Of a stretch of DNA of 64,000 nt, positions 1 to 64,000 are shown piece by piece. The translations under genes and the position numbers were made by a program. Within the stretch, counting starts at the first letter, position 1; each line of letters starts with the position of its first letter. The DNA comes from Thermaerobacter sp. FW80. GTDB taxonomy: Bacteria; Bacillota; Sulfobacillia; Thermaerobacterales; Thermaerobacteraceae. Under the pieces are notes generated by a model. It was given only the letters and a program-made list of their open reading frames with translations. It made no database searches and was not told the DNA's origin. The DNA lies in the NCBI RefSeq assembly GCF_004634385.1, contig NZ_CP037895.1, positions 1,959,245 through 2,023,244 of the forward strand, in the 5' to 3' direction.

Positions 1-540
1 CTCGTTGAGGGTGATCCAGTAGCGGACGCCGTCGCCCAGGGCCCGGGCCACGGTGGCCGCGAACTCCGCGAACCGTGCGGCCGTGTCGCGACGGGCCCAG
101 CCGCCGCGGTCCTGCAGCGCCTGGGGGAGGTCCCAGTGGTACAGGGTCACCACCGGTTCGATGGCCCGGGCCCGCAGGGCGTCCACGAGGCGCCGGTAGA
201 AGTCCAGACCCCGCGGGTTGACCGGCCCCGTGCCGGTGGGGAAGACCCGCGGCCAGGCGACGGAGAACCGGTAGGCTTTGAGGCCCAGTTCGGCCATGCG
301 TGCCACGTCCTCGCGGTAGCGTCGGTAGTGGTCGCAGGCCGTCGCGCCGGTTCCTCCGTCCCGGATGCGGCCGGGCTCGCGGCAAAAGCGGTCCCAGATG
401 GACTCACCCCGTCCGTCGGCGTCGACGGATCCCTCGATCTGGTAGGCGGACGTGGCCGCGCCCCAGAGGAAGCCCTCAGGGAAGGAGGGGCGAAGGGCGC
501 GCGGGGCTAGGCCGCGGCTTGCATCAACCCTTGATCGCAC
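1..540 (-). CDS. GH1 beta-glucosidase, N-terminal 180 residues (runs off the left edge)
   Basis: Family 1 glycoside hydrolase, expected to hydrolyse beta-glucosides such as cellobiose in the cytoplasm. The frame is open from 540 to the window edge. It shows the family N-terminal signature [15 protein letters not shown] (residues 23-37), then [19 protein letters not shown], and ends exactly at TLNE, whose Glu180 is the expected acid/base catalyst. The nucleophile (ENG motif) lies beyond the window. The only usable in-frame start is GTG at 540, which overlaps the last 17 bases of the upstream permease gene, so translation is probably coupled. It is the last visible gene of the LacI-controlled sugar operon, and its product explains what the importer brings in: a beta-linked oligosaccharide. 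The family is secure; the exact start and substrate are inferred. Confidence 0.9.
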
Positions 541-1489
541 CGGCGGTCAGTCCCTTGATCAGATAGCGCTGGCTGGCGAGGAAGGCGAGGAGCACGGGCA
601 GGCTCACCGCCGTCCCCGCCGCCATCAGCAGGTCGTATCGGTTCTGGAACTGGCCGACGTAGAGGCGGATGCCGACCGGGAGGGTCTGGACCTCCGGCTT
701 GCCCGCCAGCACCCAGGCGAAGAGCAGCTCGTCCCACGCGGCCAGGAAGATGTAGACCGCGGTCGCCACGAGCCCCGGGGCGGACAGCGGTAGGATCACG
801 CGCCAGAAGGCCTGCCAGCGCGTGCAGCCGTCCAGCAGGGCCGCCTCCTCCAGCTCCCGCGGCAGCCGGGCGAAGAACCCGCGCATGATCCAGATGGAGG
901 CGGGCGTGAAGAAGGCCGTGTAGACCAGGATCATCCCCGGGAAGGTGTTGAGCAGGGGGATGCCCAGCCGGTCCCGCATCCACAGGAAGAGCAGGTAGAG
1001 GGGGATCAGGAACATGATCCCGGGGATCAGCTGGGTGGCGATGACCGTCATGCCGAAGAGGTCGGCCCCGGGGAAGCGGAAGCGTGCCAGGGCGTAGCCC
1101 GCCGTGGTCGCCAGTAGCGTGGCCAGCAGCGTCGTGGCGCCGCAGACCAGCAGACTGTTCCGGAAGAAGAGGGCCAGCTGGATGTTGCGCCACATCTCCA
1201 GGTAGTTCTGCCAACGGGGGTGCGCCAGGTCGACGTCACCGGTCAACAGCCCCTGGTTGGTCTGCAACGACGCCAACACCATCCAGGCGACGGGGAACAG
1301 CATGACGGCGGTCACCAGCAGCGTCAGCAGGTTGAGGGCCAGGTGGCCGGCGGCCCGGCGCGAGGCCCGGCGACGGCGCGCCGACCGGCGATCGGTGCCG
1401 GACGGGTGACGGTCCACGGCCGGCCCGCCGACGGGAGGGCCGCCGGCCGGGACCCGGCGGGCGGTGGGAGCGAGAGGGGCCCGGCTCAT
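524..1489 (-). CDS. Sugar ABC transporter permease, MalG type
   Basis: Inner-membrane permease of a carbohydrate uptake (CUT1) ABC importer, 321 residues. After a basic 45-residue N-terminus comes the first membrane helix ([20 protein letters not shown]), and around residues 213-240 lies the EAA cytoplasmic loop ([20 protein letters not shown] followed by PLSAPG) that docks on the ATPase. The start ATG at 1489 overlaps the stop of the preceding permease as ATGA, so the two are translationally coupled. No ATPase gene is present; CUT1 systems in Firmicutes often share an MsmX-type ATPase encoded elsewhere. Only the N-terminal tail is unusual, being longer and more Arg-rich than is typical of the family. 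Confidence 0.93.
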
Positions 1490-2466
1490 GGGTTCACCAG
1501 CTCCACCTTGAAGATCCGGTACCAGACCCAGACCAGCATCAGCATGGCCAGCATCAACAGCACCGACGCAGCCGCCCCGTAGCCGAACAGCCACAGCTGG
1601 AACGACTGCCGGTTGAGGGCGGGCATCAAAAGGTCCGCCCACTCGCCGGGGTAGCCCGCCGCGTTGCCGAACATCATCGCGACGATGTTGAAGGAGTAGA
1701 CGTTGTAGATCAGCTGGAACAGCAGCTGGACCGCGATCAGGGGCCGCAGCATGGGCAGGGTGATGTGCCACAACCGTTGCCAGGGACGGGCGCCGTCGAT
1801 GGCCGCCGCCTCGTAGTACTCCTGGGGGATGGTCTGGAGCCCCGCCAGGAACACCACCATGACGAAGGGCCAGGAGCGCCAGATGGTGGGGATCACCACC
1901 GCCCAGAAGGCGTTGGGACCCGTCAGCCAGTGGGGCCGCTGCTCCAGCAGGTGGAGCCCGTCCACCAGCAGCCGGTTGATCACGCCGCCGTCCATCTGCC
2001 ACATGAAGCCCCACAGGATGCCGATGACGTAGGCCGGAACCACCCACGGCACCAGCAGCAGCGTGCGCACCAGCGCCTGGCCGCGGAAGGGGCGGTTCAG
2101 CAGGTGGGCCACGGCGAGGCCCGTGACGAGGACGCCCGTGGTGACCACCACGGTGTACAAGGCGGTGTTGCGGGCGGCCACGGCCAAGCCCGCCCGCACG
2201 GGGTTCTGCGGGTCCAGGAGGATCGCCCGGTAGTTGTCGAGCCCCACCCAGGGCGCGTCCAGGAACTGGGTCAGGGTGAACTGGTTCAGCTTGAGGAAGG
2301 ACAGGTAGATCCCCTGGGCGATGGGGATCAGGTGGACCAGGACCATGAGGCCGCACGCCGGGGCGATCATGCCGTAGGCCAGGCCGTGTTGCCGCCAGCC
2401 CTTCGCCAACCGGCGCCGCCAGGTGGGGATCGCAGGGCGCGGGGAGGTGGGGGCTGCCTGCAGCAC
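1486..2466 (-). CDS. Sugar ABC transporter permease, MalF type
   Basis: Partner permease of the CUT1 importer, 326 residues. The first membrane helix (YGMIAPACGLMVLVHLIPIA) lies near residue 30, and the EAA loop (YYEAAAIDGARPWQRLWHIT) around residue 215. The start chosen is GTG at 2466, because an AAGGAGG ribosome site sits 8 nt before it; an in-frame ATG at 2490 lies upstream of that site and is less likely. The gene follows the binding-protein gene after a 221-bp gap holding a large palindrome, and overlaps the MalG-type gene by 4 bp. Family assignment is firm; the sugar is inferred from the GH1 gene next door. Confidence 0.93.
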   Translation of the reverse strand: MLQAAPTSPRPAIPTWRRRLAKGWRQHGLAYGMIAPACGLMVLVHLIPIAQGIYLSFLKLNQFTLTQFLDAPWVGLDNYRAILLDPQNPVRAGLAVAARNTALYTVVVTTGVLVTGLAVAHLLNRPFRGQALVRTLLLVPWVVPAYVIGILWGFMWQMDGGVINRLLVDGLHLLEQRPHWLTGPNAFWAVVIPTIWRSWPFVMVVFLAGLQTIPQEYYEAAAIDGARPWQRLWHITLPMLRPLIAVQLLFQLIYNVYSFNIVAMMFGNAAGYPGEWADLLMPALNRQSFQLWLFGYGAAASVLLMLAMLMLVWVWYRIFKVELVNP

Positions 2467-2601
2467 GGTACACCCCTCCTTCACATCCATCGTCGGGCGG
2501 GGGCGGGCGAGCGTCCCTGATGGGCGCGCGGCGACCGGAACGGACGGACGCCGACCGGCGGGTGGCCAGGGCGTGCCCGCGCCTCCCGGGCGCCCCCGGC
2601 T

Positions 2602-2639
2602 CCCGGGGGACCGGTTGGCGCGCCAACCGGTCCCCCGGG
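2602..2639. repeat. 38-bp perfect palindrome between binding-protein and permease genes
   Basis: The left arm CCCGGGGGACCGGTTGGCG (2602-2620) is the exact reverse complement of 2621-2639. It lies 48 bp after the binding-protein stop and 136 bp before the MalF-type start. In RNA it could form a near-continuous GC stem. There is no T-run, so a classical terminator is unlikely. Stem-loops here in maltose-type operons are known to protect the binding-protein mRNA and damp permease expression, and that role is inferred. Confidence 0.8.
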
Positions 2640-2687
2640 TGGGGCGAGCGCGGCGACATGCCGCCGCGAGCCTGCCGCCGATGCGCG

Positions 2688-4103
2688 TCACTGGGACTGT
2701 TGGAGGATCTGGTTGACCTCCTGCGCGGCGGCGTCCAGCTCGGCCTGGATCGACTCGGCGCTGTAGGTTCCCCGGACGCCCGCGGCGATGTCCCAGATCA
2801 TGCCGAAGTGCTTGACCAACACCGTCTCCATCGGCCCCCATGCGGGGATGGCGGGGTAGCTGCGGCCGTATCTGGCCGCCTCGACGAAGGCCGCCATCAC
2901 CGGGTCGTCGGCCAGCTTGGGGTCCGTCCAGGTCTTGGTCACGGCCGGCATCATGCCGCTGCGGCTGGCGTACTCGATCTGGGCCTCGGGGGTCGACAGG
3001 AACTTGATCAGCTCCCAGGCGGCGTCGGGATGCCGGGAGCCCTTGAAGATCGCCAGGTTCGACCCGCCGAAGAAGGTGAAGCGGCCCGCCGGCCCCGCCG
3101 GCATGGGCGCGACGGCGAAGTTCTCCGCCGCCGGCGTCCCGCCCAGGCCGCCCTGGTCCTGGGGCGTGCGCAGGCTGCGGGCGAGCCATGGCCCGGCGAA
3201 GGTGACGGCGAAGCGGCCGTTGGCGAAGAGCGCCTCCACCTCCGCGCTGTTCTTCTCCAGGACCTCCTTGGGCACGAGCCCCTCGTGGGCCAAGCCGGTG
3301 TAGAACATCACCCCGCGCAGGGCCGCGGGCGAGTTGAACGCAGCCTGACGGAGATCGGGGGTCAGCTCGCTGCCTCCGGCGCCCCACACCCACGGGAAGA
3401 TGTTATGGGCCACGTTCCAGTCGTTCTTGCCCGGGAAGCCGATGGCCGCCAGGGTCTGGCCGCCCACCTTGACGCCGTGCACCTTGCGCAGCGCCGCATG
3501 GAACCGGTCCCAGTCGGCGAAGGCCTCCTCGGGGTCGACGCCGGCGGCCGCGAAGGCGTCGGTGCGGTAGTAGGCGGCACGGACGTCGACGAACCAGGGC
3601 ACCGCGTAGACGCCGTCCTGCCCGGCGATGCCGGTGGTGTTCCAGCTGGCGGGGTGGTAGGCCTCGCTGCCGCCGATCTCCGCCACCCGGTCCTGGATGT
3701 CCACCAGGGCGCCCATGGCGGCGAGGGCCGGCACCCAGGTGGTCCCCAGCTGCAGCACGTCGGGGCCCTCCCCGGAGGTGGCGGCCGTGGTGATCTTGGT
3801 CCAGGCCGAGCCCCAGTCCAGCACGGTGACCTCGACGTCCAGGCCGGGGTTGCGATTGAGGAACGGCTGGATCACCGTCAGGAAGTCCCGGTCCGGTTGG
3901 GGGCTGTTGGGCATGATCCAGACGGTGAGCTTCGTCTTCGCCCCCTGCCCGTCTTCGCCCTCGGCCCCCGACGAGCTGCCGGCGTCGCCGCCCCCACCCG
4001 GCGCCGACCCGGTCCCACTGCCGCATCCCGCCAGCGCCAGGAGGACGAGGACCAGGACCGTACCCAACCAGCGGCCGGCCCGCCGGCCGCGACCGATGCC
4101 CAT
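2688..4103 (-). CDS. Sugar ABC transporter substrate-binding lipoprotein
   Basis: Extracellular solute-binding protein (MalE/family 1 type), 471 residues, that captures an oligosaccharide for the two permeases. A lipoprotein signal is visible: basic start, hydrophobic run (LGTVLVLVLLALAGC) and lipobox LAGC with Cys27 as the lipid-anchor residue. It is followed by a Gly/Ser-rich linker of about 30 residues and then the binding fold (LTVWIMPNSPQPDRDFL, VLQLGTTWVPALAAMGALVD). The ATG at 4103 has a strong GAGGAGGGGA site 7 nt upstream. A LacI-type operator lies about 135 bp before the start, so the gene should be derepressed by the sugar. Ligand specificity cannot be read from sequence; a beta-glucoside is inferred from the cluster. 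Confidence 0.93.
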   Translation of the reverse strand: MGIGRGRRAGRWLGTVLVLVLLALAGCGSGTGSAPGGGGDAGSSSGAEGEDGQGAKTKLTVWIMPNSPQPDRDFLTVIQPFLNRNPGLDVEVTVLDWGSAWTKITTAATSGEGPDVLQLGTTWVPALAAMGALVDIQDRVAEIGGSEAYHPASWNTTGIAGQDGVYAVPWFVDVRAAYYRTDAFAAAGVDPEEAFADWDRFHAALRKVHGVKVGGQTLAAIGFPGKNDWNVAHNIFPWVWGAGGSELTPDLRQAAFNSPAALRGVMFYTGLAHEGLVPKEVLEKNSAEVEALFANGRFAVTFAGPWLARSLRTPQDQGGLGGTPAAENFAVAPMPAGPAGRFTFFGGSNLAIFKGSRHPDAAWELIKFLSTPEAQIEYASRSGMMPAVTKTWTDPKLADDPVMAAFVEAARYGRSYPAIPAWGPMETVLVKHFGMIWDIAAGVRGTYSAESIQAELDAAAQEVNQILQQSQ

Positions 4104-4235
4104 GATGCATTCCCCTCCTCGCGTGTTCGCCGCACCGCACGCCCTGCAGTCACGGCGCTCCTGCCACATCCCTCCTGTCCCGACGCTCGAGGCGACCGCG
4201 ACGCGATCGCCGCAGGGCGTCACCCTGCCTCCGCT

Positions 4236-4249
4236 CGAAAACCTTTTCG
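4236..4249. promoter_or_regulatory. Probable LacI-family operator before the sugar-binding gene
   Basis: CGAAAACCTTTTCG is a 14-bp dyad with CGAAAA/TTTTCG arms. It matches the arms of a second site at 5813-5826 upstream of the LacI-type gene, and both resemble the GAAA..TTTC pattern bound by LacI-family regulators. It lies 133 bp before the binding-protein start, between that gene and the regulator gene. The common half-sites point to one regulator acting at both. Confidence 0.65.
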
Positions 4250-4310
4250 GAATGGGCGAGAGACCACCCCCTTGGGAAGAACCGCCCGCGGGCCGCGGGC
4301 CTCGGGCCCC

Positions 4311-4331
4311 GGACCCCGGTCCCCGGGGTCC
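4311..4331 (-). terminator. GC hairpin downstream of the LacI-type gene
   Basis: GGACCCCGG and CCGGGGTCC pair perfectly around a TCC loop, about 65 bp after the regulator stop and before the operator of the next gene. No U-run follows, so it is a weak terminator or an mRNA-end stabiliser. Confidence 0.4.
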
Positions 4332-4397
4332 AACGGCCCCGGGGACCGGGGATCGGCGGCTCGGATCCCCCGCCACCCCCGCCGCGGGCCGGGCGCC

Positions 4398-5693
4398 TCA
4401 GGGCTGCGGGGCCGCGACACCGCCGGAGCCGGCCGGGGCGCCGCACGACTGGCGCACCACGAGCCGGACCGGCAAGGTGATGGCGGGCGGCGCGGCCGCC
4501 GGGTCGTCGATCAGGCGCAGCAAGGCGCGGGCGGCGGCGACGCCCAAACCCTCCATGTCCTGGGCGACGGTGGTCAGGGCGGGGTGGACCAGGGCGGCCA
4601 GGTCGATGTCGTCGAAGCCCACCACCGCCAGGTCGCGGCCGATGCGGAGACCCCGTTCCTGGGCGGCCTTGATGGCGCCCATGGCCATGAGGTCGCTGGT
4701 GGCGAAGACCGCCGTCGGCGGCTCGGGCAAGGACAGGAGGCGTTCCATCGCCCGGTAGCCGCTGTCGAAGTAGAAGTCGCCCTGGGTGACGTACTCCGTC
4801 CGGTAGGGCAGCCCGAGCCGCGCCAGCTCCTGGCGGTAGCCGATGAACCGGTCGCGGCCGGGCCGGGTGTTGAACTCGCCGTTGATGATGGCGATGCGCC
4901 GGTGGCCGAGGGAGAAGAGGTGTCGGACGGCCAGGGCCGCGCCCCCCACGTTGTCCGACATCACGTACCCGGCCCGCGGTCCGACGAGGTCGAGGTCGAC
5001 GGCCATGCACGGAAGGCCCGAGCCCGCCAGCTCGCGGATCCCCGGGGCGTCGGGATCGGTGCCCATGAGCACCACGCCGTCGACCCGATGCTGCTGGCAG
5101 CGCTTGAGGTACGAGCCGCGGCTCCCCCCGCGGGCGGGACCGCGGGCCCCGCCGGCTCCAGGGCGCGGCGCCCGGGCCGGCGGACCGGCCGCCGGCGGGG
5201 CGGCGGCCCCAGGGGCGGGGGCGGCGGGCGGGGCCGGGACCGTCGGGCGGGTCCCCGCGCCGGCGGGCCGGTCGGGCCGTCGATCCAAGGCCTGGGTGCC
5301 GGGCGGCGCGCCTCCGCCGGGCACGGGCGCCGGTCCGGGGTCCGGACCCGCCGCCGCGCCCGTGCCCTCCGGCTGGGCGTCGGCGTGGGCGAAGAGCAGG
5401 ATGTCGTAGCCCTGCGCCTCCACCAACCGGTGGAAGCCGACGATCACCTTCTGGAAGAAGGGGTGGGTCAGCGCGGGTTGGGAAGGGTGGTGGAACAGGC
5501 ACACGCCGATCAGGTAGCTGCGCCGGGTCACCAGGGTGCGCGCCGCCGCGCTGGGCCGGTAGTTCAGTCGGCGGGCCAGCTCCACGATGCGCCGGCGCGT
5601 CTCGTCGCTCACGTCGGGGTAGCCGTTGAGGGCCCGGGAGACCGTGGCCACCGACACGCCCGCGGCCTGGGCCACGTCGCGGATGGTCGCCAC
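4398..5693 (-). CDS. LacI-family transcriptional regulator with a low-complexity insertion
   Basis: Sugar-responsive repressor, 431 residues against about 335-345 for the family. Residues 1-50 are a textbook LacI DNA-binding domain (ATIRDVAQAAGVSVATVSRA, then the hinge region NYRPSAAARTL). The sensor domain starts at YLIGVCLF and is interrupted at about residues 108-200 by a Pro/Ala/Gly-rich stretch between DILLFAHAD and SYLKRCQQHRVDGVVLMG. It then resumes normally (GFDDIDLAALVHPALTTV). GTG at 5693 is chosen because it begins the conserved ATIRDVA sequence. It sits directly upstream of the ABC operon on the same strand. Operators at 5813 and 4236 suggest it controls itself and the importer. 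The reading frame is intact on both sides of the insertion, so it looks like a genuine expansion. Confidence 0.92.
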   Translation of the reverse strand: MATIRDVAQAAGVSVATVSRALNGYPDVSDETRRRIVELARRLNYRPSAAARTLVTRRSYLIGVCLFHHPSQPALTHPFFQKVIVGFHRLVEAQGYDILLFAHADAQPEGTGAAAGPDPGPAPVPGGGAPPGTQALDRRPDRPAGAGTRPTVPAPPAAPAPGAAAPPAAGPPARAPRPGAGGARGPARGGSRGSYLKRCQQHRVDGVVLMGTDPDAPGIRELAGSGLPCMAVDLDLVGPRAGYVMSDNVGGAALAVRHLFSLGHRRIAIINGEFNTRPGRDRFIGYRQELARLGLPYRTEYVTQGDFYFDSGYRAMERLLSLPEPPTAVFATSDLMAMGAIKAAQERGLRIGRDLAVVGFDDIDLAALVHPALTTVAQDMEGLGVAAARALLRLIDDPAAAPPAITLPVRLVVRQSCGAPAGSGGVAAPQP

Positions 5694-5812
5694 CCCGCCC
5701 GATCCCCCTTCCCCACGTCCCGTCCCTTGCTCCGGCGGGCGGCGATTGCGTCCGTTGGAGGCCAGCCGCTCGCGGCCGGCCGTCGGCCCCGTCCGCCGGG
5801 CGAAGATCGGGG

Positions 5813-5826
5813 CGAAAACGATTTCG
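5813..5826. promoter_or_regulatory. Probable LacI-family operator before the LacI-type gene
   Basis: CGAAAACGATTTCG carries the central CG and GAAA/TTTC arms typical of LacI/CcpA-type operators, 120 bp before the regulator start. It shares the CGAAAA half-site with the site at 4236, which suggests autoregulation. Confidence 0.7.
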
Positions 5827-5932
5827 ATCAGACGCTTCGCCACCGGCGGTGCGATTCCTGCCGGCCGGACCTCCAATCTGCGGTCGCTGCCGCGAAGGGA
5901 TTTGGGCGAGACCGTCGAAGTCCTCCCGTGAC

Positions 5933-5952
5933 TCGACCGACCGGTCGGTCGA
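5933..5952. promoter_or_regulatory. 20-bp perfect palindrome, TetR-type operator candidate
   Basis: TCGACCGACCGGTCGGTCGA is its own reverse complement. Its size and unbroken symmetry suit a TetR-family dimer, and beta-oxidation genes are often under TetR-type FadR repressors. No TetR gene lies in the window, so the link to the fad operon (start 380 bp away) is inference. It could equally affect the divergent lacI side. Confidence 0.5.
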
Positions 5953-6091
5953 CCCCGGGACATCCGGTGCACGGCGGGCGCGACGGCGGATGGGGCGCCA
6001 CCCGTCGGGGCCGGGTGCCGGGTCCGCTCCGCGGCACCGGCTGGGCGGCGCCCGGGACGCGGTGGATGGCCCAGGGGCCGGGCCGGCGGCT

Positions 6092-6198
6092 CCCGTCCGG
6101 GTGACGGGGTGCGACGGCCCGTCCGGGTGACGGGCCCCGCATCCTGGACCAATGCTGCGCGGGCAGGCGTGTGCGACGGCACCCGCCCGGGTGACGGG
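6092..6198. repeat. Three copies of a CCCGTC-N5-GACGGG dyad before fadN
   Basis: Copies at 6092-6108, 6118-6134 and 6182-6198 read CCCGTCCGGGTGACGGG, with one T-to-C change in the third. Copies two and three are preceded by GTGCGACGGC. Each is an inverted repeat with a 5-nt centre. Position, 130-240 bp before fadN, suggests multiple operator sites or leader hairpins. Confidence 0.6.
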
Positions 6199-6331
6199 CC
6201 GCTGGCGGGGCCGATCCCGCGGCGAACCCCACCCCGGTGGACGTCGCGCCGACGGCCCGGCGCACGGCAGCGGGGGCGGTCGGCCGGCGTCGGCCGGCGC
6301 GGGCGGCCGGACCACGATGGGAGGGGACGCG

Positions 6332-8734
6332 ATGCCGCACGTCTTTCGCCGGGTCGCGGTGCTGGGAGCGGGGACCATGGGCTCCCAGATCGCCGCCCAC
6401 CTGGCCAACCAGGGCATTCCCGTCGACCTGTTCGACCTCAGTACCGAGCTGGTGGAGAAGGCCAAGCGACGGCTGACGGAGCTCAAGCCCTCGCCGATCT
6501 ACACCCGGGACGTGCTGGACCTGATCGCCCCCGGGTCCTTCCAGGACGCCGGCGACCTCGAGCGCCTGCGCGACGCCGAGTGGGTGGTCGAGGCGGTGCT
6601 CGAGCAGCTGCCCATCAAGCAGCAGCTCTGGGCGCGCGTGGCCCCCTACCTGCGGCCCGACGGCATCTACAGTACCAACACGTCCGGGCTCTCCATCGCC
6701 GCCATCGCCAGCGCGCTGCCGGAGGCGGCGCGGCGCCGGTTCCTCGGCACCCACTTCTTCAACCCGCCGCGCTACCTGCACCTGCTGGAGCTGATCCCGA
6801 CGCCCGAGACGGACCCCCAGGTGGTCGCCGCCATGCGCGACTTCGCCACCCGCGTGCTGGGCAAGGGGGTCGTGGTCGCCAAGGACACGCCCAACTTCAT
6901 CGCCAACCGCATCGGCTGCTACGGGCTCATGGTGACGGTGCGGGCGATGCAGGAGTTCGGCCTCGGCCCCGACGAGGTCGACGAGATCACCGGGGAGAAC
7001 ATGGGGCGGCCCAAGAGCGCCACCTTCCGCACGCTGGACGTGGTCGGCATCGACGTCATGAAGGACGTGGCCGACAACACCCGCGCCGCCGTCCGGGACC
7101 CGGAGGAACAGGCCGCCTTCACCCTGCCCGAGTTCATGCGGCAGCTGGTGGAGCGGGGCTGGACGGGCGAGAAGGCCGGTCAGGGCTTCTACAAGCGGGT
7201 CCCGCGGCCCGACGGCGGTCGGGAGATCCTGGTGCTCGACCCCGCCACCATGGAGTACCGTCCGCGACGGCGGCTCGAGGCGCCGTCGCTGCAGGCGGTG
7301 CGCGCCATCGAAGACCCGCTGCAGCGGATCAAGACCCTGCTGGCGGCGGACGACGTGGCGGGCCGCTTCGCCTGGGAGATCACCCGACGCACGCTGGCCT
7401 ACGCCGCCAACAAGTTGGGGGAGATCGCGGACGACGTGGCCAGCGTCGACCGCGCCATCAAGTGGGGCTTTGGCTGGAACGCGGGGCCCTTCGAGCTCTG
7501 GGATGCCCTGGGCGCGGCGGCGGTCCTGGAACGCATGGAGCGGGACGGCGAGACCCTGCCCGGCTGGCTGGTCGCGGCCATCAAGGAGGGGCCGGGACGC
7601 TTCTACGTGGAGGAGGACGGTCGCACGCTGGCCTTGGCGGCGGGCGGCGAGTACGTCCCGGTGGAGGCGGACCCGCGCGCCATCGACGTGCCCCTGCTCT
7701 TGAAGCGGAACCGGGTGGTCGACCGCAACACCGGGGCGACCCTGGTCGATCTGGGCGACGAGGTGCTGCTGCTGGACTTCCACGGGCCCAAGCAGGCCAT
7801 CGGCCCCGACTTCATCCAGATGGTGGAGAAGGCCGTGGCCGAGGTGGAGGCCAACTGGCGCGGCCTGGTGATCTCCAGCCACGTCAGGCCCAACTTCTCC
7901 GTCGGCGCCAACCTGATGCTCATCCTGCTGGCGGCCCAGATGGGCGAGTGGGACGAGATCGACGCCATGGTGCGCCGGTTCCAGGCCGCCAACATGAGGC
8001 TCAAGTACGCCGCCCGGCCCGTGGTGGTGGCGCCCTACGGCATCACCGTGGGTGGGGGCTGCGAGGTGGCGCTGCACGGCGACCGGGTGGTCGCCTCGGC
8101 GGAGACCTACATCGGCCTGGTGGAGGTGGGGGCCGGGGTGATCCCAGGCGGCGGCGGCACCAAGGAGATGCTGCTGCGCGCCATCGAGAACGTGCCGGAG
8201 GTGTTCTCGGGCAAGTACGCCCAGACGCCGGGGCCGGCGACCACGGACCTGACCGGCCGGGTCAACCTCCAGGTGCTGGTCAACCGGGTGTTCGAGCTGA
8301 TCGCCACGGCGCGGGTGGCCACGTCGGCGGCCGAGGCGCGCCAGCTCGGCTTCTTCCGCGCCACCGACCGCATCGTGCCGAACCCGGACCACCTGGTCTA
8401 CGAGGCCAAGCAGATGGTGCTGGCCCTCGACGACGCCGGGTACCGGCCGCCGGTGCGGCGGCGCATCCCGGTGGTTGGCGACAGCGGCCGGGCCCTGCTG
8501 GAGCTGGCCGCCACCAGCATGCACTGGAGCGGCTACGCCAGCGAGCACGACCTGAAGATCGCCCGCAAGCTGGCCCACGTGCTGGCGGGCGGGGACGTGC
8601 CGCCCGGCACCGAGGTGGACGAGGAATACCTGCTGGACCTGGAGCGGGAGGCGTTCCTCAGCCTGGTGGGCGAGCCCAAGACCCAGGCGCGGATGCAGCA
8701 CCTGCTCAAGACGGGCAAGCCCCTGCGCAACTAG
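6332..8734 (+). CDS. fadN: 3-hydroxyacyl-CoA dehydrogenase / enoyl-CoA hydratase (FadN type)
   Basis: Bifunctional beta-oxidation enzyme, 800 residues, close to the usual length of FadN: it hydrates enoyl-CoA and oxidises 3-hydroxyacyl-CoA with NAD+. The N-terminal half is a Rossmann domain ([20 protein letters not shown], GxGxxG at residues 12-17) with the dehydrogenase motif [15 protein letters not shown] holding the catalytic His near residue 140. The crotonase-type half follows from about residue 460, with [18 protein letters not shown] and [14 protein letters not shown] around residues 572-605. ATG 6332 has GGGAGGGGA upstream. fadA begins 28 bp after the stop, and the order fadN-fadA-fadE equals the B. 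subtilis operon. Confidence 0.95.
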
Positions 8735-8762
8735 CCCCACCCCGGGGAGCGAGGTGAGTCCC

Positions 8763-9941
<1,179 letters not shown>

Positions 9942-10352
9942 TGGCGCCATCCCCGGAGGCCATCGCGCCGCGTCGCGCGCGGGGTGCCACCCCGGGGAGG
10001 CCAGGCCGGGGCGGTCCCGCGGGGGCCGTCCGGGGCCGTCCAGGGGTGCTGGGGCATCCCGTCCCGGGAGGCCCCGGCGTGCCGGCGGAACCCCGTCCCG
10101 GCAGAGGCCGGCGTGCCGGCGGAGACCGGGGGATGCCGGCTCGACGCCGTTCGCTTCCGGCGCGCCGCCACGGCACGGTCCGGGGGCGGCGGAGGCCCCG
10201 GGGTGCTGGCGCCGCCGCGGGGCCGGGTGGCCCCGCGGCGGGGGGTGCGGGTTCGACCGGCGGATCCGGCCGGATCGTCCGCCGCCGTGACCGGAGCCGC
10301 CGGCGGGACCGGAGGATGCTCCACCGGAGGATGTTCGAAGGAGGGGAGGACC
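9942..10352. repeat. 411-bp fadA-fadE spacer with imperfect direct repeats
   Basis: No gene is seen. Two imperfect 34-bp units around 10059-10128 share GTCCCGG and GGCGTGCCGGCGGA. Near the end, ACCGGAGGATGYTCS occurs twice in tandem (about 10309-10338) just before the fadE ribosome site. I found no terminator with a U-run, so read-through into fadE is likely. Confidence 0.45.
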
Positions 10353-12173
10353 ATGGCCGATGCGCAGCCCATGCCGGCGCGTGAGCCCGAAGCCCCCGCC
10401 CGCAAGCGGCCGGTGGGTGCCGGGTTCCTGATCGAGGGTACCGCGCCGGCGGAGGTGTTCACCGCGGAGGACCTGACCGAGGAGCAGAAGATGATCGGCC
10501 AGGTGGCCCGCGACTTCGCCCTGAAGGAAGTGCGCCCGCTGATCGACGAGCTCGAGCACGGCCGGCACGAGCACTCGGTGGCCCTGCTGCGGCGCGCGGG
10601 GGAGCTCGGCCTGCTGGCGGTGGAGATCCCCACGGAGTACGAGGGGCTCGGCCTCGACAAGGCGACGGCTACCCTGGTGGTGGAGCGACTGGCGCCGGCG
10701 GGCTCCTTCGGGGTGACCTTCGGCGCCCACACCGGCATCGGCACGCTGCCCATCGTCTACTTCGGGACCCCCGAGCAGAAGCGGCGCTACCTGCCCAAGC
10801 TGGCCACCGGCGAGTGGATCGCCGCCTATGCGCTGACGGAGCCCGACGCCGGCTCCGACGCCCTGGGCGGCAAGACGCGGGCGGTGCTGTCGCCCGACGG
10901 CAAGCACTACGTCCTGAGCGGCCAGAAGCAGTGGATCACCAACTCGGGCTTTGCCCACGTCTTCGTCGTCTACGCCAAGGTCGACGGCGAGAAGATGACG
11001 GCCTTCATCGTCGAGCGCGACTTCCCCGGCGTCGCGGTGTCGGAGGAAGTGCGCAAGATGGGCATCAAGGGCTCGTCCACGCGGACGCTCTATCTGAACG
11101 ACGTGCCGGTGCCCGTCGAGAACGTGCTCGGCGAGGTGGGCAAGGGCCATCACATCGCCTTCAACATCCTGAACATCGGCCGGTGGAAGCTGGCCGCCGG
11201 GAACCTGGGGGCCTGCAAGGAGCTCATCGCCGTCTCCACCCAGTACGCCCAGGGCCGCAAGCAGTTCGGGCGGCCCATCGCCGACTTCCCGCTGATCCAG
11301 CAGAAGCTGGCCGCCATGGCCGCCCGCACCTACGCCCTGGAGGCCATGGTCTATCGCACGGCGGGGGCCTTCGACGCCAGCCTGAGCGCCATCGACGGCG
11401 ACGCCCCCGACGCGGGCCGGCAGGCCATCGCCGCCATCTCCGAGTACGCCGTGGAGGCCTCGATCAACAAGGTCTTCGGCTCCGAGACCTTGGACTTCGT
11501 GGTCGACGAGGCCGTCCAGATCCACGGCGGCTACGGCTACATGCAGGAGTACGAGGTGGAGCGGGCCTACCGCGACGCCCGCATCAACCGGATCTTCGAG
11601 GGGACCAACGAGATCAACCGCCTGCTGATCCCCCGCGAGCTGATGCGCCGGACCCTGAAGGGCAAGCTCCCGCTGATGCAGGCCCTCGGTCGGGTCCAGA
11701 AGGAGCTGGCGGAGCTGTCGCCCCTGGGGCCGGCCGGGGAGGCGGCGTCGGGTCCCTTGGCGGACGAACAGGCCCTGATCGCCAACGCGCGACGGCTGAC
11801 CTTGATGGTGGCGGGCCTGGCGGTGCAGCGGTACATGCAGCAGCTTGAACACGAGCAGGAGCTGCTGGCGGCCATCGCCGACCTGTGCATCGAGCTGTAC
11901 GCCATGGAGAGCGCGGTGCTGCGGGCCCTCAAGGCGGGCGGGACCGGCGTCCACGCCGACCTGGCGCGGCTCTTCGTGGCCGGGAGCCTCGACCGGGTGG
12001 AGATCGTCGCCCGCAATGCCCTGGCGGCCATCGAGCGCGGCGACGCCCTGCAGGTGCAGCTGGGCATCGTCCGGCGCCTGCTGCGGCGCGAGCCGGTGAA
12101 CCAGGTGGCCCTGGGCCGGCAGGTGGCCCGGGCCGTCCTGGAGGCCGGCGGCTACCCGCTGGGCGACCGCTGA
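10353..12173 (+). CDS. fadE: Acyl-CoA dehydrogenase (FadE type, long form)
   Basis: FAD-dependent acyl-CoA dehydrogenase, 606 residues, opening the beta-oxidation cycle by forming trans-2-enoyl-CoA. The dehydrogenase core carries YALTEPDAGSDA near residue 158, WITNSGFAHVFVVYAK, and the catalytic region RINRIFEGTNEINRLLIP with Glu near residue 414. About 170 further residues after the core form a helical C-terminal domain like that of very-long-chain dehydrogenases. ATG 10353 follows AAGGAGGGGAGG. The first 30 residues are Pro/Ala-rich and probably disordered. It completes the fadN-fadA-fadE set; electron acceptors (ETF) are not encoded nearby. Confidence 0.95.
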   Translation: MADAQPMPAREPEAPARKRPVGAGFLIEGTAPAEVFTAEDLTEEQKMIGQVARDFALKEVRPLIDELEHGRHEHSVALLRRAGELGLLAVEIPTEYEGLGLDKATATLVVERLAPAGSFGVTFGAHTGIGTLPIVYFGTPEQKRRYLPKLATGEWIAAYALTEPDAGSDALGGKTRAVLSPDGKHYVLSGQKQWITNSGFAHVFVVYAKVDGEKMTAFIVERDFPGVAVSEEVRKMGIKGSSTRTLYLNDVPVPVENVLGEVGKGHHIAFNILNIGRWKLAAGNLGACKELIAVSTQYAQGRKQFGRPIADFPLIQQKLAAMAARTYALEAMVYRTAGAFDASLSAIDGDAPDAGRQAIAAISEYAVEASINKVFGSETLDFVVDEAVQIHGGYGYMQEYEVERAYRDARINRIFEGTNEINRLLIPRELMRRTLKGKLPLMQALGRVQKELAELSPLGPAGEAASGPLADEQALIANARRLTLMVAGLAVQRYMQQLEHEQELLAAIADLCIELYAMESAVLRALKAGGTGVHADLARLFVAGSLDRVEIVARNALAAIERGDALQVQLGIVRRLLRREPVNQVALGRQVARAVLEAGGYPLGDR

Positions 12174-12698
12174 ATCCGGGACGACGGCGCCGGCTCGGGC
12201 GGGCGCCGCGGCACGCGGGGTCCGAGGCGCCCGGGAGCCCTGCACGCGGGGCCACCGCCCCCTGGCGGCCCGGGCGCGGGCTCCCGATGCGCCCGGGCGC
12301 CCGGTCGCGGCGGGATGCGGGAGGCCGGTCGGCGCCCTCCGCACCCCTGGGCGCCCTCCCGGCGGCCCTTCGACAGCAGGGGCCGGGGGCGAGGGGGGGG
12401 GGGACGGGCGGGAGCCCTGGCTCCCGCCCGTCCCCCTTCCTCCGCGGCCCGGTGCCGCGGGACCCCCTGCGCCATCGACGGCAGCGGCGGCAGCCCCCGC
12501 CGGTCCCGAGGCCGACGGCACCCCATGGGCGCCCGGGCCCCGGGAGGGCGGGGTCCACCGCCTCCACGCCCCAGCTGCCGGGGACGGGAGGGCGGGGCGC
12601 TTCCCGCGACCACGCCGCGCCCCACCCCTCCAAGGCCGCTGCAGCGGCGACCCCATCGGCGGCCGCACCGGCTGCCGCTTCGACGAGGAGGCATGGCC
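12174..12698. other. 525-bp spacer between fadE and the MBL-fold gene
   Basis: No gene is recognisable. It contains a strong hairpin (12399-12436, listed separately) and GC-rich low-complexity sequence. The downstream gene may therefore have its own promoter, which I could not identify. Confidence 0.5.
12399..12436 (+). terminator. 16-bp GC stem after fadE, probable terminator
   Basis: GGGGGACGGGCGGGAG (12399-12414) pairs perfectly with 12421-12436 across the loop CCCTGG, followed by TTCCTCC. The U-run is poor but the stem is very strong. Confidence 0.55.
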
Positions 12699-13766
12699 AT
12701 GGCAACGCCGGGCAGAGGCGTCGACGCGTCGGTCACGGGGGTGCCCGCTGGCGTCCACCCCGTGGACGAGGGCGTGCTCCGCATCCCCGTGCCCACCCCC
12801 TTCGCGGTCGGCGTCGTCAACGTCTACCTCATCCTGGGCCGGGTGCCGACCCTGGTCGACGTGGGGCCGGGCGGGCGGCGCGGTCGGGAGGCCCTGGAGG
12901 CGGGGCTGGCGGCCGCGGGCCTCGGCTGGGACGACGTCGCCCAGGTCGTGATCACTCACACCCACGCCGACCACATGGGCCTCTTGCGCCACTGGCCGGG
13001 GACGCGCCGGCCCGCGGTGGTAGGCCATCGCTGGGGGGCGCGACACTTCCGCGGCGGTGACGACCCGGAGCGGGTCCGGTTCTTCCAGGGATTCGTGCGC
13101 TCGGCGGGGGTCCCGGCGGACGTGGCGGGCGGCCTGCTCCAGGGGCTTGCGGCGCTGATGGCCGCCGAGCCCGCGGTGTCGGTCGCCCGGTGGCTGGAGG
13201 ACGGCGACGAGCTGACCATGGGCGACGACCGCTGGCTGGTGCTCCACACGCCGGGCCACGCCCAGTCCCAGGTGTGTCTCTACCGGGAGCGGGACGGCCT
13301 GCTCATCAGCAGCGACCACCTGCTTCCGACGATCTCCTCCAACGCCTTGCTGGAGCCTGCGCCCCTGGACGAACGCGGCCGGCCCCTCCGGCCCGAGCCG
13401 CCCCGCAGCCTGGTGGACTATCGCCGGTCGCTGCGCCGGGTGCGGCCGCTTCCGGCGCGGCGCTGCCTGCCGGGCCACGGCGACCCCTTCGGTGGCCACC
13501 GGGAGCTGATCGAGCGTCGCCTCGCGGACATGGAACGACGGGCCCGGCAGATCCGCGACGCGCTGGCCGCCCGGGGCGGCCGGTCGACCCTGTACCGGCT
13601 GGCCGTCGATCTGTTCGGGTCGGGCGATGCGGGGCACCTGCTGCTGGCCCTCTCCGAGGTCCAGGGCCACGTGGCGTGGATGGAGAGCGAGGGCTGGGTG
13701 CGCTGCCGGCCGGAACCCGGGGGCAGCGGCGTCCTCATGGTGACGGCGGCGGGCGGGGCCGGATAG
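12699..13766 (+). CDS. Metallo-beta-lactamase-fold hydrolase with C-terminal winged-helix region
   Basis: Zinc hydrolase of the glyoxalase II/LACTB2-like branch, 355 residues. The metal-binding THTHADHMG lies near residue 86, with further ligands in HTPGHAQSQVCLY (about 183) and LPGHGDPFGGHRELI (about 256). The last 70 residues (HLLLALSEVQGHVAWMESEG) look like the small winged-helix tail seen in this branch. ATG 12699 is preferred over ATG 12693 because it is 7 nt from GAGGAGG. Next to the fad operon, a thioester or CoA-derivative hydrolase is a reasonable guess, but the substrate is unknown. Confidence 0.88.
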   Translation: MATPGRGVDASVTGVPAGVHPVDEGVLRIPVPTPFAVGVVNVYLILGRVPTLVDVGPGGRRGREALEAGLAAAGLGWDDVAQVVITHTHADHMGLLRHWPGTRRPAVVGHRWGARHFRGGDDPERVRFFQGFVRSAGVPADVAGGLLQGLAALMAAEPAVSVARWLEDGDELTMGDDRWLVLHTPGHAQSQVCLYRERDGLLISSDHLLPTISSNALLEPAPLDERGRPLRPEPPRSLVDYRRSLRRVRPLPARRCLPGHGDPFGGHRELIERRLADMERRARQIRDALAARGGRSTLYRLAVDLFGSGDAGHLLLALSEVQGHVAWMESEGWVRCRPEPGGSGVLMVTAAGGAG

Positions 13767-13767
13767 G

Positions 13768-13811
13768 CGGCGGCCGCCGGCCGCAGAGGGTGCGCGGCGC
13801 CGGCCGCCGTG
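13768..13811. terminator. Imperfect GC dyad between convergent genes
   Basis: CGGCGGCCG near 13768 pairs with CGGCCGCCG ending near 13810, with inner partly paired GC segments. It lies in the 102-bp gap between two convergent genes, where a bidirectional terminator is expected. There is no U-run, so support is mainly positional. Confidence 0.35.
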
Positions 13812-13868
13812 CGGCCCCGATCGCGAGGCGGTCCCCCGCTGACGCCCGGTCCTGGCGCAGGCATCGGC

Positions 13869-16712
13869 CTACCGGCCGGGTTCCTCCACCCGGACGCGGG
13901 CGTCGACGATCAGGCAGCCCCGCCCCGGCTCGTAGGCCATCAGCGGGTTGATGTCGAGCTCGGCGATCTCCGGCACCTCCTCCACCAGCCGCGAGACGCG
14001 CAGCAGCACGTCCTGGATCGCCTCCAGGTCGGCCGGCGGGTGGCCCCGGTAGCCCTCCAGGAGGCGATAGCCCCGGATGCTGCGGATCATCTCCGCCGCG
14101 TCCACGTCGGTCAGCGGCGTGATGCGGAAGACCACGTCCTTGAGGACCTCCACGTGGATCCCGCCGAGGCCGAAGGCCACCAGCGGGCCGAAGAGGGGAT
14201 CCTGGGTCACCCCGACCACCAGCTCGGTGCCGGCCGGCACCATGGGCTGGACCACGAAGCCGTCCAGCTCCTCCCTGCGGCCGGCGGCCTCCAGCCGGCG
14301 GACGATGCCGCGGCAGGCGGCGCGCACCGCCGCCGCGTCCGCGAGGTGCAGCTGGACCCCGTCCCACTCGGTCTTGTGCACCAGGGTGCGCGAGGCCATC
14401 TTCACCGCCACGGGGTAGCCGAGGTCGGCCGCGGCCGCCACGGCCGCCTCTTCGTCCCGGACGAACCGGCTGCGCACCCGGGGCAGGCCGAAGGCCTCCA
14501 GCAGCCCGTCGACCTCCTGGGCCGACAGCCACCCCCCGCCCCGCCCGAGGGCCGCGCGGCACAGGTCGCGGGCCCGGTCGACGTCCAGGTCGGGATGGGC
14601 GGGGATCCGGCCCAGCGGGCGCTGGCGCCAGCGGGCGTACTCGTACGCCTTGGCCAGGGCCCGGGCGGCGGATTCGGGGAACCGGTAGGAGGGGATGCGC
14701 TCGTCCCCCACGGCCAGGGGCTGGCGCAGGCCGCGGGCGCTCATGAAGCACGCGACCACGGGCTTGCGATGGCCCGCCCGTCGGGCCTCGGCCACCGCCT
14801 CCCGCACCGCGGCGGCGACGGCGTCGACGTCGGCCAGGCCCACGGGGATGAAGATCACCAGCACCGCGTCGAAGCCGGGGTCGCGGAGCACCACCCGCAG
14901 GGTCTCGCGGTACTGCTCGGCGGTGGCGGAGGCGACCATGTCGATGGGGTTGGCCACGCTCGCCGCCGGCGGGAGGAATCGGCGCAGGGCCTCGCGGGTC
15001 GCGGGGGAGGGCTCCGGCACCTCCAGTCCCGCCGAGGCCAGGGCGTCGGTGGCCAGGATGCCCGGTCCCCCCGCGTTGGTGACGATGGCCACCCGCGGTC
15101 CGGCGAGGAGGGGTTGGTTCGCCAGCAGCGCGGCGATGTCGAACATGTCCTCCAGCGTGTCGGCGCGGATCACCCCGGCCTGCCGGAACAGCGCCTCCAC
15201 CGCCACGTCGCTGGCGGCCAGGGCGGCGGTGTGGGAGCCCGCGGCCCGGGTCCCCGCGGCGGTGCGGCCCGCCTTCACCGCCAGGATCGGCTTCTTGCGG
15301 CCCACGCGGCGGGCCAGCCGCGCGAAGCGGCGGGGGTTGCCGAAGGACTCCAGGTAGAGCAGGATCAGGTCCGTGTCCTCGTCGTCCTCCCAGTACTGGA
15401 TGAGATCGTTCCCCGACACGTCCGCCTTGTTGCCGACGCTGACGAAGCTCGACAGCCCGAGACCGAGGTCGCGGGCGTACTCCAGGATGGCGAGCCCCAG
15501 CGCACCGCTCTGCGAGGACATGGCCACCCGTCCGTGGGGCGGGAAGACCGGGGAGAAGCTGGCGTTCATCCGCACGTCGGGGGCGGTGTTGATCAGGCCG
15601 AGGCAGTTGGGGCCCACCATGCGCATCCCGTAGCCGCGCACCTTGGCCACCAGGCGCTCCTGCAGCGCCCGGCCCTCGGGACCCGTCTCGGCGAAGCCGG
15701 CCGTGACCACCACCAGCGCCCGCACGCCCTTGGCGCCACACTGGTCGACCACGTCCAGCACCGCCTCCCGCGGCACCGCCACCACCGCCAGGTCCACCGG
15801 GCCCGGGACGTCCAGCACCGAGCGGTAGGCGGGGATCGACCCGACCACCTCCGCCCGCGGGTTGACGGGATAGACCGGGCCCTGGAACCGGTTCATCACC
15901 AGCGCCTCGAGGATGCGGTAGCCGATGCTGCCGGGATCGCGGGAGGCCCCCACCACCGCCACGCCCCGGGGGCGGAAGAGGGGTCGCAGCGACGCCACGG
16001 TGGCGATGCGGTCCCGCATCTCGCTGCGCGCCACGCTCTCGGGACTGGGCTGGACGTCCAGGCTGACCACCACGTAGCCGTCCCGGTGGTGCTGGTGGGC
16101 CTCGAAGCCGCTGGCCCGCAAGACCTCCAGCATGCGGCGGTTGTCGGGCTGGGTCCAGGCGACGAACCGGCGGATGCCGTGGCGGGCGGCGATCAGGGCC
16201 AGCCTTTCGAGGAGCAGGGTGCCCAGGCCGCGGCCCTGGTAGGCGTCTTCCACCAGGAAGGCGACCTCGGCGGTGTCGGGTTCCGCCCGGTCGCGGACGT
16301 ACGTGCCGCTGGCCACGATGCGCGGATGGTCGGGGTCACCCACCTGCACCAGCAGGGTGTATCGCTCGGCGGGCGGCCCGACCTGGAGCAGCGCCTCCAC
16401 CGCGGCCTCCCGCGAGGCGCCGGCGAAGAAGCGCCGCATCAGGGAGAGGTCCGAGACCCGCTGGAGGAACTCGCCCACCAGCGGCCGGTCGGCCTCCCGC
16501 GCGGGCCGCAGGGTGGCGGCCGTGCCGTCGCGGAGCAGCACGCGGCCCGCCTCGAGCCCCTCCTGGGGGATGGGGGCGGGGTAGAGGGCGGGGAGCGAGG
16601 CCAGGGCCGGACGGGGTCGGGTGGTGCCGGACGCCGGCGTCAACGCGGCCCCGGCGCTCGCTGCGCCGGGCTGGGCGGGGCGGCTCCGGGGATCGCCAGG
16701 GTCGCTGCGCAT
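13869..16712 (-). CDS. GNAT acetyltransferase fused to ADP-forming acyl-CoA synthetase
   Basis: Fusion of 947 residues. Residues about 50-220 are a GNAT domain (YQGRGLGTLLLERLALIAA near 157). From about 245 comes a CoA-binding domain (VAVVGASRDPGSIGYRILEA), then the ligase domain with SHTAALAASD near 492, and from about 715 an ATP-grasp domain (YPVAVKMASRTLVHKTEWDG). Such proteins either make acyl-CoA with ATP, giving ADP, or act as lysine acetyltransferases (Pat/PatZ) controlling acetyl-CoA synthetase. Here GNAT is N-terminal, the reverse of enterobacterial Pat, and the His of SHTAA, phosphorylated in active ADP-forming synthetases, is kept, favouring a catalytic synthetase half. ATG 16712 follows AAGGAGG. 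It converges on the MBL-fold gene and may link fatty-acid catabolism to protein acetylation (inference). Confidence 0.9.
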   Translation of the reverse strand: MRSDPGDPRSRPAQPGAASAGAALTPASGTTRPRPALASLPALYPAPIPQEGLEAGRVLLRDGTAATLRPAREADRPLVGEFLQRVSDLSLMRRFFAGASREAAVEALLQVGPPAERYTLLVQVGDPDHPRIVASGTYVRDRAEPDTAEVAFLVEDAYQGRGLGTLLLERLALIAARHGIRRFVAWTQPDNRRMLEVLRASGFEAHQHHRDGYVVVSLDVQPSPESVARSEMRDRIATVASLRPLFRPRGVAVVGASRDPGSIGYRILEALVMNRFQGPVYPVNPRAEVVGSIPAYRSVLDVPGPVDLAVVAVPREAVLDVVDQCGAKGVRALVVVTAGFAETGPEGRALQERLVAKVRGYGMRMVGPNCLGLINTAPDVRMNASFSPVFPPHGRVAMSSQSGALGLAILEYARDLGLGLSSFVSVGNKADVSGNDLIQYWEDDEDTDLILLYLESFGNPRRFARLARRVGRKKPILAVKAGRTAAGTRAAGSHTAALAASDVAVEALFRQAGVIRADTLEDMFDIAALLANQPLLAGPRVAIVTNAGGPGILATDALASAGLEVPEPSPATREALRRFLPPAASVANPIDMVASATAEQYRETLRVVLRDPGFDAVLVIFIPVGLADVDAVAAAVREAVAEARRAGHRKPVVACFMSARGLRQPLAVGDERIPSYRFPESAARALAKAYEYARWRQRPLGRIPAHPDLDVDRARDLCRAALGRGGGWLSAQEVDGLLEAFGLPRVRSRFVRDEEAAVAAAADLGYPVAVKMASRTLVHKTEWDGVQLHLADAAAVRAACRGIVRRLEAAGRREELDGFVVQPMVPAGTELVVGVTQDPLFGPLVAFGLGGIHVEVLKDVVFRITPLTDVDAAEMIRSIRGYRLLEGYRGHPPADLEAIQDVLLRVSRLVEEVPEIAELDINPLMAYEPGRGCLIVDARVRVEEPGR

Positions 16713-17002
16713 GCCCGTCGACCTCCTTGCCGGCGTGGGACCTCGCCCGGGGGGTGGAACCGTGCTCCGGCCGCCGGCGCTCTCTTCTTTCCGGGCGGAT
16801 CGCCCGCTTCCTGCCAGGGGACGGCCATCCCCCTTGAAGATTCCCGAATCGGGGCCGTGGGCTTCGGCGGAGCCACGGGTTCTGTCGCAGGGTGCCCGCG
16901 TCGCCCTCCCGGTCGATCCCGCCGCCGACGGGGCGGCAGGCTCGCCGCCGCGGCGGCACGATCTCCGCCCCCGTCGGGCCGATGGCGGGGTGGCGCGCCG
17001 GG

Positions 17003-18355
17003 TCACCGCGGCGACGCGCCGGGGGCGCACCCTTGCCAGGCGGTGGGGAGACCCGCATCCGCCGCGGGATCGGCGGGGGAAGGGGACGGGGGTGCCGGCG
17101 CGGGGCGGCCCGAGGGATGGGGCGACGGCAAGAGGTCGGCGACGTCGTCGGCGGCGACGGTCCAGAACCCGTCCTGGCGGATCATCGTCCAGGTCAGGTC
17201 GAACGGGGCCGCGGGAGGCTCGCTGGCGTAGTAGGCCGTGCCCTGCAGGCGCACCCGGGCCCGGGGACCCTGGACCGCCAGGGTGGTCGCCCGCTCGACC
17301 TTGACGAACGCCAGCAGGGTGGTCAGGCGTCGAGCCAGGGTCGTCCAGGCGGGATCGCGGGGGTCGGTGACCATGTGGGCGGCGGTGGCGGCGTCGCCGT
17401 TGGCCAGGGCGATGGACAACCACGACGCCACCGCGTGGGGTGGTGCCGAGCGCAGCGCATCCACCAGTTGGCCGCTGCTCTTGAGTACCATCAGGTGGTG
17501 GCCGGGGTCGACGCGGTCGCTGGCGTGGGTGGTGGCGGCCAGGGTGTGGACGCAGAAGTGGCCGTCGAAGTCGTTTCCGGCCACGATGTCCTCCCCATGG
17601 GGCATGCCGTTGATCGAGGCCGCCACCCGCCGGCCCCCCACCTCCAGGACCACCGCCCGCCGGCGCCAGCTCCAGGCGCCGCCGAACAGGGACCGCAGGA
17701 CGGCCGTGTCCTGGCGCGTCAGCGGTTCCGCGTCGGCGTGCTGATAGCCCCCGTAGCGGACCACGCGGAGGGTCCGCCCGGTCTCGAGGTCGCGCAGCGA
17801 CGCCACCGCATCCCATGGCCACAGGCGATCCACCTGGGGCCACGGCAGGGGTTCGCCGAAGAAGGCGTCCGCCAGGCGACGGGTGGCGGGCGCGAGGACC
17901 GCCCACAGCGCCTCGGTCCGATCCAGGTGGCCCCGGTCCGTCTGGAAGAACCGGCCTTCGCGGGAGATCAAGATTTCGTGCCGACGCCCGGCGGCGTCGG
18001 TCCACTCCAGCCGCCAGTAGGCGAAGTGCGGGCCGGGCGGCGCCGAGACGGTGCCGCGGCCGGCGGGGCGGACGCGACGGAGGGCGCGGACCAGCTCCCG
18101 GCGCTCGTCGGCGGTGAGGGCCGTCCGTGCCCGGTACTCGGGCCAGGCGAAGGCGAGGGTCGCGGTGCGCACGGACAGGGCAGGCGACGCCAGGGGGGCT
18201 CCCGGCGGCCGGGCCAGCAGCCAGGCGAGGAGGAGCAGCATCCCCAGGGCCACCAGCCCCAGCCCCGCTCCGCGCCCCGGTCCGAGGCCGCCGACGGCGC
18301 GGCCGACCCCGGCCGGCGGGATCGTCCCCGGCGGTGTCCCGCCGCCACCGATCAT
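17003..18355 (-). CDS. Membrane-anchored protein with GHFCVH...THASDRVDPGH motif, function unknown
   Basis: 450 residues, not confidently assigned. A single N-terminal membrane anchor (GLGLVALGMLLLLAWLLA, residues 31-50) is followed by an extracytoplasmic part. Near residues 259-286 is a striking conserved-looking block: GNDFDGHFCVH, then THASDRVDPGHH. I recall similar blocks in Firmicute cell-envelope and stalk-domain proteins; the His, Cys and Thr residues could be catalytic or metal-binding, but this is inference. The end is Pro/Ser/Ala-rich. ATG 18355 has GGAGGA 7 nt upstream. It is divergent from the coat-like gene at 18658, and the shared interval holds a duplicated 31-bp element. Confidence 0.75.
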   Translation of the reverse strand: MIGGGGTPPGTIPPAGVGRAVGGLGPGRGAGLGLVALGMLLLLAWLLARPPGAPLASPALSVRTATLAFAWPEYRARTALTADERRELVRALRRVRPAGRGTVSAPPGPHFAYWRLEWTDAAGRRHEILISREGRFFQTDRGHLDRTEALWAVLAPATRRLADAFFGEPLPWPQVDRLWPWDAVASLRDLETGRTLRVVRYGGYQHADAEPLTRQDTAVLRSLFGGAWSWRRRAVVLEVGGRRVAASINGMPHGEDIVAGNDFDGHFCVHTLAATTHASDRVDPGHHLMVLKSSGQLVDALRSAPPHAVASWLSIALANGDAATAAHMVTDPRDPAWTTLARRLTTLLAFVKVERATTLAVQGPRARVRLQGTAYYASEPPAAPFDLTWTMIRQDGFWTVAADDVADLLPSPHPSGRPAPAPPSPSPADPAADAGLPTAWQGCAPGASPR

Positions 18356-18657
18356 CGCCCGTCCTCCCCAGCCTGCGCCCCGACTGCGGCGCACGGCGGG
18401 CGGCGCGGCCGTCCACCGGGCGCCCCAGCGGACCCCCGCACGAGACTGTGCCCCCCCTGCGGCGTACGGCGGGCGGCGCGGCCGTCCCGCCCGTCCCATG
18501 GGTATGCGGGGAGGGGGCGGCGGATGTGGGCATCGGGCATCCGCGCCAGCCGCCGCCGGATGCGAGGAGCCGTCGGCGCGAGTCCCCACGGGTGCGGCCG
18601 GCTACGGGCCGCGGCGGGCGGGCAGACTACCCGCGAGAGGCGACGGGAGGGCGGTCC
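18356..18657. repeat. Divergent promoter interval with a duplicated 31-bp element
   Basis: Copies at 18384-18414 and 18457-18487 differ at one base; both contain CGGCGGGCGGCGCGGCCGTC. They are 73 bp apart, in the 302-bp gap between the outward-facing starts at 18355 and 18658. This fits a pair of regulator sites or a short duplication. No clear -35/-10 was found. Confidence 0.6.
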
Positions 18658-20421
18658 GTGGCGCGCAGGGTGACCTTGCGCAAGGTGCAGGGAACGGGGG
18701 CTGGCGCGGCGCCTACCCCTTCGGCGGATGGGGCCGCCGGGCGGCGTGCCGCGGCGACGGCCGACCCCGCGGCCAGGGGGCCCGCCGGCCCCAGGGGTGC
18801 GCTGCCGGGCGGGACCATGGCCGGCCCCGGCGCCGACGCCGGCCACGGCGCTGGGCGGGCGAGCCCGCGGTCGGGGTCGGTGGGCGAAGGGGCGGGACGC
18901 CGTTCCCCGGGGAGCCCGCGGCTCGCCGCCGGCACCTTGCGCGGCGCCGGCGCGGTGGGGGCTCGGTCCTCCCAGGGGGGCGACGACAGCCCCACGGCCG
19001 GTCGCGGGCAGCCTCGGGACGCCGCCCCCCTGGTGGAGGCGCGCCGCTGGTTGGCGCGGTGGACCCGGGCGATGGGGGATGGCGCCACGGCGGCCGGCGG
19101 CGAAGCTCCGCCGGCGGGCCTCGCCGGAGCCGGCACGGGACACCGACCGATCGGCGAAGGAGCGGGGGGCGGGACCATGGGCGCAGCCGGGATGGGCGCA
19201 GGACGGGACGACGCGACGTCGGCGGGAGGGCGCCCCGCGGACGGGGTCGGAGCGGAGGCGACCGGGCTGCCGCCGGTCGGCATGCCGGCTTGGATGGGCC
19301 CGTTCCCCCTGGGAGCGGTGGGACCGGGCATCCCACCGGGAGCGGGGGCGATCCCCATCCCTTGGGGGGCGGCATGGCCGGCGTGGCCGTCCGTTGCCCA
19401 GGGTGCTGGACCGTCCCATGCCCCTGGACCATCCCATGCCGAGGGTGCTCCACGCCGGGAGCAGACGCCGGGCGGTCCCGGGCGGTCGGGCGACGACGCA
19501 GCGAGCCCGAGGCCCGAGGCCGGCGACGCCGCGGGCGGTGGGGCCACGGCGGCCGGAACGGCACCCCAGGCGGGGTCGCGGAGGTCGAGCCGCGGGGGCC
19601 GGGAGCGGGGCCGTAGCCAGGCCGGTGTGGCGCCGGCAGGAGAAGGCCCTTCCGCGGCCCAGGGACGGGAGCGGCCGGCCCCTTCCGGGGCCGCCGTGCC
19701 GCCCTGGACCCCGGCCGGGATCCCGGGCTGGACCGTCCCCTGGCCCGGGTGGCCGGCGGGCGCGCCCGCCCTGCTGGGCGGGACCCCGCCCGCCTTCCCC
19801 GGTCCGCCTTGGATGCCACCGGTCGCCGTGGAATCCTGGCCGTGGCCGGGCGGCGGGATGGGGAGGCCGGCCGGCACCGGTTCAACGGTCCCGCCGGGGC
19901 CGCCGTCGGCCGCAGGGGTGGGCCCGGCGGTGCAGCCCTCGGCTCTCCGAGGCGACGCCGGTGGCGACCCGTCGGCTGGCCATCCCCGGGGGGCGGCGGC
20001 GCCGGCCGGGGCCGGGGGCGAGAACCCGGCCATGACGCTGATCAGCGCCCACCTGCAGCTGCGCCAGGACATGGAGAACAACCTCCGCAAGCTCCGCCAG
20101 GTGATCAGCGAGAGCCAGGCCATCGCCCAGCAGATGGAACAGCTGCTGGCCGCCACCGCCCAGTGGACCGGCGCCGATCGCGGCCGCGATCAGGGCGACC
20201 AGGGTGCCGGTTCCGGCCGCGCCGCGGCCCAGGGGGGCCACCGCGGGGGAAGCGGCGGCCCGGGGGATGCGGAGGCGGATGGCCGCCAGCAGGGCCAGGG
20301 TCAGGGGGCGACACCCCGCGTGGTCGGTCGCCTGCGGGCCGCCATGGCCCGTCGCGCCGGCGGCACCGTCCCCGAGGGCCATACCGAGCACCCGCCATCG
20401 GCCCGTGGCGGCGGGGGATGA
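18658..20421 (+). CDS. Disordered Pro/Trp/Gly-rich protein with C-terminal coiled coil, coat-like
   Basis: 587 residues and mostly low complexity. Two tracts are rich in Pro, Trp and Gly: about 200-246 (MPAWMGPFPLGAVGPGIPPG, later IPWGAAWPAWPS) and about 345-401 (IPGWTVPWPGWPAGAPALLG). Residues 459-501, beginning MTLISAHLQLRQDMENNLRK and continuing KLRQVISESQAIAQQMEQLL, form a clear amphipathic coiled coil and are the only conventional-looking segment. GTG 18658 has GGGAGG 7 nt upstream. Composition resembles spore-coat or exosporium proteins, and the genome sporulates, but no family was recognised. The coiled coil argues strongly that this strand is coding. The N-terminal boundary is uncertain. 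Confidence 0.65.
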   Translation: MARRVTLRKVQGTGAGAAPTPSADGAAGRRAAATADPAARGPAGPRGALPGGTMAGPGADAGHGAGRASPRSGSVGEGAGRRSPGSPRLAAGTLRGAGAVGARSSQGGDDSPTAGRGQPRDAAPLVEARRWLARWTRAMGDGATAAGGEAPPAGLAGAGTGHRPIGEGAGGGTMGAAGMGAGRDDATSAGGRPADGVGAEATGLPPVGMPAWMGPFPLGAVGPGIPPGAGAIPIPWGAAWPAWPSVAQGAGPSHAPGPSHAEGAPRREQTPGGPGRSGDDAASPRPEAGDAAGGGATAAGTAPQAGSRRSSRGGRERGRSQAGVAPAGEGPSAAQGRERPAPSGAAVPPWTPAGIPGWTVPWPGWPAGAPALLGGTPPAFPGPPWMPPVAVESWPWPGGGMGRPAGTGSTVPPGPPSAAGVGPAVQPSALRGDAGGDPSAGHPRGAAAPAGAGGENPAMTLISAHLQLRQDMENNLRKLRQVISESQAIAQQMEQLLAATAQWTGADRGRDQGDQGAGSGRAAAQGGHRGGSGGPGDAEADGRQQGQGQGATPRVVGRLRAAMARRAGGTVPEGHTEHPPSARGGGG

Positions 20422-20513
20422 CGGCGCGGGGCGGGCCACCCCTTCTGGTCCCGTGTCGCCCGGCGAGCCCCCCTTCGAGCCCGATGCAGCCCCCTCGGGG
20501 GCGGCGCAGCGGT

Positions 20514-20532
20514 CGGCCGGCTGGGCCGGCCG
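20514..20532 (+). terminator. Hairpin after the coat-like gene
   Basis: CGGCCGGC (20514-20521) pairs with GCCGGCCG (20525-20532) over a TGG loop, with wobble pairs extending it, followed by GTTCC. It ends about 110 bp after the stop and just before a promoter. Confidence 0.45.
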
Positions 20533-20541
20533 GTTCCTCCC

Positions 20542-20571
20542 TTGACAGAGGGCCACCGCGTCCCATAGACT
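20542..20571 (+). promoter_or_regulatory. Promoter: TTGACA - 18 nt - TAGACT (also fits sigma-K)
   Basis: A perfect -35 TTGACA (20542-20547) is followed after 18 nt by TAGACT (20566-20571). The same bases contain CATAGACTA (20564-20572), matching the sigma-K -10 pattern CATAnnnTA with AC 17 nt upstream. It points at the opine-dehydrogenase-like gene 620 bp downstream. Which sigma factor uses it is undecided. Confidence 0.65.
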
Positions 20572-21194
20572 ACACTCGTGGTTTCCATGCTTCGGGATTC
20601 CCGCCATCGGCTCCGCGACGAGCGCGGGCCAACCCGTCCGCTCCAGCCAGGGACGGGTCGACAGCCGGGCGCCGGCCGATCGCGTGGTCCGTTCCCAGCC
20701 TTGGTCCGTCTGACCCCCCACCGCGCCGGGGCCGGCGGTCATCCCCGCAAGGTAGGCCGTCAGGCATGACGGGTGTCTACCAGGCGCCCGGGTCGCGCGG
20801 CCGGTCGATGGTCGGCGTCGGTCGACCGGCGACGTCTTCGGGCTGGGCGTCGCACCCCAGGGCCGGGCAGGGCTCCGAGCGGGTCTAGGTCCCACCGCAG
20901 GTTCTTCCCGTGGGCTGGGGCACCTGCCGCCGCACCCATCGCGGCCACCCGTCGTCGAACCCGCCGAGGGCTCCCGCCGTGGGCTCCCGTCGGTCGAACT
21001 CGTTGTGGGGTCCTGCCGGTCGAACCCGCCTTGGGCTCGCACCGGTCGAACCCGCCGGGCGTCCGGGCGGCGTCGAGGCCCCCTCGCCAGGCGTCGTGCA
21101 GGCTCCGGTGGTAGAGGTCGTGGTCCAGCGCCCGTCGTGGGGTCTGGGGCTCCCCTGGGGCTCCCCCTTGGGCTCGGGGAAGGGAGGGCGTCCC
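20572..21194 (+). other. About 620-nt leader before the opine-dehydrogenase-like gene
   Basis: No convincing gene: the small open frames here have shadow-like composition. It contains the 13-bp repeat array listed next, and G/C blocks of the TGGGGCTCC type at 21140-21180. I saw no T-box or known riboswitch core. Confidence 0.45.
20954..21070 (+). repeat. 13-bp tandem repeat array, about nine degenerate units
   Basis: GTCGAAC recurs at 20954, 20993, 21019 and 21045, spaced 39, 26 and 26 bp, all multiples of 13. Cutting the segment into 13-mers gives alternating units such as GTCGAACCCGCCG and TGGGCTCGCACCG. The period is not a multiple of three, so this is not a protein repeat. Confidence 0.65.
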
Positions 21195-22301
21195 ATGCGC
21201 ACGCGACGCGTGGCCGTCATCGGAGCGGGCCACGGCGGCCAGGCGATGGCCGCCTATCTAGGCCTGCTGGGGTTCCGGGTCACGCTCTACAACCGCTCGG
21301 CGGCGGCCCTGGAGCCCATCGCGGCGCAACGCGGCATCCACCTCGAGGGCGAGGTCCGGGGCTTCGGGCCGGTGGAACGCGTCGCCTGCACCGTCGGCCC
21401 CGAGTTGCGGCGCTTCCGGCTGGTCATGGTCGTGGTCCCCGCCACCGCCCACCGCCAGGTGGCCGCCTGGTGCGCGCCCTTCCTCGGCGACGGGCAGGTG
21501 GTGGTCCTGCACCCGGGACGAACGGGCGGAGCGCTGGAGTTCCACGCGGCCTTGCGCGCCGCGGGGAACCGGGCCGACGTGCTGGTCGGCGAGGCGCAGA
21601 CCCTGCTCTTCGCCAGCCGGGTGACGGGACCCGCGCGGGTGCGGATCTACGGGTTCAAGCACCGGGTGCGGGCGGCGGCGCTGCCGGCGGTGCGCAACGC
21701 CGAGCTCCTGGCGGCCCTGCGGGAGGTGCTGCCGCTGTTCAGCGCGGCCGAGAGCGTCCTGGAGACCAGCCTGGACAACGTCGGCGCGGTGTTCCATCCG
21801 GCGCCGCTGCTCCTCAACGCGGGGCGGGTGGAGGCCGGCGAGCCCTTCGAGTACTACCGCCAGGGCATCACGCCGGCGGTGGCCCGGGTCGTCGAGGCGC
21901 TGGACGCCGAGCGGCTGGCGGTGGCGTCCGCCCTTGGCCTGCAGCTGCGCACCGCCCGCCAGTGGCTGGCCGAGACCTATGGGGCCCAGGGGCACGATCT
22001 CTACGAAGCCGTCCAGGGCAATCCCACCTACCGGGGCATCGCGGCGCCCGCGACCCTGGCCCATCGCTATCTGGACGAGGACGTCCCCGCCAGCCTGGTG
22101 CCCATGGCCGCCCTCGGGCGGCGCCTGGGCGTCCCGACCCCGGTCATGGACGGCGTCATCCACCTGGCCGGCGCCCTCCGGGGCACGGACTTCTGGCGCA
22201 CGGGGCGCACCCTGGGGCACATGGGACTCCGCGGCATGAGCGCCGAGCAGATCCGCCGCTGGGTCACCCTGGGCGAGCTCGACGAGGCCCTGGTGGTGTG
22301 A
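21195..22301 (+). CDS. Opine (octopine/nopaline) dehydrogenase-family protein
   Basis: 368 residues. An N-terminal NAD(P)-binding Rossmann domain (RRVAVIGAGHGGQAMAAYLG, GxGxxG at 10-15) is followed by the helical C-terminal domain of the octopine/nopaline dehydrogenase family, with the conserved LDNVGAVFHPAPLLLNAGRV block whose His near 201 corresponds to the usual catalytic region. Members reductively join an amino acid to a keto acid, or run in reverse. ATG 21195 follows AGGGAGG. The next gene, 124 bp away and on the same strand, encodes a cobalamin-binding protein; the pair look co-transcribed from the promoter at 20542. True substrates are unknown. Confidence 0.88.
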   Translation: MRTRRVAVIGAGHGGQAMAAYLGLLGFRVTLYNRSAAALEPIAAQRGIHLEGEVRGFGPVERVACTVGPELRRFRLVMVVVPATAHRQVAAWCAPFLGDGQVVVLHPGRTGGALEFHAALRAAGNRADVLVGEAQTLLFASRVTGPARVRIYGFKHRVRAAALPAVRNAELLAALREVLPLFSAAESVLETSLDNVGAVFHPAPLLLNAGRVEAGEPFEYYRQGITPAVARVVEALDAERLAVASALGLQLRTARQWLAETYGAQGHDLYEAVQGNPTYRGIAAPATLAHRYLDEDVPASLVPMAALGRRLGVPTPVMDGVIHLAGALRGTDFWRTGRTLGHMGLRGMSAEQIRRWVTLGELDEALVV

Positions 22302-22425
22302 GGTTCGCGGGCGTCGCGAACCGGAGCCATCGTCCCGTCGTCAGCCGCGACCCGGAGCCATCGTCCCGTCGCCCGGCCCCGCAACGCGGGCCGAGGGCGT
22401 CATCGCTTCCCTGGAGGTGAGGTCC

Positions 22426-24111
22426 ATGGGCCGCAAGCCGAAGATCCTGGGCGCGGCGGTGGGCGATTGCGTCCACGTGGCCGGCGTGGTCAACTTCCTC
22501 CATCTGGCGGAGGCCCAGGGCTACGCGACCTTCTGCCTCGGGCCGGCGGTGCCCGTCGACGAGCTCTTGGGCGCCGCCCTCGAGGACGATCCCGACATCA
22601 TCGCCGTGGGCTACCGCCTGACGCCGGAGACCGGCGCCCGGGTGCTGGCGGAGCTCAAGGACAAGGCCGAGCGCATGGGCCTCGCCCACAAGCGCTTCAT
22701 CTTCGGCGGCGTCGGCGCCGTCTGCGACTACGCCCGACGCCTCGGCCTGTTCGAGGCGGTGTTCGACGCCGACACCACCGTCGACGAGATCATCGCCTAC
22801 CTGCGGGGCGGGCCGACCCGCCAGGACGAGGTCGACTACCCGCAGACCCTGGTGGGGCGCATCGAGTTCAAGCACCCGTACCCCATCCTGCGCCACCACT
22901 TCGGTTTGCCGTCGGTGGAGGCGACCATCCGGGGCGTGGAGGCCATCGCCGAGGCCCGGTGCCTGGACGTGATCTCCCTGGGTACCGACCAGAACGCCCA
23001 GGAGCACTTCTTCCGCCCCGAGGAGATGGACCCGGACGAACACGGCGCCGGGGGCGTGCCGGTCCGCACCCCCGACGACCTGCGGGCCATCTACCAGGCG
23101 TCGCGGCGGGGCAACTACCCGCTGATGCGCTGCTACAGCGGCACCCGCGACACCCTGAAGTGGGCGGCGATGCTGAAGGAGACCATCAACAACGCCTGGT
23201 GCGCGGTGCCGCTCTTCTGGTACAGCCAGCTGGACGGGCGCAGCCGGCGGCCATTGGACGAGTCCATCGCCGAGGCGCAGGAACTGATGCACTGGCACGC
23301 GCGCCACGGCATCCCGGTGGAGATGAACGAATCCCACCACTGGAGCCTGCGGGACGCGCCGGACACCGTCGCCGTGGCCGCGGCCTTCCTGGCGGCGTAC
23401 AACGCCTACCGGTGCGGCGTGCGCACCTACGTCCAGCAGCTGATGTTCAACAACCCGCCGGGCACGTCGTTCAAGATGGACCTGGCCAAGATGCTGGCCA
23501 AGCTGGAGCTCGTGGGCGAGCTCGAAGGCGCCCGGTTCCGCGTGCTGCGCGAGACGCGCACGGGACTGTCCAGCTACCCGGCGGACCTGGACCGGGCCAA
23601 GGGGCAGATCGCCTCCTCGGTGACGGTCCAGATGGCCCTCCAGCCCCACATCGTGCACGTGGTGGCCTACACCGAGGCGAGCCACGCCGCCACGGCCGAG
23701 GACGTCATCGCCTCCTGCCGCATCGCGGAGCAGGCCATCCGCAACGCGGTCCACGGCCTGCCCGACATGCTGCGCGACCCCGACATCCAGGAGCGGAAGA
23801 ACCAGCTGGTGCAGGAGGCGCGGCAGCTGCTGGAGGCGATCCGCTCCCTGGCGCCGGGGGGGACGGGCGATCCGTGGACGGACCCGGCGACGCTCAAGCT
23901 GGCGGTGGAGATGGGGCTGCTGGATGCGCCGCACCTCATGGGCAACAAGGCGGCCCGCGGGAAGATGCGGACGCGCATGGTGGGCGGGGCCTGCGTGGCG
24001 GTGGATCCGGCCACCGGCCGCCCGCTGCGGGAGGAGGAACGCATCGCCCGGGTGTTCGCGGATTACGAGCGGGCGATGGCCGGCACCCCGGCGCCCCCGC
24101 CGTCGGCGTGA
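22426..24111 (+). CDS. Cobalamin-binding protein with mutase-like second domain, uncharacterised
   Basis: 561 residues. Residues 1-130 resemble a B12-binding Rossmann-like domain: ILGAAVGDCVHVAGVVNFLH gives Asp14, His17 and Gly20, a DxxHxxG variant of the DxHxxG signature for base-off cobalamin. It continues with TFCLGPAVPVDELLGAAL and IIAVGYRLTPETG. The remainder (LDVISLGTDQNAQEHFF, INNAWCAVPLFWYSQLDGRS, PVEMNESHHWSLRDAPDT) looks like a TIM-barrel enzyme of the glutamate-mutase E or aminomutase kind, though I could not assign a family. ATG 22426 has GGAGGTGA upstream. Fusion of both parts in one chain, beside an opine-dehydrogenase-like gene, suggests a B12-dependent rearrangement of an amino-acid derivative followed by NAD(P)-linked oxidation. 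This is inference. Confidence 0.75.
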   Translation: MGRKPKILGAAVGDCVHVAGVVNFLHLAEAQGYATFCLGPAVPVDELLGAALEDDPDIIAVGYRLTPETGARVLAELKDKAERMGLAHKRFIFGGVGAVCDYARRLGLFEAVFDADTTVDEIIAYLRGGPTRQDEVDYPQTLVGRIEFKHPYPILRHHFGLPSVEATIRGVEAIAEARCLDVISLGTDQNAQEHFFRPEEMDPDEHGAGGVPVRTPDDLRAIYQASRRGNYPLMRCYSGTRDTLKWAAMLKETINNAWCAVPLFWYSQLDGRSRRPLDESIAEAQELMHWHARHGIPVEMNESHHWSLRDAPDTVAVAAAFLAAYNAYRCGVRTYVQQLMFNNPPGTSFKMDLAKMLAKLELVGELEGARFRVLRETRTGLSSYPADLDRAKGQIASSVTVQMALQPHIVHVVAYTEASHAATAEDVIASCRIAEQAIRNAVHGLPDMLRDPDIQERKNQLVQEARQLLEAIRSLAPGGTGDPWTDPATLKLAVEMGLLDAPHLMGNKAARGKMRTRMVGGACVAVDPATGRPLREEERIARVFADYERAMAGTPAPPPSA

Positions 24112-24395
24112 TGTGCCCGGCGGGGGGACGCCGCGGGGCGGCGCCCCGGCGCGGGCGTGCCGGGGTCGCGGGCGGTGGACGCTCTCGGGGTCGCACCGAA
24201 TGACGGCCGCTTCCGGGGGTCTTCCGCGGAGGGGCTGGTCTGCGTCAGCGACATGGAGGCCGCGCCGCAATGGCATAATCTGCCAGGAGGCTTCCTGGGC
24301 TCGCCGCGGGGTGCCTGGGGGCGCCGACCCGGCCTCCCCCTGGCGGCGACGGGGCCGGGCACCCGACCCGTCGCTTGACCGCGGCCGCCAGGGGC

Positions 24396-24914
24396 CTACT
24401 CGACCTCCACCTCGACGGCGACGGTGGCGGGGCCTCCCCCTCGATGGAAGAAGCGGACCTCGAGGACGTACCGGCCGGGTTCCGCCGGGGCGGGCACGGG
24501 ACCGAGGCGCACGGACTGACCGGCCCGGACCGGCACCAGCGCCGTCGTCTCCGCCATCCCGTGGTCCCAGGGCTGTCGGCCTGCCGCGGTGACCCGCCAT
24601 CCCTTGAGACCGCCCAGGGCACCGGTCAACTGGATCTCGTCCGACGTCCCGTTGTGCACGGTCAGCGCCATGGGCTCACCGGGCCGATACCGCGCCTTGT
24701 CGGCCGTGAGCGTCACGCCCTCCACCTCCGCGCCGCCCCCTGTCCCGGCGTCGCTTCCCCTGGGGGGCGCAGCGCCCTGGCCGTCCCCGGCCGGCGCACC
24801 ACCGGGGCCGCTGACCGCCGGGCCGCCGGTGCCGAGGGCGGCGCAGCCGCCCAGCCCCGCCACCACGGCGACTGCCAGGAACAACGCCACCATGCGCCGA
24901 TGCCCGCGTCCCAT
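24396..24914 (-). CDS. Lipoprotein with BsuPI-type domain
   Basis: 172 residues. A lipoprotein signal (MVALFLAVAVVAGLGGC, lipobox LGGC) is followed by a Gly-rich linker of about 40 residues and a domain matching BsuPI, the B. subtilis proteinase-inhibitor-type beta-sandwich: LTADKARYRPGEPMALTVHN, GWRVTAAGRQPWDHG, PGRYVLEVRFF. Such lipoproteins sit on the outer face of the membrane; many are not proven inhibitors. ATG 24914 is chosen because GGAGGG lies upstream; an in-frame ATG at 24893 has none. It converges on the cobalamin gene. Confidence 0.82.
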   Translation of the reverse strand: MGRGHRRMVALFLAVAVVAGLGGCAALGTGGPAVSGPGGAPAGDGQGAAPPRGSDAGTGGGAEVEGVTLTADKARYRPGEPMALTVHNGTSDEIQLTGALGGLKGWRVTAAGRQPWDHGMAETTALVPVRAGQSVRLGPVPAPAEPGRYVLEVRFFHRGGGPATVAVEVEVE

Positions 24915-25800
24915 CCTCACCCGATCCCTCCGTCCGGCGCCCCGTCCCCGCGGGTCGGTGCCCGGGCGGGCGCCTACCCTCTTGCTACCCGTTGGACGCC
25001 TCCCTCCGCAAGCCGGTTCCCGGTCCGGGCCTGCCCGACCGAGGCCGACGGCGACCGGCGCCCGTACCCGGCCGGCCCAGCGGCCGGGCACGGGCGCCCG
25101 CCGGCGCCAAGCCCCGGTCGGGCCGCCGCCCCGGCCGGGCGGAAGCCATCCCCCGCGGCGCGGGTCGTCGGCGCGGGCCGTCGGCGTCGCCCGTCGCCGA
25201 TGGCGCCCGGCGCCCAATGCCCAGCCGCGGGGGACCCCTGCGGGTCCCCGACGCGCGTCTGGAGCCATGGCGGTCCATGGCCCCGACGGGGCGCCATCGC
25301 CGCGGCGGGGCGCGGGACGCTGGCGTGTGGGCTCGCGCACCGGCTCGATGCGCCGTCCGCCACGGTCCGCCGAGGACGCCCCGGGTCGGGGCGGACGCCG
25401 ATCCCCCACAGGCGCCGGCGGCCGGAAGGCCGCCGGGCTCCGGGTGCCACGGTCTGGCTTGGGGTCCGGGGTGCGATCCCCCGGCGCGAGTCGTCGCGAG
25501 CGCTTTCGCCCGGCGTCCCAGGCGGTCCTGATGCGCCCCCGGCCTAGGAACGGCGCATAGGCCCCGGAGGGGCGGCATAGGCATGGTGGGCGACCGGGGC
25601 ACACGGCCCGGCGCGGCCGGCGGCTCCCGCCGGCCGCGCCGGGCCGTGGATTGGGCAGGTGCAGGAGCGGTCCGCTCCATGCCGCGCATGCCGCGCATGC
25701 CCGCACGCAGCCGCCGCCACCCGGTCCCGCGCGGGGCTGCGCCCCGGCTCCGGCGCCCCCGGCGCCGACGACGACCCCGGGTCCGCAGGAGGCGAGAGGC
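24915..25800. other. 886-bp divergent interval before the Ca2+-ATPase
   Basis: No gene is supported. Open frames of 158-179 codons exist on both strands at 24974-25531, but they are Arg/Pro/Gly-rich mirror images with no domain. The stretch holds a very long hairpin at 25602-25648. No clear promoter was found. Confidence 0.5.
25602..25648. repeat. 22-bp perfect stem with 3-nt loop
   Basis: Positions 25602-25623 are exactly complementary to 25627-25648 around CTC; the arm begins CACGGCCCGGCGCGGCCGGC. No U-run follows. It lies 150 bp before the ATPase start, so it is either a leader structure of that gene or a barrier between two divergent units. Confidence 0.75.
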
Positions 25801-28629
25801 GTGGTACGTTGGCCGCATCGCCCTTCCGCCCACGGCTCGCAGGCTCGCTCCGGCCCCGCCGCCGGGTCGCGGGGGGAGGCGCCGCCCTGGCACGCCTGGC
25901 CGGCCGATCGCTGCCTGGAGGCGCTGGCCAGCGACGGGGAGCGAGGGCTCACCCCCGCCGAGGCCGACCGCCGGCTGCAGCGGTACGGCCCCAATCGGCT
26001 TCGCCCCGCGCGGCGGGATCCCCTCTGGCGCAAGCTGGCCGTCCAGTTCCAGGACGTCCTGGTCCTGGTCCTGGTGGGGGCGGCGGCGCTGTCCGCCGCC
26101 CTGGGCGAGCGGGCGGACGCCGTCACCATCGTGGCCATCGTGATCGTCAACGCCCTCCTGGGGTTCCTGCACGAGCACAGGGCCGAGCAGGCCCTGGAGG
26201 CCCTCAAGGCGCTGGCGGCGCCCCAGGCCCGCGTGGTCCGCGACGGTCAGCGCCGCGTGGTGCCGGCCTCCGACCTGGTCCCGGGCGATCTGATCCTGCT
26301 CGAGGCCGGCGACCGCGTCCCCGCCGACGCGCGCCTCCTCGAGAGCCACAGCCTGGCGGTGGAAGAGGCGGCCCTGACGGGCGAGTCCCGGCCCGTCGCC
26401 AAGTCGGCCGCCGCCGCGTGCCCGCCCGACGCGCCCCTGGCGGAGCGGACGACCATGGTCTACCAGGGGACCACCGTGTCCCGCGGCCGCGCCCGCGCGG
26501 TGGTGGTGGCGACCGGCATGGCCACCGAGATGGGGCGCATCGCCGACCTCCTGCAGACCGCGGAGACGGAGCCGACCCCGCTGCAGCGGCGCCTGGCCCA
26601 CCTGGGTCGGGTGCTGGTCACCGCCGCCCTGGCGGTCTGCGCGGTGGTGGTGGCGTTGGGGTTGATCCAGGGGCAGGGCCTGGCCCCGATGTTCCTCGCC
26701 GGGGTCAGCCTCGCCGTCGCCGCCGTGCCCGAGGGGCTGCCGGCGGTGGTCACCATCGTCCTGGCCCTCGGCGTCCAGCGGATGGTCCAGGCCCACGCCG
26801 TCATCCGCCGTCTGCCGGCGGTGGAGACCCTGGGCTGTACCACCGTGATCTGCTCGGACAAGACGGGGACGTTGACGGAGAACCGCATGACCGCCCGGCG
26901 CGCGGTGACGGCCAGCGGCGTCTTCGAGCGGAGCGGGGAGGGGGAGCCCTGGCGGCCCGCGCCAGGGTTGGAGAGCCCGGGCCGCGGCCGGGCACCCGGT
27001 CCCGGTGGATGGGATCCGCCGCCGGTTCCGCGGGCCGGCGCCGCCGGCGAGCTCCGGCGGCTCCTCGAGGCCGTGGCCCTGTGCAACAACGCGGTGCCCG
27101 TCTCCGCCTCCGACGACCCGGTCGGCGATCCCACGGAGGTCGGCCTGGTCAAGGCCGCCTGGGCGGGAGGGATCGACGCCCGCCGCCTGCAGCGGGAGCG
27201 TCCCCGCCTGGCGGAGCACCCCTTCACCGCGGAGCGCCGCCGCATGGCGGTGGTCTGTCTGGACGAACGCGGCCGCCCCACCGGCTACGTCAAGGGCGCC
27301 CCCGAGGTGATCCTGGCGCGGTGCCGGTTCGTCTGGCGGGGTGATCGGCCGGCCCCGCTGGCCGAGGCCGACCGCCGCCGCATGGCGGCCGCCGCGGCGG
27401 CCATGGCCGAGCAGGCGCTGCGGGTGCTGGCCGTGGCGGTCCGGCCGCTGGAGCCGGGCCGCGACCCCGAGGACGAGGGGATCGTGGAGCGGGACCTGGT
27501 GCTGGTGGGGCTGATCGGCCTGATGGACCCGCCGCGCGCCGAGGTCCCCGCGGCCATCGTGCGCTGCCGCCAGGCGGGGATCCGGCCCGTGATGGTCACC
27601 GGCGACCACCCCCGCACGGCCGCCGCCATCGGCCGCGAGCTGGGGCTGCTGCGGGAGGGCGACCCGGTGGTGGAGGGCCGGGAGCTGGAGGCCCTGGACG
27701 ACGAGCAGCTGGCCCGCAGGGTGGCCGAGGTCAGCGTCTTCGCGCGGGTGGCGCCCGAGCACAAGCTGCGGATCGTCCGCGCCCTGAAGCGCCGGGGCGA
27801 GGTGGTGGGGATGACGGGGGACGGCGTCAACGACGCCCCCGCCCTCAAGGAGGCCCACATCGGCATCGCCATGGGCCGCACGGGCACCGACGTCACCCGC
27901 GAGGCGGCGGACATGATCCTCACCGACGACAACTTCGCCTCCATCGTGGCGGCCATCGAGCAGGGGCGGGCCATCTACGACAACATCCGCAAGTTCATCC
28001 GGTATCTGCTGGCCTGCAACACCGGGGAGATCCTGGTGATGTTCCTGGCCCTGCTGGTGGGCCTGCCGCTGCCCCTGCGGCCCATCCACATCCTGCTGGT
28101 CAACCTGGTCACCGACGGTCTGCCCGCGGTGGCCCTGGGCCTGGAACCGGCGGAACCCGACGTGATGAACCGGCCCCCGCGCCACCCGCAGGAGAGCCTC
28201 TTCGCCGGGGGCCTGGGGCGGCGGATCGTGGTGCGCGGGGTGGTCATCGGGCTGACGACGCTGGCCCTGTTCGTCCTCGGCTGGGCGGGCGGCGACCTCG
28301 AGCGCGGCCGGACCATGGCCCTGGCGGGTCTCGTCCTGAGCCAGATGCTGCACGTCTTCGACTGCCGCTCGGAGCGGCGGTCGGCCTTCGACGTGCCCCT
28401 GTCCGCCAACCCCGCCCTGGTGGCGGCGGTGGCGTCGTCGGTGGCGGTGCTGCTGGCGGTGATCTACTGGGAGCCGCTGGCCCGTTCCTTCTACACGGTG
28501 CCCCTGCGGCCCGGCGACTGGGTGACGGTGCTGGGCGGGGTCCTCTTGCCGTGGGTCCCGTTGCTGGTGCGGCGGCATCTGCTGGGCGGGTTGCCGTCGT
28601 CCGTGGGGGCTGAGGTGCGCAGGACCTGA
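25801..28629 (+). CDS. P-type Ca2+-transporting ATPase (YloB type)
   Basis: 942-residue type II P-type ATPase that exports Ca2+, possibly Mn2+, using ATP. Visible parts: actuator TGES (EEAALTGESRPV), membrane helix PEGLPA near residue 308, phosphorylation site ICSDKTGTLTEN with Asp353, nucleotide-domain KGAPEVIL, hinge MTGDGVNDAPALKEAHIGIA near 672, and C-terminal helices with LLVNLVTDGLPAVALGLEP. It follows B. subtilis YloB almost throughout. GTG 25801 is chosen because AGGAGG lies 8 nt upstream. It carries a Pro/Gly-rich insertion after ASGVF in the nucleotide-binding domain. In B. subtilis yloB precedes yicC; here five genes intervene. Confidence 0.95.
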   Translation: MVRWPHRPSAHGSQARSGPAAGSRGEAPPWHAWPADRCLEALASDGERGLTPAEADRRLQRYGPNRLRPARRDPLWRKLAVQFQDVLVLVLVGAAALSAALGERADAVTIVAIVIVNALLGFLHEHRAEQALEALKALAAPQARVVRDGQRRVVPASDLVPGDLILLEAGDRVPADARLLESHSLAVEEAALTGESRPVAKSAAAACPPDAPLAERTTMVYQGTTVSRGRARAVVVATGMATEMGRIADLLQTAETEPTPLQRRLAHLGRVLVTAALAVCAVVVALGLIQGQGLAPMFLAGVSLAVAAVPEGLPAVVTIVLALGVQRMVQAHAVIRRLPAVETLGCTTVICSDKTGTLTENRMTARRAVTASGVFERSGEGEPWRPAPGLESPGRGRAPGPGGWDPPPVPRAGAAGELRRLLEAVALCNNAVPVSASDDPVGDPTEVGLVKAAWAGGIDARRLQRERPRLAEHPFTAERRRMAVVCLDERGRPTGYVKGAPEVILARCRFVWRGDRPAPLAEADRRRMAAAAAAMAEQALRVLAVAVRPLEPGRDPEDEGIVERDLVLVGLIGLMDPPRAEVPAAIVRCRQAGIRPVMVTGDHPRTAAAIGRELGLLREGDPVVEGRELEALDDEQLARRVAEVSVFARVAPEHKLRIVRALKRRGEVVGMTGDGVNDAPALKEAHIGIAMGRTGTDVTREAADMILTDDNFASIVAAIEQGRAIYDNIRKFIRYLLACNTGEILVMFLALLVGLPLPLRPIHILLVNLVTDGLPAVALGLEPAEPDVMNRPPRHPQESLFAGGLGRRIVVRGVVIGLTTLALFVLGWAGGDLERGRTMALAGLVLSQMLHVFDCRSERRSAFDVPLSANPALVAAVASSVAVLLAVIYWEPLARSFYTVPLRPGDWVTVLGGVLLPWVPLLVRRHLLGGLPSSVGAEVRRT

Positions 28630-28646
28630 CCCGGGGGCGCCGCGGG

Positions 28647-28826
28647 GTGCGGACCGGCCGGCGGCCCACCCATGGGCCGTTGCGGCTCGGACTGGCCTCG
28701 AATCGCCATGTCGAGCTCCGGGCGTACCACGTGCCCCTCGGCGTCCTCATCTTCTTCTTCTTCTTCGCCTGGTTGACGCTGGCGGTGGTTCACGGCGTGC
28801 GCTTCCAGCCGGACGAACCCGCATGA
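28647..28826 (+). CDS. Small Phe-rich single-pass membrane protein (59 residues)
   Basis: A short frame just after the ATPase stop, ending at TGA 28824-28826. Its second half is one hydrophobic helix (VPLGVLIFFFFFAWLTLAVV) preceded by the charged segment NRHVELRAYH and followed by the short tail HGVRFQPDEPA. GTG 28647 is the longest start; TTG 28680 would give 48 residues. Neither has a good ribosome site, but translation could be coupled to the ATPase 18 bp upstream. The TTC repeat encodes five Phe. Function unknown; a regulatory or stabilising subunit of the ATPase is a guess. Confidence 0.5.
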   Translation: MRTGRRPTHGPLRLGLASNRHVELRAYHVPLGVLIFFFFFAWLTLAVVHGVRFQPDEPA

Positions 28827-29007
28827 GTTGGGGAAGCTCGACGAACCCGCACGGACTGGGAGGACTCCGCCGGGGGTGTCGCCCGGGACCATGCGCCCGG
28901 GGCCGGCGCGGGCCGGTCCGGGCGCTGACGGGCCCAGGGGAGCCGTGGGGCGACGATCTGGGACGGGCGCGTCCACCGCGGCAGGATTCGTGGCACCGGC
29001 GGCAGAG

Positions 29008-29013
29008 TATGCT
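29008..29013 (+). promoter_or_regulatory. Possible -10 box (TATGCT) of the dapF leader
   Basis: TATGCT followed by AACATG is the only AT-rich hexamer in this stretch. TTCGTG, 15 nt upstream, is a poor -35. It sits just before the structured leader of dapF. Confidence 0.35.
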
Positions 29014-29018
29014 AACAT

Positions 29019-29381
29019 GAGTCTTGCGCGACCGCGCCGCGGCCCCGGCCGCTCCCGGCCGGGGCCGCGAGCCACCGGAGGCCTGTGGGGACCGACGTCC
29101 CTGCCGGCGCTCCTGCGTACCCGGGAGCCCCGGGGGCGCCCGCACGTCGCCGGGCGGTGGCTCCGGCGTCGGGGTGGACGTGCCGACGCCGGGAGCCGCC
29201 CAGGCGATCCCCGCCCTTCCCGCGGCGACCCCGTCCACGGGGTGGGGCGGGCAGCGGAGGAACCCCGGGCGGCATCCCCGGGAGCCGGCGGGGACGGTGC
29301 ACCAGCGGGTGGGGGTCGCGGCCTCCGGGGCGGTGCCTGCGGCCGCCTTTTTCTTTCCAAAAACCGGAGGAGGTGGCCGCC
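29019..29381 (+). ncRNA. Structured leader of dapF, candidate cis-regulatory RNA
   Basis: A 360-nt untranslated stretch with ordered helices: a perfect 14-bp hairpin at 29038-29069; a closing helix AGCCACCG (29070-29077) with CGGTGGCT about 85 nt later, enclosing smaller hairpins; a 10-bp hairpin with CCGGCGTCGG and CCGACGCCGG arms around a 10-nt loop; and finally an intrinsic terminator ending 25 nt before the dapF start. A degenerate T-box-like GGGTGG...CGCGG occurs at 29307-29321, but the consensus is not met, and no lysine-riboswitch core was found. The layout fits transcription attenuation of the diaminopimelate genes by an unidentified signal. Confidence 0.45.
29318..29356 (+). terminator. 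Intrinsic terminator in the dapF leader
   Basis: GCGGCC (29318) can pair with GGCCGC (29341), or GGCGG (29329) with CCGCC (29343). Both are followed directly by TTTTTCTTT, the best U-run in the window. It ends 25 nt before the dapF start and therefore acts inside the leader. Confidence 0.65.
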
Positions 29382-30266
29382 GTGAAGGCGGCAGGCCCGG
29401 TGCGGCTGACCAAGATGCACGGCCTGGGCAACAGCTACCTGTTCCTCGACGGGATGGCCGGACCGGTCCCCCCCGACGAGGTCCTGCCCGAACTGGCCCG
29501 GGCCGTCAGCGACCGCAACTTCGGCATCGGCAGCGACGGGTTGATCCTGGTCCTGCCGCCGCGGGACCGCGAGGCCCAGTTCCGCATGCGGATCTTCAAC
29601 GCCGACGGGTCCGAGGGCGAGATGTGCGGCAACGGCATCCGCTGCCTGGCGCGGCTGGTGTTCGACCGCGGCTACACCCGCGACACCGAGTTCGTCGTGG
29701 AGACCAAGGCAGGGGCCATCCGGCCGCGGCTCCACCTGGTGGACGGCCGGGTGGAGGCGGTCACGGTGGACATGGGGGTGCCGCGCCTCGAGCGGGGGGC
29801 GATCCCCATGGCGGGTCCGGCCACGGAGCGGGCCGTCGAGGTGCCCCTCCGGGTGGCGACGGGCGCCGGCTCGGCGGAGGAGTTCATCGTGACCGCGGTC
29901 TCTATGGGCAACCCCCACTGCGTGGTCTTCGTCGACGACGTCGACGCCGTCGATCTCCAGCGGCTGGGTCCGGCCTTCGAGCACCACCCCGCCTTCCCCC
30001 AGCGGGTGAACACCCACTTCGCCCAGGTGCTCGGCCCCTCGCGCGTCCGGGTGCGGGTGTGGGAGCGGGGCTCGGGGCCGACCCTGGCGTGCGGCACCGG
30101 GGCCTGTGCCGTGGCGGTGGCCGGGGCGGTGACCGGCCGCACGGGCCGCCAGGTGACCGTGGAGCTGCCCGGCGGGCCGCTGGAGATCCGCTGGGAGGAG
30201 GACGGACACGTGTCCATGACGGGGCCCGCGGCCTACGTCGCGGAGATCACCTACGACCCCCACTGA
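29382..30266 (+). CDS. dapF: Diaminopimelate epimerase
   Basis: Cofactor-independent racemase converting LL- to meso-diaminopimelate for lysine and peptidoglycan; 294 residues. Both catalytic cysteines are present: Cys82 in GSEGEMCGNGIRC and Cys237 in LACGTGACAVAVAG. MHGLGNSYLFLDG near the start is the family N-terminal motif. GTG 29382 lies 7 nt after GGAGGAGGT. The next gene encodes the aminotransferase that makes its substrate, so the two form a short diaminopimelate operon inserted in the ylo block. Confidence 0.96.
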   Translation: MKAAGPVRLTKMHGLGNSYLFLDGMAGPVPPDEVLPELARAVSDRNFGIGSDGLILVLPPRDREAQFRMRIFNADGSEGEMCGNGIRCLARLVFDRGYTRDTEFVVETKAGAIRPRLHLVDGRVEAVTVDMGVPRLERGAIPMAGPATERAVEVPLRVATGAGSAEEFIVTAVSMGNPHCVVFVDDVDAVDLQRLGPAFEHHPAFPQRVNTHFAQVLGPSRVRVRVWERGSGPTLACGTGACAVAVAGAVTGRTGRQVTVELPGGPLEIRWEEDGHVSMTGPAAYVAEITYDPH

Positions 30267-30390
30267 GGCCAGCGGCCGGCTGGCGGTGCCCCGGCTGCGC
30301 CCACGCCGGCACGGCCGGGGCCGGCCGAGATCCGCGGCGGGGCCTGGACCGCTCCGGGTCCCCGGCAACCAGGCGCAGGAGGTGGAGCCC

Positions 30391-31560
30391 ATGGTGCGGC
30401 CGGCGCGACGGCTCGAGCGCATCCCCCCCTATCTCTTCGCCGAACTGGACCGCATGCAGGCCGAGGCCGCGGCCCGCGGCGTCGACGTGATCAGCCTCGG
30501 CATCGGCGATCCCGATCAGCCCACGCCCCCCCACATCGTCGCGGCCCTGCAGCGGGCGGCGGCGGACCCGGCCAACCATCCCTACCCGAGCTACGCCGGT
30601 TCGCGACGGTTCCGCGAGGCGGTGGCCCGCTGGTTCCGCCGCCGCTTCGGCGTCGAGCTGGATCCCGAGGGCGAGGTGCTGGCCCTGATCGGCTCCAAGG
30701 AGGGCCTGGCGCACCTGATCTGGGCCTACGTGGACCCCGGCGACGTGGTGCTGGTGCCGGACCCCGGCTACCCGGTGTACAAGGCCCACACCCTGCTGGC
30801 GGGGGGCGAGCCGTACGTCGTGCCCCTTCAGGAGGAACGCGGCTGGCTGCCCGACCTGGATCGCGTCCCCGCCGACGTGGCGCGACGGGCCAAGCTCCTC
30901 TTCCTCAACTACCCGAACAACCCCACCGGGGCCGTGGCGGACGAGGCCTTCTACCGCCGGGTGGTGGAGTTCGCCCGCGCCCACGACGTGCTGGTGGTCC
31001 AGGACGCGGCCTACAGCGAGGTGGGCGAGCCGGGTTACCGCGCCCCCAGCATCCTCCAGGTCGACGGCGCCCGCGATGTGGCCCTGGAGTTCCACAGCCT
31101 GTCCAAGCCCTACAACATGACGGGCTGGCGCATCGGCTTCGCCGTGGGACGTGCCGACCTCCTGCGGCCGCTGGCCACGCTGAAGACCAACACCGACTCC
31201 GGTCAGTTCACCGCGATCCAGGAGGCGGCCATCGTGGCCCTGGAGGAGACGCCGCCCACCTGGTTCCAGCGGCTGGCGGAGCTCTACGACCGGCGGCGGC
31301 GGTTGGTGCTGGACGCCCTGGCCGCCGCGGGCATCCAGGCCTCGCGGCCGCGGGCCACCTTCTACGTCTGGGCCCGGGTGCCGCAGCGCTTCGCCAGCGA
31401 CGGGGAGTTCGCGACGTTCCTGCTCAAGGAGGCGGGCGTCGTGGTCTCGCCGGGTTCAGCCTACGGCGATCACGGGGCGGGGTACTTCCGCATCTCGCTC
31501 ACGGTCCCCGACGACCGCCTGGCCGAGGCCATGGAACGCTTGCAGCGCGTGCTGGCCTGA
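30391..31560 (+). CDS. dapL: LL-diaminopimelate aminotransferase
   Basis: PLP-dependent class I/II aminotransferase, 389 residues, converting tetrahydrodipicolinate directly to LL-diaminopimelate with glutamate and so bypassing the acylated intermediates. Motifs: SLGIGDPDQPTPPHIVAAL (typical of DapL), NYPNNPTGAVAD, VQDAAYSEV, and the PLP lysine Lys239 in SLSKPYNMTGWRIG. ATG 30391 follows GCAGGAGGTGGAG. It is 124 bp after dapF on the same strand, which supports DapL over a generic aminotransferase. Confidence 0.88.
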   Translation: MVRPARRLERIPPYLFAELDRMQAEAAARGVDVISLGIGDPDQPTPPHIVAALQRAAADPANHPYPSYAGSRRFREAVARWFRRRFGVELDPEGEVLALIGSKEGLAHLIWAYVDPGDVVLVPDPGYPVYKAHTLLAGGEPYVVPLQEERGWLPDLDRVPADVARRAKLLFLNYPNNPTGAVADEAFYRRVVEFARAHDVLVVQDAAYSEVGEPGYRAPSILQVDGARDVALEFHSLSKPYNMTGWRIGFAVGRADLLRPLATLKTNTDSGQFTAIQEAAIVALEETPPTWFQRLAELYDRRRRLVLDALAAAGIQASRPRATFYVWARVPQRFASDGEFATFLLKEAGVVVSPGSAYGDHGAGYFRISLTVPDDRLAEAMERLQRVLA

Positions 31561-31607
31561 GGGGATCGGGTGCGGTGCCACCAGGGCCTCGTTTCGCCGG
31601 GGACGGG

Positions 31608-32429
31608 ATGGCCATGGCGCGTCCGCCGTGCGCAGGCCCCGCGGCCGGCGGTCCGAGCCGGCCCGTGACCGAGGTGGAGGTCGAGGCTCGGCTCGCCACG
31701 GGGGGTCTCAAGGCCACCTGGCAGGGCGTGATGGTCGAGGGGCCGGGTTGGTGGTGCGTGGCCGCGATCTGGACCCGCAGGCCCACCCAGGCGGGTCCCC
31801 TGACCTTCGCGCCCGGCGACCGCCTGCTCGAGGTGTACTGGGCCGACCGGTGGTACAACGTCTTCCGGGTGGCGGCGCCAGAGCCCGCGGGCCGCCTGCG
31901 GCGCGGCGCCCGGCGGCTCAAGGGATACTACGTGAACCTGGCGACGCCGGCCCGGTTGGCGGAGGCGGGGACGGCGGCCTGCCGGCGCCCGCCGGCGGGC
32001 GCCGGCAGGCCGCGGCTCGTGTACGTGGACGGGGTGCTGGACGCGGTGGTGTTGCCGGACGGCCGGTGGCGGTGGCTGGATCGCGCCGAGTTCCGGCACC
32101 TGCTCGGCCTGGGCGGCCGGGGCCGCGGGACTGCGCGGTGCGGGTCCGCGACGGCGGGCGCCGGTCCAGACGCCGGGGCGGGCGGCCCGGCGCGAAGCGC
32201 TGGCGCCGGGCCTGACGAGGCCACGGGGACGGTCGACCGGGCCGCGTGGATCGCCGCCGCGCGCCGCCTGGCCGTCCGGTTGGCGAGGGACGCGCAGGCC
32301 TTCGTGGCCGGGCTCGTCCCGTGGGACGATCTGGAACGGGCCCTCGACGGGGCCGGGACGGTCCCGGTGGCGCCTGGTGCGGACCACCGCCAGCCTGGGA
32401 CGGCGGGCCGGGAGCGGGCCCCGGGCTAG
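31608..32429 (+). CDS. DUF402 (FomD-like) domain protein
   Basis: 273 residues. The central part shows the DUF402 fold, known from nucleoside phosphatases such as FomD/YgaC: LLEVYWADRWYNVFRV, LKGYYVNLATPARL, LVYVDGVLDAVVLPDGRW and WLDRAEFRHLL. The C-terminal helix (AARRLAVRLARDAQAFV) also fits. ATG 31608 is preferred over an in-frame GTG at 31575, but no strong ribosome site distinguishes them. It lies between dapL and yicC; its role here is unknown, with nucleotide or phospho-ester hydrolysis a guess from the family. Confidence 0.8.
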   Translation: MAMARPPCAGPAAGGPSRPVTEVEVEARLATGGLKATWQGVMVEGPGWWCVAAIWTRRPTQAGPLTFAPGDRLLEVYWADRWYNVFRVAAPEPAGRLRRGARRLKGYYVNLATPARLAEAGTAACRRPPAGAGRPRLVYVDGVLDAVVLPDGRWRWLDRAEFRHLLGLGGRGRGTARCGSATAGAGPDAGAGGPARSAGAGPDEATGTVDRAAWIAAARRLAVRLARDAQAFVAGLVPWDDLERALDGAGTVPVAPGADHRQPGTAGRERAPG

Positions 32430-32509
32430 GGGACCGGCCGCCGCGCGGGACGGCGCCCCCGCGCCCGCGGCGGCCGGCTCGGGAGCACACCGTAGCGGGG
32501 AGGATGGGC

Positions 32510-33385
32510 GTGGTCCGCAGCATGACGGGGTTTGGGCGCGCCAGCGCCCAATCGGGGCAGTACCGGCTGGGGGTGGAGGTCCGCACGGTCAACCACCGCT
32601 TTCTCGACGTGGCCGTGCGACTCCCGCGGGAGTACGCCGGCCTCGAAGAGAGGATCCGGCGTGCGGTGGCGCAGCACATCGAACGCGGGCGTGTCGACGT
32701 GTCCGTGCGCGTGGATCGCCTGACATCGCCCGTCAGGGCGATTCACGTTGACAGGGAACTGGCGCACGCGTATTATGAGGCGTTGAAGGAGCTGCGGCGG
32801 TCCTTGCGCCTGCCGGGCAGCATCGACGTCGACATGCTGCTCGGCCTCCCCGACATCCTGCGGGTGGAGCATGCCGAGGACGACGTGGATGCCCTGTGGG
32901 GCGACCTGGAGCCGGCCCTGGCCGAGGCGCTGGGACAGGTGGTCGCCATGCGCGAGGCCGAGGGCCGCGTCCTCACCCGCGACCTGGAAGAACGCGCCGC
33001 CCGGGTGGAGCGCCAGGTGGAGGCCATCGCGGGGCGGGCGCCGGCGGTGGTGGAGGCCTATCACCGGCGACTGCAGGCCCGGCTCGAGGAGTGGGGCCTC
33101 CAGGCCGTCGACCCCCAGCGGATCGCCGCCGAGGTGGCGTTGATGGCCGAGCGCAGCGACATCAGCGAGGAGTGCGTCCGGCTGCGCAGCCACTGCCGTC
33201 AGTTCCGGGCGCTGCTGGCGGGGGGCGGTCCGGTGGGACGGCGCCTGGAGTTCCTGCTGCAGGAGATGCACCGCGAGATCACCACCATCGGGGCCAAGGC
33301 CGGGGACCTGGAGATCGCGGGTCGGGTGGTCGACGTGAAGGCCGAGCTGGAGAAGATGCGGGAGCAGGTGCAGAACGTGGAGTGA
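32510..33385 (+). CDS. yicC: YicC/YloC family endoribonuclease
   Basis: 291 residues. The N-terminal signature [11 protein letters not shown] and [18 protein letters not shown], and the C-terminal block [20 protein letters not shown] followed by [20 protein letters not shown], are diagnostic. In E. coli YicC is an RNase. GTG 32510 is preferred, 6 nt after GGGGAGG; ATG 32504 abuts that site. It takes the yloC position ahead of remA and gmk, as in B. subtilis. Confidence 0.93.
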
Positions 33386-33654
33386 CGGGGGAGCGGGGGC
33401 ATGGCCGGGACACCGGCCCCGGGGGGCCGGGTTCGTCCGAAGGGGCCGGGTCCGCCCGAGGGGGCGATGCGCGGCGGGTGGGGCGGCCGGTCGCGGTCGC
33501 CCAGGGCGGCGGTGCCGCGCGGTGCGGCGCGGCGGAGGCCGGAGCGAAGCACGAGGGTCGGGAGACCCACATCGGCAGCACGAGGGTCGGGAGACCCACG
33601 AGGGTCAGGAGACCCGGTCGCAAGGCGGGCGGGAAGGGAAGGGACGGTTCGTCC
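33386..33654 (+). other. Leader of remA with three hairpin repeats
   Basis: No gene is seen. The second half carries three near-identical stem-loops (listed next). A ribosome-site-like GGAAGGGAAGGGA lies 11 nt before the remA start. Confidence 0.5.
33555..33615 (+). repeat. Three tandem stem-loops GGGTC-(G/A)GGA-GACCC
   Basis: Hairpins at 33555-33568, 33584-33597 and 33602-33615 have identical 5-bp arms and loops GGGA, GGGA and AGGA, within a shared context CGAGGGTC(G/A)GGAGACCC. They end 40 bp before remA. Exposed GGA loops in repeated hairpins are the classic binding form for CsrA/Rsm proteins; that link is inference. Confidence 0.65.
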
Positions 33655-33909
33655 ATGGACATCAAGCTGGTCAACATCGGCTTCGGCAACATCGTCTCGG
33701 CCCATCGCATCGTCGCCATCGTCAGCCCGGAGTCCGCGCCCATCAAGCGCATGGTCAGCGAGGCGCGCGACGACGGGCGGCTCATCGACGCGACCTACGG
33801 GCGACGGACGCGGGCGGTGATCATCGCCGACAGCAACCACATCATCCTGTCGGCCGTCCAGCCCGAGACGGTGGCCCATCGCCTGCTCAGCGCGCGTGAG
33901 GGCGAGTGA
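33655..33909 (+). CDS. remA: RemA-type DNA-binding regulator (DUF370)
   Basis: 84 residues, normal for the family. The sequence [20 protein letters not shown] and [20 protein letters not shown] are hallmarks of RemA, which in B. subtilis activates biofilm-matrix and osmoprotection genes. ATG 33655 starts the conserved domain exactly. The stop overlaps the gmk GTG as GTGA, so translation of the two is coupled, as expected for this conserved pair. Confidence 0.95.
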
Positions 33910-34595
33910 GGGAGGCCATGGAAGCGGGCCGAAGGGATGCCGCCCGGACCGGCCGGCGCCGCAGCGACGGCGATCCCTGGCCGGGCTTGATGATCGTCCT
34001 CTCCGCACCCTCGGGGGCCGGCAAGGGCACGATCCGCGAACGGCTGCAGCAGCGCCTGCCCGATCTGCTCTACGCCGTCTCGGTGACCACCCGGCCGCGG
34101 CGGCCCCACGAGGTGGACGGCGTGGACTACCACTTCGTGACGCCCGAGGAGTTCCAGCGGCTGGTGGAGGCCGGCGAGCTGGTGGAGTGGGCGCGGGTCT
34201 ACGGCAACTACTACGGCACGCCCCGGGAGCCCATGGAGACCTGGCTCCGCGAGGGCCGCGACGTGATCTGCGAGAAGGACGTCCAGGGCGCCCTCAAGCT
34301 GATGGACATCTACCCCGAGGCGGTGTATATCTTTGCGATGCCGCCGTCGCTGGCGGAGCTCAAGCGGCGGCTGGAACGGCGGGGCACCGAATCCCCGGAG
34401 GCCAGGCGCCAGCGGCTGGCCAGCGCCGACATGGAGATGGCCTGCGTCGACCGGTACGACTACGTGGTGGTCAACGACGACCCGGACCGGGCCGCCGACG
34501 ACATCCTGGCCATCATCCGGGCCGAGAAGCTGCGGGCCCGCCGGCAGCGGCACCTGGTGGAGCAGGTGCGGGCGGGCGGGCGCATCGGCGGCTAG
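33906..34595 (+). CDS. gmk: Guanylate kinase
   Basis: Phosphorylates GMP to GDP with ATP; 229 residues. P-loop [12 protein letters not shown]-binding [18 protein letters not shown], and [11 protein letters not shown] and [14 protein letters not shown] in the usual order. GTG 33906 overlaps the remA stop and is the coupled start; ATG 33918 would remove four residues. About 25 extra residues precede the P-loop, including the basic stretch [11 protein letters not shown]. Confidence 0.95.
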
Positions 34596-34853
34596 CGGGC
34601 CGTGGTGCGGGGCAGCGGTCGGTCAGCCGCCCGCAACCTGGCCCGGGCGGCCGACGCGGGCCACGGGCGGCGGGTGGAGCTGCGGGCATGCCTACCGTCG
34701 TGGGCGGGTCCGTCGGCCAAGGGGGCCGCGGGGGGTCGGGCAAGGGCCGGCTCCGCGGCCGGCAGTCCGGTGCACGAGGCCGTCACCGCGTCCCGGGACC
34801 GCTCGGGCAGCGGCCGGTCCGGGGCGGGAGAGGGAAAGGGGGACGAAGGGGCG

Positions 34854-35084
34854 ATGGAGCGTCAGAAGCGGGGCGAGTCTCCCCGGGTCACCCTGGACGA
34901 GTTGCTGGAGAAGGTGGACAGCAAGTACACCCTGGTCGTCCTGGCCGCGCGGCGTGCCCGTCAGCTGGTGGACGGCGCGGAGCCGGTGGTCGAGTCCCAG
35001 GCGGCCAAGCCGGTCACGGTGGCCCTGGAGGAGCTGGCGGCGGGCAAGCTCTCCTACGTGCCGGGCAAGGCGGGCATCAAGTGA
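34854..35084 (+). CDS. rpoZ: RNA polymerase omega subunit
   Basis: 76 residues. LDELLEKVDSKYTLVVLAAR and RARQLVDGAEP are the omega signature; it aids RNA-polymerase assembly. ATG 34854 has GAAGGGG upstream; the frame is open further upstream, but that part is low complexity. The position between gmk and coaBC is the conserved one. The 258-bp spacer before it shows no gene. Confidence 0.93.
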   Translation: MERQKRGESPRVTLDELLEKVDSKYTLVVLAARRARQLVDGAEPVVESQAAKPVTVALEELAAGKLSYVPGKAGIK

Positions 35085-35085
35085 G

Positions 35086-36489
35086 ATGGCGCCGGGGGAG
35101 GGGACGCCGCACGCCAGCCCCCTGGCCGAGCGGCGGGTGATCCTCGGGGTGTCGGGCGGGATCGCCGCCTACAAGGCGGCAGAGCTGGCCCGCCGTCTGC
35201 AGGAGCGGGGGGCCCGGGTGGTGACGATCCTGACCGCCGGGGCCGCCCGCTTCGTCACGCCCTTGACCTTCGCCGCCCTCACCCATGAGCCGGTCTACAC
35301 CGCCGACGACCTCTGGACGCCGCGACGCGGCGTGGAGCACGTGCGCCTGGCCGACGAGGCCGACCTGGTGATCGTGGCGCCGGCCACCGCGCACCTGCTG
35401 GGCCAGCTGGCGGCGGGGATGGCCGGCGACCTCCTCACCACGGTGATCCTGGCCACCGGCCTGCGGGTGCCGGTGCTGCTGGCGCCGGCGATGAACAGCC
35501 ACATGTGGGCGCACCCGGCGGTCCAGGCCAACGTGGCGCGGCTGCGGGCGTGGGGATACCGGGTCATGGATCCGGAGCACGGCCCGTTGGCGGAGGGGTA
35601 CGCCGGGGTCGGGCGCATGCCCGAGCCGGCCGCCATCGTCGCGCGGGCCGAGGCCCTGTTGGCGGCGCGTCGCGACCTGGAGGGCCGGACGGTGCTGGTC
35701 ACCGCCGGTCCGACGCGGGAGCCCCTGGACCCCATCCGCTTCCTGAGCAACCGCTCGTCCGGCAAGATGGGCTTCGCCCTGGCCGAGGCGGCCCGCGACC
35801 GCGGCGCCCGGGTGGTCCTGGTGACCGGTCCCGTCCACCTCCCCGACCCCGCCGGGGTGCAGGTAATCCGGGTGGAGACGGCGGCCCAGATGCTGGAGGC
35901 GGTGCTGCGCCACGCGCCGGCGGCCGACGCGGTCATCAAGGCGGCGGCCGTCGCCGACTTCCGGCCGGCTCGCCCGGCGGCCCACAAGATCAAGAAGGAG
36001 GCGGGGGCGCCGGTGGTGGAGCTGGAGCCGACGCCCGACATCCTCAAGGAGCTGGGGCGCCGCAAGGCGCCGGGCCAGGTGCTGGTCGGGTTCGCCGCCG
36101 AGACCCAGGACCTGCTGGAGAACGCCAACCGCAAGATCCGGGAGAAGAACCTGGATCTGATCGTCCTCAACGACGTGACCCAGCCCGGCGCCGGGTTCGA
36201 GGTCGACACCAACATCGTCACCCTGGTCTACCGCGACGGTCGCCACGAGGCGCTGCCGCCCATGCCGAAGCGCCAGGTGGCCGACGCCATCCTGGACCGG
36301 CTGCCTTGGCCACGCGTCCGGCGGGAGGCCGACGCCGGCGACCGCACCGGGACGGAGGCCGGCGAGCCGTCGCGGGACGGGGAGCGGCGGGACGTCGCCG
36401 CGGGGCGGGGCGCGGCGCCGTCGGCGCCACCGATGGCCAAGTCCCGCGGATCCGGCGGCGGGACCGCGAGGGGAGGCGCAGGGTCGTGA
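35086..36489 (+). CDS. coaBC: Phosphopantothenoylcysteine decarboxylase / synthetase
   Basis: Bifunctional coenzyme A enzyme, 467 residues. The FMN-dependent decarboxylase half carries [14 protein letters not shown], the active-site His of [12 protein letters not shown] and [11 protein letters not shown]. The synthetase half carries [25 protein letters not shown] and KIKKE. Active-site residues look intact. ATG 35086 lies one base after the rpoZ stop. The last 50 residues are an Arg/Gly/Ala-rich tail unique to this protein. The gene overlaps priA by 4 bp. Confidence 0.96.
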
Positions 36490-38945
36490 CCACGCCGCGG
36501 ACGGGGGGATCGGACCCGGCGGCCATCGCCGCCGGGTCCGCGCCGTCCGGCGCCGGGGGGACGGCCGCCGACGGCCGGTGTCCCCCCGTGGCGGAGGTGG
36601 TGGTCGACATCGTCGCCCCCGACGTGGACCGCGTGTTCCACTTCCTCGTGCCTCCGGGACTCCGGGACCGGCTGGAGGTGGGACACCGGGTGACCGTGCC
36701 CTTCGGCCCCCGTCGGGTGGAGGGGACCGTGGTGGGCTTCACCGAGCAGCCGGGCGTGCCGCCTGAGCGCCTGCGCCCCATCGCCGCCCTGCGCGATCCC
36801 GTCCCCGTCCTGACCCCCGCCCTCATCGATCTCGCCCGCTGGATGGAGGACCGCTACCTCTGCCTGTTCGTCCAGGCGCTGCGCGCCATGTTGCCCCCCG
36901 GGGCGCGCGGCGATCGGGTGCGCCTGGCGCCCCGCCGTTGGGTGCGCCTGCTGCTGGACCCGGCGGAGGCCCGCCATCGGGCCGAGACCCTGGCCCGGCG
37001 GGCGCCGCGGCAGGCCGCGGTGCTGGAGCGCCTCGCCCAGGCGGCTCCCGCCGCGGTGCCCCAGGGGCCGCTGCTGGCGGCCGCCGGGGCGGGCCCAGAG
37101 GCGGTCAAGGCGCTGGCCCGCAAGGGGTGGGTCGCCGTGGAGGAGCGCGAGCCGGAGCCGGACGAACCGGCCGCGGCGTCAGAGCCGGCGGCGCGGCCGC
37201 CGGCTCTGACGCCGGAGCAGGCGGCGGCCTGGCGCCGCCTGGAGGCGGCCCTGGCGGCCGTGCTGGGCGACGCGGCGGGCGGCGACGCCCCGCCGTCCGG
37301 CGGGGGCGTCGCCGCCCGCCGCGGCCGGGGAACCGGCCCCGGCGCGGCCCGCGGCGGGCCGGCGACCGAGCCCGCGGCCTTCCTCCTGCACGGCGTCACC
37401 GGCAGCGGCAAGACGGAGATCTACCTGCGGGCCATCGCCGCGGCGCTGGCCCGGGGCCGCGGCGCCATCTGCCTGGTGCCGGAGATCGCCCTGACGCCGC
37501 AGACCGTGGCGCGCTTCCGGGCCCGCTTCGGCTCGCGGGTGGCGGTGCTGCACAGCGCCATGACCCCGGCCCAGCGGCTCGCCACCTGGCGGGCCATCCG
37601 CGCCGGGCGCAAGCCGGTGGTGGTGGGGGCGCGCTCCGCGGTCTTCGCCCCCGTGCCCAACCTCGGCCTGATCGTGGTGGACGAGGAGCACGAGACCAGC
37701 TACAAGCAGGAGGAGGCGCCGCGGTACCACGCGCGGGAGGTGGCCCTGGCCCGGGCGCGGCTGGAGGGGGCGATGGTGATCCTGGGCAGCGCCACCCCCG
37801 CGGTCGAGACGTACCACCGGGCCCTGGAGGGCGAACTGGGGCTGCTGGAGCTGGGGCGGCGCATCGGCGAGCGCCCCCTGCCCGCGGTGGAGATCGTGGA
37901 CATGCGGCGGGAGTTCGGGCTGGGGCATCGCGCCCTCTTCAGCCGCCGCCTCGTGGACCTGCTGCGGCAGCGGCTGGCCGCGGGCGAGCAGGTGCTGCTC
38001 TTCCTCAACCGCCGCGGCTACCACACCGTGCTCCTCTGCCGGGAGTGCGGGTTCGTCCTGCGCTGTCCCCACTGCGACGTCACGCTGACCGTGCATCAGC
38101 TGGCCTCGGGGCGGCGGGTCTGCCGGTGCCACTACTGCGACCACCGCCAGGTGCCGCCGGCGCTGTGCCCCCGCTGCGGGGGCGTGGCCCTTCACCCCTT
38201 CGGGCTCGGCACCCAGAAGGTGGAGGAGGCCGCCCGGCGCCTCTTCCCCGGCGCCCGCATCCAGCGCATGGACGCGGACGTCACCGCCCGGCGCGGCACC
38301 CACGAGGCCATCTACCGGCGGTTCGCCGCGGGGCAGATCGACATCTTGATCGGCACCCAGATGATCGCCAAGGGCTGGGACGTCCCCGGCGTGACCCTGG
38401 TCGGCGTGGTGTCAGCCGACACCGCGCTGCACATGCCCGACTTCCGACGGCAGGAGCGCACGTTCCAGCTGTTGGAGCAGGTGGCGGGCCGAGCGGGGCG
38501 CGGGCCCCGGCGCGGCCTGGTGCTGATCCAGACCTACAGCCCCGACCATCCCTGCCTCCAGGCGGTGGCGCGCCACGACTACCGGGCGATGTACCGCCTG
38601 GAGGCCGCGGAGCGCCGCGAGCTAGGGTTTCCGCCCTTCGGGCATCTGATCCGCGCGGTGGTGGCCGGGCCCGAACGGGCGCCGGTGGAACAGGCGGCCA
38701 GCCGGCTGGCGGCCGCGTGGCGGCGGGCGGTGGACGAGGCGGCGGTGCCGGGGGCACGGGTCACCCCCGCGGCCCCGGCGCCCATCGAGCGGTTGCGCGG
38801 TCGCTGGCGCTGGCACGTCCTGGCCCGGGCCGTCGACGGCGCGGCCCTGCGGGCCGCCACCCGGGCGGTGATGGAGCGGCTGCGCGAGGCGTGGCCGCGG
38901 GACGTGCAGGTCCAGCTGGACGTGGATCCCTTCAGCATGCTATAG
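36486..38945 (+). CDS. priA: Primosomal replication-restart helicase PriA
   Basis: 819 residues. The N-terminal DNA-binding domain (VVDIVAPDVDRVFHFLVPPG) is followed by a low-complexity insertion at about residues 265-295, then the helicase: Walker A HGVTGSGKTEIYLRA, VDEEHETSYKQEE, and the zinc-binding block with cysteine pairs in CRECGFVLRCPHCD, CRCHYCDHRQ and LCPRCGG. It reloads replication machinery at stalled forks. GTG 36486 overlaps the coaBC stop (GTGA), indicating coupling. Confidence 0.96.
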   Translation: MTTPRTGGSDPAAIAAGSAPSGAGGTAADGRCPPVAEVVVDIVAPDVDRVFHFLVPPGLRDRLEVGHRVTVPFGPRRVEGTVVGFTEQPGVPPERLRPIAALRDPVPVLTPALIDLARWMEDRYLCLFVQALRAMLPPGARGDRVRLAPRRWVRLLLDPAEARHRAETLARRAPRQAAVLERLAQAAPAAVPQGPLLAAAGAGPEAVKALARKGWVAVEEREPEPDEPAAASEPAARPPALTPEQAAAWRRLEAALAAVLGDAAGGDAPPSGGGVAARRGRGTGPGAARGGPATEPAAFLLHGVTGSGKTEIYLRAIAAALARGRGAICLVPEIALTPQTVARFRARFGSRVAVLHSAMTPAQRLATWRAIRAGRKPVVVGARSAVFAPVPNLGLIVVDEEHETSYKQEEAPRYHAREVALARARLEGAMVILGSATPAVETYHRALEGELGLLELGRRIGERPLPAVEIVDMRREFGLGHRALFSRRLVDLLRQRLAAGEQVLLFLNRRGYHTVLLCRECGFVLRCPHCDVTLTVHQLASGRRVCRCHYCDHRQVPPALCPRCGGVALHPFGLGTQKVEEAARRLFPGARIQRMDADVTARRGTHEAIYRRFAAGQIDILIGTQMIAKGWDVPGVTLVGVVSADTALHMPDFRRQERTFQLLEQVAGRAGRGPRRGLVLIQTYSPDHPCLQAVARHDYRAMYRLEAAERRELGFPPFGHLIRAVVAGPERAPVEQAASRLAAAWRRAVDEAAVPGARVTPAAPAPIERLRGRWRWHVLARAVDGAALRAATRAVMERLREAWPRDVQVQLDVDPFSML

Positions 38946-38986
38946 CCCGGCGCGTCCCCGCCGGTCGTGCGGGCCCTGGGAACAGG

Positions 38987-38992
38987 TAAAAT
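38987..38992 (+). promoter_or_regulatory. Possible -10 box TAAAAT before def-fmt
   Basis: TAAAAT, one mismatch from consensus, stands out in the 71-bp priA/def-fmt gap, 24 nt before the start. No good -35 lies 16-18 nt upstream. Confidence 0.3.
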
Positions 38993-39016
38993 CGAAGTTG
39001 GATGGGAGGGATGCCG

Positions 39017-40657
39017 ATGGCCGAGGGCCCGCGGCGGCAGGGGCGGCGCGGGGACCGGCGACCGCAGGCCGAGCCGCTGCCCATCGTCAAGGGCGCGGAC
39101 CAACCGGTGTTGCGGACGCCGGCCCAGCCGGTCCCCAAGGTGACGCGGGAGATCCGGCGGCTGCTGGACCGCATGGCGGCCACCATGTACGCCGCCGACG
39201 GGATCGGCCTGGCGGCCCCGCAGGTCGGCGTCTCCAAGCGCATCATCGTGGTCGACGTCGGCGACGGGCTGATCGAGCTGATCAACCCCGAGATCGTGCG
39301 CCGGGGCGAGGCGACGGAGGCCGGCTACGAGGGCTGCCTCTCGCTGCCGCGCATCCTGGCGGAGGTGGAGCGGCCCACGTCCGTCCAGGTGACCGGCCTC
39401 GATCGGCGCGGTCGCCGCGTCTGGGTGGAGGCGGAGGGCCTGCTGGCCCGGTGCCTGCAGCACGAGATCGACCACCTGGACGGCGTGCTGATCACCGACC
39501 GCGCCCGCAAGGTGGTGGAGCTGCCGCCGGAGAGCGAGCTGCGGGTGGTCTTCATGGGCACCCCGGCCTTCGCCGTGCCCAGCCTGGAGGAACTCCTGCG
39601 GCGGCAGGTGCGGGTGGTCGGCGTGGTCACCCAGCCGGACCGCCCCCAGGGTCGGGGGCTGGCGCCGGCGGCGCCGCCGGTCAAGGTGGTGGCCCAGGCG
39701 CACGACCTGCCCGTGCTGCAGCCCGAGCGGCTGGACGAGGCGGTGGTCGCGCAGCTGGAGGCGTGGCGGCCCGACCTGCTGGTGGTGGTCGCCTACGGCA
39801 AGATCCTGCCGCCCGCGGTGCTGGCGGTGCCGCGGCTGGGGGCCATCAACCTCCACGCCTCCCTGCTCCCCCGCCACCGCGGAGCGGCACCGATCCAGCG
39901 GGCGATCCTGGCCGGCGACCGGGTGACCGGCGTCAGCACCATGTGGATGGACGAGGGCCTGGACACGGGCGACATCATCCTCCAGCGGGAGGTCCCGCTG
40001 GACGAGGCGATCACGGCGGGCCAGCTCCACGACCGTCTGGCCCGGGCGGGTGCCGAGCTCCTGGGCGAGACCCTGCGCCTGGTGGCCGAGGGCAAGGCGC
40101 CGCGCCGTCCCCAGGACCCGGCGCAGGCGACGTCGGCGCCCAGGTTGCGGCCCGAGGAGGAGTGGGTGGACTGGAACCGGCCCGCCGTCGAGGTGGCCCG
40201 GCGGATCCGCGCCTTGGATCCGCGGCCGGGCGCCCGCACCCTCTGGCGCGGTCGGATCCTCAAGCTGTTTGGCGCCACCGTGACGCCACCCCAGGCGGCC
40301 GCGCCGGGGGCCGACGGGGCCAAGGCGACCGGGGCCGGAGGCGACCGGGGGCCGGAGCCCCGCGGCGGGCAGGGAGGGGCGGCGTCGGCGGATCCACCGG
40401 CACCGCCGCCGGGGACCATCGTGGCCGTGCGGCCCGAGGCCGTGGCCGTGCAGTGCCTGAACGAACCGGTGTGGATCCGCCGCCTGCAGCCGGCGGGCCG
40501 GCGGCCCCTGACGCCCCAGGAGATGGTCAACGGCTACCGCTTGGCCGTGGGCGAGCGCTTGCTCGCCCCGGCGGAGGCCGGTTCGTCCGATGCGGCGTCC
40601 GCCGGCCCGGCGCCCCACGGCCCGGGCGTCGAGGCCGTGGAGGCCCGCGGCCGCTAG
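39017..40657 (+). CDS. Peptide deformylase fused to methionyl-tRNA formyltransferase
   Basis: A single 546-residue chain. Residues 1-170 are deformylase (def): GIGLAAPQVG near 62, EGCLSLP near 104 and metal-binding HEIDHLDG near 148. From about 173 it becomes formyltransferase (fmt): LRVVFMGTPAFAVPSLEELL, SLLPRHRGAAPIQRAILAGD, MDEGLDTGDI and the C-terminal domain, which holds a Gly/Ala/Pro-rich insertion. No stop or frameshift separates them. In B. subtilis def and fmt are adjacent separate genes. The fusion joins the enzymes that add and remove the formyl group of initiator methionine. ATG 39017 is 6 nt after GGGAGGG. Both active sites look complete. Confidence 0.93.
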   Translation: MAEGPRRQGRRGDRRPQAEPLPIVKGADQPVLRTPAQPVPKVTREIRRLLDRMAATMYAADGIGLAAPQVGVSKRIIVVDVGDGLIELINPEIVRRGEATEAGYEGCLSLPRILAEVERPTSVQVTGLDRRGRRVWVEAEGLLARCLQHEIDHLDGVLITDRARKVVELPPESELRVVFMGTPAFAVPSLEELLRRQVRVVGVVTQPDRPQGRGLAPAAPPVKVVAQAHDLPVLQPERLDEAVVAQLEAWRPDLLVVVAYGKILPPAVLAVPRLGAINLHASLLPRHRGAAPIQRAILAGDRVTGVSTMWMDEGLDTGDIILQREVPLDEAITAGQLHDRLARAGAELLGETLRLVAEGKAPRRPQDPAQATSAPRLRPEEEWVDWNRPAVEVARRIRALDPRPGARTLWRGRILKLFGATVTPPQAAAPGADGAKATGAGGDRGPEPRGGQGGAASADPPAPPPGTIVAVRPEAVAVQCLNEPVWIRRLQPAGRRPLTPQEMVNGYRLAVGERLLAPAEAGSSDAASAGPAPHGPGVEAVEARGR

Positions 40658-40883
40658 GGTCGCGGCCGGGATGCTGCGCCGGACTTCCCCTCCGCCGGGG
40701 ATCTGGGGTCGGCCGGGCTGCGGTCCCGGCGGCGGAGACCCGACCTCGGGCGGTGGGCGGTCGACGGGCCCGGCTTGTCGGGGGGCGGCGCGGTGGGGCT
40801 CGCGGCGCGCCGTGCCGAGCGGAGCCCGGGCGCCGGGGTCGACGCCCACCCGGTCCGGGCGCCAGGGCGTGAGCGGGCCGGGA

Positions 40884-40916
40884 CGCCGGCGGCGAGCGGT
40901 GCCCTCGCCGCCGGCG
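40884..40916 (+). terminator. 13-bp GC stem after def-fmt
   Basis: CGCCGGCGGCGAG (40884-40896) pairs perfectly with 40904-40916 over the loop CGGTGCC. A mixed stretch with several Ts follows. It lies just before the next gene and may reduce read-through. Confidence 0.5.
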
Positions 40917-40957
40917 GGAGCGCAGGTTGACTTGGTTTCCGAAAGGAGGGCGTGGAC

Positions 40958-41641
40958 GTGTTCGTCTTCGACCCCCTGTACATGCTGTTCGTCGGGCCGG
41001 CCCTGCTGCTGGCGCTGTGGGCGCAGAGCAAGGTCTCGTCGGCCTACGCTACCTACGCCCGGGTGCGGGCGGCCAACGGCCTCACCGGGGCGGAGGTGGC
41101 GCGGCAGCTGCTGCACCAGGCGGGGATCGACGACGTGCGGGTCGAGCCCATCGGCGGGCGGCTGACCGACCACTACGACCCGCGCAGCAAGGTGGTGCGC
41201 CTGTCGGAGGGCGTCTACTACGGCTCCACCGTGGCGGCCCAGGGGATTGCCGCCCACGAGGTCGGCCATGCGATCCAACACGCCACGGGGTACGTGTGGC
41301 TCGGCCTGCGCAACGCCATCATCCCCGCCACCCAGTTCGGCTCGCAGCTGGCGTTTCCGCTGTTCTTCCTAGGACTCATCCTGAACCTGACGTCGCTGGT
41401 CGACCTGGGCATCCTGTTGTTCAGCCTGGCGGTGCTGTTCCAGGTGATCACCCTGCCCGTGGAGTTCAACGCCTCCAGCCGCGCGCTGGCGGCCCTGGCC
41501 GGCGGCGGCTACCTCCGCGGGGAGGAGGTGCGGGGCGCCCGGGCGGTGCTGCAGGCGGCCGCCCTGACCTACGTGGCGGCCATGGTGATGGCGGTGATGC
41601 AGCTGCTCTACCTGCTGGCCCTGCGCGGGCGCCGGGAGTGA
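40958..41641 (+). CDS. YugP-type zinc membrane metallopeptidase
   Basis: 227 residues. Short N-terminal helix (YMLFVGPALLLALWAQ), then the protease motif AAHEVGHAIQHATG near residue 100 (HExxH), then three hydrophobic segments including QLAFPLFFLGLILNLTSLVD and AALTYVAAMVMAVMQLLYLL. Matches the neutral zinc metallopeptidase family of YugP. GTG 40958 is 8 nt after AGGAGG; GTG 40952 is too close to the site. Clostridial genomes often carry this gene between fmt and rsmB. Substrate unknown. Confidence 0.92.
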   Translation: MFVFDPLYMLFVGPALLLALWAQSKVSSAYATYARVRAANGLTGAEVARQLLHQAGIDDVRVEPIGGRLTDHYDPRSKVVRLSEGVYYGSTVAAQGIAAHEVGHAIQHATGYVWLGLRNAIIPATQFGSQLAFPLFFLGLILNLTSLVDLGILLFSLAVLFQVITLPVEFNASSRALAALAGGGYLRGEEVRGARAVLQAAALTYVAAMVMAVMQLLYLLALRGRRE

Positions 41642-41645
41642 GGCG

Positions 41646-43418
41646 ATGATCGCAGCTGGTGACGGCCAGCGGGGGGCGCCGGCGGGGCGCCCCCTCGACG
41701 TGGAGGGCGCGGGGGGCGACGGGACGCGGGGGGAGCCGGGCGGCGGCACCGGTGGCCCCTCGTCGGGCGCGCCCCCCGGCGCGGCGCCGCCGGCCGCACG
41801 GCCACCGGTGCCCACCGGCGCCCACCGCGCCGCCGTGGGCGGCGGCACGGCCAAGGACGCTGCGGCACGGGCCGGGGAGGGTGCGCCGGCGCGGCCTCCC
41901 GTGCCGGCGGGTGCAGGCGGCGTGGGGCGCCAGGGGGCGCCGGGCGCGGCGGGGGCCCCGGTCCGCGCCGGCGTGGCGACGGGCGCCGGTGACCCGGGGC
42001 GCGCTCCCGTGGCCCCACGCGCAGGCGACGCGGCGCGCCCCCGCACGCCGGGGAGCGGCGCCGCCGTCAGCGGCCGGGACGCGGCCTTCCAGGCGCTCCT
42101 GGCCGCGGAGACGGGGTCGGTCTACGTGGACCAGGCCCTGACCAGGGTCCTGCGTCGGGCCGCGCTCTCCGCCCGCGAGCGGGCGCTGGCCACCGAGCTG
42201 GCCTACGGCGTGGCCCGGCGCCAGGGGACGCTGGACTGGGCCCTGGCGCACTTCTCCCGCCGGGCGCCGGAGCGCCTGGACCCGCCGGTGCGGGTCGCCC
42301 TGCGGCTGGGCGCCTACCAGCTCTGGTACCTGGACCGCATCCCCGCCCACGCCGCCGTGGACGAGTCCGTCCGGCTGGTGCGCCGCCACGGCCCGGCCTA
42401 TGCCGCCGGGTACGTCAATGCCGTCCTGCGCGCCGCCGTCCGCCGCGGCTTCCCCCACGCGGCCGTGCCGCCGCGGGAGCGGGACCTGGCGGGCCACCTG
42501 GCCCTGGTCCATGCCCACCCGCGGTGGCTGGTGGACCGCTGGCTGGCCCGGCTGGGGCCGGAGGAGACCGAGCGGCTGCTGGCGGCCAACAACCGGGTCC
42601 CCCCGCTGTCGGCCCGCGTCAACCGGCTGCGCGCCGAGCCCCAGGCGGTGGCCGCCGCCCTGGCCGACCGGGGGGTGCCGGTGGAGCCGGGCCGGTTCGT
42701 CCCCGAGGCCTTGCGCATCGGCCACGGCGTGCAGCCGGCGGAGCTCGAGGCCTTCCGGGAGGGGGCCTTGACGTGGCAGGACGAGAGCTCCATGCTGGCG
42801 GTGCACGTCCTCGACCCCCAGCCGGGGGAGCTGGTGGTGGACGTGGCCGCCGCCCCGGGCGGCAAGTCCACCCACATCGCCGAGCGCATGGGCGACCGCG
42901 GCCGGGTGGTGGCCTGCGACGTCGATCGGCGCCGGCTGGCCAAGGTGGGCGAGGCGGCCCGGCGGCTGGGCCTGCGATGCATCGAGCGCCTGGCGTTGGA
43001 CGGGCGCCGGTTGCCCGAGCGGCTGGGCGGGCGAGCCGATCGGGTCCTGGCCGACGTGCCGTGTACCGGCCTGGGCGTCATCGCCCGGCGACCCGACCTG
43101 CGCTGGCGCAAGGCGCCGGGGGACGTGGAGGCCCTGGCCCGGCTGCAGCGGGAGCTGTTGCGGGCCGCGGCGGCCTGCCTCCGGCCGGGGGGCGTGCTGG
43201 TCTACAGCACGTGCACCACGGAGCCCGAGGAGAACCAGCAGGTCGTCGAGGCCTTCCTGGCGGAGGCAGGCGGCGCCCTGGTCGCAGAGGACCTGCGGCC
43301 CTGGCTGCCGGCGCCGCTTCAAGACGAACCCGGCACCGAGCGAGGCTGGATCCAGCTCTGGCCCCATCGCCACGGGGTCGACGGGTTCTTCATCGCGCGG
43401 CTGCGGCGGGTGCGGTGA
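41646..43418 (+). CDS. rsmB: 16S rRNA m5C967 methyltransferase RsmB with long N-terminal extension
   Basis: 590 residues against about 440 for the family. Residues 1-137 are Gly/Ala/Pro-rich and have no counterpart. The NusB-like domain begins at GRDAAFQALLAAETGSVYVD. The SAM-dependent domain contains DVAAAPGGKSTHIAERMG near 398, the motif DVPCTGLGVIARRPDLRW near 473 with its Cys, and the second Cys in YSTCTTEPEENQQVV near 522, so both cysteines needed for RNA cytosine methylation are present. ATG 41646 is four bases after the preceding stop; a start nearer residue 137 cannot be excluded. Confidence 0.93.
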   Translation: MIAAGDGQRGAPAGRPLDVEGAGGDGTRGEPGGGTGGPSSGAPPGAAPPAARPPVPTGAHRAAVGGGTAKDAAARAGEGAPARPPVPAGAGGVGRQGAPGAAGAPVRAGVATGAGDPGRAPVAPRAGDAARPRTPGSGAAVSGRDAAFQALLAAETGSVYVDQALTRVLRRAALSARERALATELAYGVARRQGTLDWALAHFSRRAPERLDPPVRVALRLGAYQLWYLDRIPAHAAVDESVRLVRRHGPAYAAGYVNAVLRAAVRRGFPHAAVPPRERDLAGHLALVHAHPRWLVDRWLARLGPEETERLLAANNRVPPLSARVNRLRAEPQAVAAALADRGVPVEPGRFVPEALRIGHGVQPAELEAFREGALTWQDESSMLAVHVLDPQPGELVVDVAAAPGGKSTHIAERMGDRGRVVACDVDRRRLAKVGEAARRLGLRCIERLALDGRRLPERLGGRADRVLADVPCTGLGVIARRPDLRWRKAPGDVEALARLQRELLRAAAACLRPGGVLVYSTCTTEPEENQQVVEAFLAEAGGALVAEDLRPWLPAPLQDEPGTERGWIQLWPHRHGVDGFFIARLRRVR

Positions 43419-43612
43419 GCCGAAGCCCCGGTCCGGGCGGCCCGGCAGTCGAAGCCCGGGGCCAGGCGGCCCGGCGGCCTTGGCGGCCCGGGGGACGATG
43501 CCGGGGCGGGGCCCGGCAGCCGATGCCCGGGCGAGGGCCGGCCCGGCGAGGGGGAGCGGCACCGGGCGGGGCCCCGCCCGCGTCGCTGCCGAGGCGGGCG
43601 AGGTGAGGTGCC

Positions 43613-44842
43613 ATGGCGGAGAGCAGGGGGCCACGGATGGTCGCGGCGGACTCCACGACGGTCCCGGCGACGGGCGGCGAACCGGCGGCGGCCGGTCCGG
43701 TGGCGGCAGGCGCCCCTGGGGACGCCGCCGGGTCCGGCCCGGCGGGGCGGGACGCGACGCCCGACCTCCTGCCCGTGCCCACCCGCCAGTGGGTCGGCCT
43801 GCTGCCGGAGGAACTGGCCGCAGCGCTGGCGACGTGGGGCGAGCCGTCGTACCGCGGCCAGCAGATCTTCACCTGGATGCACCGGCGCGGCGTGACGCGC
43901 TTCGCGGCGATGACCGACCTGCCCAAGGCGCTGCGGAGGCGCCTCGCCGCCCTGGGCGACCCGGTGGTCCCGGAAGTGCGAGCCGTCCAGGTCGACCCGG
44001 AGGATGGCACCCGCAAGTACCTGTTGGAGCTGGCCGACGGGCAGCTGATCGAGACCGTGCTGATGCGCTACCGGTACGGCCTCAGCCTCTGCGTCTCCAG
44101 CCAGGTGGGCTGCGCCATGGGGTGCCGGTTCTGTGCGTCGACCCTGGGCGGACTGGTGCGCAACCTGAGCGCGGCGGAGATGGCCGGCCAGCTGTTGGTG
44201 GTCAACCGCCACCTGGTCGTCCAGGGGGAGCGGGTGAGCCACCTGGTGGTCATGGGCATCGGCGAGCCGCTGCAGAACCTGGATGCCACCCTCCGCTTCC
44301 TGCGGATCGCCCACCACCCCAAGGGCGCGGGGATCAGCTATCGGCACATGACGGTCTCGACCTCGGGGCTGGTGCCCCAGATCCGCCGGCTGGCCGAGGA
44401 GGGCCTGCCCATCACGCTGGCGGTGTCCCTCCACGCGCCCAACGACGCGCTGCGCAGCTGGCTGATGCCGGTCAACCGCCGCTGGCCCATGGCCGAGCTG
44501 ATGGACGCGTGTCGCGAGTACGTCCAGCGGACGGGACGGCGCATCACCTTCGAATACGTGTTGATCGAGGACGTCAACGACCGCCCGGAGCACGCCGCGG
44601 AGTTGGCCGACGTGTTGGCGGGCCTTGGGGGTCCCGTGCACGTGAACCTGATCCCGTGGAACCCCGTCAGCGAGCGACCGTTCAAGGCGCCGTCGCCCCA
44701 ACGGGTCGAGGCCTTCGCCGCCGCCCTGCGCCGGCGCGGGGTCAACGTGACGGTGCGGCGGCAGCTGGGGCGGCGGATCGAGGCGGCCTGCGGCCAGCTG
44801 CGCCGGCGGGCGCTGGCGGCGGCGGGAGACGGGTCGAGCTGA
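43613..44842 (+). CDS. rlmN: Dual-specificity RNA methyltransferase RlmN
   Basis: Radical-SAM enzyme methylating C2 of A2503 in 23S rRNA and A37 in tRNAs; 409 residues. The iron-sulfur cysteines lie in QVGCAMGCRFCAST (about 166, 170, 173). VMGIGEPLQNLD, ISYRHMTVSTSGLVPQIRRL and ITLAVSLHAPNDALRSWLMP are family motifs. ATG 43613 sits close after AGGTGAGGTG. The first 55 residues are an Ala/Gly/Pro-rich extension. The 194-bp spacer before it has repeated GCCCGGCAG elements and no gene. Confidence 0.95.
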   Translation: MAESRGPRMVAADSTTVPATGGEPAAAGPVAAGAPGDAAGSGPAGRDATPDLLPVPTRQWVGLLPEELAAALATWGEPSYRGQQIFTWMHRRGVTRFAAMTDLPKALRRRLAALGDPVVPEVRAVQVDPEDGTRKYLLELADGQLIETVLMRYRYGLSLCVSSQVGCAMGCRFCASTLGGLVRNLSAAEMAGQLLVVNRHLVVQGERVSHLVVMGIGEPLQNLDATLRFLRIAHHPKGAGISYRHMTVSTSGLVPQIRRLAEEGLPITLAVSLHAPNDALRSWLMPVNRRWPMAELMDACREYVQRTGRRITFEYVLIEDVNDRPEHAAELADVLAGLGGPVHVNLIPWNPVSERPFKAPSPQRVEAFAAALRRRGVNVTVRRQLGRRIEAACGQLRRRALAAAGDGSS

Positions 44843-45154
44843 GGGACGGCGGCGGCGCCGGCGCTGCCCAGCCTGGCGGGGGCGCGGCGGGGGGCCGGCG
44901 GGGCCGGTCGCGACCCACCGGTGCGCGAGGGACGCGAGGGAGATGGGCGCTCGCGCCGAATCCTCAAGCCGTCGGGATGCTCGCGCCTGAGGGATGCGGT
45001 GGGGGGGCGTCGCGCGGCCGCGGGGGCCGTCGCCGGGAGCGGCGGCGGCCGGGTCCCGCGACGCCTCGGGCCGGTGGCCTGTCCGCACATCGCCGGGTGA
45101 GGGGATGGCCCGGGGCAGGCCCGCCGGCCTCCGCGGCGCACGGAGGGAGAGGGC
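44843..45154. other. 312-bp spacer between rlmN and prpC
   Basis: GC-rich low-complexity sequence without a recognisable gene, promoter or clear terminator. The prpC ribosome site GGAGGGAGAGG ends it. Confidence 0.4.
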
Positions 45155-45889
45155 ATGCCGGTGTTGCGCCTGGCCGCCCGCACCCACCCCGGGTGGGTGC
45201 GGGAGAACAACGAAGACGCCTACCTGGCCGAAGCCCTGCCGGGCGACGACGGCTGGCTGGTCGCCGTCGCCGACGGCATGGGGGGCCATCGTGCCGGGGA
45301 GGTGGCCAGCTGGCTGGCCCTGCGCACCCTGCGGGAGCAGGTCGTCGCCGGCGCCGCCCTCGCCGACGCGGTGCTGGCGGCCAACGAGGAGGTCTTCCGG
45401 CGCCAGGCGGGCGATCCGGGCCTCAGCGGCATGGGGACCACGCTGACGGCGGCGGTCATCGGCCGCGGCGGTGCCGTCGAGCTCTGCCACGTCGGCGACT
45501 CGCGGGCCTACCTGCTGCGGCAGGGCTACCTCGCCCGCCTCACCCGCGACCACTCGCTGGTGGAGGAGTTCGTCCGCAGTGGTGCGCTGACGGAGCAGGA
45601 GGCTCGTCGCCACCCCCAGCGCAACCTGCTCACGCGGGCCATCGGCACCGACGCCTCGGTGCCCGTGGATGAGACCACGGTCCAGCTCGAGCCCTCGGAT
45701 CTGTTGCTCCTCTGCAGCGACGGCCTCAGCGAGGCGCTCCCCGACGCCATGCTGGCCGACCTGCTCGCCGCGGGCGGACCGGGCGACGTGGTGGCCCGGG
45801 TCGACGCCCTGATCCAGGCCGCCCTGGCCGCCGGCGGCGGCGACAACATCACCGCCGTGCTGGCCTGGTGGGACGGTGAGGCCCCGTGA
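45155..45889 (+). CDS. prpC: PP2C-type protein phosphatase PrpC (Stp)
   Basis: 244 residues. Metal-dependent Ser/Thr phosphatase with the family motifs VRENNEDAY, VADGMGGHRAGEVAS, CHVGDSRAYLLR, LCSDGLSEAL and GGDNITAVL, giving all metal-binding aspartates. It opposes the PrkC kinase encoded next: the GTG of prkC overlaps the prpC stop as GTGA, so the pair is translationally coupled, as in B. subtilis. Roles in the family include cell-wall, translation and spore-germination signalling. Confidence 0.95.
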   Translation: MPVLRLAARTHPGWVRENNEDAYLAEALPGDDGWLVAVADGMGGHRAGEVASWLALRTLREQVVAGAALADAVLAANEEVFRRQAGDPGLSGMGTTLTAAVIGRGGAVELCHVGDSRAYLLRQGYLARLTRDHSLVEEFVRSGALTEQEARRHPQRNLLTRAIGTDASVPVDETTVQLEPSDLLLLCSDGLSEALPDAMLADLLAAGGPGDVVARVDALIQAALAAGGGDNITAVLAWWDGEAP

Positions 45890-48617
45890 TCGGCACCGTG
45901 CTGGCGGGGCGGTATCGGGTGACCGGCCTGCTGGGCGGCGGCGGCATGGCGGTGGTCTACAAGGCGACGGACCAGGTCACCGGCGAGACGGTGGCCGTCA
46001 AGGCGCTGCGGGCGGAGTACGTCGCCGACGGCGCCTTCCTGCGCCGCTTGCGGCGGGAGGCCGAGGCCGTGCGCCGCCTCTCCCACCCCGGGGTGGTGGC
46101 GGTGCGCGACGTGGGCGAGGACGGCGGCCACCCTTTCCTGGTCCTGGAGTACGTCGACGGGATCACCCTCAAGCAGTACATCCGCGAGAAGGCCCCGCTG
46201 CCGCCGGCCGAGGCCGCGGGCATCGCCTGCCGCGTGCTGGCGGTGCTGGAGCACGCCCACCAGCACGGCGTGATCCACCGCGACGTGAAGCCGCAGAACA
46301 TCCTGATCACGCCCGACGCCCGCGTCATGGTGACGGACTTCGGCATCGCCCGGGCCAGCGGCACCACGACCACGGTGGTGGACCAGGGCGCGATGGTGGG
46401 CACCGCCCAGTACTTCGCGCCCGAACAGGCGAAGGGCATGCCGGCCACCGAGCGGTCCGACCTCTACGCCGTCGGCGTGATCCTTTTCGAGATGCTCACC
46501 GGCCGGTTGCCCTTCGACGGGGACAGCCCGGTGGCCGTGGCCATGCAGCACCTGGGCCAGCAGCCGCCGCTGCCGTCCGCCCTCAACCCCGCGGTACCCC
46601 GCGCCCTGGAGGCCATCGTGCTCAAGGCGCTGGAGAAGAACCCCGACTGCCGGTACCCCTCGGCGGCCGCCATGCGGGCCGATCTGGAGCGCTTCCTGGC
46701 GGGGCGCCCGGTGACGGCGCTGGCTCGGCAGGCGGTGCAGGACACCCTGGTGGCCGGCCCCCCACGAGGGGCCGGCTCCCGAGGGGGGAGGCCGCCCGAC
46801 CGGCGCGGTCCGCGGGGGGGCCTGGACGGGAGCAGGGTGGCGAGAGCGGGCCGGACCTCGACGGCCGCACGGGCGCCCCGCCGGCGGCGGAAGGCCGCCA
46901 GGGGGGGGGCGCCGCCGGCGGCACCGACGCCAGGTCCCGCGGCCCCGGCCAGGGGGACGGCGGTGGCCCGAGCCGGGGCGACGGCGGCCCAGGGAGCGGG
47001 GACGGCGGCGACGCCCAGGGCCTGCGCCCCGGCCCCGGCGCCGGTGCTGGCGCCATCGACCCGCGGGCCGGGGACGGCCGCCGGGATGGGGTGGCAGGCG
47101 GCGGGCGGGCGGAAGCGGCGGCGGGTCGCCGGGCGTCGGGCGCCGTGCGCCGCGGCCCCCGCCCGGATGCGGCGGGGGCCGCGGTCGCAGCGGCCGACGG
47201 AGCCTCCTGGCTCGCGGCGCCCCAGTCCGGGGGCGCAGCCCCCGGGGAGGCACGGCCAACGTCCGGCGCGGGGTCGCGGGTGGCCGGCCCAGGTCCCGCG
47301 GCCCCCGGCCCGCGGGAGGGACGGGCCAAGGGGCGGGGCCGCGGTCTGCGCCCGGCGGCCCGGGCCGGCCCGGGAACCGGCACCGGCGGCCGTCCGGCGC
47401 CCGGCGCCGCGGGGAGGGCGGGAGAGGGCCTGCGGGCGGCGGGGGCGCTGGCCGACGGGGCGGCCGCGCATCCCGGTCCCCGACCCCGGCCCGGTGAGCC
47501 CGCTCCCGGGGCTGCCCCGGGCGTCGGAGCCACGGTCCCCGCAGGGCCCGGCGCCCGCCGGCGCCGGGCCCTGCGCGTGGCGTTGGCCGTGTTCCTTCTG
47601 CTGGCCGGGACCCTGGTCGCGGGGGCGGCGGTCCGCCGCTGGTTGCAGCCGCCGGTGGTCACGGTGCCCGCGGTGGAGGGCCTGCCCCTGATCGAGGCCC
47701 AGAGCCGCCTGGAGCAGGCAGGGTTGCAGTGGCAGATCGTCGAGGAGCGCTACGATAACAGTGAGGTCAACACCGTCATCGCCCAGCGGCCGGAGGGCGG
47801 CGCGCGGGTCCGCATGGGGCAGACGGTGGAGCTGGTGGTCTCCAAGGGGCCGCAGTGGCTCTCCGTCCCCGACGTCCGCGGGCTGGCCGAGCGGGATGCC
47901 CGGCTGCGCCTGGAGAACGCCGGCCTGGTGGTCGAGGTCCGCTACGAGCACGCCGACGAGCCCGAGGGCGTGGTGGTGGACCAGGATCCCGGTCCCGGCA
48001 GCCCCATCCAGGCCGGCATGACCGTCTACCTCACCGTCTCCCGCGGACCCGAGTCGCGGCCGGTGGTGGTCCCGTCGCTGTTCGGCCTGACCGTGGCGGG
48101 GGCGCAGGACGAGCTGCGGGCGGTCGGCCTGGTGGCGGGCGCCGTCCAGGAGCGGCACAGCCCGTACCCGGCGGGGACGGTGATCGGCCAGGATCCCGCG
48201 GCCGCGGCGTCGGTGGAACGGGGCAGCCGGGTCGACCTGGTGGTCAGCAAGGGCCCGGCGCCCGCGCCGCCCGGCAAGGGGAAGGCCGGCGCGACGCACC
48301 AGGCGACGTTGGACGTGCGCATCGAAGGATCCGGCTCGCACCGGCTGCGGGTGGATGTGGAGGACGCCGCCGGCCGCCGGACCGTGTACGACGGGACCGT
48401 CCAGGGGGGGCAGGGGATCGAGGTGCCGGTCAGCTGGCAGGGCGACCGCGCCCAGGCCCTGATCTACGTGGACGGCCAGCTGGTCGAGCGTCGACCCCTG
48501 GAGCCGTCGGGGGGCAAGGGGAAGGGGCGGGACAGGACGTCGGACGAACCGGCCCCCGGCGCCGGCGAACCGGTGGACGGCGAGGGGACCCCGGACGGCG
48601 GCGGGGACGACGGCTGA
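45886..48617 (+). CDS. prkC: PrkC/PknB-type Ser/Thr kinase with PASTA domains, split by a -1 frameshift
   Basis: Kinase half in the frame of GTG 45886: GLLGGGGMAVVYKA (P-loop), AVKAL (Lys), HRDVKPQNIL (catalytic loop), DFGIA and APEQAKGM, ending near 46740. The remaining parts, a membrane helix (ALRVALAVFLLLAGTLVAGA, about 47570-47630) and three PASTA domains (VVTVPAVEGLPLIEAQSRLE, SVPDVRGLAERDARLRLENA, VVVPSLFGLTVAGAQDELRA), lie one base back, in the -1 frame, up to 48617. The kinase frame itself stays open, as low-complexity sequence, to 47691. Slippery-looking tracts occur at 46758-46764 and 46815-46821. So this is a programmed frameshift, a base missing in the assembly, or a broken gene. 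PASTA domains sense muropeptides and the kinase acts on translation and wall targets; spore germination is a known output in Bacillus. Confidence 0.85.
46758..46821 (+). other. Candidate frameshift window inside prkC
   Basis: In the kinase frame, C CCC CCA (46758-46764) and G GGG GGC (46815-46821) both fit the X XXY YYZ pattern for -1 slippage. A later run of nine Gs (46901-46909) is an alternative site of assembly error. After the window, the -1 frame reads EQGGESGPDLDGRTGAPPAA, with a more balanced composition than the Arg/Ala/Pro-rich zero frame. Confidence 0.5.
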
Positions 48618-48715
48618 CGAGGGGGCGCCGGGAGGGGCCGGCTTCGTAGAACGGTGGACCAGCCGCCCGGGGACGGGCGTCGTGGGAGGCACGGGGGAGG
48701 TGACGCGGGAAGCCC

Positions 48716-49627
48716 ATGACGGCGCTGCGGACGGGGATCGTGACCAAGGCGCAGACCAACCTGTACGAGGTGCGTCTCGACGACGGCGAGGTGTGCCTCT
48801 GCGCGCTGCGGGGGCGGCTGCGCCGCGAGGTGGGCGAGGTGCTCACCGGCGACCGCGTGGAGGTCGCGCTCCAGCCGGGCGGCGCCGCCATCGAGCGGGT
48901 TCTTCCGCGTCGCAACCGGCTGGTGCGGCCGCCCATCGCCAACGTGGACCGGGTGCTGCTGGTCCAGTCCCTCCAGCACCCCGATCCGGTGCCCATCCTG
49001 ATGGATCGCGTGCTGGTCCAGGCGGAGGCGCTGGAGCTGTCCGTGGTCCTCTGCCTGACCAAGTTGGACCTGGTGGTGGACGCGCCCGACCGGCCCCTGC
49101 CGGAACCGCTCGCCCGCCTGGTGGAAGGCTACCGGCTGGCGGGCTACCCGGTGCACCTGGTGGCAGCGCCCAGGGGATGGGGTCTGGAGGGGGTGGCCGA
49201 CGCCCTGCGGGAGGGCGTCACCGTCCTGGCGGGACCCAGCGGCGTGGGGAAGTCGACCCTGCTCAACGCCCTGCAGCCGGGGCTGCGGCTGGCCACGGGC
49301 GAGATCAGTCGCAAGCTGGGCCGGGGGCGGCACACCACCCGGTCGGTGCAGCTGCTGCCCCTGGCCCTGGGCGGGTGGGTCGCCGACACGCCGGGCTTCA
49401 GCCGGCTGGACCTGCCGGACCTGGAACCCGAGGAGCTGGGCGACCTCTGGCCGGAGATCCGCCGGGAGGCGCCGGACTGCCGCTTCCGCGGGTGCCTGCA
49501 TCGCAGCGAGCCGGGCTGTGCGGTGCGGGCGGCCCGGGACCAGGGGCGCATCGCGCCGTGGCGCTACCAGAACTATCTGGTCCTGCTGGCCGAGGTGGAG
49601 GAGCGGCTCGCCGAGCGATACCGGTGA
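48716..49627 (+). CDS. rsgA: Small-subunit ribosome biogenesis GTPase RsgA
   Basis: 303 residues, circularly permuted GTPase that matures the 30S subunit. An N-terminal OB-fold is followed by G4 (LCLTKLDLV) before G1 (GPSGVGKSTLLNAL near 172) and G3 (ADTPGFS), the permuted order typical of YjeQ/RsgA. The zinc-binding tail shows the Cys/His set in CRFRGCLHRSEPGCAV. ATG 48716 begins the OB-fold. In B. subtilis the same gene (cpgA) follows prkC. Confidence 0.96.
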   Translation: MTALRTGIVTKAQTNLYEVRLDDGEVCLCALRGRLRREVGEVLTGDRVEVALQPGGAAIERVLPRRNRLVRPPIANVDRVLLVQSLQHPDPVPILMDRVLVQAEALELSVVLCLTKLDLVVDAPDRPLPEPLARLVEGYRLAGYPVHLVAAPRGWGLEGVADALREGVTVLAGPSGVGKSTLLNALQPGLRLATGEISRKLGRGRHTTRSVQLLPLALGGWVADTPGFSRLDLPDLEPEELGDLWPEIRREAPDCRFRGCLHRSEPGCAVRAARDQGRIAPWRYQNYLVLLAEVEERLAERYR

Positions 49628-49808
49628 GGCGGGGCCGGTCGGATGCCGCCTGCGGGCCATGGGGTGGCCGCGGCCGGCGGCGCCGGGGTCGGCAGGGCAC
49701 CCGGAGCGGTGCCCGCCGGGGCGCGGGGGCGCTCTGGTGCCAGGCCGGCCGGTGGAATTCGCGCCGCCGGCCGGGCAGCGCCGGCGCGGGAGGGACGGGA
49801 GGTTGACC

Positions 49809-50669
49809 ATGCCGAGACGGCAGGGGCAGGAGGGGCCGCCGAGGTCGGGCCCGGATCGCCGGGCCGGGGACGGCGGGGGGCGGCCTGCGGTGGACGGGAC
49901 CGCCGGCGCGGGCGACCCCGGCGACGACAGGGAGGGGGCGCAGGCGGGAAGCCCGGTCGCCCGTCCGCTGGCGTGGCCCGCGCCGGGAGCGGGACCCGTG
50001 GTGCTGCCGTCCCTGCTCTCGGCCGACTTCGCCCGGCTGGCGGAGCAGGTCCGGGCCGCCGAGGCGGCGGGCGCCGCCGGCCTGCACCTGGACGTGATGG
50101 ACGGCCACTTCGTGCCCAACCTCACCTTCGGACCGCCGATCATCGCGGCGGTGCGACGATTGACGTCCCTGCCCCTGGACGTGCACCTCATGGTGGAGCG
50201 CCCCGAGGCCCTCTTGCCGGCGGTGGCGGAGGCCGGGGCCGACGTGGTCACCGTCCACGTCGAGGCAACGCCCCACGTGCACCGGGCGCTGCAGATGATC
50301 CGCGCCCTGGGGTGCCGGGCCGGGGTGGCCCTGAACCCGGGGACGCCGGCGACCGCCGTGGAGCCGCTCTTGGCCGAGGTCGACCTGGTGCTGGTGATGA
50401 GCGTGAACCCGGGCTTCGCCGGGCAGGCGTTCCTCCCGCTGGCCCTCGACAAGCTCCGGGCCCTGCGGGCGATGTTGCCCGCGGCGGGGCCGCGCCCGTG
50501 GCTGGAGGTCGATGGCGGCATCGACCCCAAGACGGCGCCGTTGGCGGCGGCGGCAGGGGCCGACTTGCTGGTCGCCGGATCGGCCGTCTTCAACCAGCGG
50601 GCGCCGGTGGAGGCGAACCTCGCCCGCCTGCGGCAAGCCGTGGCGACGAGCGCATCGACCCGGCCCTGA
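49809..50669 (+). CDS. rpe: Ribulose-phosphate 3-epimerase
   Basis: Pentose-phosphate enzyme interconverting ribulose-5-phosphate and xylulose-5-phosphate. The TIM barrel starts near residue 64 (VVLPSLLSADFARLAEQVRA) and carries LHLDVMDGHFVPNLTFGP, DVHLMVERPE and LEVDGGIDPKTAPLAAAAGA, giving the metal His/Asp set. The 63 residues before it are Arg/Gly/Pro-rich and absent from usual Rpe. ATG 49809 has GGGAGGTTGACC upstream; a start nearer the barrel is possible. Confidence 0.94.
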   Translation: MPRRQGQEGPPRSGPDRRAGDGGGRPAVDGTAGAGDPGDDREGAQAGSPVARPLAWPAPGAGPVVLPSLLSADFARLAEQVRAAEAAGAAGLHLDVMDGHFVPNLTFGPPIIAAVRRLTSLPLDVHLMVERPEALLPAVAEAGADVVTVHVEATPHVHRALQMIRALGCRAGVALNPGTPATAVEPLLAEVDLVLVMSVNPGFAGQAFLPLALDKLRALRAMLPAAGPRPWLEVDGGIDPKTAPLAAAAGADLLVAGSAVFNQRAPVEANLARLRQAVATSASTRP

Positions 50670-50873
50670 GGCGGGGCGGTCCCGAACGGAGGCTGCGGCG
50701 GGCGGATCCCGGCGACGGGCGACCCGCCCGTGAGGGGGGGGGTGGGCACCGGCGCCCCGCGCCGCGGTGAGGCGGGTGACGGGGCGCCGGCCCTTGGGCC
50801 AGGCACCGGCCGGCCGGCCGGGCCATAGCCTGGGGCGGGACCCCGAGGGGGCTCGCACCGGGAGGGATCGACC
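50670..50873 (+). other. Spacer between rpe and spoVM (thiN position, empty)
   Basis: About 200 bp of GC-rich sequence. In B. subtilis thiN (thiamine pyrophosphokinase) lies at this point; no trace of it is visible here. Confidence 0.5.
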
Positions 50874-50951
50874 GTGGCCGTGCGGGTCATCGTCGTGCGC
50901 TTGCCCGCCCTGCTGGGCTGCCTGTTCCGCCGCCGCGGCGGGCGATCCTGA
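50874..50951 (+). CDS. spoVM: SpoVM, stage V sporulation peptide
   Basis: Twenty-five residues from GTG 50874 (GGGAGG 7 nt upstream), or 23 from GTG 50880. Residues 3-16 read VRVIVVRLPALLGC, then LFRRRGG. From GTG 50880 the sequence aligns without gaps to B. subtilis SpoVM: the essential proline falls at position 9 and the pattern hydrophobic-(R/K)LP-x-hydrophobic-L-G is kept. SpoVM is an amphipathic helix that marks the convex forespore membrane and anchors the coat via SpoIVA. It sits between rpe and rpmB exactly as in B. subtilis. Length and synteny make this persuasive despite the tiny size. Confidence 0.78.
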   Translation: MAVRVIVVRLPALLGCLFRRRGGRS

Positions 50952-51327
50952 GGCCTGCGATGCCGGCGGCGCCCTGGCCGCTACGGCGACGCGCCTCGCG
51001 GCCAGGGCGCCGCCGGGCGCCGTCGGGCCGCGTCGGACCGCGGCGCGGCCCAACCTGGGCTGCAGCCATGCGGGCGGACCCGCCCGTGTCGGGCGACGGC
51101 GCGGCCCCGCCCGCCACGCCCTGCGGCTCGGCCGACCCGCCCACCGCGCCGCGCCCCATCACGCCGACCACGTTGCCCGGTCTGCACGGGGATGGCACCA
51201 TAGGTGACGTCGGCCCGAAGCCCCGACGACGGTCGGGGAGCCGTCCATCGGCGGACGGCGACGGGCCGGCGGCCCAGGGGCGGCCGGGGCCGCGGGAACG
51301 GGACGGCCCCGGCCAGGATGGTGCGCC
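50952..51327. other. 376-bp spacer between spoVM and hslO
   Basis: Short GC-rich frames occur on both strands with no recognisable domain. No convincing promoter or hairpin was identified. Confidence 0.4.
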
Positions 51328-52440
51328 ATGACGTCGGCAGACCGCCCACAGACGCGACGCGGGCCATCACGAGACCACGGCGGTGCGGCACCGGACCGCG
51401 GGGCGGTGCCGGACGCGGGCCCGACCCCGTCCCACGGGCGGGGGGCACGGGAAGCGAGCCGAGGCGGGGGCGCAACGCAGGAACCGGGCCCGTCCCAGGG
51501 GGACGGCGGACGGCCGGACCCCGCGGGCGACTACCTGGTCCGCGCCGTGGCCGGCGACGGCCGGGTCCGCGCCTTTGCCTGCCGGACGACGAACCTGGTG
51601 GAGGAGGCCCGGCGGCGCCACGACACGTGGCCGACGGCGACGGCCGCCCTGGGACGCGTCCTGACCGGCACGGCCCTCCTGGCGGCCCAGCTCAAGGACG
51701 ACGCCAGCGTCACCGTGCGCGTGACGGGGAGCGGCCCCTTGGGCGTGATCCTCGCCGTGGGCGAGACCGATGGGTCGGTGCGGGGCTACGTGCGCAACCC
51801 CCACGTCGACCTGCCCCTGCGCCCCGACGGCAAGCTGGACGTGGGGGGAGCCGTCGGCCTGCCCGGGTTCCTGCACGTCACGCGGGATCTCGGCCTGGGC
51901 ACGCCCTACACCGGCAGCGTGCCGCTGGTGTCGGGGGAGATCGGGGACGACCTCACCGCCTTCCTGGTCCGCTCGGACCAGACGCCCTCGGTGGTGGGCG
52001 TGGGCGTCCTGGTCAACCCCGCAGGGGATGTGCGGGCGGCGGGAGGCTTCCTGCTCCAGCTGCTGCCGGGTCATCCGGACGACTGGATCCGGCGGCTGGA
52101 GGGGAACATCCGGCAACTGGAAGGCATCAGCCGGCTGATCGATGCCGGGTTGACGCCGGAGGCCATGGCGGAACGGGGCCTGGAGGGACTGGCCCCGCGC
52201 ATCCTCGGCCGCCAGCCCCTGGCCTTCCGCTGCCGGTGCGACCGCCAGCGGGTCGAGCGGGCCTTGCTCAGCCTGGGGCCGGAGCAGCTGGAGGCGATGC
52301 TCCGCGAGGACGGGGGCGCCGAGTTGCGCTGCCACTTCTGCGGAACCGTCTATCGGGTGTCGGCCGCGGAACTGGACGCGCTCCTGGTCCGCGCCCGAGA
52401 GGGCCGCGGCCTTGGGGGCACGCCCGGCGCGGGCGGGTGA
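51328..52440 (+). CDS. hslO: Redox-regulated chaperone Hsp33
   Basis: 370 residues against about 290 usual. The family start DYLVRAVAGDGRVRAFACRT appears only at about residue 68; the first 67 residues are Gly/Pro/Arg-rich. The zinc switch cysteines are in FRCRCDRQRVERALLSLG and LRCHFCGTVYRV, the C-x-C and C-x2-C pairs that form disulfides on oxidation and activate the holdase. ATG 51328 is the furthest start. The gene is inserted between spoVM and rpmB. Confidence 0.93.
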   Translation: MTSADRPQTRRGPSRDHGGAAPDRGAVPDAGPTPSHGRGAREASRGGGATQEPGPSQGDGGRPDPAGDYLVRAVAGDGRVRAFACRTTNLVEEARRRHDTWPTATAALGRVLTGTALLAAQLKDDASVTVRVTGSGPLGVILAVGETDGSVRGYVRNPHVDLPLRPDGKLDVGGAVGLPGFLHVTRDLGLGTPYTGSVPLVSGEIGDDLTAFLVRSDQTPSVVGVGVLVNPAGDVRAAGGFLLQLLPGHPDDWIRRLEGNIRQLEGISRLIDAGLTPEAMAERGLEGLAPRILGRQPLAFRCRCDRQRVERALLSLGPEQLEAMLREDGGAELRCHFCGTVYRVSAAELDALLVRAREGRGLGGTPGAGG

Positions 52441-52836
52441 CCTCGGGGCGTCCGAGGGGACCGGTCGCCTGGAGCGCCGCTCCGCAGCCCACGGGCGGGG
52501 GTGCGCGGGTTGCCGCCACCGTCCATCGGCCGCGGCCCGCCGGCGGCACCCCTGCCCGGCCGGCGACCGCGGCGAACGGAGACCGGTGGAACCGGCGCGG
52601 AAGGAAGGGGCCGGCGGCCCTGACCGGCCCCCGGCAGAACCGAGACGGCACCGCGCCAGGGTGCGTGGCGCCCGGTCGGCGCTCCTGCGGCCGCCGCGGC
52701 AAGCACCCGGCGAACCGAAGCAGAGAGGGGTCGGCGACCTAGCCGACCCCTGCTCGCGGTCCCGCCGGCGGTCCGAGCGCCGGCCGGTGGGTGCGTGGAT
52801 GCGCTGCAGCCCGGCGGTCCGACGGCGCTTCGCCGT
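52441..52836. other. Convergent gap between hslO and rpmB
   Basis: No gene. It contains the terminator at 52726-52751 and GC-rich sequence without other visible elements. Confidence 0.45.
52726..52751. terminator. Bidirectional terminator between hslO and rpmB
   Basis: AGGGGTCGGC (52726-52735) pairs perfectly with 52742-52751 over the loop GACCTA. It lies between convergent genes, about 85 bp from the rpmB stop. No long U-run is present on either strand. Confidence 0.55.
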
Positions 52837-53028
52837 TCACAGGGCCCGGACCACGCGGCCGGACTTCAGGCACGTGGTGCAGACGCGGATCCGGCGCACG
52901 CCCTGGGGGGTCACGGCGCGCACCCGCTGCAGGTTGGGGAGCCAGATGCGCCGCGACTTGCGGTTGGAGTGGCTCACCTGGTTCCCGAAGTCGACGCCCT
53001 TGCCGCAGATGGCACAGCGACGAGCCAT
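52837..53028 (-). CDS. rpmB: Ribosomal protein bL28
   Basis: 63 residues, zinc-ribbon form of bL28: Cys5, Cys8, Cys50 and Cys53 in ARRCAICGKG and VCTTCLKSG form the two C-x2-C pairs. HSNRKSRRIWLPNLQRVRA is the rRNA-binding core. ATG 53028 has GGGAGGA upstream. It runs opposite to its neighbours, just as rpmB opposes yloU in B. subtilis, and has its own promoter 255 bp upstream. Confidence 0.97.
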   Translation of the reverse strand: MARRCAICGKGVDFGNQVSHSNRKSRRIWLPNLQRVRAVTPQGVRRIRVCTTCLKSGRVVRAL

Positions 53029-53281
53029 GGTGACGATTCCTCCCACTCCCGGGGCTGCCGGCAGGGACGCGGTCCCCGCCCCGTCCTGGCGCCAGCCTCC
53101 CACGGCCGGGGATCCGCTCGGAATCCGCGGCTTCCCGCCCGATGGCCGGGGAGCGCGGTCGCCGCGGGCCGCCGCGGAGGGTCGGGACCACCCCGGGGCA
53201 TGACCCGCCGCGACCCACGGGACGGACCGGCGCCCCGATGGACGCCGGGGCGGCCGCCGAGGGGTGCAGATCACGGCGCCG

Positions 53282-53310
53282 ATTCTACCACAGGCCCCTG
53301 CGGGCGACAA
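53282..53310 (-). promoter_or_regulatory. Sigma-A promoter of rpmB: TTGTCG - 17 nt - TAGAAT
   Basis: On the minus strand TTGTCG (53310-53305) and TAGAAT (53287-53282) are separated by exactly 17 nt. They match the consensus at 4/6 and 5/6. A 245-nt leader follows before rpmB. Confidence 0.75.
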
Positions 53311-53653
53311 GGAAGGGTCCGCCGCGCCCCAGGGCCGTCGGTCGGGTGCCGCCAACGGGGCGGACCGGCGGCGACGGGGCGGACGGAAGAGCTGCCTGGA
53401 AGGCCCTCCCGGACGCAGCGGGAACCTGGCGTCGGCGCATCGCCGGGTAAGACCGGCACCGCGGATCTTCAAGGATCGGATGCCTGAAACGAAGCGGCGT
53501 TGCAGGTGACGGTTTCGACGCCCGGGCGCCGTGGGGGGGACGAGGACCCCAGGGCGGGGAGGGCGAAGGGAACCTGGAGGGAGGCGGCTTCCGGCGGCGG
53601 GGTGCCCCGCCGCGCCGCAGCAAGCCGAGACCGGGCGAAAGCGGGAGCTGGAC
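53311..53653. other. Rest of the rpmB/yloU divergent interval
   Basis: No gene. I could not identify a credible promoter for the Asp23-family gene; GTAAGA at 53446 has no good partner. Confidence 0.35.
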
Positions 53654-54184
53654 GTGCTGGAGTATCCTACGGACCACGGGCGGATTGCCATCAGCGAGGA
53701 GGTCGTGGCGGGGATCGCCGGTGCGGCGCTAGCCGACTGCCCCGGCGTGGCCGGCACGGTGCCGCGGGGGTGGCGCCAGGGGCTGGCGGGCCTGCTGGGC
53801 GAGGACCGGGGTCGCGGCGTCGAGGTGACCGTCGCCGACGACCAGGCCATCGACGTCACCGTGAGCATCGTGGTCACCTACGGGGTCCCGATCCAGGAGG
53901 TGGCACGCACGGTGATGCGGCGCGTGGGGGAGGCGGTGCGCCGCGCGGTGGGCGAGCAACGGGTGCGCGTGCACGTGCACGTCGCCGGCGTGCGGGTCCC
54001 GGCCGGCGGTGCGCCGGGCGGCGGAGGAACCGGCGCTGCCCGCGCCGGCGCGCCCCGCGCCGGTGCGGGCGTTCCGGAGGCGCCGGGGGAGGGCGTCGCA
54101 ACGCGGCCCCCTGCGCCCGGGACGGCGGCCCCGGGCGGGGCGCACCCCGCCGACCCGTCCGAGCCGGGCGACACCGGCGGATGA
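53654..54184 (+). CDS. yloU: Asp23/Gls24-family envelope protein (YloU type)
   Basis: 176 residues. The Asp23 domain occupies residues 1-110: DHGRIAISEEVVAGIAGAAL, GVEVTVADDQAIDVTVSIVV and VQEVA-like PIQEVARTVMRRVGEAV. The remainder is Ala/Gly/Pro-rich and disordered. GTG 53654 is 7 nt after GGGAG. Function in the family is cell-envelope stress homeostasis; the exact role is unknown. fakA (yloV), which usually follows, is missing, and recG comes next. Confidence 0.9.
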   Translation: MLEYPTDHGRIAISEEVVAGIAGAALADCPGVAGTVPRGWRQGLAGLLGEDRGRGVEVTVADDQAIDVTVSIVVTYGVPIQEVARTVMRRVGEAVRRAVGEQRVRVHVHVAGVRVPAGGAPGGGGTGAARAGAPRAGAGVPEAPGEGVATRPPAPGTAAPGGAHPADPSEPGDTGG

Positions 54185-54341
54185 CGCGCAACGCGCCACG
54201 CGCAACGCGCAACGCGCCACCGCGACCGCAGCCGATCGAAGGCCCGCCGCTTGAGCCGGGCGGCAGCGGCGGATCACCGGCACCCCCCGTGCCGTCGCGC
54301 CCTTGCGAGGCGCTGGGTACCGGCGTGACGCAGGTGAGGCC

Positions 54342-57023
54342 ATGGATGAGCCCAGGGCGCGCGATCCAGGGAGGGCATCGTCCCGGCCCCCGACCCGCGG
54401 GACGCCGGCGGGGCGGGATCCGCGTCCCCACGGCGACGTGGGGCAGGCGGCGCCGGCGGGGAGCGCGCCCGCCGGCGCCGGGGTGCGGGGGGATCTGGGC
54501 GGAGAGCCGGACGGCGGCTGGCGGCGTCTGATCCAGGCGCTGCAGGCGGCGGGCGACCTGCCCCCGGCCTTGCCGGCGGACGAGGCGGCCGCGGGGGTGC
54601 GGCGGGCCCTGGAGGCGGTCGCCCGCACCCTGCCCCCCGCCCGGCGCGGCCCGCTGCGCGAGGCGTACCGGCTCTTCCACGACTTCGCCCACCTGGCGCC
54701 CGCCCTCCGCAAGGAGCGGGTGGCCCGCGCCCTCGCCCTGGTGGCGGACGCCGCCCGCCACCTCCCGCCGGCCCGCGACGCCGGGGACCACCGCCCGGTC
54801 CCCGCGGCGCGGGCCATGGGCGGGGCGAACGGTGGCTCCGCTCCCTCGCGCCTGGCGAGCCGCGACGGCGGCGGAGCGGTGGCGGGCGGGGACGCGGGCG
54901 CCGGTCCCGCTCCGGGGCGGGGGAGGGTGGAGCCATGGTCCGTCACCCTGACCACGCCGCTCGGCCGCCTGCCCGGCGTCGGCCGCCGTCAGGCGCAGCG
55001 CCTCGCCCGGCTCGGCCTGTCCACGGCGGGCGACCTGCTCTGGCACCTGCCCCGCCGCTACGAGGACCGCTCGGTCTGGAAGCCCATCGTCCGCCTGGTG
55101 CCGGGGGAGGTGGCCACCGTGCAGGCCGTGGTGCTCGACGCCCAGCGGGTGCCGACCCGCACGGGGCGGACGGTGGTCCGCGTCACCGTCAGCGACGGCA
55201 GCGGGCGGCTGGACGCGGTGTTCTTCAACCAGCCGTACCGCCTCCAGCAGCTGGTGCCGGGCCGGACGGTGCTGCTGAGCGGGCGGGTCGACGCCGGCTA
55301 CCGCGGCCTGCAGATGGAGCACCCCGAGGTGGAGGTGCTGGAGGGCGCGACCGACGAGCCGGTCCACACGGCCCGCATTGTGCCGATCTACCCGGCCACC
55401 GAGGGCGTGAACCAGCGCTGGTTGCGGCAGCTGGCCTGGCGGGTCGTGGGCGCCCTGGCCGACCAGGTGGACGAGATCCTGCCCGCCGCCGTGCGCCAGG
55501 AGCTGGGGCTGGTCGACCGCGCCACCGCCCTGCGCCACATCCACTTCCCCCCGGACGCCGCCGCCTGGCAGGCGGCCCGCCGGCGCCTGGCCTTCGAGGA
55601 GTGGTTCGTCATGCAGGTGGCCCTGGCCCGGGTGCGCAGCCAGCAGCAGCAGGAACCGGGGCGGGCCCACCGACCCGACGGGCCGCGGGTCGCCCGCTTC
55701 CTCGCCAGCCTGCCCTTCGAGCTGACCGCCGCCCAGCGCCGGGTGCTGGACGAGATCCGCGCCGACATGGAGGCGCCTCGGCCCATGCGCCGCCTGGTCC
55801 AGGGGGACGTGGGCTCGGGGAAGACCGTCGTCGCCGCCTGGGCGATGGTCAAGGCGGTGGAGAGCGGCGGCCAGGCGGCGCTGATGGCCCCCACGGAGAT
55901 CCTGGCGGAGCAGCACGCGCGCCGCCTGCAGCAGCTGCTGGCCCCGGTGGGCATCCCGGTGGTGTCGCTGGTGGGCAGCCTGCCCGCCGGCGACCGCGAG
56001 CGGGTGCTGGCGGGCCTCGCCAGCGGTCGCTGGCCGGTGGTGGTGGGCACCCACGCCCTGATCCAGGACGAGGTGCGGTTCCACGACCTGAGCCTGGTCA
56101 TCATCGACGAGCAGCACCGCTTCGGCGTGCGCCAGCGCGCCCTGCTGCAGGGCAAGGGCCAGGTGCCGGACCTGCTGGTCATGACGGCGACGCCGATCCC
56201 CCGGACCCTGGCGCTGACGCTCTACGGCGATCTGGATGTCTCGGTGATCGACCAGCTCCCCCCGGGCCGGCGGCCCGTGCGGACGCTGTGGCTGCGGGGA
56301 CGGCAGCGGCGCCGGGCGTACGACCTCCTGGCGGCCCGGGTGGCCGCCGGCGAGCAGGGGTACGTGGTCTGTCCCCTGGTGGACGAACCGGCCGACGGCG
56401 CCGGCGACGCGGAGCAGAAGGCGGTGACCACCTGGGCGGAGTTCGTCGCCCGCCACTACCCGAAGCTGCGGGTGGGGATCCTGCACGGCCGCATGCCCGG
56501 GGCGGAGAAGGAGCGGGTCATGGCGGCCTTCGAGCGGCACGCCCTGGACGTCCTGGTGGCGACCACGGTGATCGAGGTCGGGGTCGACGTGCCCAACGCG
56601 ACGGTGATGATCGTCGAGGGGGCGGACCGCTTCGGCCTCGCCCAGCTGCACCAGCTGCGCGGCCGCGTCGGCCGCGGCACCAAGGAGTCGCTGTGCATCC
56701 TGGTGGCCGACCCGGCCACGCCGGAGGGGCGCAAGCGGCTGGAGGCGCTGTGCCGCACCCAGAGCGGCTTCGAGATCGCCGAGTTCGACCTCCAGCTGCG
56801 GGGCCCCGGGGACTTCTTCGGCACCCGCCAGCACGGACTGCCCGCGCTGCGCATCGCGGACCCCGTGCGGGACGCGCAGCTCCTCCGCCAGGCCCGCCAG
56901 GTGGCGCGGCGGCTGCTGGAGCAGGACCCCGACCTCCGGCAGCCCGACCACCAGGCCCTGCGGCGCGAGGTCATGGACCGGTACGGCGCCTTCCTGACCC
57001 AGGCGCGGGCGATGTGGAGCTAG
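54342..57023 (+). CDS. recG: ATP-dependent DNA helicase RecG
   Basis: 893 residues against about 690 usual. The wedge domain begins near residue 205 (TTPLGRLPGVGRRQAQRLAR) and is preceded by a 200-residue extension containing a helical segment (WRRLIQALQAAGDLPPALPA) flanked by disordered sequence. The helicase shows Walker A LVQGDVGSGKTVVAAWAMVK near 489, DEQHRFGVRQR near 588, TATPIPRTLALTLYGD and QLHQLRGRVGRG. It remodels stalled forks and branches. ATG 54342 follows GGTGAGG. Position after yloU, with only yloV lost, is conserved. Confidence 0.95.
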   Translation: MDEPRARDPGRASSRPPTRGTPAGRDPRPHGDVGQAAPAGSAPAGAGVRGDLGGEPDGGWRRLIQALQAAGDLPPALPADEAAAGVRRALEAVARTLPPARRGPLREAYRLFHDFAHLAPALRKERVARALALVADAARHLPPARDAGDHRPVPAARAMGGANGGSAPSRLASRDGGGAVAGGDAGAGPAPGRGRVEPWSVTLTTPLGRLPGVGRRQAQRLARLGLSTAGDLLWHLPRRYEDRSVWKPIVRLVPGEVATVQAVVLDAQRVPTRTGRTVVRVTVSDGSGRLDAVFFNQPYRLQQLVPGRTVLLSGRVDAGYRGLQMEHPEVEVLEGATDEPVHTARIVPIYPATEGVNQRWLRQLAWRVVGALADQVDEILPAAVRQELGLVDRATALRHIHFPPDAAAWQAARRRLAFEEWFVMQVALARVRSQQQQEPGRAHRPDGPRVARFLASLPFELTAAQRRVLDEIRADMEAPRPMRRLVQGDVGSGKTVVAAWAMVKAVESGGQAALMAPTEILAEQHARRLQQLLAPVGIPVVSLVGSLPAGDRERVLAGLASGRWPVVVGTHALIQDEVRFHDLSLVIIDEQHRFGVRQRALLQGKGQVPDLLVMTATPIPRTLALTLYGDLDVSVIDQLPPGRRPVRTLWLRGRQRRRAYDLLAARVAAGEQGYVVCPLVDEPADGAGDAEQKAVTTWAEFVARHYPKLRVGILHGRMPGAEKERVMAAFERHALDVLVATTVIEVGVDVPNATVMIVEGADRFGLAQLHQLRGRVGRGTKESLCILVADPATPEGRKRLEALCRTQSGFEIAEFDLQLRGPGDFFGTRQHGLPALRIADPVRDAQLLRQARQVARRLLEQDPDLRQPDHQALRREVMDRYGAFLTQARAMWS

Positions 57024-57311
57024 GCGGGACGCTGCCGCCCCAGCCCGGTGGGGCTCCGGGAGCGTCCGTCCCGGCCCCGGGGCCGTCGGCCCGCGACCCG
57101 GCGACGACCCCGGCTGCGGCGCCCGGGGGCCCTGCGGGGGGCCCGGCCCTGGGGCGGGGACGAATCGCGTGGCGATGCCGTTGCGACTTCCCGCCCCCGG
57201 GGGGCATCCGCGTAAGCCTCTCGGCGGGGGACGAACCGCGCGACGATGCCCGTTGCGGGGCCCCTGCGCGGCGGCGCGTCCCGACGGCCGAGCCGGGCGG
57301 CGGCCCGGCGG
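57024..57311. repeat. recG/MFS convergent gap with a duplicated 30-bp element
   Basis: GGGGACGAAYCGCGYGRCGA occurs at 57156 and 57227, 71 bp apart, continuing with GATGCC...GTTGCG. A small hairpin GCCCCA...TGGGGC at about 57037-57054 could be a recG terminator. Confidence 0.5.
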
Positions 57312-58652
57312 CTATGGCCGGGCGCCGGCCTCCGGCCGCAGCCGGTCACCCCGGGTGGCAAGACCCAGGACCGCGCCCAGCCCCGCGGCCCCTGCCAGGG
57401 CGCCGTACATCAGGGGGAACGACCACCGCTCCAGCACCCAGCCCAGGGCAGCGAGACCTGCGCCCACCCCGAGGTCGATGGCGTTGGCCAACCAGCCCGC
57501 GGCGGTCCCGCGCCGGCCAGGCGGGGCGCCGCCCACGGCGGCCGCCAGGGCGGTGTGGGCGATGCCGTAGCCGGCGGCGACGACCACGGCGGCGGCGTAG
57601 ACGCCGTAGCCGGCAGGGCCGCCGGACGCCGCGGCCAGCAGGGCCTCGCCCGCCGCCATCAGGCCGAAGGCCGGCGCCAGCAGCCGCCGGGCCGGGCGGA
57701 CCGCACCCGCCATCCCTGGCGCCGAAGCGCCCGCCGTCCCCCCGCCGGCGCGGTCAATGGCCGTGCCCGCCGCGTAGCGCGCCGCCATGGCCACCAGAGC
57801 GAAGACCGCCAGCCATCCGCCGGCGCGAAACCCCGCGGCCTGGGCATGGAGCGCCGTCAGGTTGAGCGCCGTCCCGAAGATCGCTCCGATCAGGGCGCCG
57901 AGGAGCAGGAAGGCGGACGGCAGCGGCAGGACCCCAGGCCGCGCCGCCGGCTGCCGACAGCCGGCTTCCCCACCCCGCCGGGCGCGGGGGCGGGCGGCCG
58001 CCAGCGCCGTTCGCAGCCGCGGGGCGGGCCGCGCACCGGCGGCCGCACCGGGACCAACCGCGGCCCGGGCCGGGCCCGTGCCGGCGGGCCTGCCGCCTGC
58101 GCTGGGCATGACCGCACGACGACCGGCCACCGCCAGCCCCAGGGCGACGCCGGCCGCGGCCGCTGCGCCGGCGAAGAGGCCGGTTCGTCCGAGATGATGC
58201 CAGGCCCACTCCCCCAGGTTCGTGCCGACCAGCACGCCGCCGGTGTCGGCCAGGCCCTGGAGGGCCAGGGCCCGGCCACGCCGCGGGACCGGCGCCAGGG
58301 CCGCCATCAGGGCCTGGCTGGCCACCACCAGCCCCGCCAGGGACGTGCCCTGGAGGGTGCGGGCCAGGAGCTGGGCGCCCGGCTCCGGGCGCACGGCGAA
58401 GAGCACGGCGCCGGCCACCGCGGCAGCGAGGCTGGCCACCAGCAGGCGCCCGTGGCCGTGGCGGTCCCCCCACGCGGCCAGGAACGGCCGCTGGATCATG
58501 GCCGCCAGGCCCATCCAGCCGGCCAGGAGGCCGATCCAGCCCTCACCCGCCCCCGCCGCCGCCAGGGCCAGGGGCAGGCCGGTGGCCAGCATGTCCAGGG
58601 CGACGAAGTAGAGCCAGGCGACGAGGGCGACGACGTAGACGCCGACGGGCAA
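57312..58652 (-). CDS. MFS transporter
   Basis: 446 residues with about 12 hydrophobic segments, split by a long Ala/Arg/Gly-rich central loop (about residues 180-235) between two six-helix halves. It opens with the membrane helix VGVYVVALVAWLYFVALDML. The signature after helix 2 is AAWGDRHGHGRLLVA. TTG 58652 is 7 nt after GGAGGT; GTG 58661 overlaps that site. It follows gpr on the same strand after 350 bp. Substrate unknown; drug or sugar efflux are both possible. Confidence 0.85.
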   Translation of the reverse strand: MPVGVYVVALVAWLYFVALDMLATGLPLALAAAGAGEGWIGLLAGWMGLAAMIQRPFLAAWGDRHGHGRLLVASLAAAVAGAVLFAVRPEPGAQLLARTLQGTSLAGLVVASQALMAALAPVPRRGRALALQGLADTGGVLVGTNLGEWAWHHLGRTGLFAGAAAAAGVALGLAVAGRRAVMPSAGGRPAGTGPARAAVGPGAAAGARPAPRLRTALAAARPRARRGGEAGCRQPAARPGVLPLPSAFLLLGALIGAIFGTALNLTALHAQAAGFRAGGWLAVFALVAMAARYAAGTAIDRAGGGTAGASAPGMAGAVRPARRLLAPAFGLMAAGEALLAAASGGPAGYGVYAAAVVVAAGYGIAHTALAAAVGGAPPGRRGTAAGWLANAIDLGVGAGLAALGWVLERWSFPLMYGALAGAAGLGAVLGLATRGDRLRPEAGARP

Positions 58653-59002
58653 CGGGGCCACCTCCGCCCAACCCCGCCCTGGTTCGCCCGGCGGGGCGCC
58701 CCTTCCTGCCGCCGCGGCGTCGCGGACCGCCGGCGTGGGCCGGCGGCGTGGGGCGCCGGCGTGGGGCGCCGGTCGGCGAGCCCCGGCTCCCACGGCCTGG
58801 ACCGGCGCCCGCAGCGGACGCCGCCACCGGCGCGAGGCGGGCCCTGGACCGCGACCGGCGGGATGGAGGCGGCTGTCGGCAGCCGGCGGGCATGGGCGGC
58901 GCCCCGTTGGGCCGGCCCGGGCGGCCGGCGCCCCAGGCCGCCGACGGCGGACGAACCGGCCCGCGCCCAGGGGTGGGGGCGGCCGGCACCCGGGGTCGGG
59001 GA
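58653..59002 (-). other. 350-bp gap between gpr and the MFS gene
   Basis: No gene. Short repeats of GGCGTGGGGCGCC occur at 58744-58770. No promoter was recognised, so the MFS gene may be read from gpr. Confidence 0.4.
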
Positions 59003-60250
59003 TCAGGTGAAGACGGGCGAGAGGTCGATCTCGTCCAGACGCGGGTGCAGGGCGGCGTTGAGGCCGCTGGCCACCACGGTGGCCATCTCCTCCACGAACA
59101 CGTCGATCTCCTTGGGCGTCACCATCAGGTCGCCGACGGCGGGTCCCAGCACCTCTTCGATCAGGCGGCGCTTGTCGGCCTCCGGCATCTGCCCCAGGGT
59201 GCGGAACAGCGCCGACTGCTCCTGCAGGGATCGCGTCAGCGCGTCCAGGGTGTCGTAGGCGATGGTGTGGGCGTGGACCACCGTGGGCACGCCGATGGCC
59301 ACCACGGGGATCCCCAGGGTCTCGCGGGTGACGGCGGCGCGATGGTTGCCCACGCCGGAGCCGGGGTGGATGCCGGTGTCGGCGATCTGGATCGTGGTCA
59401 TGATGCGCTCGATGTTCCGCGCGGCCAGGGCGTCCACGGCGATCACCACGTCCGGGCGGATCTGCTGGACGATCCCGCGGATCACGTCGCCGGTCTCGAT
59501 GCCCGTCAGCCCGAGGACGCCCGGCGCCAGGGCGGCCACCGACCGCAGCCCGCCCTTGAGGTCGGCGGGCACGTAGTCCTGCAGGTGGCGGGTGACCAGC
59601 AGCCGGTGCACCACCTCGGGTCCCAGGGAATCGGGGGTGGCATTCCAGTTGCCGAGCCCGACGACGAAGAAGGACGCGTCCGGCCGGTCGGGCAGCATGG
59701 CCCCCAGCTCGCGGGCCAGCACGTTGGCCACCCGCTCCTGGAGCTGGCGGTCGCGCTTGCGGAAGCCCGGCGACTCGATGGTCACGTACCGGCCCGGCGG
59801 CTTGCCCAGTCTCTGGGCGGCCTCGGGCGTGGTGACGGTGACGCGGGTGACCACGTAGCCCTGGCCGCGCTCCTCCTCCACGCGCACGCCGGGCATCGGC
59901 TGGGAGGCGCCGATGGCCTCGAGGGCCAGATCGGTGCGCACGAGACCCGGCGCCGCACCGATCCCGCCGGCGCCGGTGGCGGCGCCGGCGGGATCGGGCG
60001 GGGGCGCGGCGCCCGCGCCGTGGCCCCGCGGCCCGCCGTCGCGGGCGGGTCCGGCGACCCGGTGGACCGCGGCCTCGGTGGTCGCGCCGGGCGGCGGGCC
60101 GCCGCCGGCCGGCGCGGAGGCCGGGGGCCGCAGCGGGAGGCGTGCCGTCGGGGGCCGCCCGCCGGCGCGACGGCCCCCGGTGCCGCGGGCCGCCCCCCGC
60201 CATCCCCGCCCGCCGGGGGGCGTGCTCCCGTCGTTGCGCGATCCTGCCAA
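59003..60250 (-). CDS. gpr: Germination protease Gpr
   Basis: 415 residues against about 370 for the family. Gpr degrades small acid-soluble spore proteins at germination and is made as an autoprocessing zymogen. The RTDLALE motif near the maturation site lies at residues 105-111, so the pre-sequence here is about 100 Pro/Gly/Ala-rich residues rather than about 15. The enzyme core has SFFVVGLGNWNATPDSLGPE, GLTGIETGDVIRGIVQQIRP and DALAARNIERIMTTIQIADT. TTG 60250 is 8 nt after GGAGGG. Expression in the forespore (sigma-G) is expected, but I did not find the promoter. It is a strong marker of sporulation. Confidence 0.94.
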   Translation of the reverse strand: MAGSRNDGSTPPGGRGWRGAARGTGGRRAGGRPPTARLPLRPPASAPAGGGPPPGATTEAAVHRVAGPARDGGPRGHGAGAAPPPDPAGAATGAGGIGAAPGLVRTDLALEAIGASQPMPGVRVEEERGQGYVVTRVTVTTPEAAQRLGKPPGRYVTIESPGFRKRDRQLQERVANVLARELGAMLPDRPDASFFVVGLGNWNATPDSLGPEVVHRLLVTRHLQDYVPADLKGGLRSVAALAPGVLGLTGIETGDVIRGIVQQIRPDVVIAVDALAARNIERIMTTIQIADTGIHPGSGVGNHRAAVTRETLGIPVVAIGVPTVVHAHTIAYDTLDALTRSLQEQSALFRTLGQMPEADKRRLIEEVLGPAVGDLMVTPKEIDVFVEEMATVVASGLNAALHPRLDEIDLSPVFT

Positions 60251-61001
60251 CGGGCGATCCCTCCGTCCTCGTGCTCTTAACGTCTCCCCGCCGCCGCGCC
60301 GCTAGTCCCGGGGATGCGGCGGGGCCTGGTTCGGCGCGCCGCAACGCTGCCGAGGCTCATCGGGGGCCCGTCGGGACGGGGGCCCGCTGCGCCCGACGGC
60401 CGCTGGTGGCCGTGCCAGAGGGTACCGCGCCGTGGCCGCGGGGCGGCGGGCAGACTATGCCCGTTGACCGCCGGCCCGGCGGAGCCACGGACAGCCGGGG
60501 GCGGATCGCCATGGCCACCCCCTGCGCCCGGGCGGGCGGCGGGCCCATGACGCAGGCAGATGGCGGGCCCACGCCACAGGCAGATGGCGGGCCCACGCCA
60601 CAGGCGGACGGCGGGCCCACGCCACAGGCGGACGGCGGGGCCACCGGGGTTGGCCGAGCCGACGGGACCCGGGGCAAGGCGGGCGGTGGAACCGGCGCCG
60701 AGCCGGCGCCGGCCCGGTGGCTGCGGCCGAGCCGCCGCACCCCGGGAACCCCGGGTGGGACCGCGGGGGCCGGGACGGCCGCGCCCGCACCGCCGCGGCT
60801 GCCGCGACGGCGGTTGCCCGCCTCGCCGCGGGCGCCGGCAAGGCCCCGCCCCCGCCGCGTCGGCAGGGCTTCACCCCCACCGCGGCGTCGGGCGACGGCC
60901 GGGCCCGCGGGCGCCAGGGCCGGCCGGCGGCCGCGTCGGCGAACGGCCGAGCCGACCAGCGGCCGAGCCAGCGGCCGAGCCGGGGGACGGAGGTGACACC
61001 G
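60251..61001. other. 751-bp divergent interval gpr / MFS
   Basis: Two open frames run through it with low-complexity composition; neither is convincing as an independent gene. An in-frame extension of the MFS gene back to GTG 60717 would add 95 disordered residues. The 24-bp array at 60553 and a GGCAGACTATGC motif at 60449 are its only distinct elements. Confidence 0.45.
60553..60648 (+). repeat. Four 24-bp tandem repeats
   Basis: Units start at 60553, 60577, 60601 and 60625 and begin CAGGC(A/G)GA(T/C)GGCGGG. The first two carry CAGATGG, the last two CGGACGG. Being a multiple of three, they would read QADGGPTP if translated in one frame. Confidence 0.85.
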
Positions 61002-62414
61002 GTGCCGCGCCGCCGCGACCCCACGGGTCTGGCCTTTGCGGTGCTCTGCAGCGTGCCCTTCGTGATGGTGCTGAGCAATTCCATGCTGATCCCCGTGCTC
61101 CCCGCCATGGGCGCGGCCATGGACCGCAACCTGTTCCAGATCGGCCTGGTCATCACCGCGTTCTCGGTGCCGGCCGGCCTGTTCATCCCCATCGGGGGGT
61201 ATCTCTCGGACCGCTGGGGACGCAAGCCGGTGATGATCCCGGGGCTGTTGGGGTTCGGACTGGGGGGGCTGATCGCCGGCCTCGCCCCGCTCCTCGCCCA
61301 GGATCCCTACGGATGGATCCTGGCCGGGCGCGTGCTCCAGGGGCTGTCGGCCGGGGGCATGTACCAGGTGGCCCTGGCCGCCGCCGGCGACATGTTCACC
61401 GGGGACGCGCGGCCGCGGGCCATGGGCATCATGGAGGCCAGCAACGGCCTGGGGAAGATCGCCAGCCCCATCCTGGGCTCGGCCCTGGCCCTGGTCAGCT
61501 GGTATGCGCCGTTCTTCGCCTACCCGGCGCTGGCGGCCCTCGCCGCCCTGGGCCTGTGGCTCTTGGTCCCCGAGCCCAACCGTCGGCCCCAGGCCCCGGT
61601 GCCGGGCCCCTACCTGCGGCGCATCGGCGGCATCTTCCGGGCCAAGGGGGTCTCCCTGGCGGTCTGCTTCCTGGTCGGCTTCACCGCCCTGTTCATGCTC
61701 TTCGGGCTGCTCAGCGTCTACTCGGACCTGCTGGAGCGTCCCTTCGGCATCCGCGGCTTCGCCAAGGGCCTGGTGGTGGCGATCCCGGTGGCGGTGGCCA
61801 CGGTCACGGCCTACCTGACGGGCATCGTCCTCCAGGGGCGGTTGGCCCGCCACCTCAAGGCGGTGGTCGTCACCGGGCTGGCCCTCCTGACGGGAGGTAC
61901 GGCGGCGCTGTTCTGGGCGCGGGCCCTGGGGCCGTGGGTCGCGGCCATCAGCGTCATGGGGCTCGGGTACGGCCTCACGCTGCCGGCCATCAACACCCTG
62001 ATCACCGGCGCGGTGGAGACGGCCGAACGGGGGGGCGTCACGGCGCTCTACGGGACGGTGCGGTTCTTCGGGGCCGCCCTGGGGCCGCCGGCCTTCGGGC
62101 TCCTGCTGGGCGCGGGGCGCGGTGTCGTCTACCTGGGCAGCGCCGCAGCCGTGGCGGGGGTCTTGGCCCTGGTGGTCGCCCTCCTGCGCCAGGACGTGCT
62201 CCTCCCATCCCTTCGCCGCCCCGGAGCCGACGCCCGAGCGGCCCGGCCCCACCTGGGCGCGGTCGCGCCGGGGCCGGGATCCCAGCCGCAGGCCCCGGGG
62301 CGGCGGGCCGGTGCGGCGGCGAAAGGAGGTGGGAGCGGGCCGATCCCCCTGGGACCGTGGAGCCGGGTGCGCAGCACCCTCTCCCGACGCGAGGGGACGA
62401 GCCCGGCGCCCTGA
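61002..62414 (+). CDS. MFS transporter
   Basis: 470 residues with about 12 membrane helices. The first helix is DPTGLAFAVLCSVPFVMVLS, and the signature GGYLSDRWGRKPVMIP after helix 2 is classical for the superfamily. NGLGKIASPILGSALALVSW belongs to helix 5 and resembles drug:H+ antiporters. The tail (60 residues) is Ala/Pro/Gly-rich. GTG 61002 is 7 nt after GGAGGT; GTG 60993 overlaps that site. Substrate unknown. It is distinct from the MFS gene at 57312. Confidence 0.87.
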   Translation: MPRRRDPTGLAFAVLCSVPFVMVLSNSMLIPVLPAMGAAMDRNLFQIGLVITAFSVPAGLFIPIGGYLSDRWGRKPVMIPGLLGFGLGGLIAGLAPLLAQDPYGWILAGRVLQGLSAGGMYQVALAAAGDMFTGDARPRAMGIMEASNGLGKIASPILGSALALVSWYAPFFAYPALAALAALGLWLLVPEPNRRPQAPVPGPYLRRIGGIFRAKGVSLAVCFLVGFTALFMLFGLLSVYSDLLERPFGIRGFAKGLVVAIPVAVATVTAYLTGIVLQGRLARHLKAVVVTGLALLTGGTAALFWARALGPWVAAISVMGLGYGLTLPAINTLITGAVETAERGGVTALYGTVRFFGAALGPPAFGLLLGAGRGVVYLGSAAAVAGVLALVVALLRQDVLLPSLRRPGADARAARPHLGAVAPGPGSQPQAPGRRAGAAAKGGGSGPIPLGPWSRVRSTLSRREGTSPAP

Positions 62415-62515
62415 AGCGGGTTCGCCCCCGGTCTTCACGTCGTGACGGCGACCGACCTCGGGCCCCTTCCCGCCCTGGACGGGCGGAGGGCCTTTCCGAA
62501 TTGGAGGGGAAAGCC

Positions 62516-63148
62516 TTGCTGAGCCAGAAGGAGCTCCTCAACCTGCCGGAACTGCTCAATGCCCACGCCGCCCTGATCGAGCGAGCCGAGGCCGAGCAGG
62601 CCATGGCCCAGGACGACCGCCTCCGCCAGATCCTCGAGCGGCACGGCCAGGTGTACCGGCGCCACTACGGCCAGCTCCAGTGGCTGCTGGACCGGGCCCG
62701 GGGCCAGGGATCCCCGCAGCTCCCGCAAGGCGACTACCGCGCCAGCGGGGACGGTCGAACCGGCGGCGCGCCGGCGGCCCCGGACCTCACCCAGGGCTTC
62801 CAGGCCTTCGAGCCCTACCGCCCGGCGCCGGCCCCGGGGCGCCGGGTCGGCGACCGCGCCCTGGCCCTCGGGTGCCTGGAGATGAACAAGCACGCCTGCC
62901 TCACCGCCACGTGGACGGCGCTGGAGGCGGCCCACCCCGAGGTCCGGCGCACGCTGCTGGACATCGCACGGGATCACGCCGAGATGGCCTTCGAGCTGTT
63001 CCAGTACCTGCAGGAGCGGAACTGGTACGCCGTGCCCGCGGCCCCGGCCGCGATGGCGCGACAGGTCGCCCAGGGCTTCCCGGGCGGGTACGCGGGGGCC
63101 CCCGCACCGGGCGGGACCGTTCCTGCCGTGCCCGGCGGCGGGCGCTGA
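62516..63148 (+). CDS. Spore coat protein, CotF family
   Basis: 210 residues. The C-terminal half has the helical CotF-type signature: CLEMNKHACLTATWTALEAA and LLDIARDHAEMAFELFQYLQ, then ERNWYAVP. The N-terminal half has another helical pair (LLNAHAALIERAEAEQAMAQ). TTG 62516 is 8 nt after GGAGGGG; no ATG is available in frame. Coat proteins of this family are added during late sporulation. A strong hairpin ends the gene, so it is probably transcribed alone or with the MFS gene before it. Confidence 0.87.
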   Translation: MLSQKELLNLPELLNAHAALIERAEAEQAMAQDDRLRQILERHGQVYRRHYGQLQWLLDRARGQGSPQLPQGDYRASGDGRTGGAPAAPDLTQGFQAFEPYRPAPAPGRRVGDRALALGCLEMNKHACLTATWTALEAAHPEVRRTLLDIARDHAEMAFELFQYLQERNWYAVPAAPAAMARQVAQGFPGGYAGAPAPGGTVPAVPGGGR

Positions 63149-63210
63149 CGCCCGCCGCCGCTCTGGCGTCGCCGCCACCGACGACGCCGGCGCCCGCCGC
63201 CGCCCACAAA

Positions 63211-63247
63211 GCAGGCGGCGGGGCGCTGGCGCGTCCCCGCCGCCTGC
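63211..63247 (+). terminator. 13-bp GC hairpin after the CotF-type gene
   Basis: GCAGGCGGCGGGG (63211-63223) pairs perfectly with 63235-63247 over an 11-nt loop. No U-run follows. Confidence 0.55.
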
Positions 63248-63296
63248 CGGGAGAGGAGAAACCGGAGGAAGAGCCTTGGGGAGGATCCGTGACGGA

Positions 63297-63326
63297 TTGG
63301 CCTCCGCAGCTCTTGCAGTCGATAAT
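63297..63326 (+). promoter_or_regulatory. Promoter of rsmD-coaD: TTGGCC - 18 nt - GATAAT
   Basis: TTGGCC (63297-63302), 18 nt, then GATAAT (63321-63326), matching sigma-A at 4/6 and 5/6. It lies 75 bp before the rsmD start and after the terminator. Confidence 0.6.
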
Positions 63327-63399
63327 ATGGGGGAGCCGGACCGGCGGTATGCACGCCACCGACGGGATCCCCTGTGGAAATTCCAGGGAGGCCTGGTGT

Positions 63400-63981
63400 A
63401 TGCGGGTAACCGGCGGCCGCTGGCGAGGGCGGGTCCTGCGGGTGCCCCCCGGTCGGCAGGTTCGTCCGACGACGGACCGGGTGCGCCAGGCGCTGTTCAA
63501 CATCCTGGGGGCGTCGGTGGAGGGGGCACGGGTGCTCGACCTCTTCGCCGGGACCGGCAGCCTCGCCATCGAGGCGCTCAGCCGCGGGGCGCGCGAGGCC
63601 CTGCTGGTGGAGGCCGACCCGCGGGTCGCCAGGGTGCTTGCGCAGAACCTGCGGGACCTCGGGCTCGCCCCGGGGGGGAGCGCCGTCGTCTGGCGGCAGG
63701 ATGCCCTGGCCGCCGTTGCGAAACTTGCGGGCGGCTCGCGGACCTTCGACCTGGTCGTGGCCGACCCGCCGTACCGCCAGGGGCTGGCCCCGCGGGTCGT
63801 GGCGGCGGTGGGCCAGCGGGGGCTGGTCACCGCCGGCGGCTGGATGGTGGTGGAGCACGACCCGCGGGAGTCGCTGCCCGACCGCGCGGGCGGCCTGGTG
63901 AAGGTCGACGCTCGGCGCTACGGCGACACGGCGCTGAGCTTCTACCGCCCCGTCGTGGAGGGGAAGGGAGAGACCCCATGA
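63400..63981 (+). CDS. rsmD: 16S rRNA m2G966 methyltransferase RsmD
   Basis: 193 residues. RVTGGRWRGRVLRVPPGRQV and RPTTDRVRQALFNIL are the family N-terminus, VLDLFAGTGSLAIEALSRGA the SAM site near 47, and VADPPYRQGLAP the catalytic DPPY near 122. ATG 63400 has GGGAGG 9 nt upstream. The stop overlaps the coaD start as ATGA, the usual rsmD-coaD pair. Confidence 0.95.
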   Translation: MRVTGGRWRGRVLRVPPGRQVRPTTDRVRQALFNILGASVEGARVLDLFAGTGSLAIEALSRGAREALLVEADPRVARVLAQNLRDLGLAPGGSAVVWRQDALAAVAKLAGGSRTFDLVVADPPYRQGLAPRVVAAVGQRGLVTAGGWMVVEHDPRESLPDRAGGLVKVDARRYGDTALSFYRPVVEGKGETP

Positions 63982-64000
63982 CCGTCGCCCTGTGCCCCGG
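63978..64000 (+). CDS. coaD: Phosphopantetheine adenylyltransferase, first 7 codons (partial)
   Basis: ATG 63978 overlaps the rsmD stop. The visible start MTVALCP(G) fits the CoaD N-terminus, which is normally followed by the SFDPxTNGH motif outside the window. Synteny with rsmD supports it. This enzyme makes dephospho-CoA from phosphopantetheine. Confidence 0.75.

Follow-up and report, generated by a model that had tools for sequence, protein, structure and literature searches.

Two adjacent genes of the window, the 64,000-nucleotide stretch of the Thermaerobacter sp. FW80 genome analyzed here, encode an opine-type dehydrogenase and what appears to be a fused AdoCbl radical mutase of the GlmE class, and we give an even chance to the reading that both act in one anabolic, osmotically controlled pathway ( Table 1 ). 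Domain architecture, conservation of the pair, its neighbors and the riboswitch found in relatives are read directly from the sequences, and the fold from a predicted model.

Layout of the gene pair

The initial annotation had placed an opine-dehydrogenase-type gene directly before one for a 561-residue protein, and both ORFs are found as described, the length of 561 residues corresponding to the ATG start of the second gene. Residue numbers used here for the mutase follow the longer form, from the GTG start of the ORF listing. GGAGGT forms a ribosome-binding-like box ahead of the mutase ATG, and no terminator-like hairpin was found in the gap between the genes.

Table 1. Features of the dehydrogenase-mutase pair in the window
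Feature	Position	Strand	Remarks
Octopine/CENDH-type NAD(P) dehydrogenase, 368 aa	21195..22301	+	ATG 21195; His201 and Asp296 at the family catalytic dyad positions
Intergenic gap, dehydrogenase to mutase, 124 bases	22302..22425	+	GGAGGT before ATG 22426
Fused B12-dependent mutase (predicted), 561 aa	22426..24111	+	From ATG 22426; 564 aa if GTG 22417
B12-binding Rossmann domain, residues 5-132	22429..22812	+	PF02310, fold match, OraE alignment
Motif C18-V-H20-V-A-G23 of the fused mutase	22468..22485	+	Within the B12-binding domain
GlmE-like TIM barrel and C-terminal part, residues 140-541	22834..24039	+	PF06368; 1cb7_B

Conservation of the pair and the dehydrogenase family

Occurrence of the pair was surveyed in 398 genomes of the phylum, with counts made by locus and related genomes included; numerous antisense shadow ORFs within the clusters were discarded. 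The fused mutase barrel occurs at 87 places in 86 genomes, and full-length relatives of the mutase are present in about one fifth of the 398, indicating that the ORF is not a product of chance. The dehydrogenase adjoins the mutase on the same strand at 81 of these 87 places, lying upstream in 79 and in reversed order in two, so that the co-occurrence proposed for checking in the initial annotation is found and non-conservation, which would have spoken against a functional pair, is not. A close dehydrogenase is encoded somewhere in 85 of the 86 mutase genomes and occurs without the mutase in only four genomes. Also, the pairwise identities of one protein track those of the other (r 0.72, 83 pairs, with no tree correction). 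No match was found in the plasmid collection.

The same pair, judged by its description, was reported in 2009 from Halothermothrix orenii as a putative operon of role unknown, composed of an octopine dehydrogenase and a B12-binding protein distantly similar to methionine synthase (Hore_09740/Hore_09750), and was called exclusive to hot anaerobes (PMC2626281). Its distribution proves wider than was supposed at the time, and the fold, MutL, the ligases and the riboswitch are absent from that report; the MutL link, the ligase neighbors and the c-di-AMP riboswitch are new beyond it. A literature search joining glutamate mutase and opine dehydrogenase found no paper. The suggestion that the pathway is undescribed holds to the extent that no described pathway was found, the published ydaO gene tables lying outside the comparison.

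The dehydrogenase belongs to the Octopine_DH family (PF02317; 175 bits in a profile search, against a Pfam gathering score of 30) and is matched over its full length by CENDH 1bg6, an N-(1-D-carboxyethyl)-L-norvaline dehydrogenase, with an E value of 2.6e-86. Residues N195, E239, W257, Y262, R291 and E295 are identical in 88 of 88 relatives, as are H201 and D296, the His/Asp dyad of the family. The likeness is one of full-length homology with the catalytic positions kept, and the difference lies in the coupling to a B12 mutase. In an ethanol-adapted Thermoanaerobacter, the ODH Teth5142108 is raised, which was read there as octopine metabolism (PMC3751872).

The B12-binding domain carries a Cys-for-Asp substitution

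The B12-binding domain proposed in the initial annotation is borne out, with binding itself predicted, by a PF02310 signal (30.2 bits against a Pfam cut-off of 32.1, and 32.9 bits in the genome search) and by comparison of residues 5-132 with the folds of known B12 domains (4jgi, Z 16.7; 1i9c, Z 15.1). Sequence and fold agree on a Rossmann domain of the B12-binding type that keeps the histidine of DxHxxG, as in AdoCbl mutases. The motif had been read as DxxHxxG, one residue longer than the canonical form. This lengthened reading was rejected by alignment to OraE, in which GEDEHSVG corresponds to GDCVHVAG of the mutase, so that His20, the flanking Gly and the xxG spacing all fall in register. 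The longer motif arose from a shifted register; its HxxG part is that of the canonical form, the Asp position is occupied by Cys18, and D17 is variable (N, D, E, H or S among 87 relatives). At the Asp position, 77 of the 87 relatives have Cys and 10 have Asp.

The prevalence of Cys at this position and the PF02310 score slightly under the cut-off would be consistent with a protein that is not a mutase, cobalamin being structural, sensory or absent. Against this stand the conservation of His20 and Gly23 in all 87 relatives, the return of Asp in some of them, the canonical DAHTxG of the distant relatives L103 and L104, and the MutL reactivase fused or linked to the mutase (see below), and we regard it as highly improbable.

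The barrel domain resembles GlmE but apparently lacks its arginine claw

The initial annotation described the second domain as barrel-like and called for a structure prediction, and the AlphaFold2 model of the mutase (13 sequences; mean pLDDT 86.5) agrees with that description. The closest solved fold to residues 140-541 is GlmE (1cb7_B; Z 31.3, rmsd 3.1 A over 375 residues), other matches being lysine 5,6-aminomutase (LAM; Z 28.4), OraE (Z 25.3) and methylmalonyl-CoA mutase (Z 20.5). These matches assign the domain to an established fold of AdoCbl mutases, its sequence identity to GlmE being 15%. A match to a characterized enzyme had been named as a possible refutation; it exists at the level of the fold only. 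The positions of Y177 and E330 of GlmE are kept as Y269 (Y/F) and E420 (profile alignment, HH probability 52-63%), the latter in 87 of 87 relatives. As we take Glu330 to be the AdoCbl/ribose contact, the domain has the TIM barrel with ribose-contacting Glu of an AdoCbl mutase. Residues R159, H161, Q192, Q195, R238, Y240, G242, T243, D273, R275, E302, N304, H307, R312, D316 and E420 are invariant superfamily-wide, a set that indicates a putative working active site.

The comparison with glutamate mutase of Clostridium cochlearium (GlmE/GlmS with MutL; 1cb7/1i9c) brings out what is shared, namely the barrel fold, the B12 Rossmann domain, MutL and the Glu330/Tyr177 positions, and what is not. The mutase of the window carries the B12 domain ahead of the barrel in one fused chain, and it is paired with an opine-type dehydrogenase outside any glutamate-fermentation context. 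A simple fused glutamate mutase converting glutamate into 3-methylaspartate would account for GlmE being the closest fold, for the Pfam call of the Met_asp_mut_E domain (PF06368; 30.8 bits, above the cut-off of 26.6) and for the MutL partner. However, the glutamate mutase model TIGR01503 gives 19 bits against a curated cut-off of 390, and GlmE R66, R100 and R149, which are presumably the substrate arginine claw, align with His161, Gln195 and Tyr240 (weakly, at the same HH probability of 52-63%), all essentially invariant among relatives. The arginine claw is thus not retained in the aligned sequences, although R238 may stand in for R149. No methylaspartate ammonia-lyase was noticed nearby on inspection of the neighbors, made without a profile. 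Of the readings weighed here, glutamate mutase is the least probable.

OraSE and lysine 5,6-aminomutase have a related barrel and a B12 domain similar in sequence, an EAxH motif is common to LAM and the window's mutase, and the ornithine pathway of OraSE also has a dehydrogenase partner. In contrast, the mutase of the window has its B12 domain at the N-terminus and, in alignments, is without the PLP-binding lysine loop of OraE (NF040743) and LAM; the partner in the OraE pathway is DAP dehydrogenase, not a PF02317 protein. Given the missing loop, PLP-dependent aminomutase chemistry is unlikely.

A MutL reactivase is associated with the mutase

MutL is fused to or located beside the mutase in 10 loci. 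In the divergent relatives L101 and L102 it forms the C-terminal domain of the mutase (PF13941; 276 and 273 bits), and in a further eight of 93 loci it is a co-directional neighbor of the pair, the order in L149 being ODH, ATP-grasp, MutL, mutase. The window's genome encodes one MutL, unlinked to the pair, and none of GlmE, LAM or OraE. Among GlmE-negative genomes, MutL occurs in 22 of 31 with the fused mutase and in 13 of 121 without it (Fisher 6e-11); in genomes devoid of GlmE, LAM and OraE the figures are 7 of 13, four of the seven belonging to one genus, and 3 of 59 (1e-4). Fusion, adjacency and co-occurrence all support AdoCbl radical chemistry, and both this chemistry and the use of AdoCbl we infer.

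A c-di-AMP riboswitch precedes the operon in many relatives

An Rfam scan of 20 loci detected a c-di-AMP riboswitch directly upstream of the dehydrogenase in three, and a phylum-wide search placed RF00379, at gathering score, immediately before ODH in at least 22 genomes. A covariance model trained on 20 of these riboswitches (R1) gave 47 matches in 1.49 Mb of neighborhoods, all on the operon strand and all at operon heads; about twenty are matches by construction, since R1 was trained on them, and the other approximately 27 are not. The first labelled gene downstream is ODH in 41, ATP-grasp in five and AsnB in one (L093). With R1, 44 of 93 loci have a riboswitch within 500 bases of the operon, about half show none, and L109 has two in tandem. 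The leader alignment contains ten base pairs with compensatory changes. The riboswitch also stays with the dehydrogenase when this gene is separated from the mutase (G274, G320, G353, G310 and G362).

No riboswitch was found at the operon of the window, whether at gathering score, at E 10 or with R1, nor in the genus-mates L044-L046, and no cobalamin riboswitch was found upstream in the 20 loci or the window. Diadenylate cyclase domains are encoded in the window's genome. With MutL unlinked, no ligase next to the pair and no riboswitch detectable, control in this genome must differ. Riboswitches of the ydaO type, which respond to c-di-AMP, regulate genes for K+ transport, osmotic control and the cell wall (PMC7266159).

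Amide-forming ligases and other neighbors

Fifteen loci have an ATP-grasp protein beside the pair; in nine of them it is encoded on the same strand, at gaps of -27 to 83 bases, and in six divergently. These proteins are D-Ala-D-Ala-ligase-like, yet under every Ddl cut-off. An AsnB-type synthase follows immediately downstream in 11 loci, and no locus has both, the two being mutually exclusive. In four of the AsnB-like proteins the glutaminase Cys position is Ser, Gly or Ala (at predicted start codons), by which they would be glutamine-independent amide synthetases. Most loci, that of the window included, have no adjacent ligase. Near some loci dapF/dapL occur, which were set aside as pathway partners because they reflect general conserved gene order.

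In the initial annotation the layout was likened to amino-acid fermentation by ornithine 4,5-aminomutase and DAP dehydrogenase. A catabolic role, with the dehydrogenase cleaving an opine or removing an amino group and the mutase rearranging an amino acid for fermentation, would recall OraSE/Ord in its pairing of a B12 mutase with an NAD-linked amine dehydrogenase. The oligopeptide (Opp-type) transporter and C26 (gamma-glutamyl hydrolase type) peptidase beside L101 and L102 look catabolic, and these may be a different branch; L096 has an ornithine-racemase-like neighbor (432 bits, cut-off 480). However, the absence of the PLP lysine and of the arginine claw leaves the ornithine analogy unsupported, as do the closeness of the barrel to GlmE and the riboswitch at 44 loci. 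No lyase, thiolase or CoA-transferase recurs around the pair, ATP-consuming ligases and a c-di-AMP riboswitch suit biosynthesis better, and GlmE and the fused mutase coexist in eight genomes, which argues against a substitute for glutamate fermentation. We therefore hold catabolism to be improbable.

The main rival to the osmolyte reading is a cell-wall pathway, for which we see a limited likelihood. The pair and its ligase would supply peptidoglycan, or some other polymer of the surface, with an unusual amino acid or dipeptide, the mutase and dehydrogenase making the amino acid, the ligase coupling it and c-di-AMP coordinating supply with wall homeostasis. This would agree with the D-Ala-D-Ala-ligase-like nature of the ATP-grasp partner, with the wall genes among c-di-AMP riboswitch targets, and with the divergent members L097 and L104, which sit among surface-polysaccharide genes, L097 overlapping a PylC/CPS-like ATP-grasp gene. 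However, the ligase is missing from most loci, neither a transpeptidase nor a Mur gene is a recurrent neighbor of the pair, and the nearby dapF/dapL are weak evidence for the reason given above.

Proposed pathway

The anabolic, osmotic pathway is favored over fermentation by the riboswitch signal, solute precedent, the ATP-consuming ligases and the absence of fermentation genes; its direction and product we infer. AdoCbl homolysis in the barrel would yield a 5'-deoxyadenosyl radical, and this would drive the rearrangement of a small amino-acid-like substrate, presumably other than glutamate held in the known arginine claw, and with no PLP involved. The dehydrogenase would then reductively condense, or oxidize, the amino group of the rearranged compound with NAD(P)(H), and the ATP-grasp or AsnB-type enzyme, where present, would form an amide bond, while MutL would reactivate the mutase. 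In many species the riboswitch at the operon head could switch these genes together with those for K+ and osmolytes. Most likely, the product would be a compatible solute, a non-protein amino acid or an opine or amide derived from it; a compatible solute is not the sole reading, because c-di-AMP also governs cell-wall genes.

The N-acetylglutaminylglutamine amide route consists of ATP-grasp and AsnB-type enzymes, and the N-epsilon-acetyl-beta-lysine route includes an aminomutase. These osmolyte routes share with the pathway proposed here non-protein amino acids made by a mutase and amide-forming ligases from the same two superfamilies, and we know of no B12 mutase or opine dehydrogenase in them. 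Pyrrolysine-type genes offer a further parallel, PylB being a radical mutase, PylC an ATP-grasp ligase and PylD an NAD dehydrogenase. More tentatively, and with less than even likelihood, B12 radical mutase, opine-type dehydrogenase and amide-forming ligase could together produce a novel amino-acid-derived compatible solute or building block by a PylB/PylC/PylD-like logic on AdoCbl chemistry; biosynthesis of this kind, under c-di-AMP control, would form a new class. Among the osmolytes already known are non-protein amino acids made by mutases, as well as masked amides, and the two solutes named above are covered in the same source (PMC1224877).

About one fifth of the genomes sampled from the phylum carry the pair, to which, in the literature covered, no role has been assigned since the 2009 note. 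The riboswitch as a c-di-AMP signal, MutL as a sign of AdoCbl chemistry and the ligases as a hint at the last step turn this old orphan into a directly testable pathway. The natural Cys-for-Asp swap in the cobalt-ligand motif also provides a test case for how Asp tunes AdoCbl enzymes. If the product is a compatible solute, this would be, to our knowledge, the first B12-dependent osmolyte route, and it would help to explain the B12 requirement of hot or salty anaerobes.

Variant arrangements of the pair and its associated genes

The glutamate-mutase reactivase MutL occurs both fused and alone (see table). In two loci it forms a single polypeptide of ~1220 residues with the B12-binding domain and the GlmE-like barrel, next to genes for an Opp-type transporter, a GntR regulator and a Peptidase_C26. 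The orphan gene adjoins housekeeping genes, and no GlmE, OraE or LAM was found in its genome, G000.

AsnB-like proteins encoded downstream in loci L009, L011, L076 and L105 apparently lack the N-terminal catalytic Cys, which is replaced by Ser, Gly or Ala. Tandem c-di-AMP riboswitches (n=2) precede a single dehydrogenase gene in one locus. In the window, a P-type Ca2+-ATPase-like gene, dapF and an LL-DAP-aminotransferase-like gene follow downstream of the pair, and this order recurs in several relatives, near yicC/gmk/coaBC. The ornithine-racemase-like gene convergent to the pair scores 432 bits against a cut-off of 480.

Coordinates of the features
Feature	Location	Strand
P-type Ca2+-ATPase-like gene, dapF, LL-DAP-aminotransferase-like gene	window 25651-31560
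Apparent GNAT acetyltransferase/ADP-forming acyl-CoA synthetase fusion (ORF inspected by eye)	window 13869-16700	-
Tandem riboswitches	L109 10549-10675, 10815-10938	-
AsnB gene close to pair, with separate c-di-AMP riboswitch	L093 11930-13706	-
Orphan mutL	G000:C1:703584-704936 (L126 about 8564-9955)	-
B12-barrel-MutL fusion	L101 6306-10007	-
B12-barrel-MutL fusion	L102 1739-5383	+
Dehydrogenase without mutase	L199 6238-8718
Dehydrogenase without mutase	L200 6511-8991
Ornithine-racemase-like gene	L096 9930-10988	-

The dehydrogenases without mutase have an RpiR-like regulator on one side and a membrane-transporter-like gene on the other, a setting that is a different use for the pair's dehydrogenase family.
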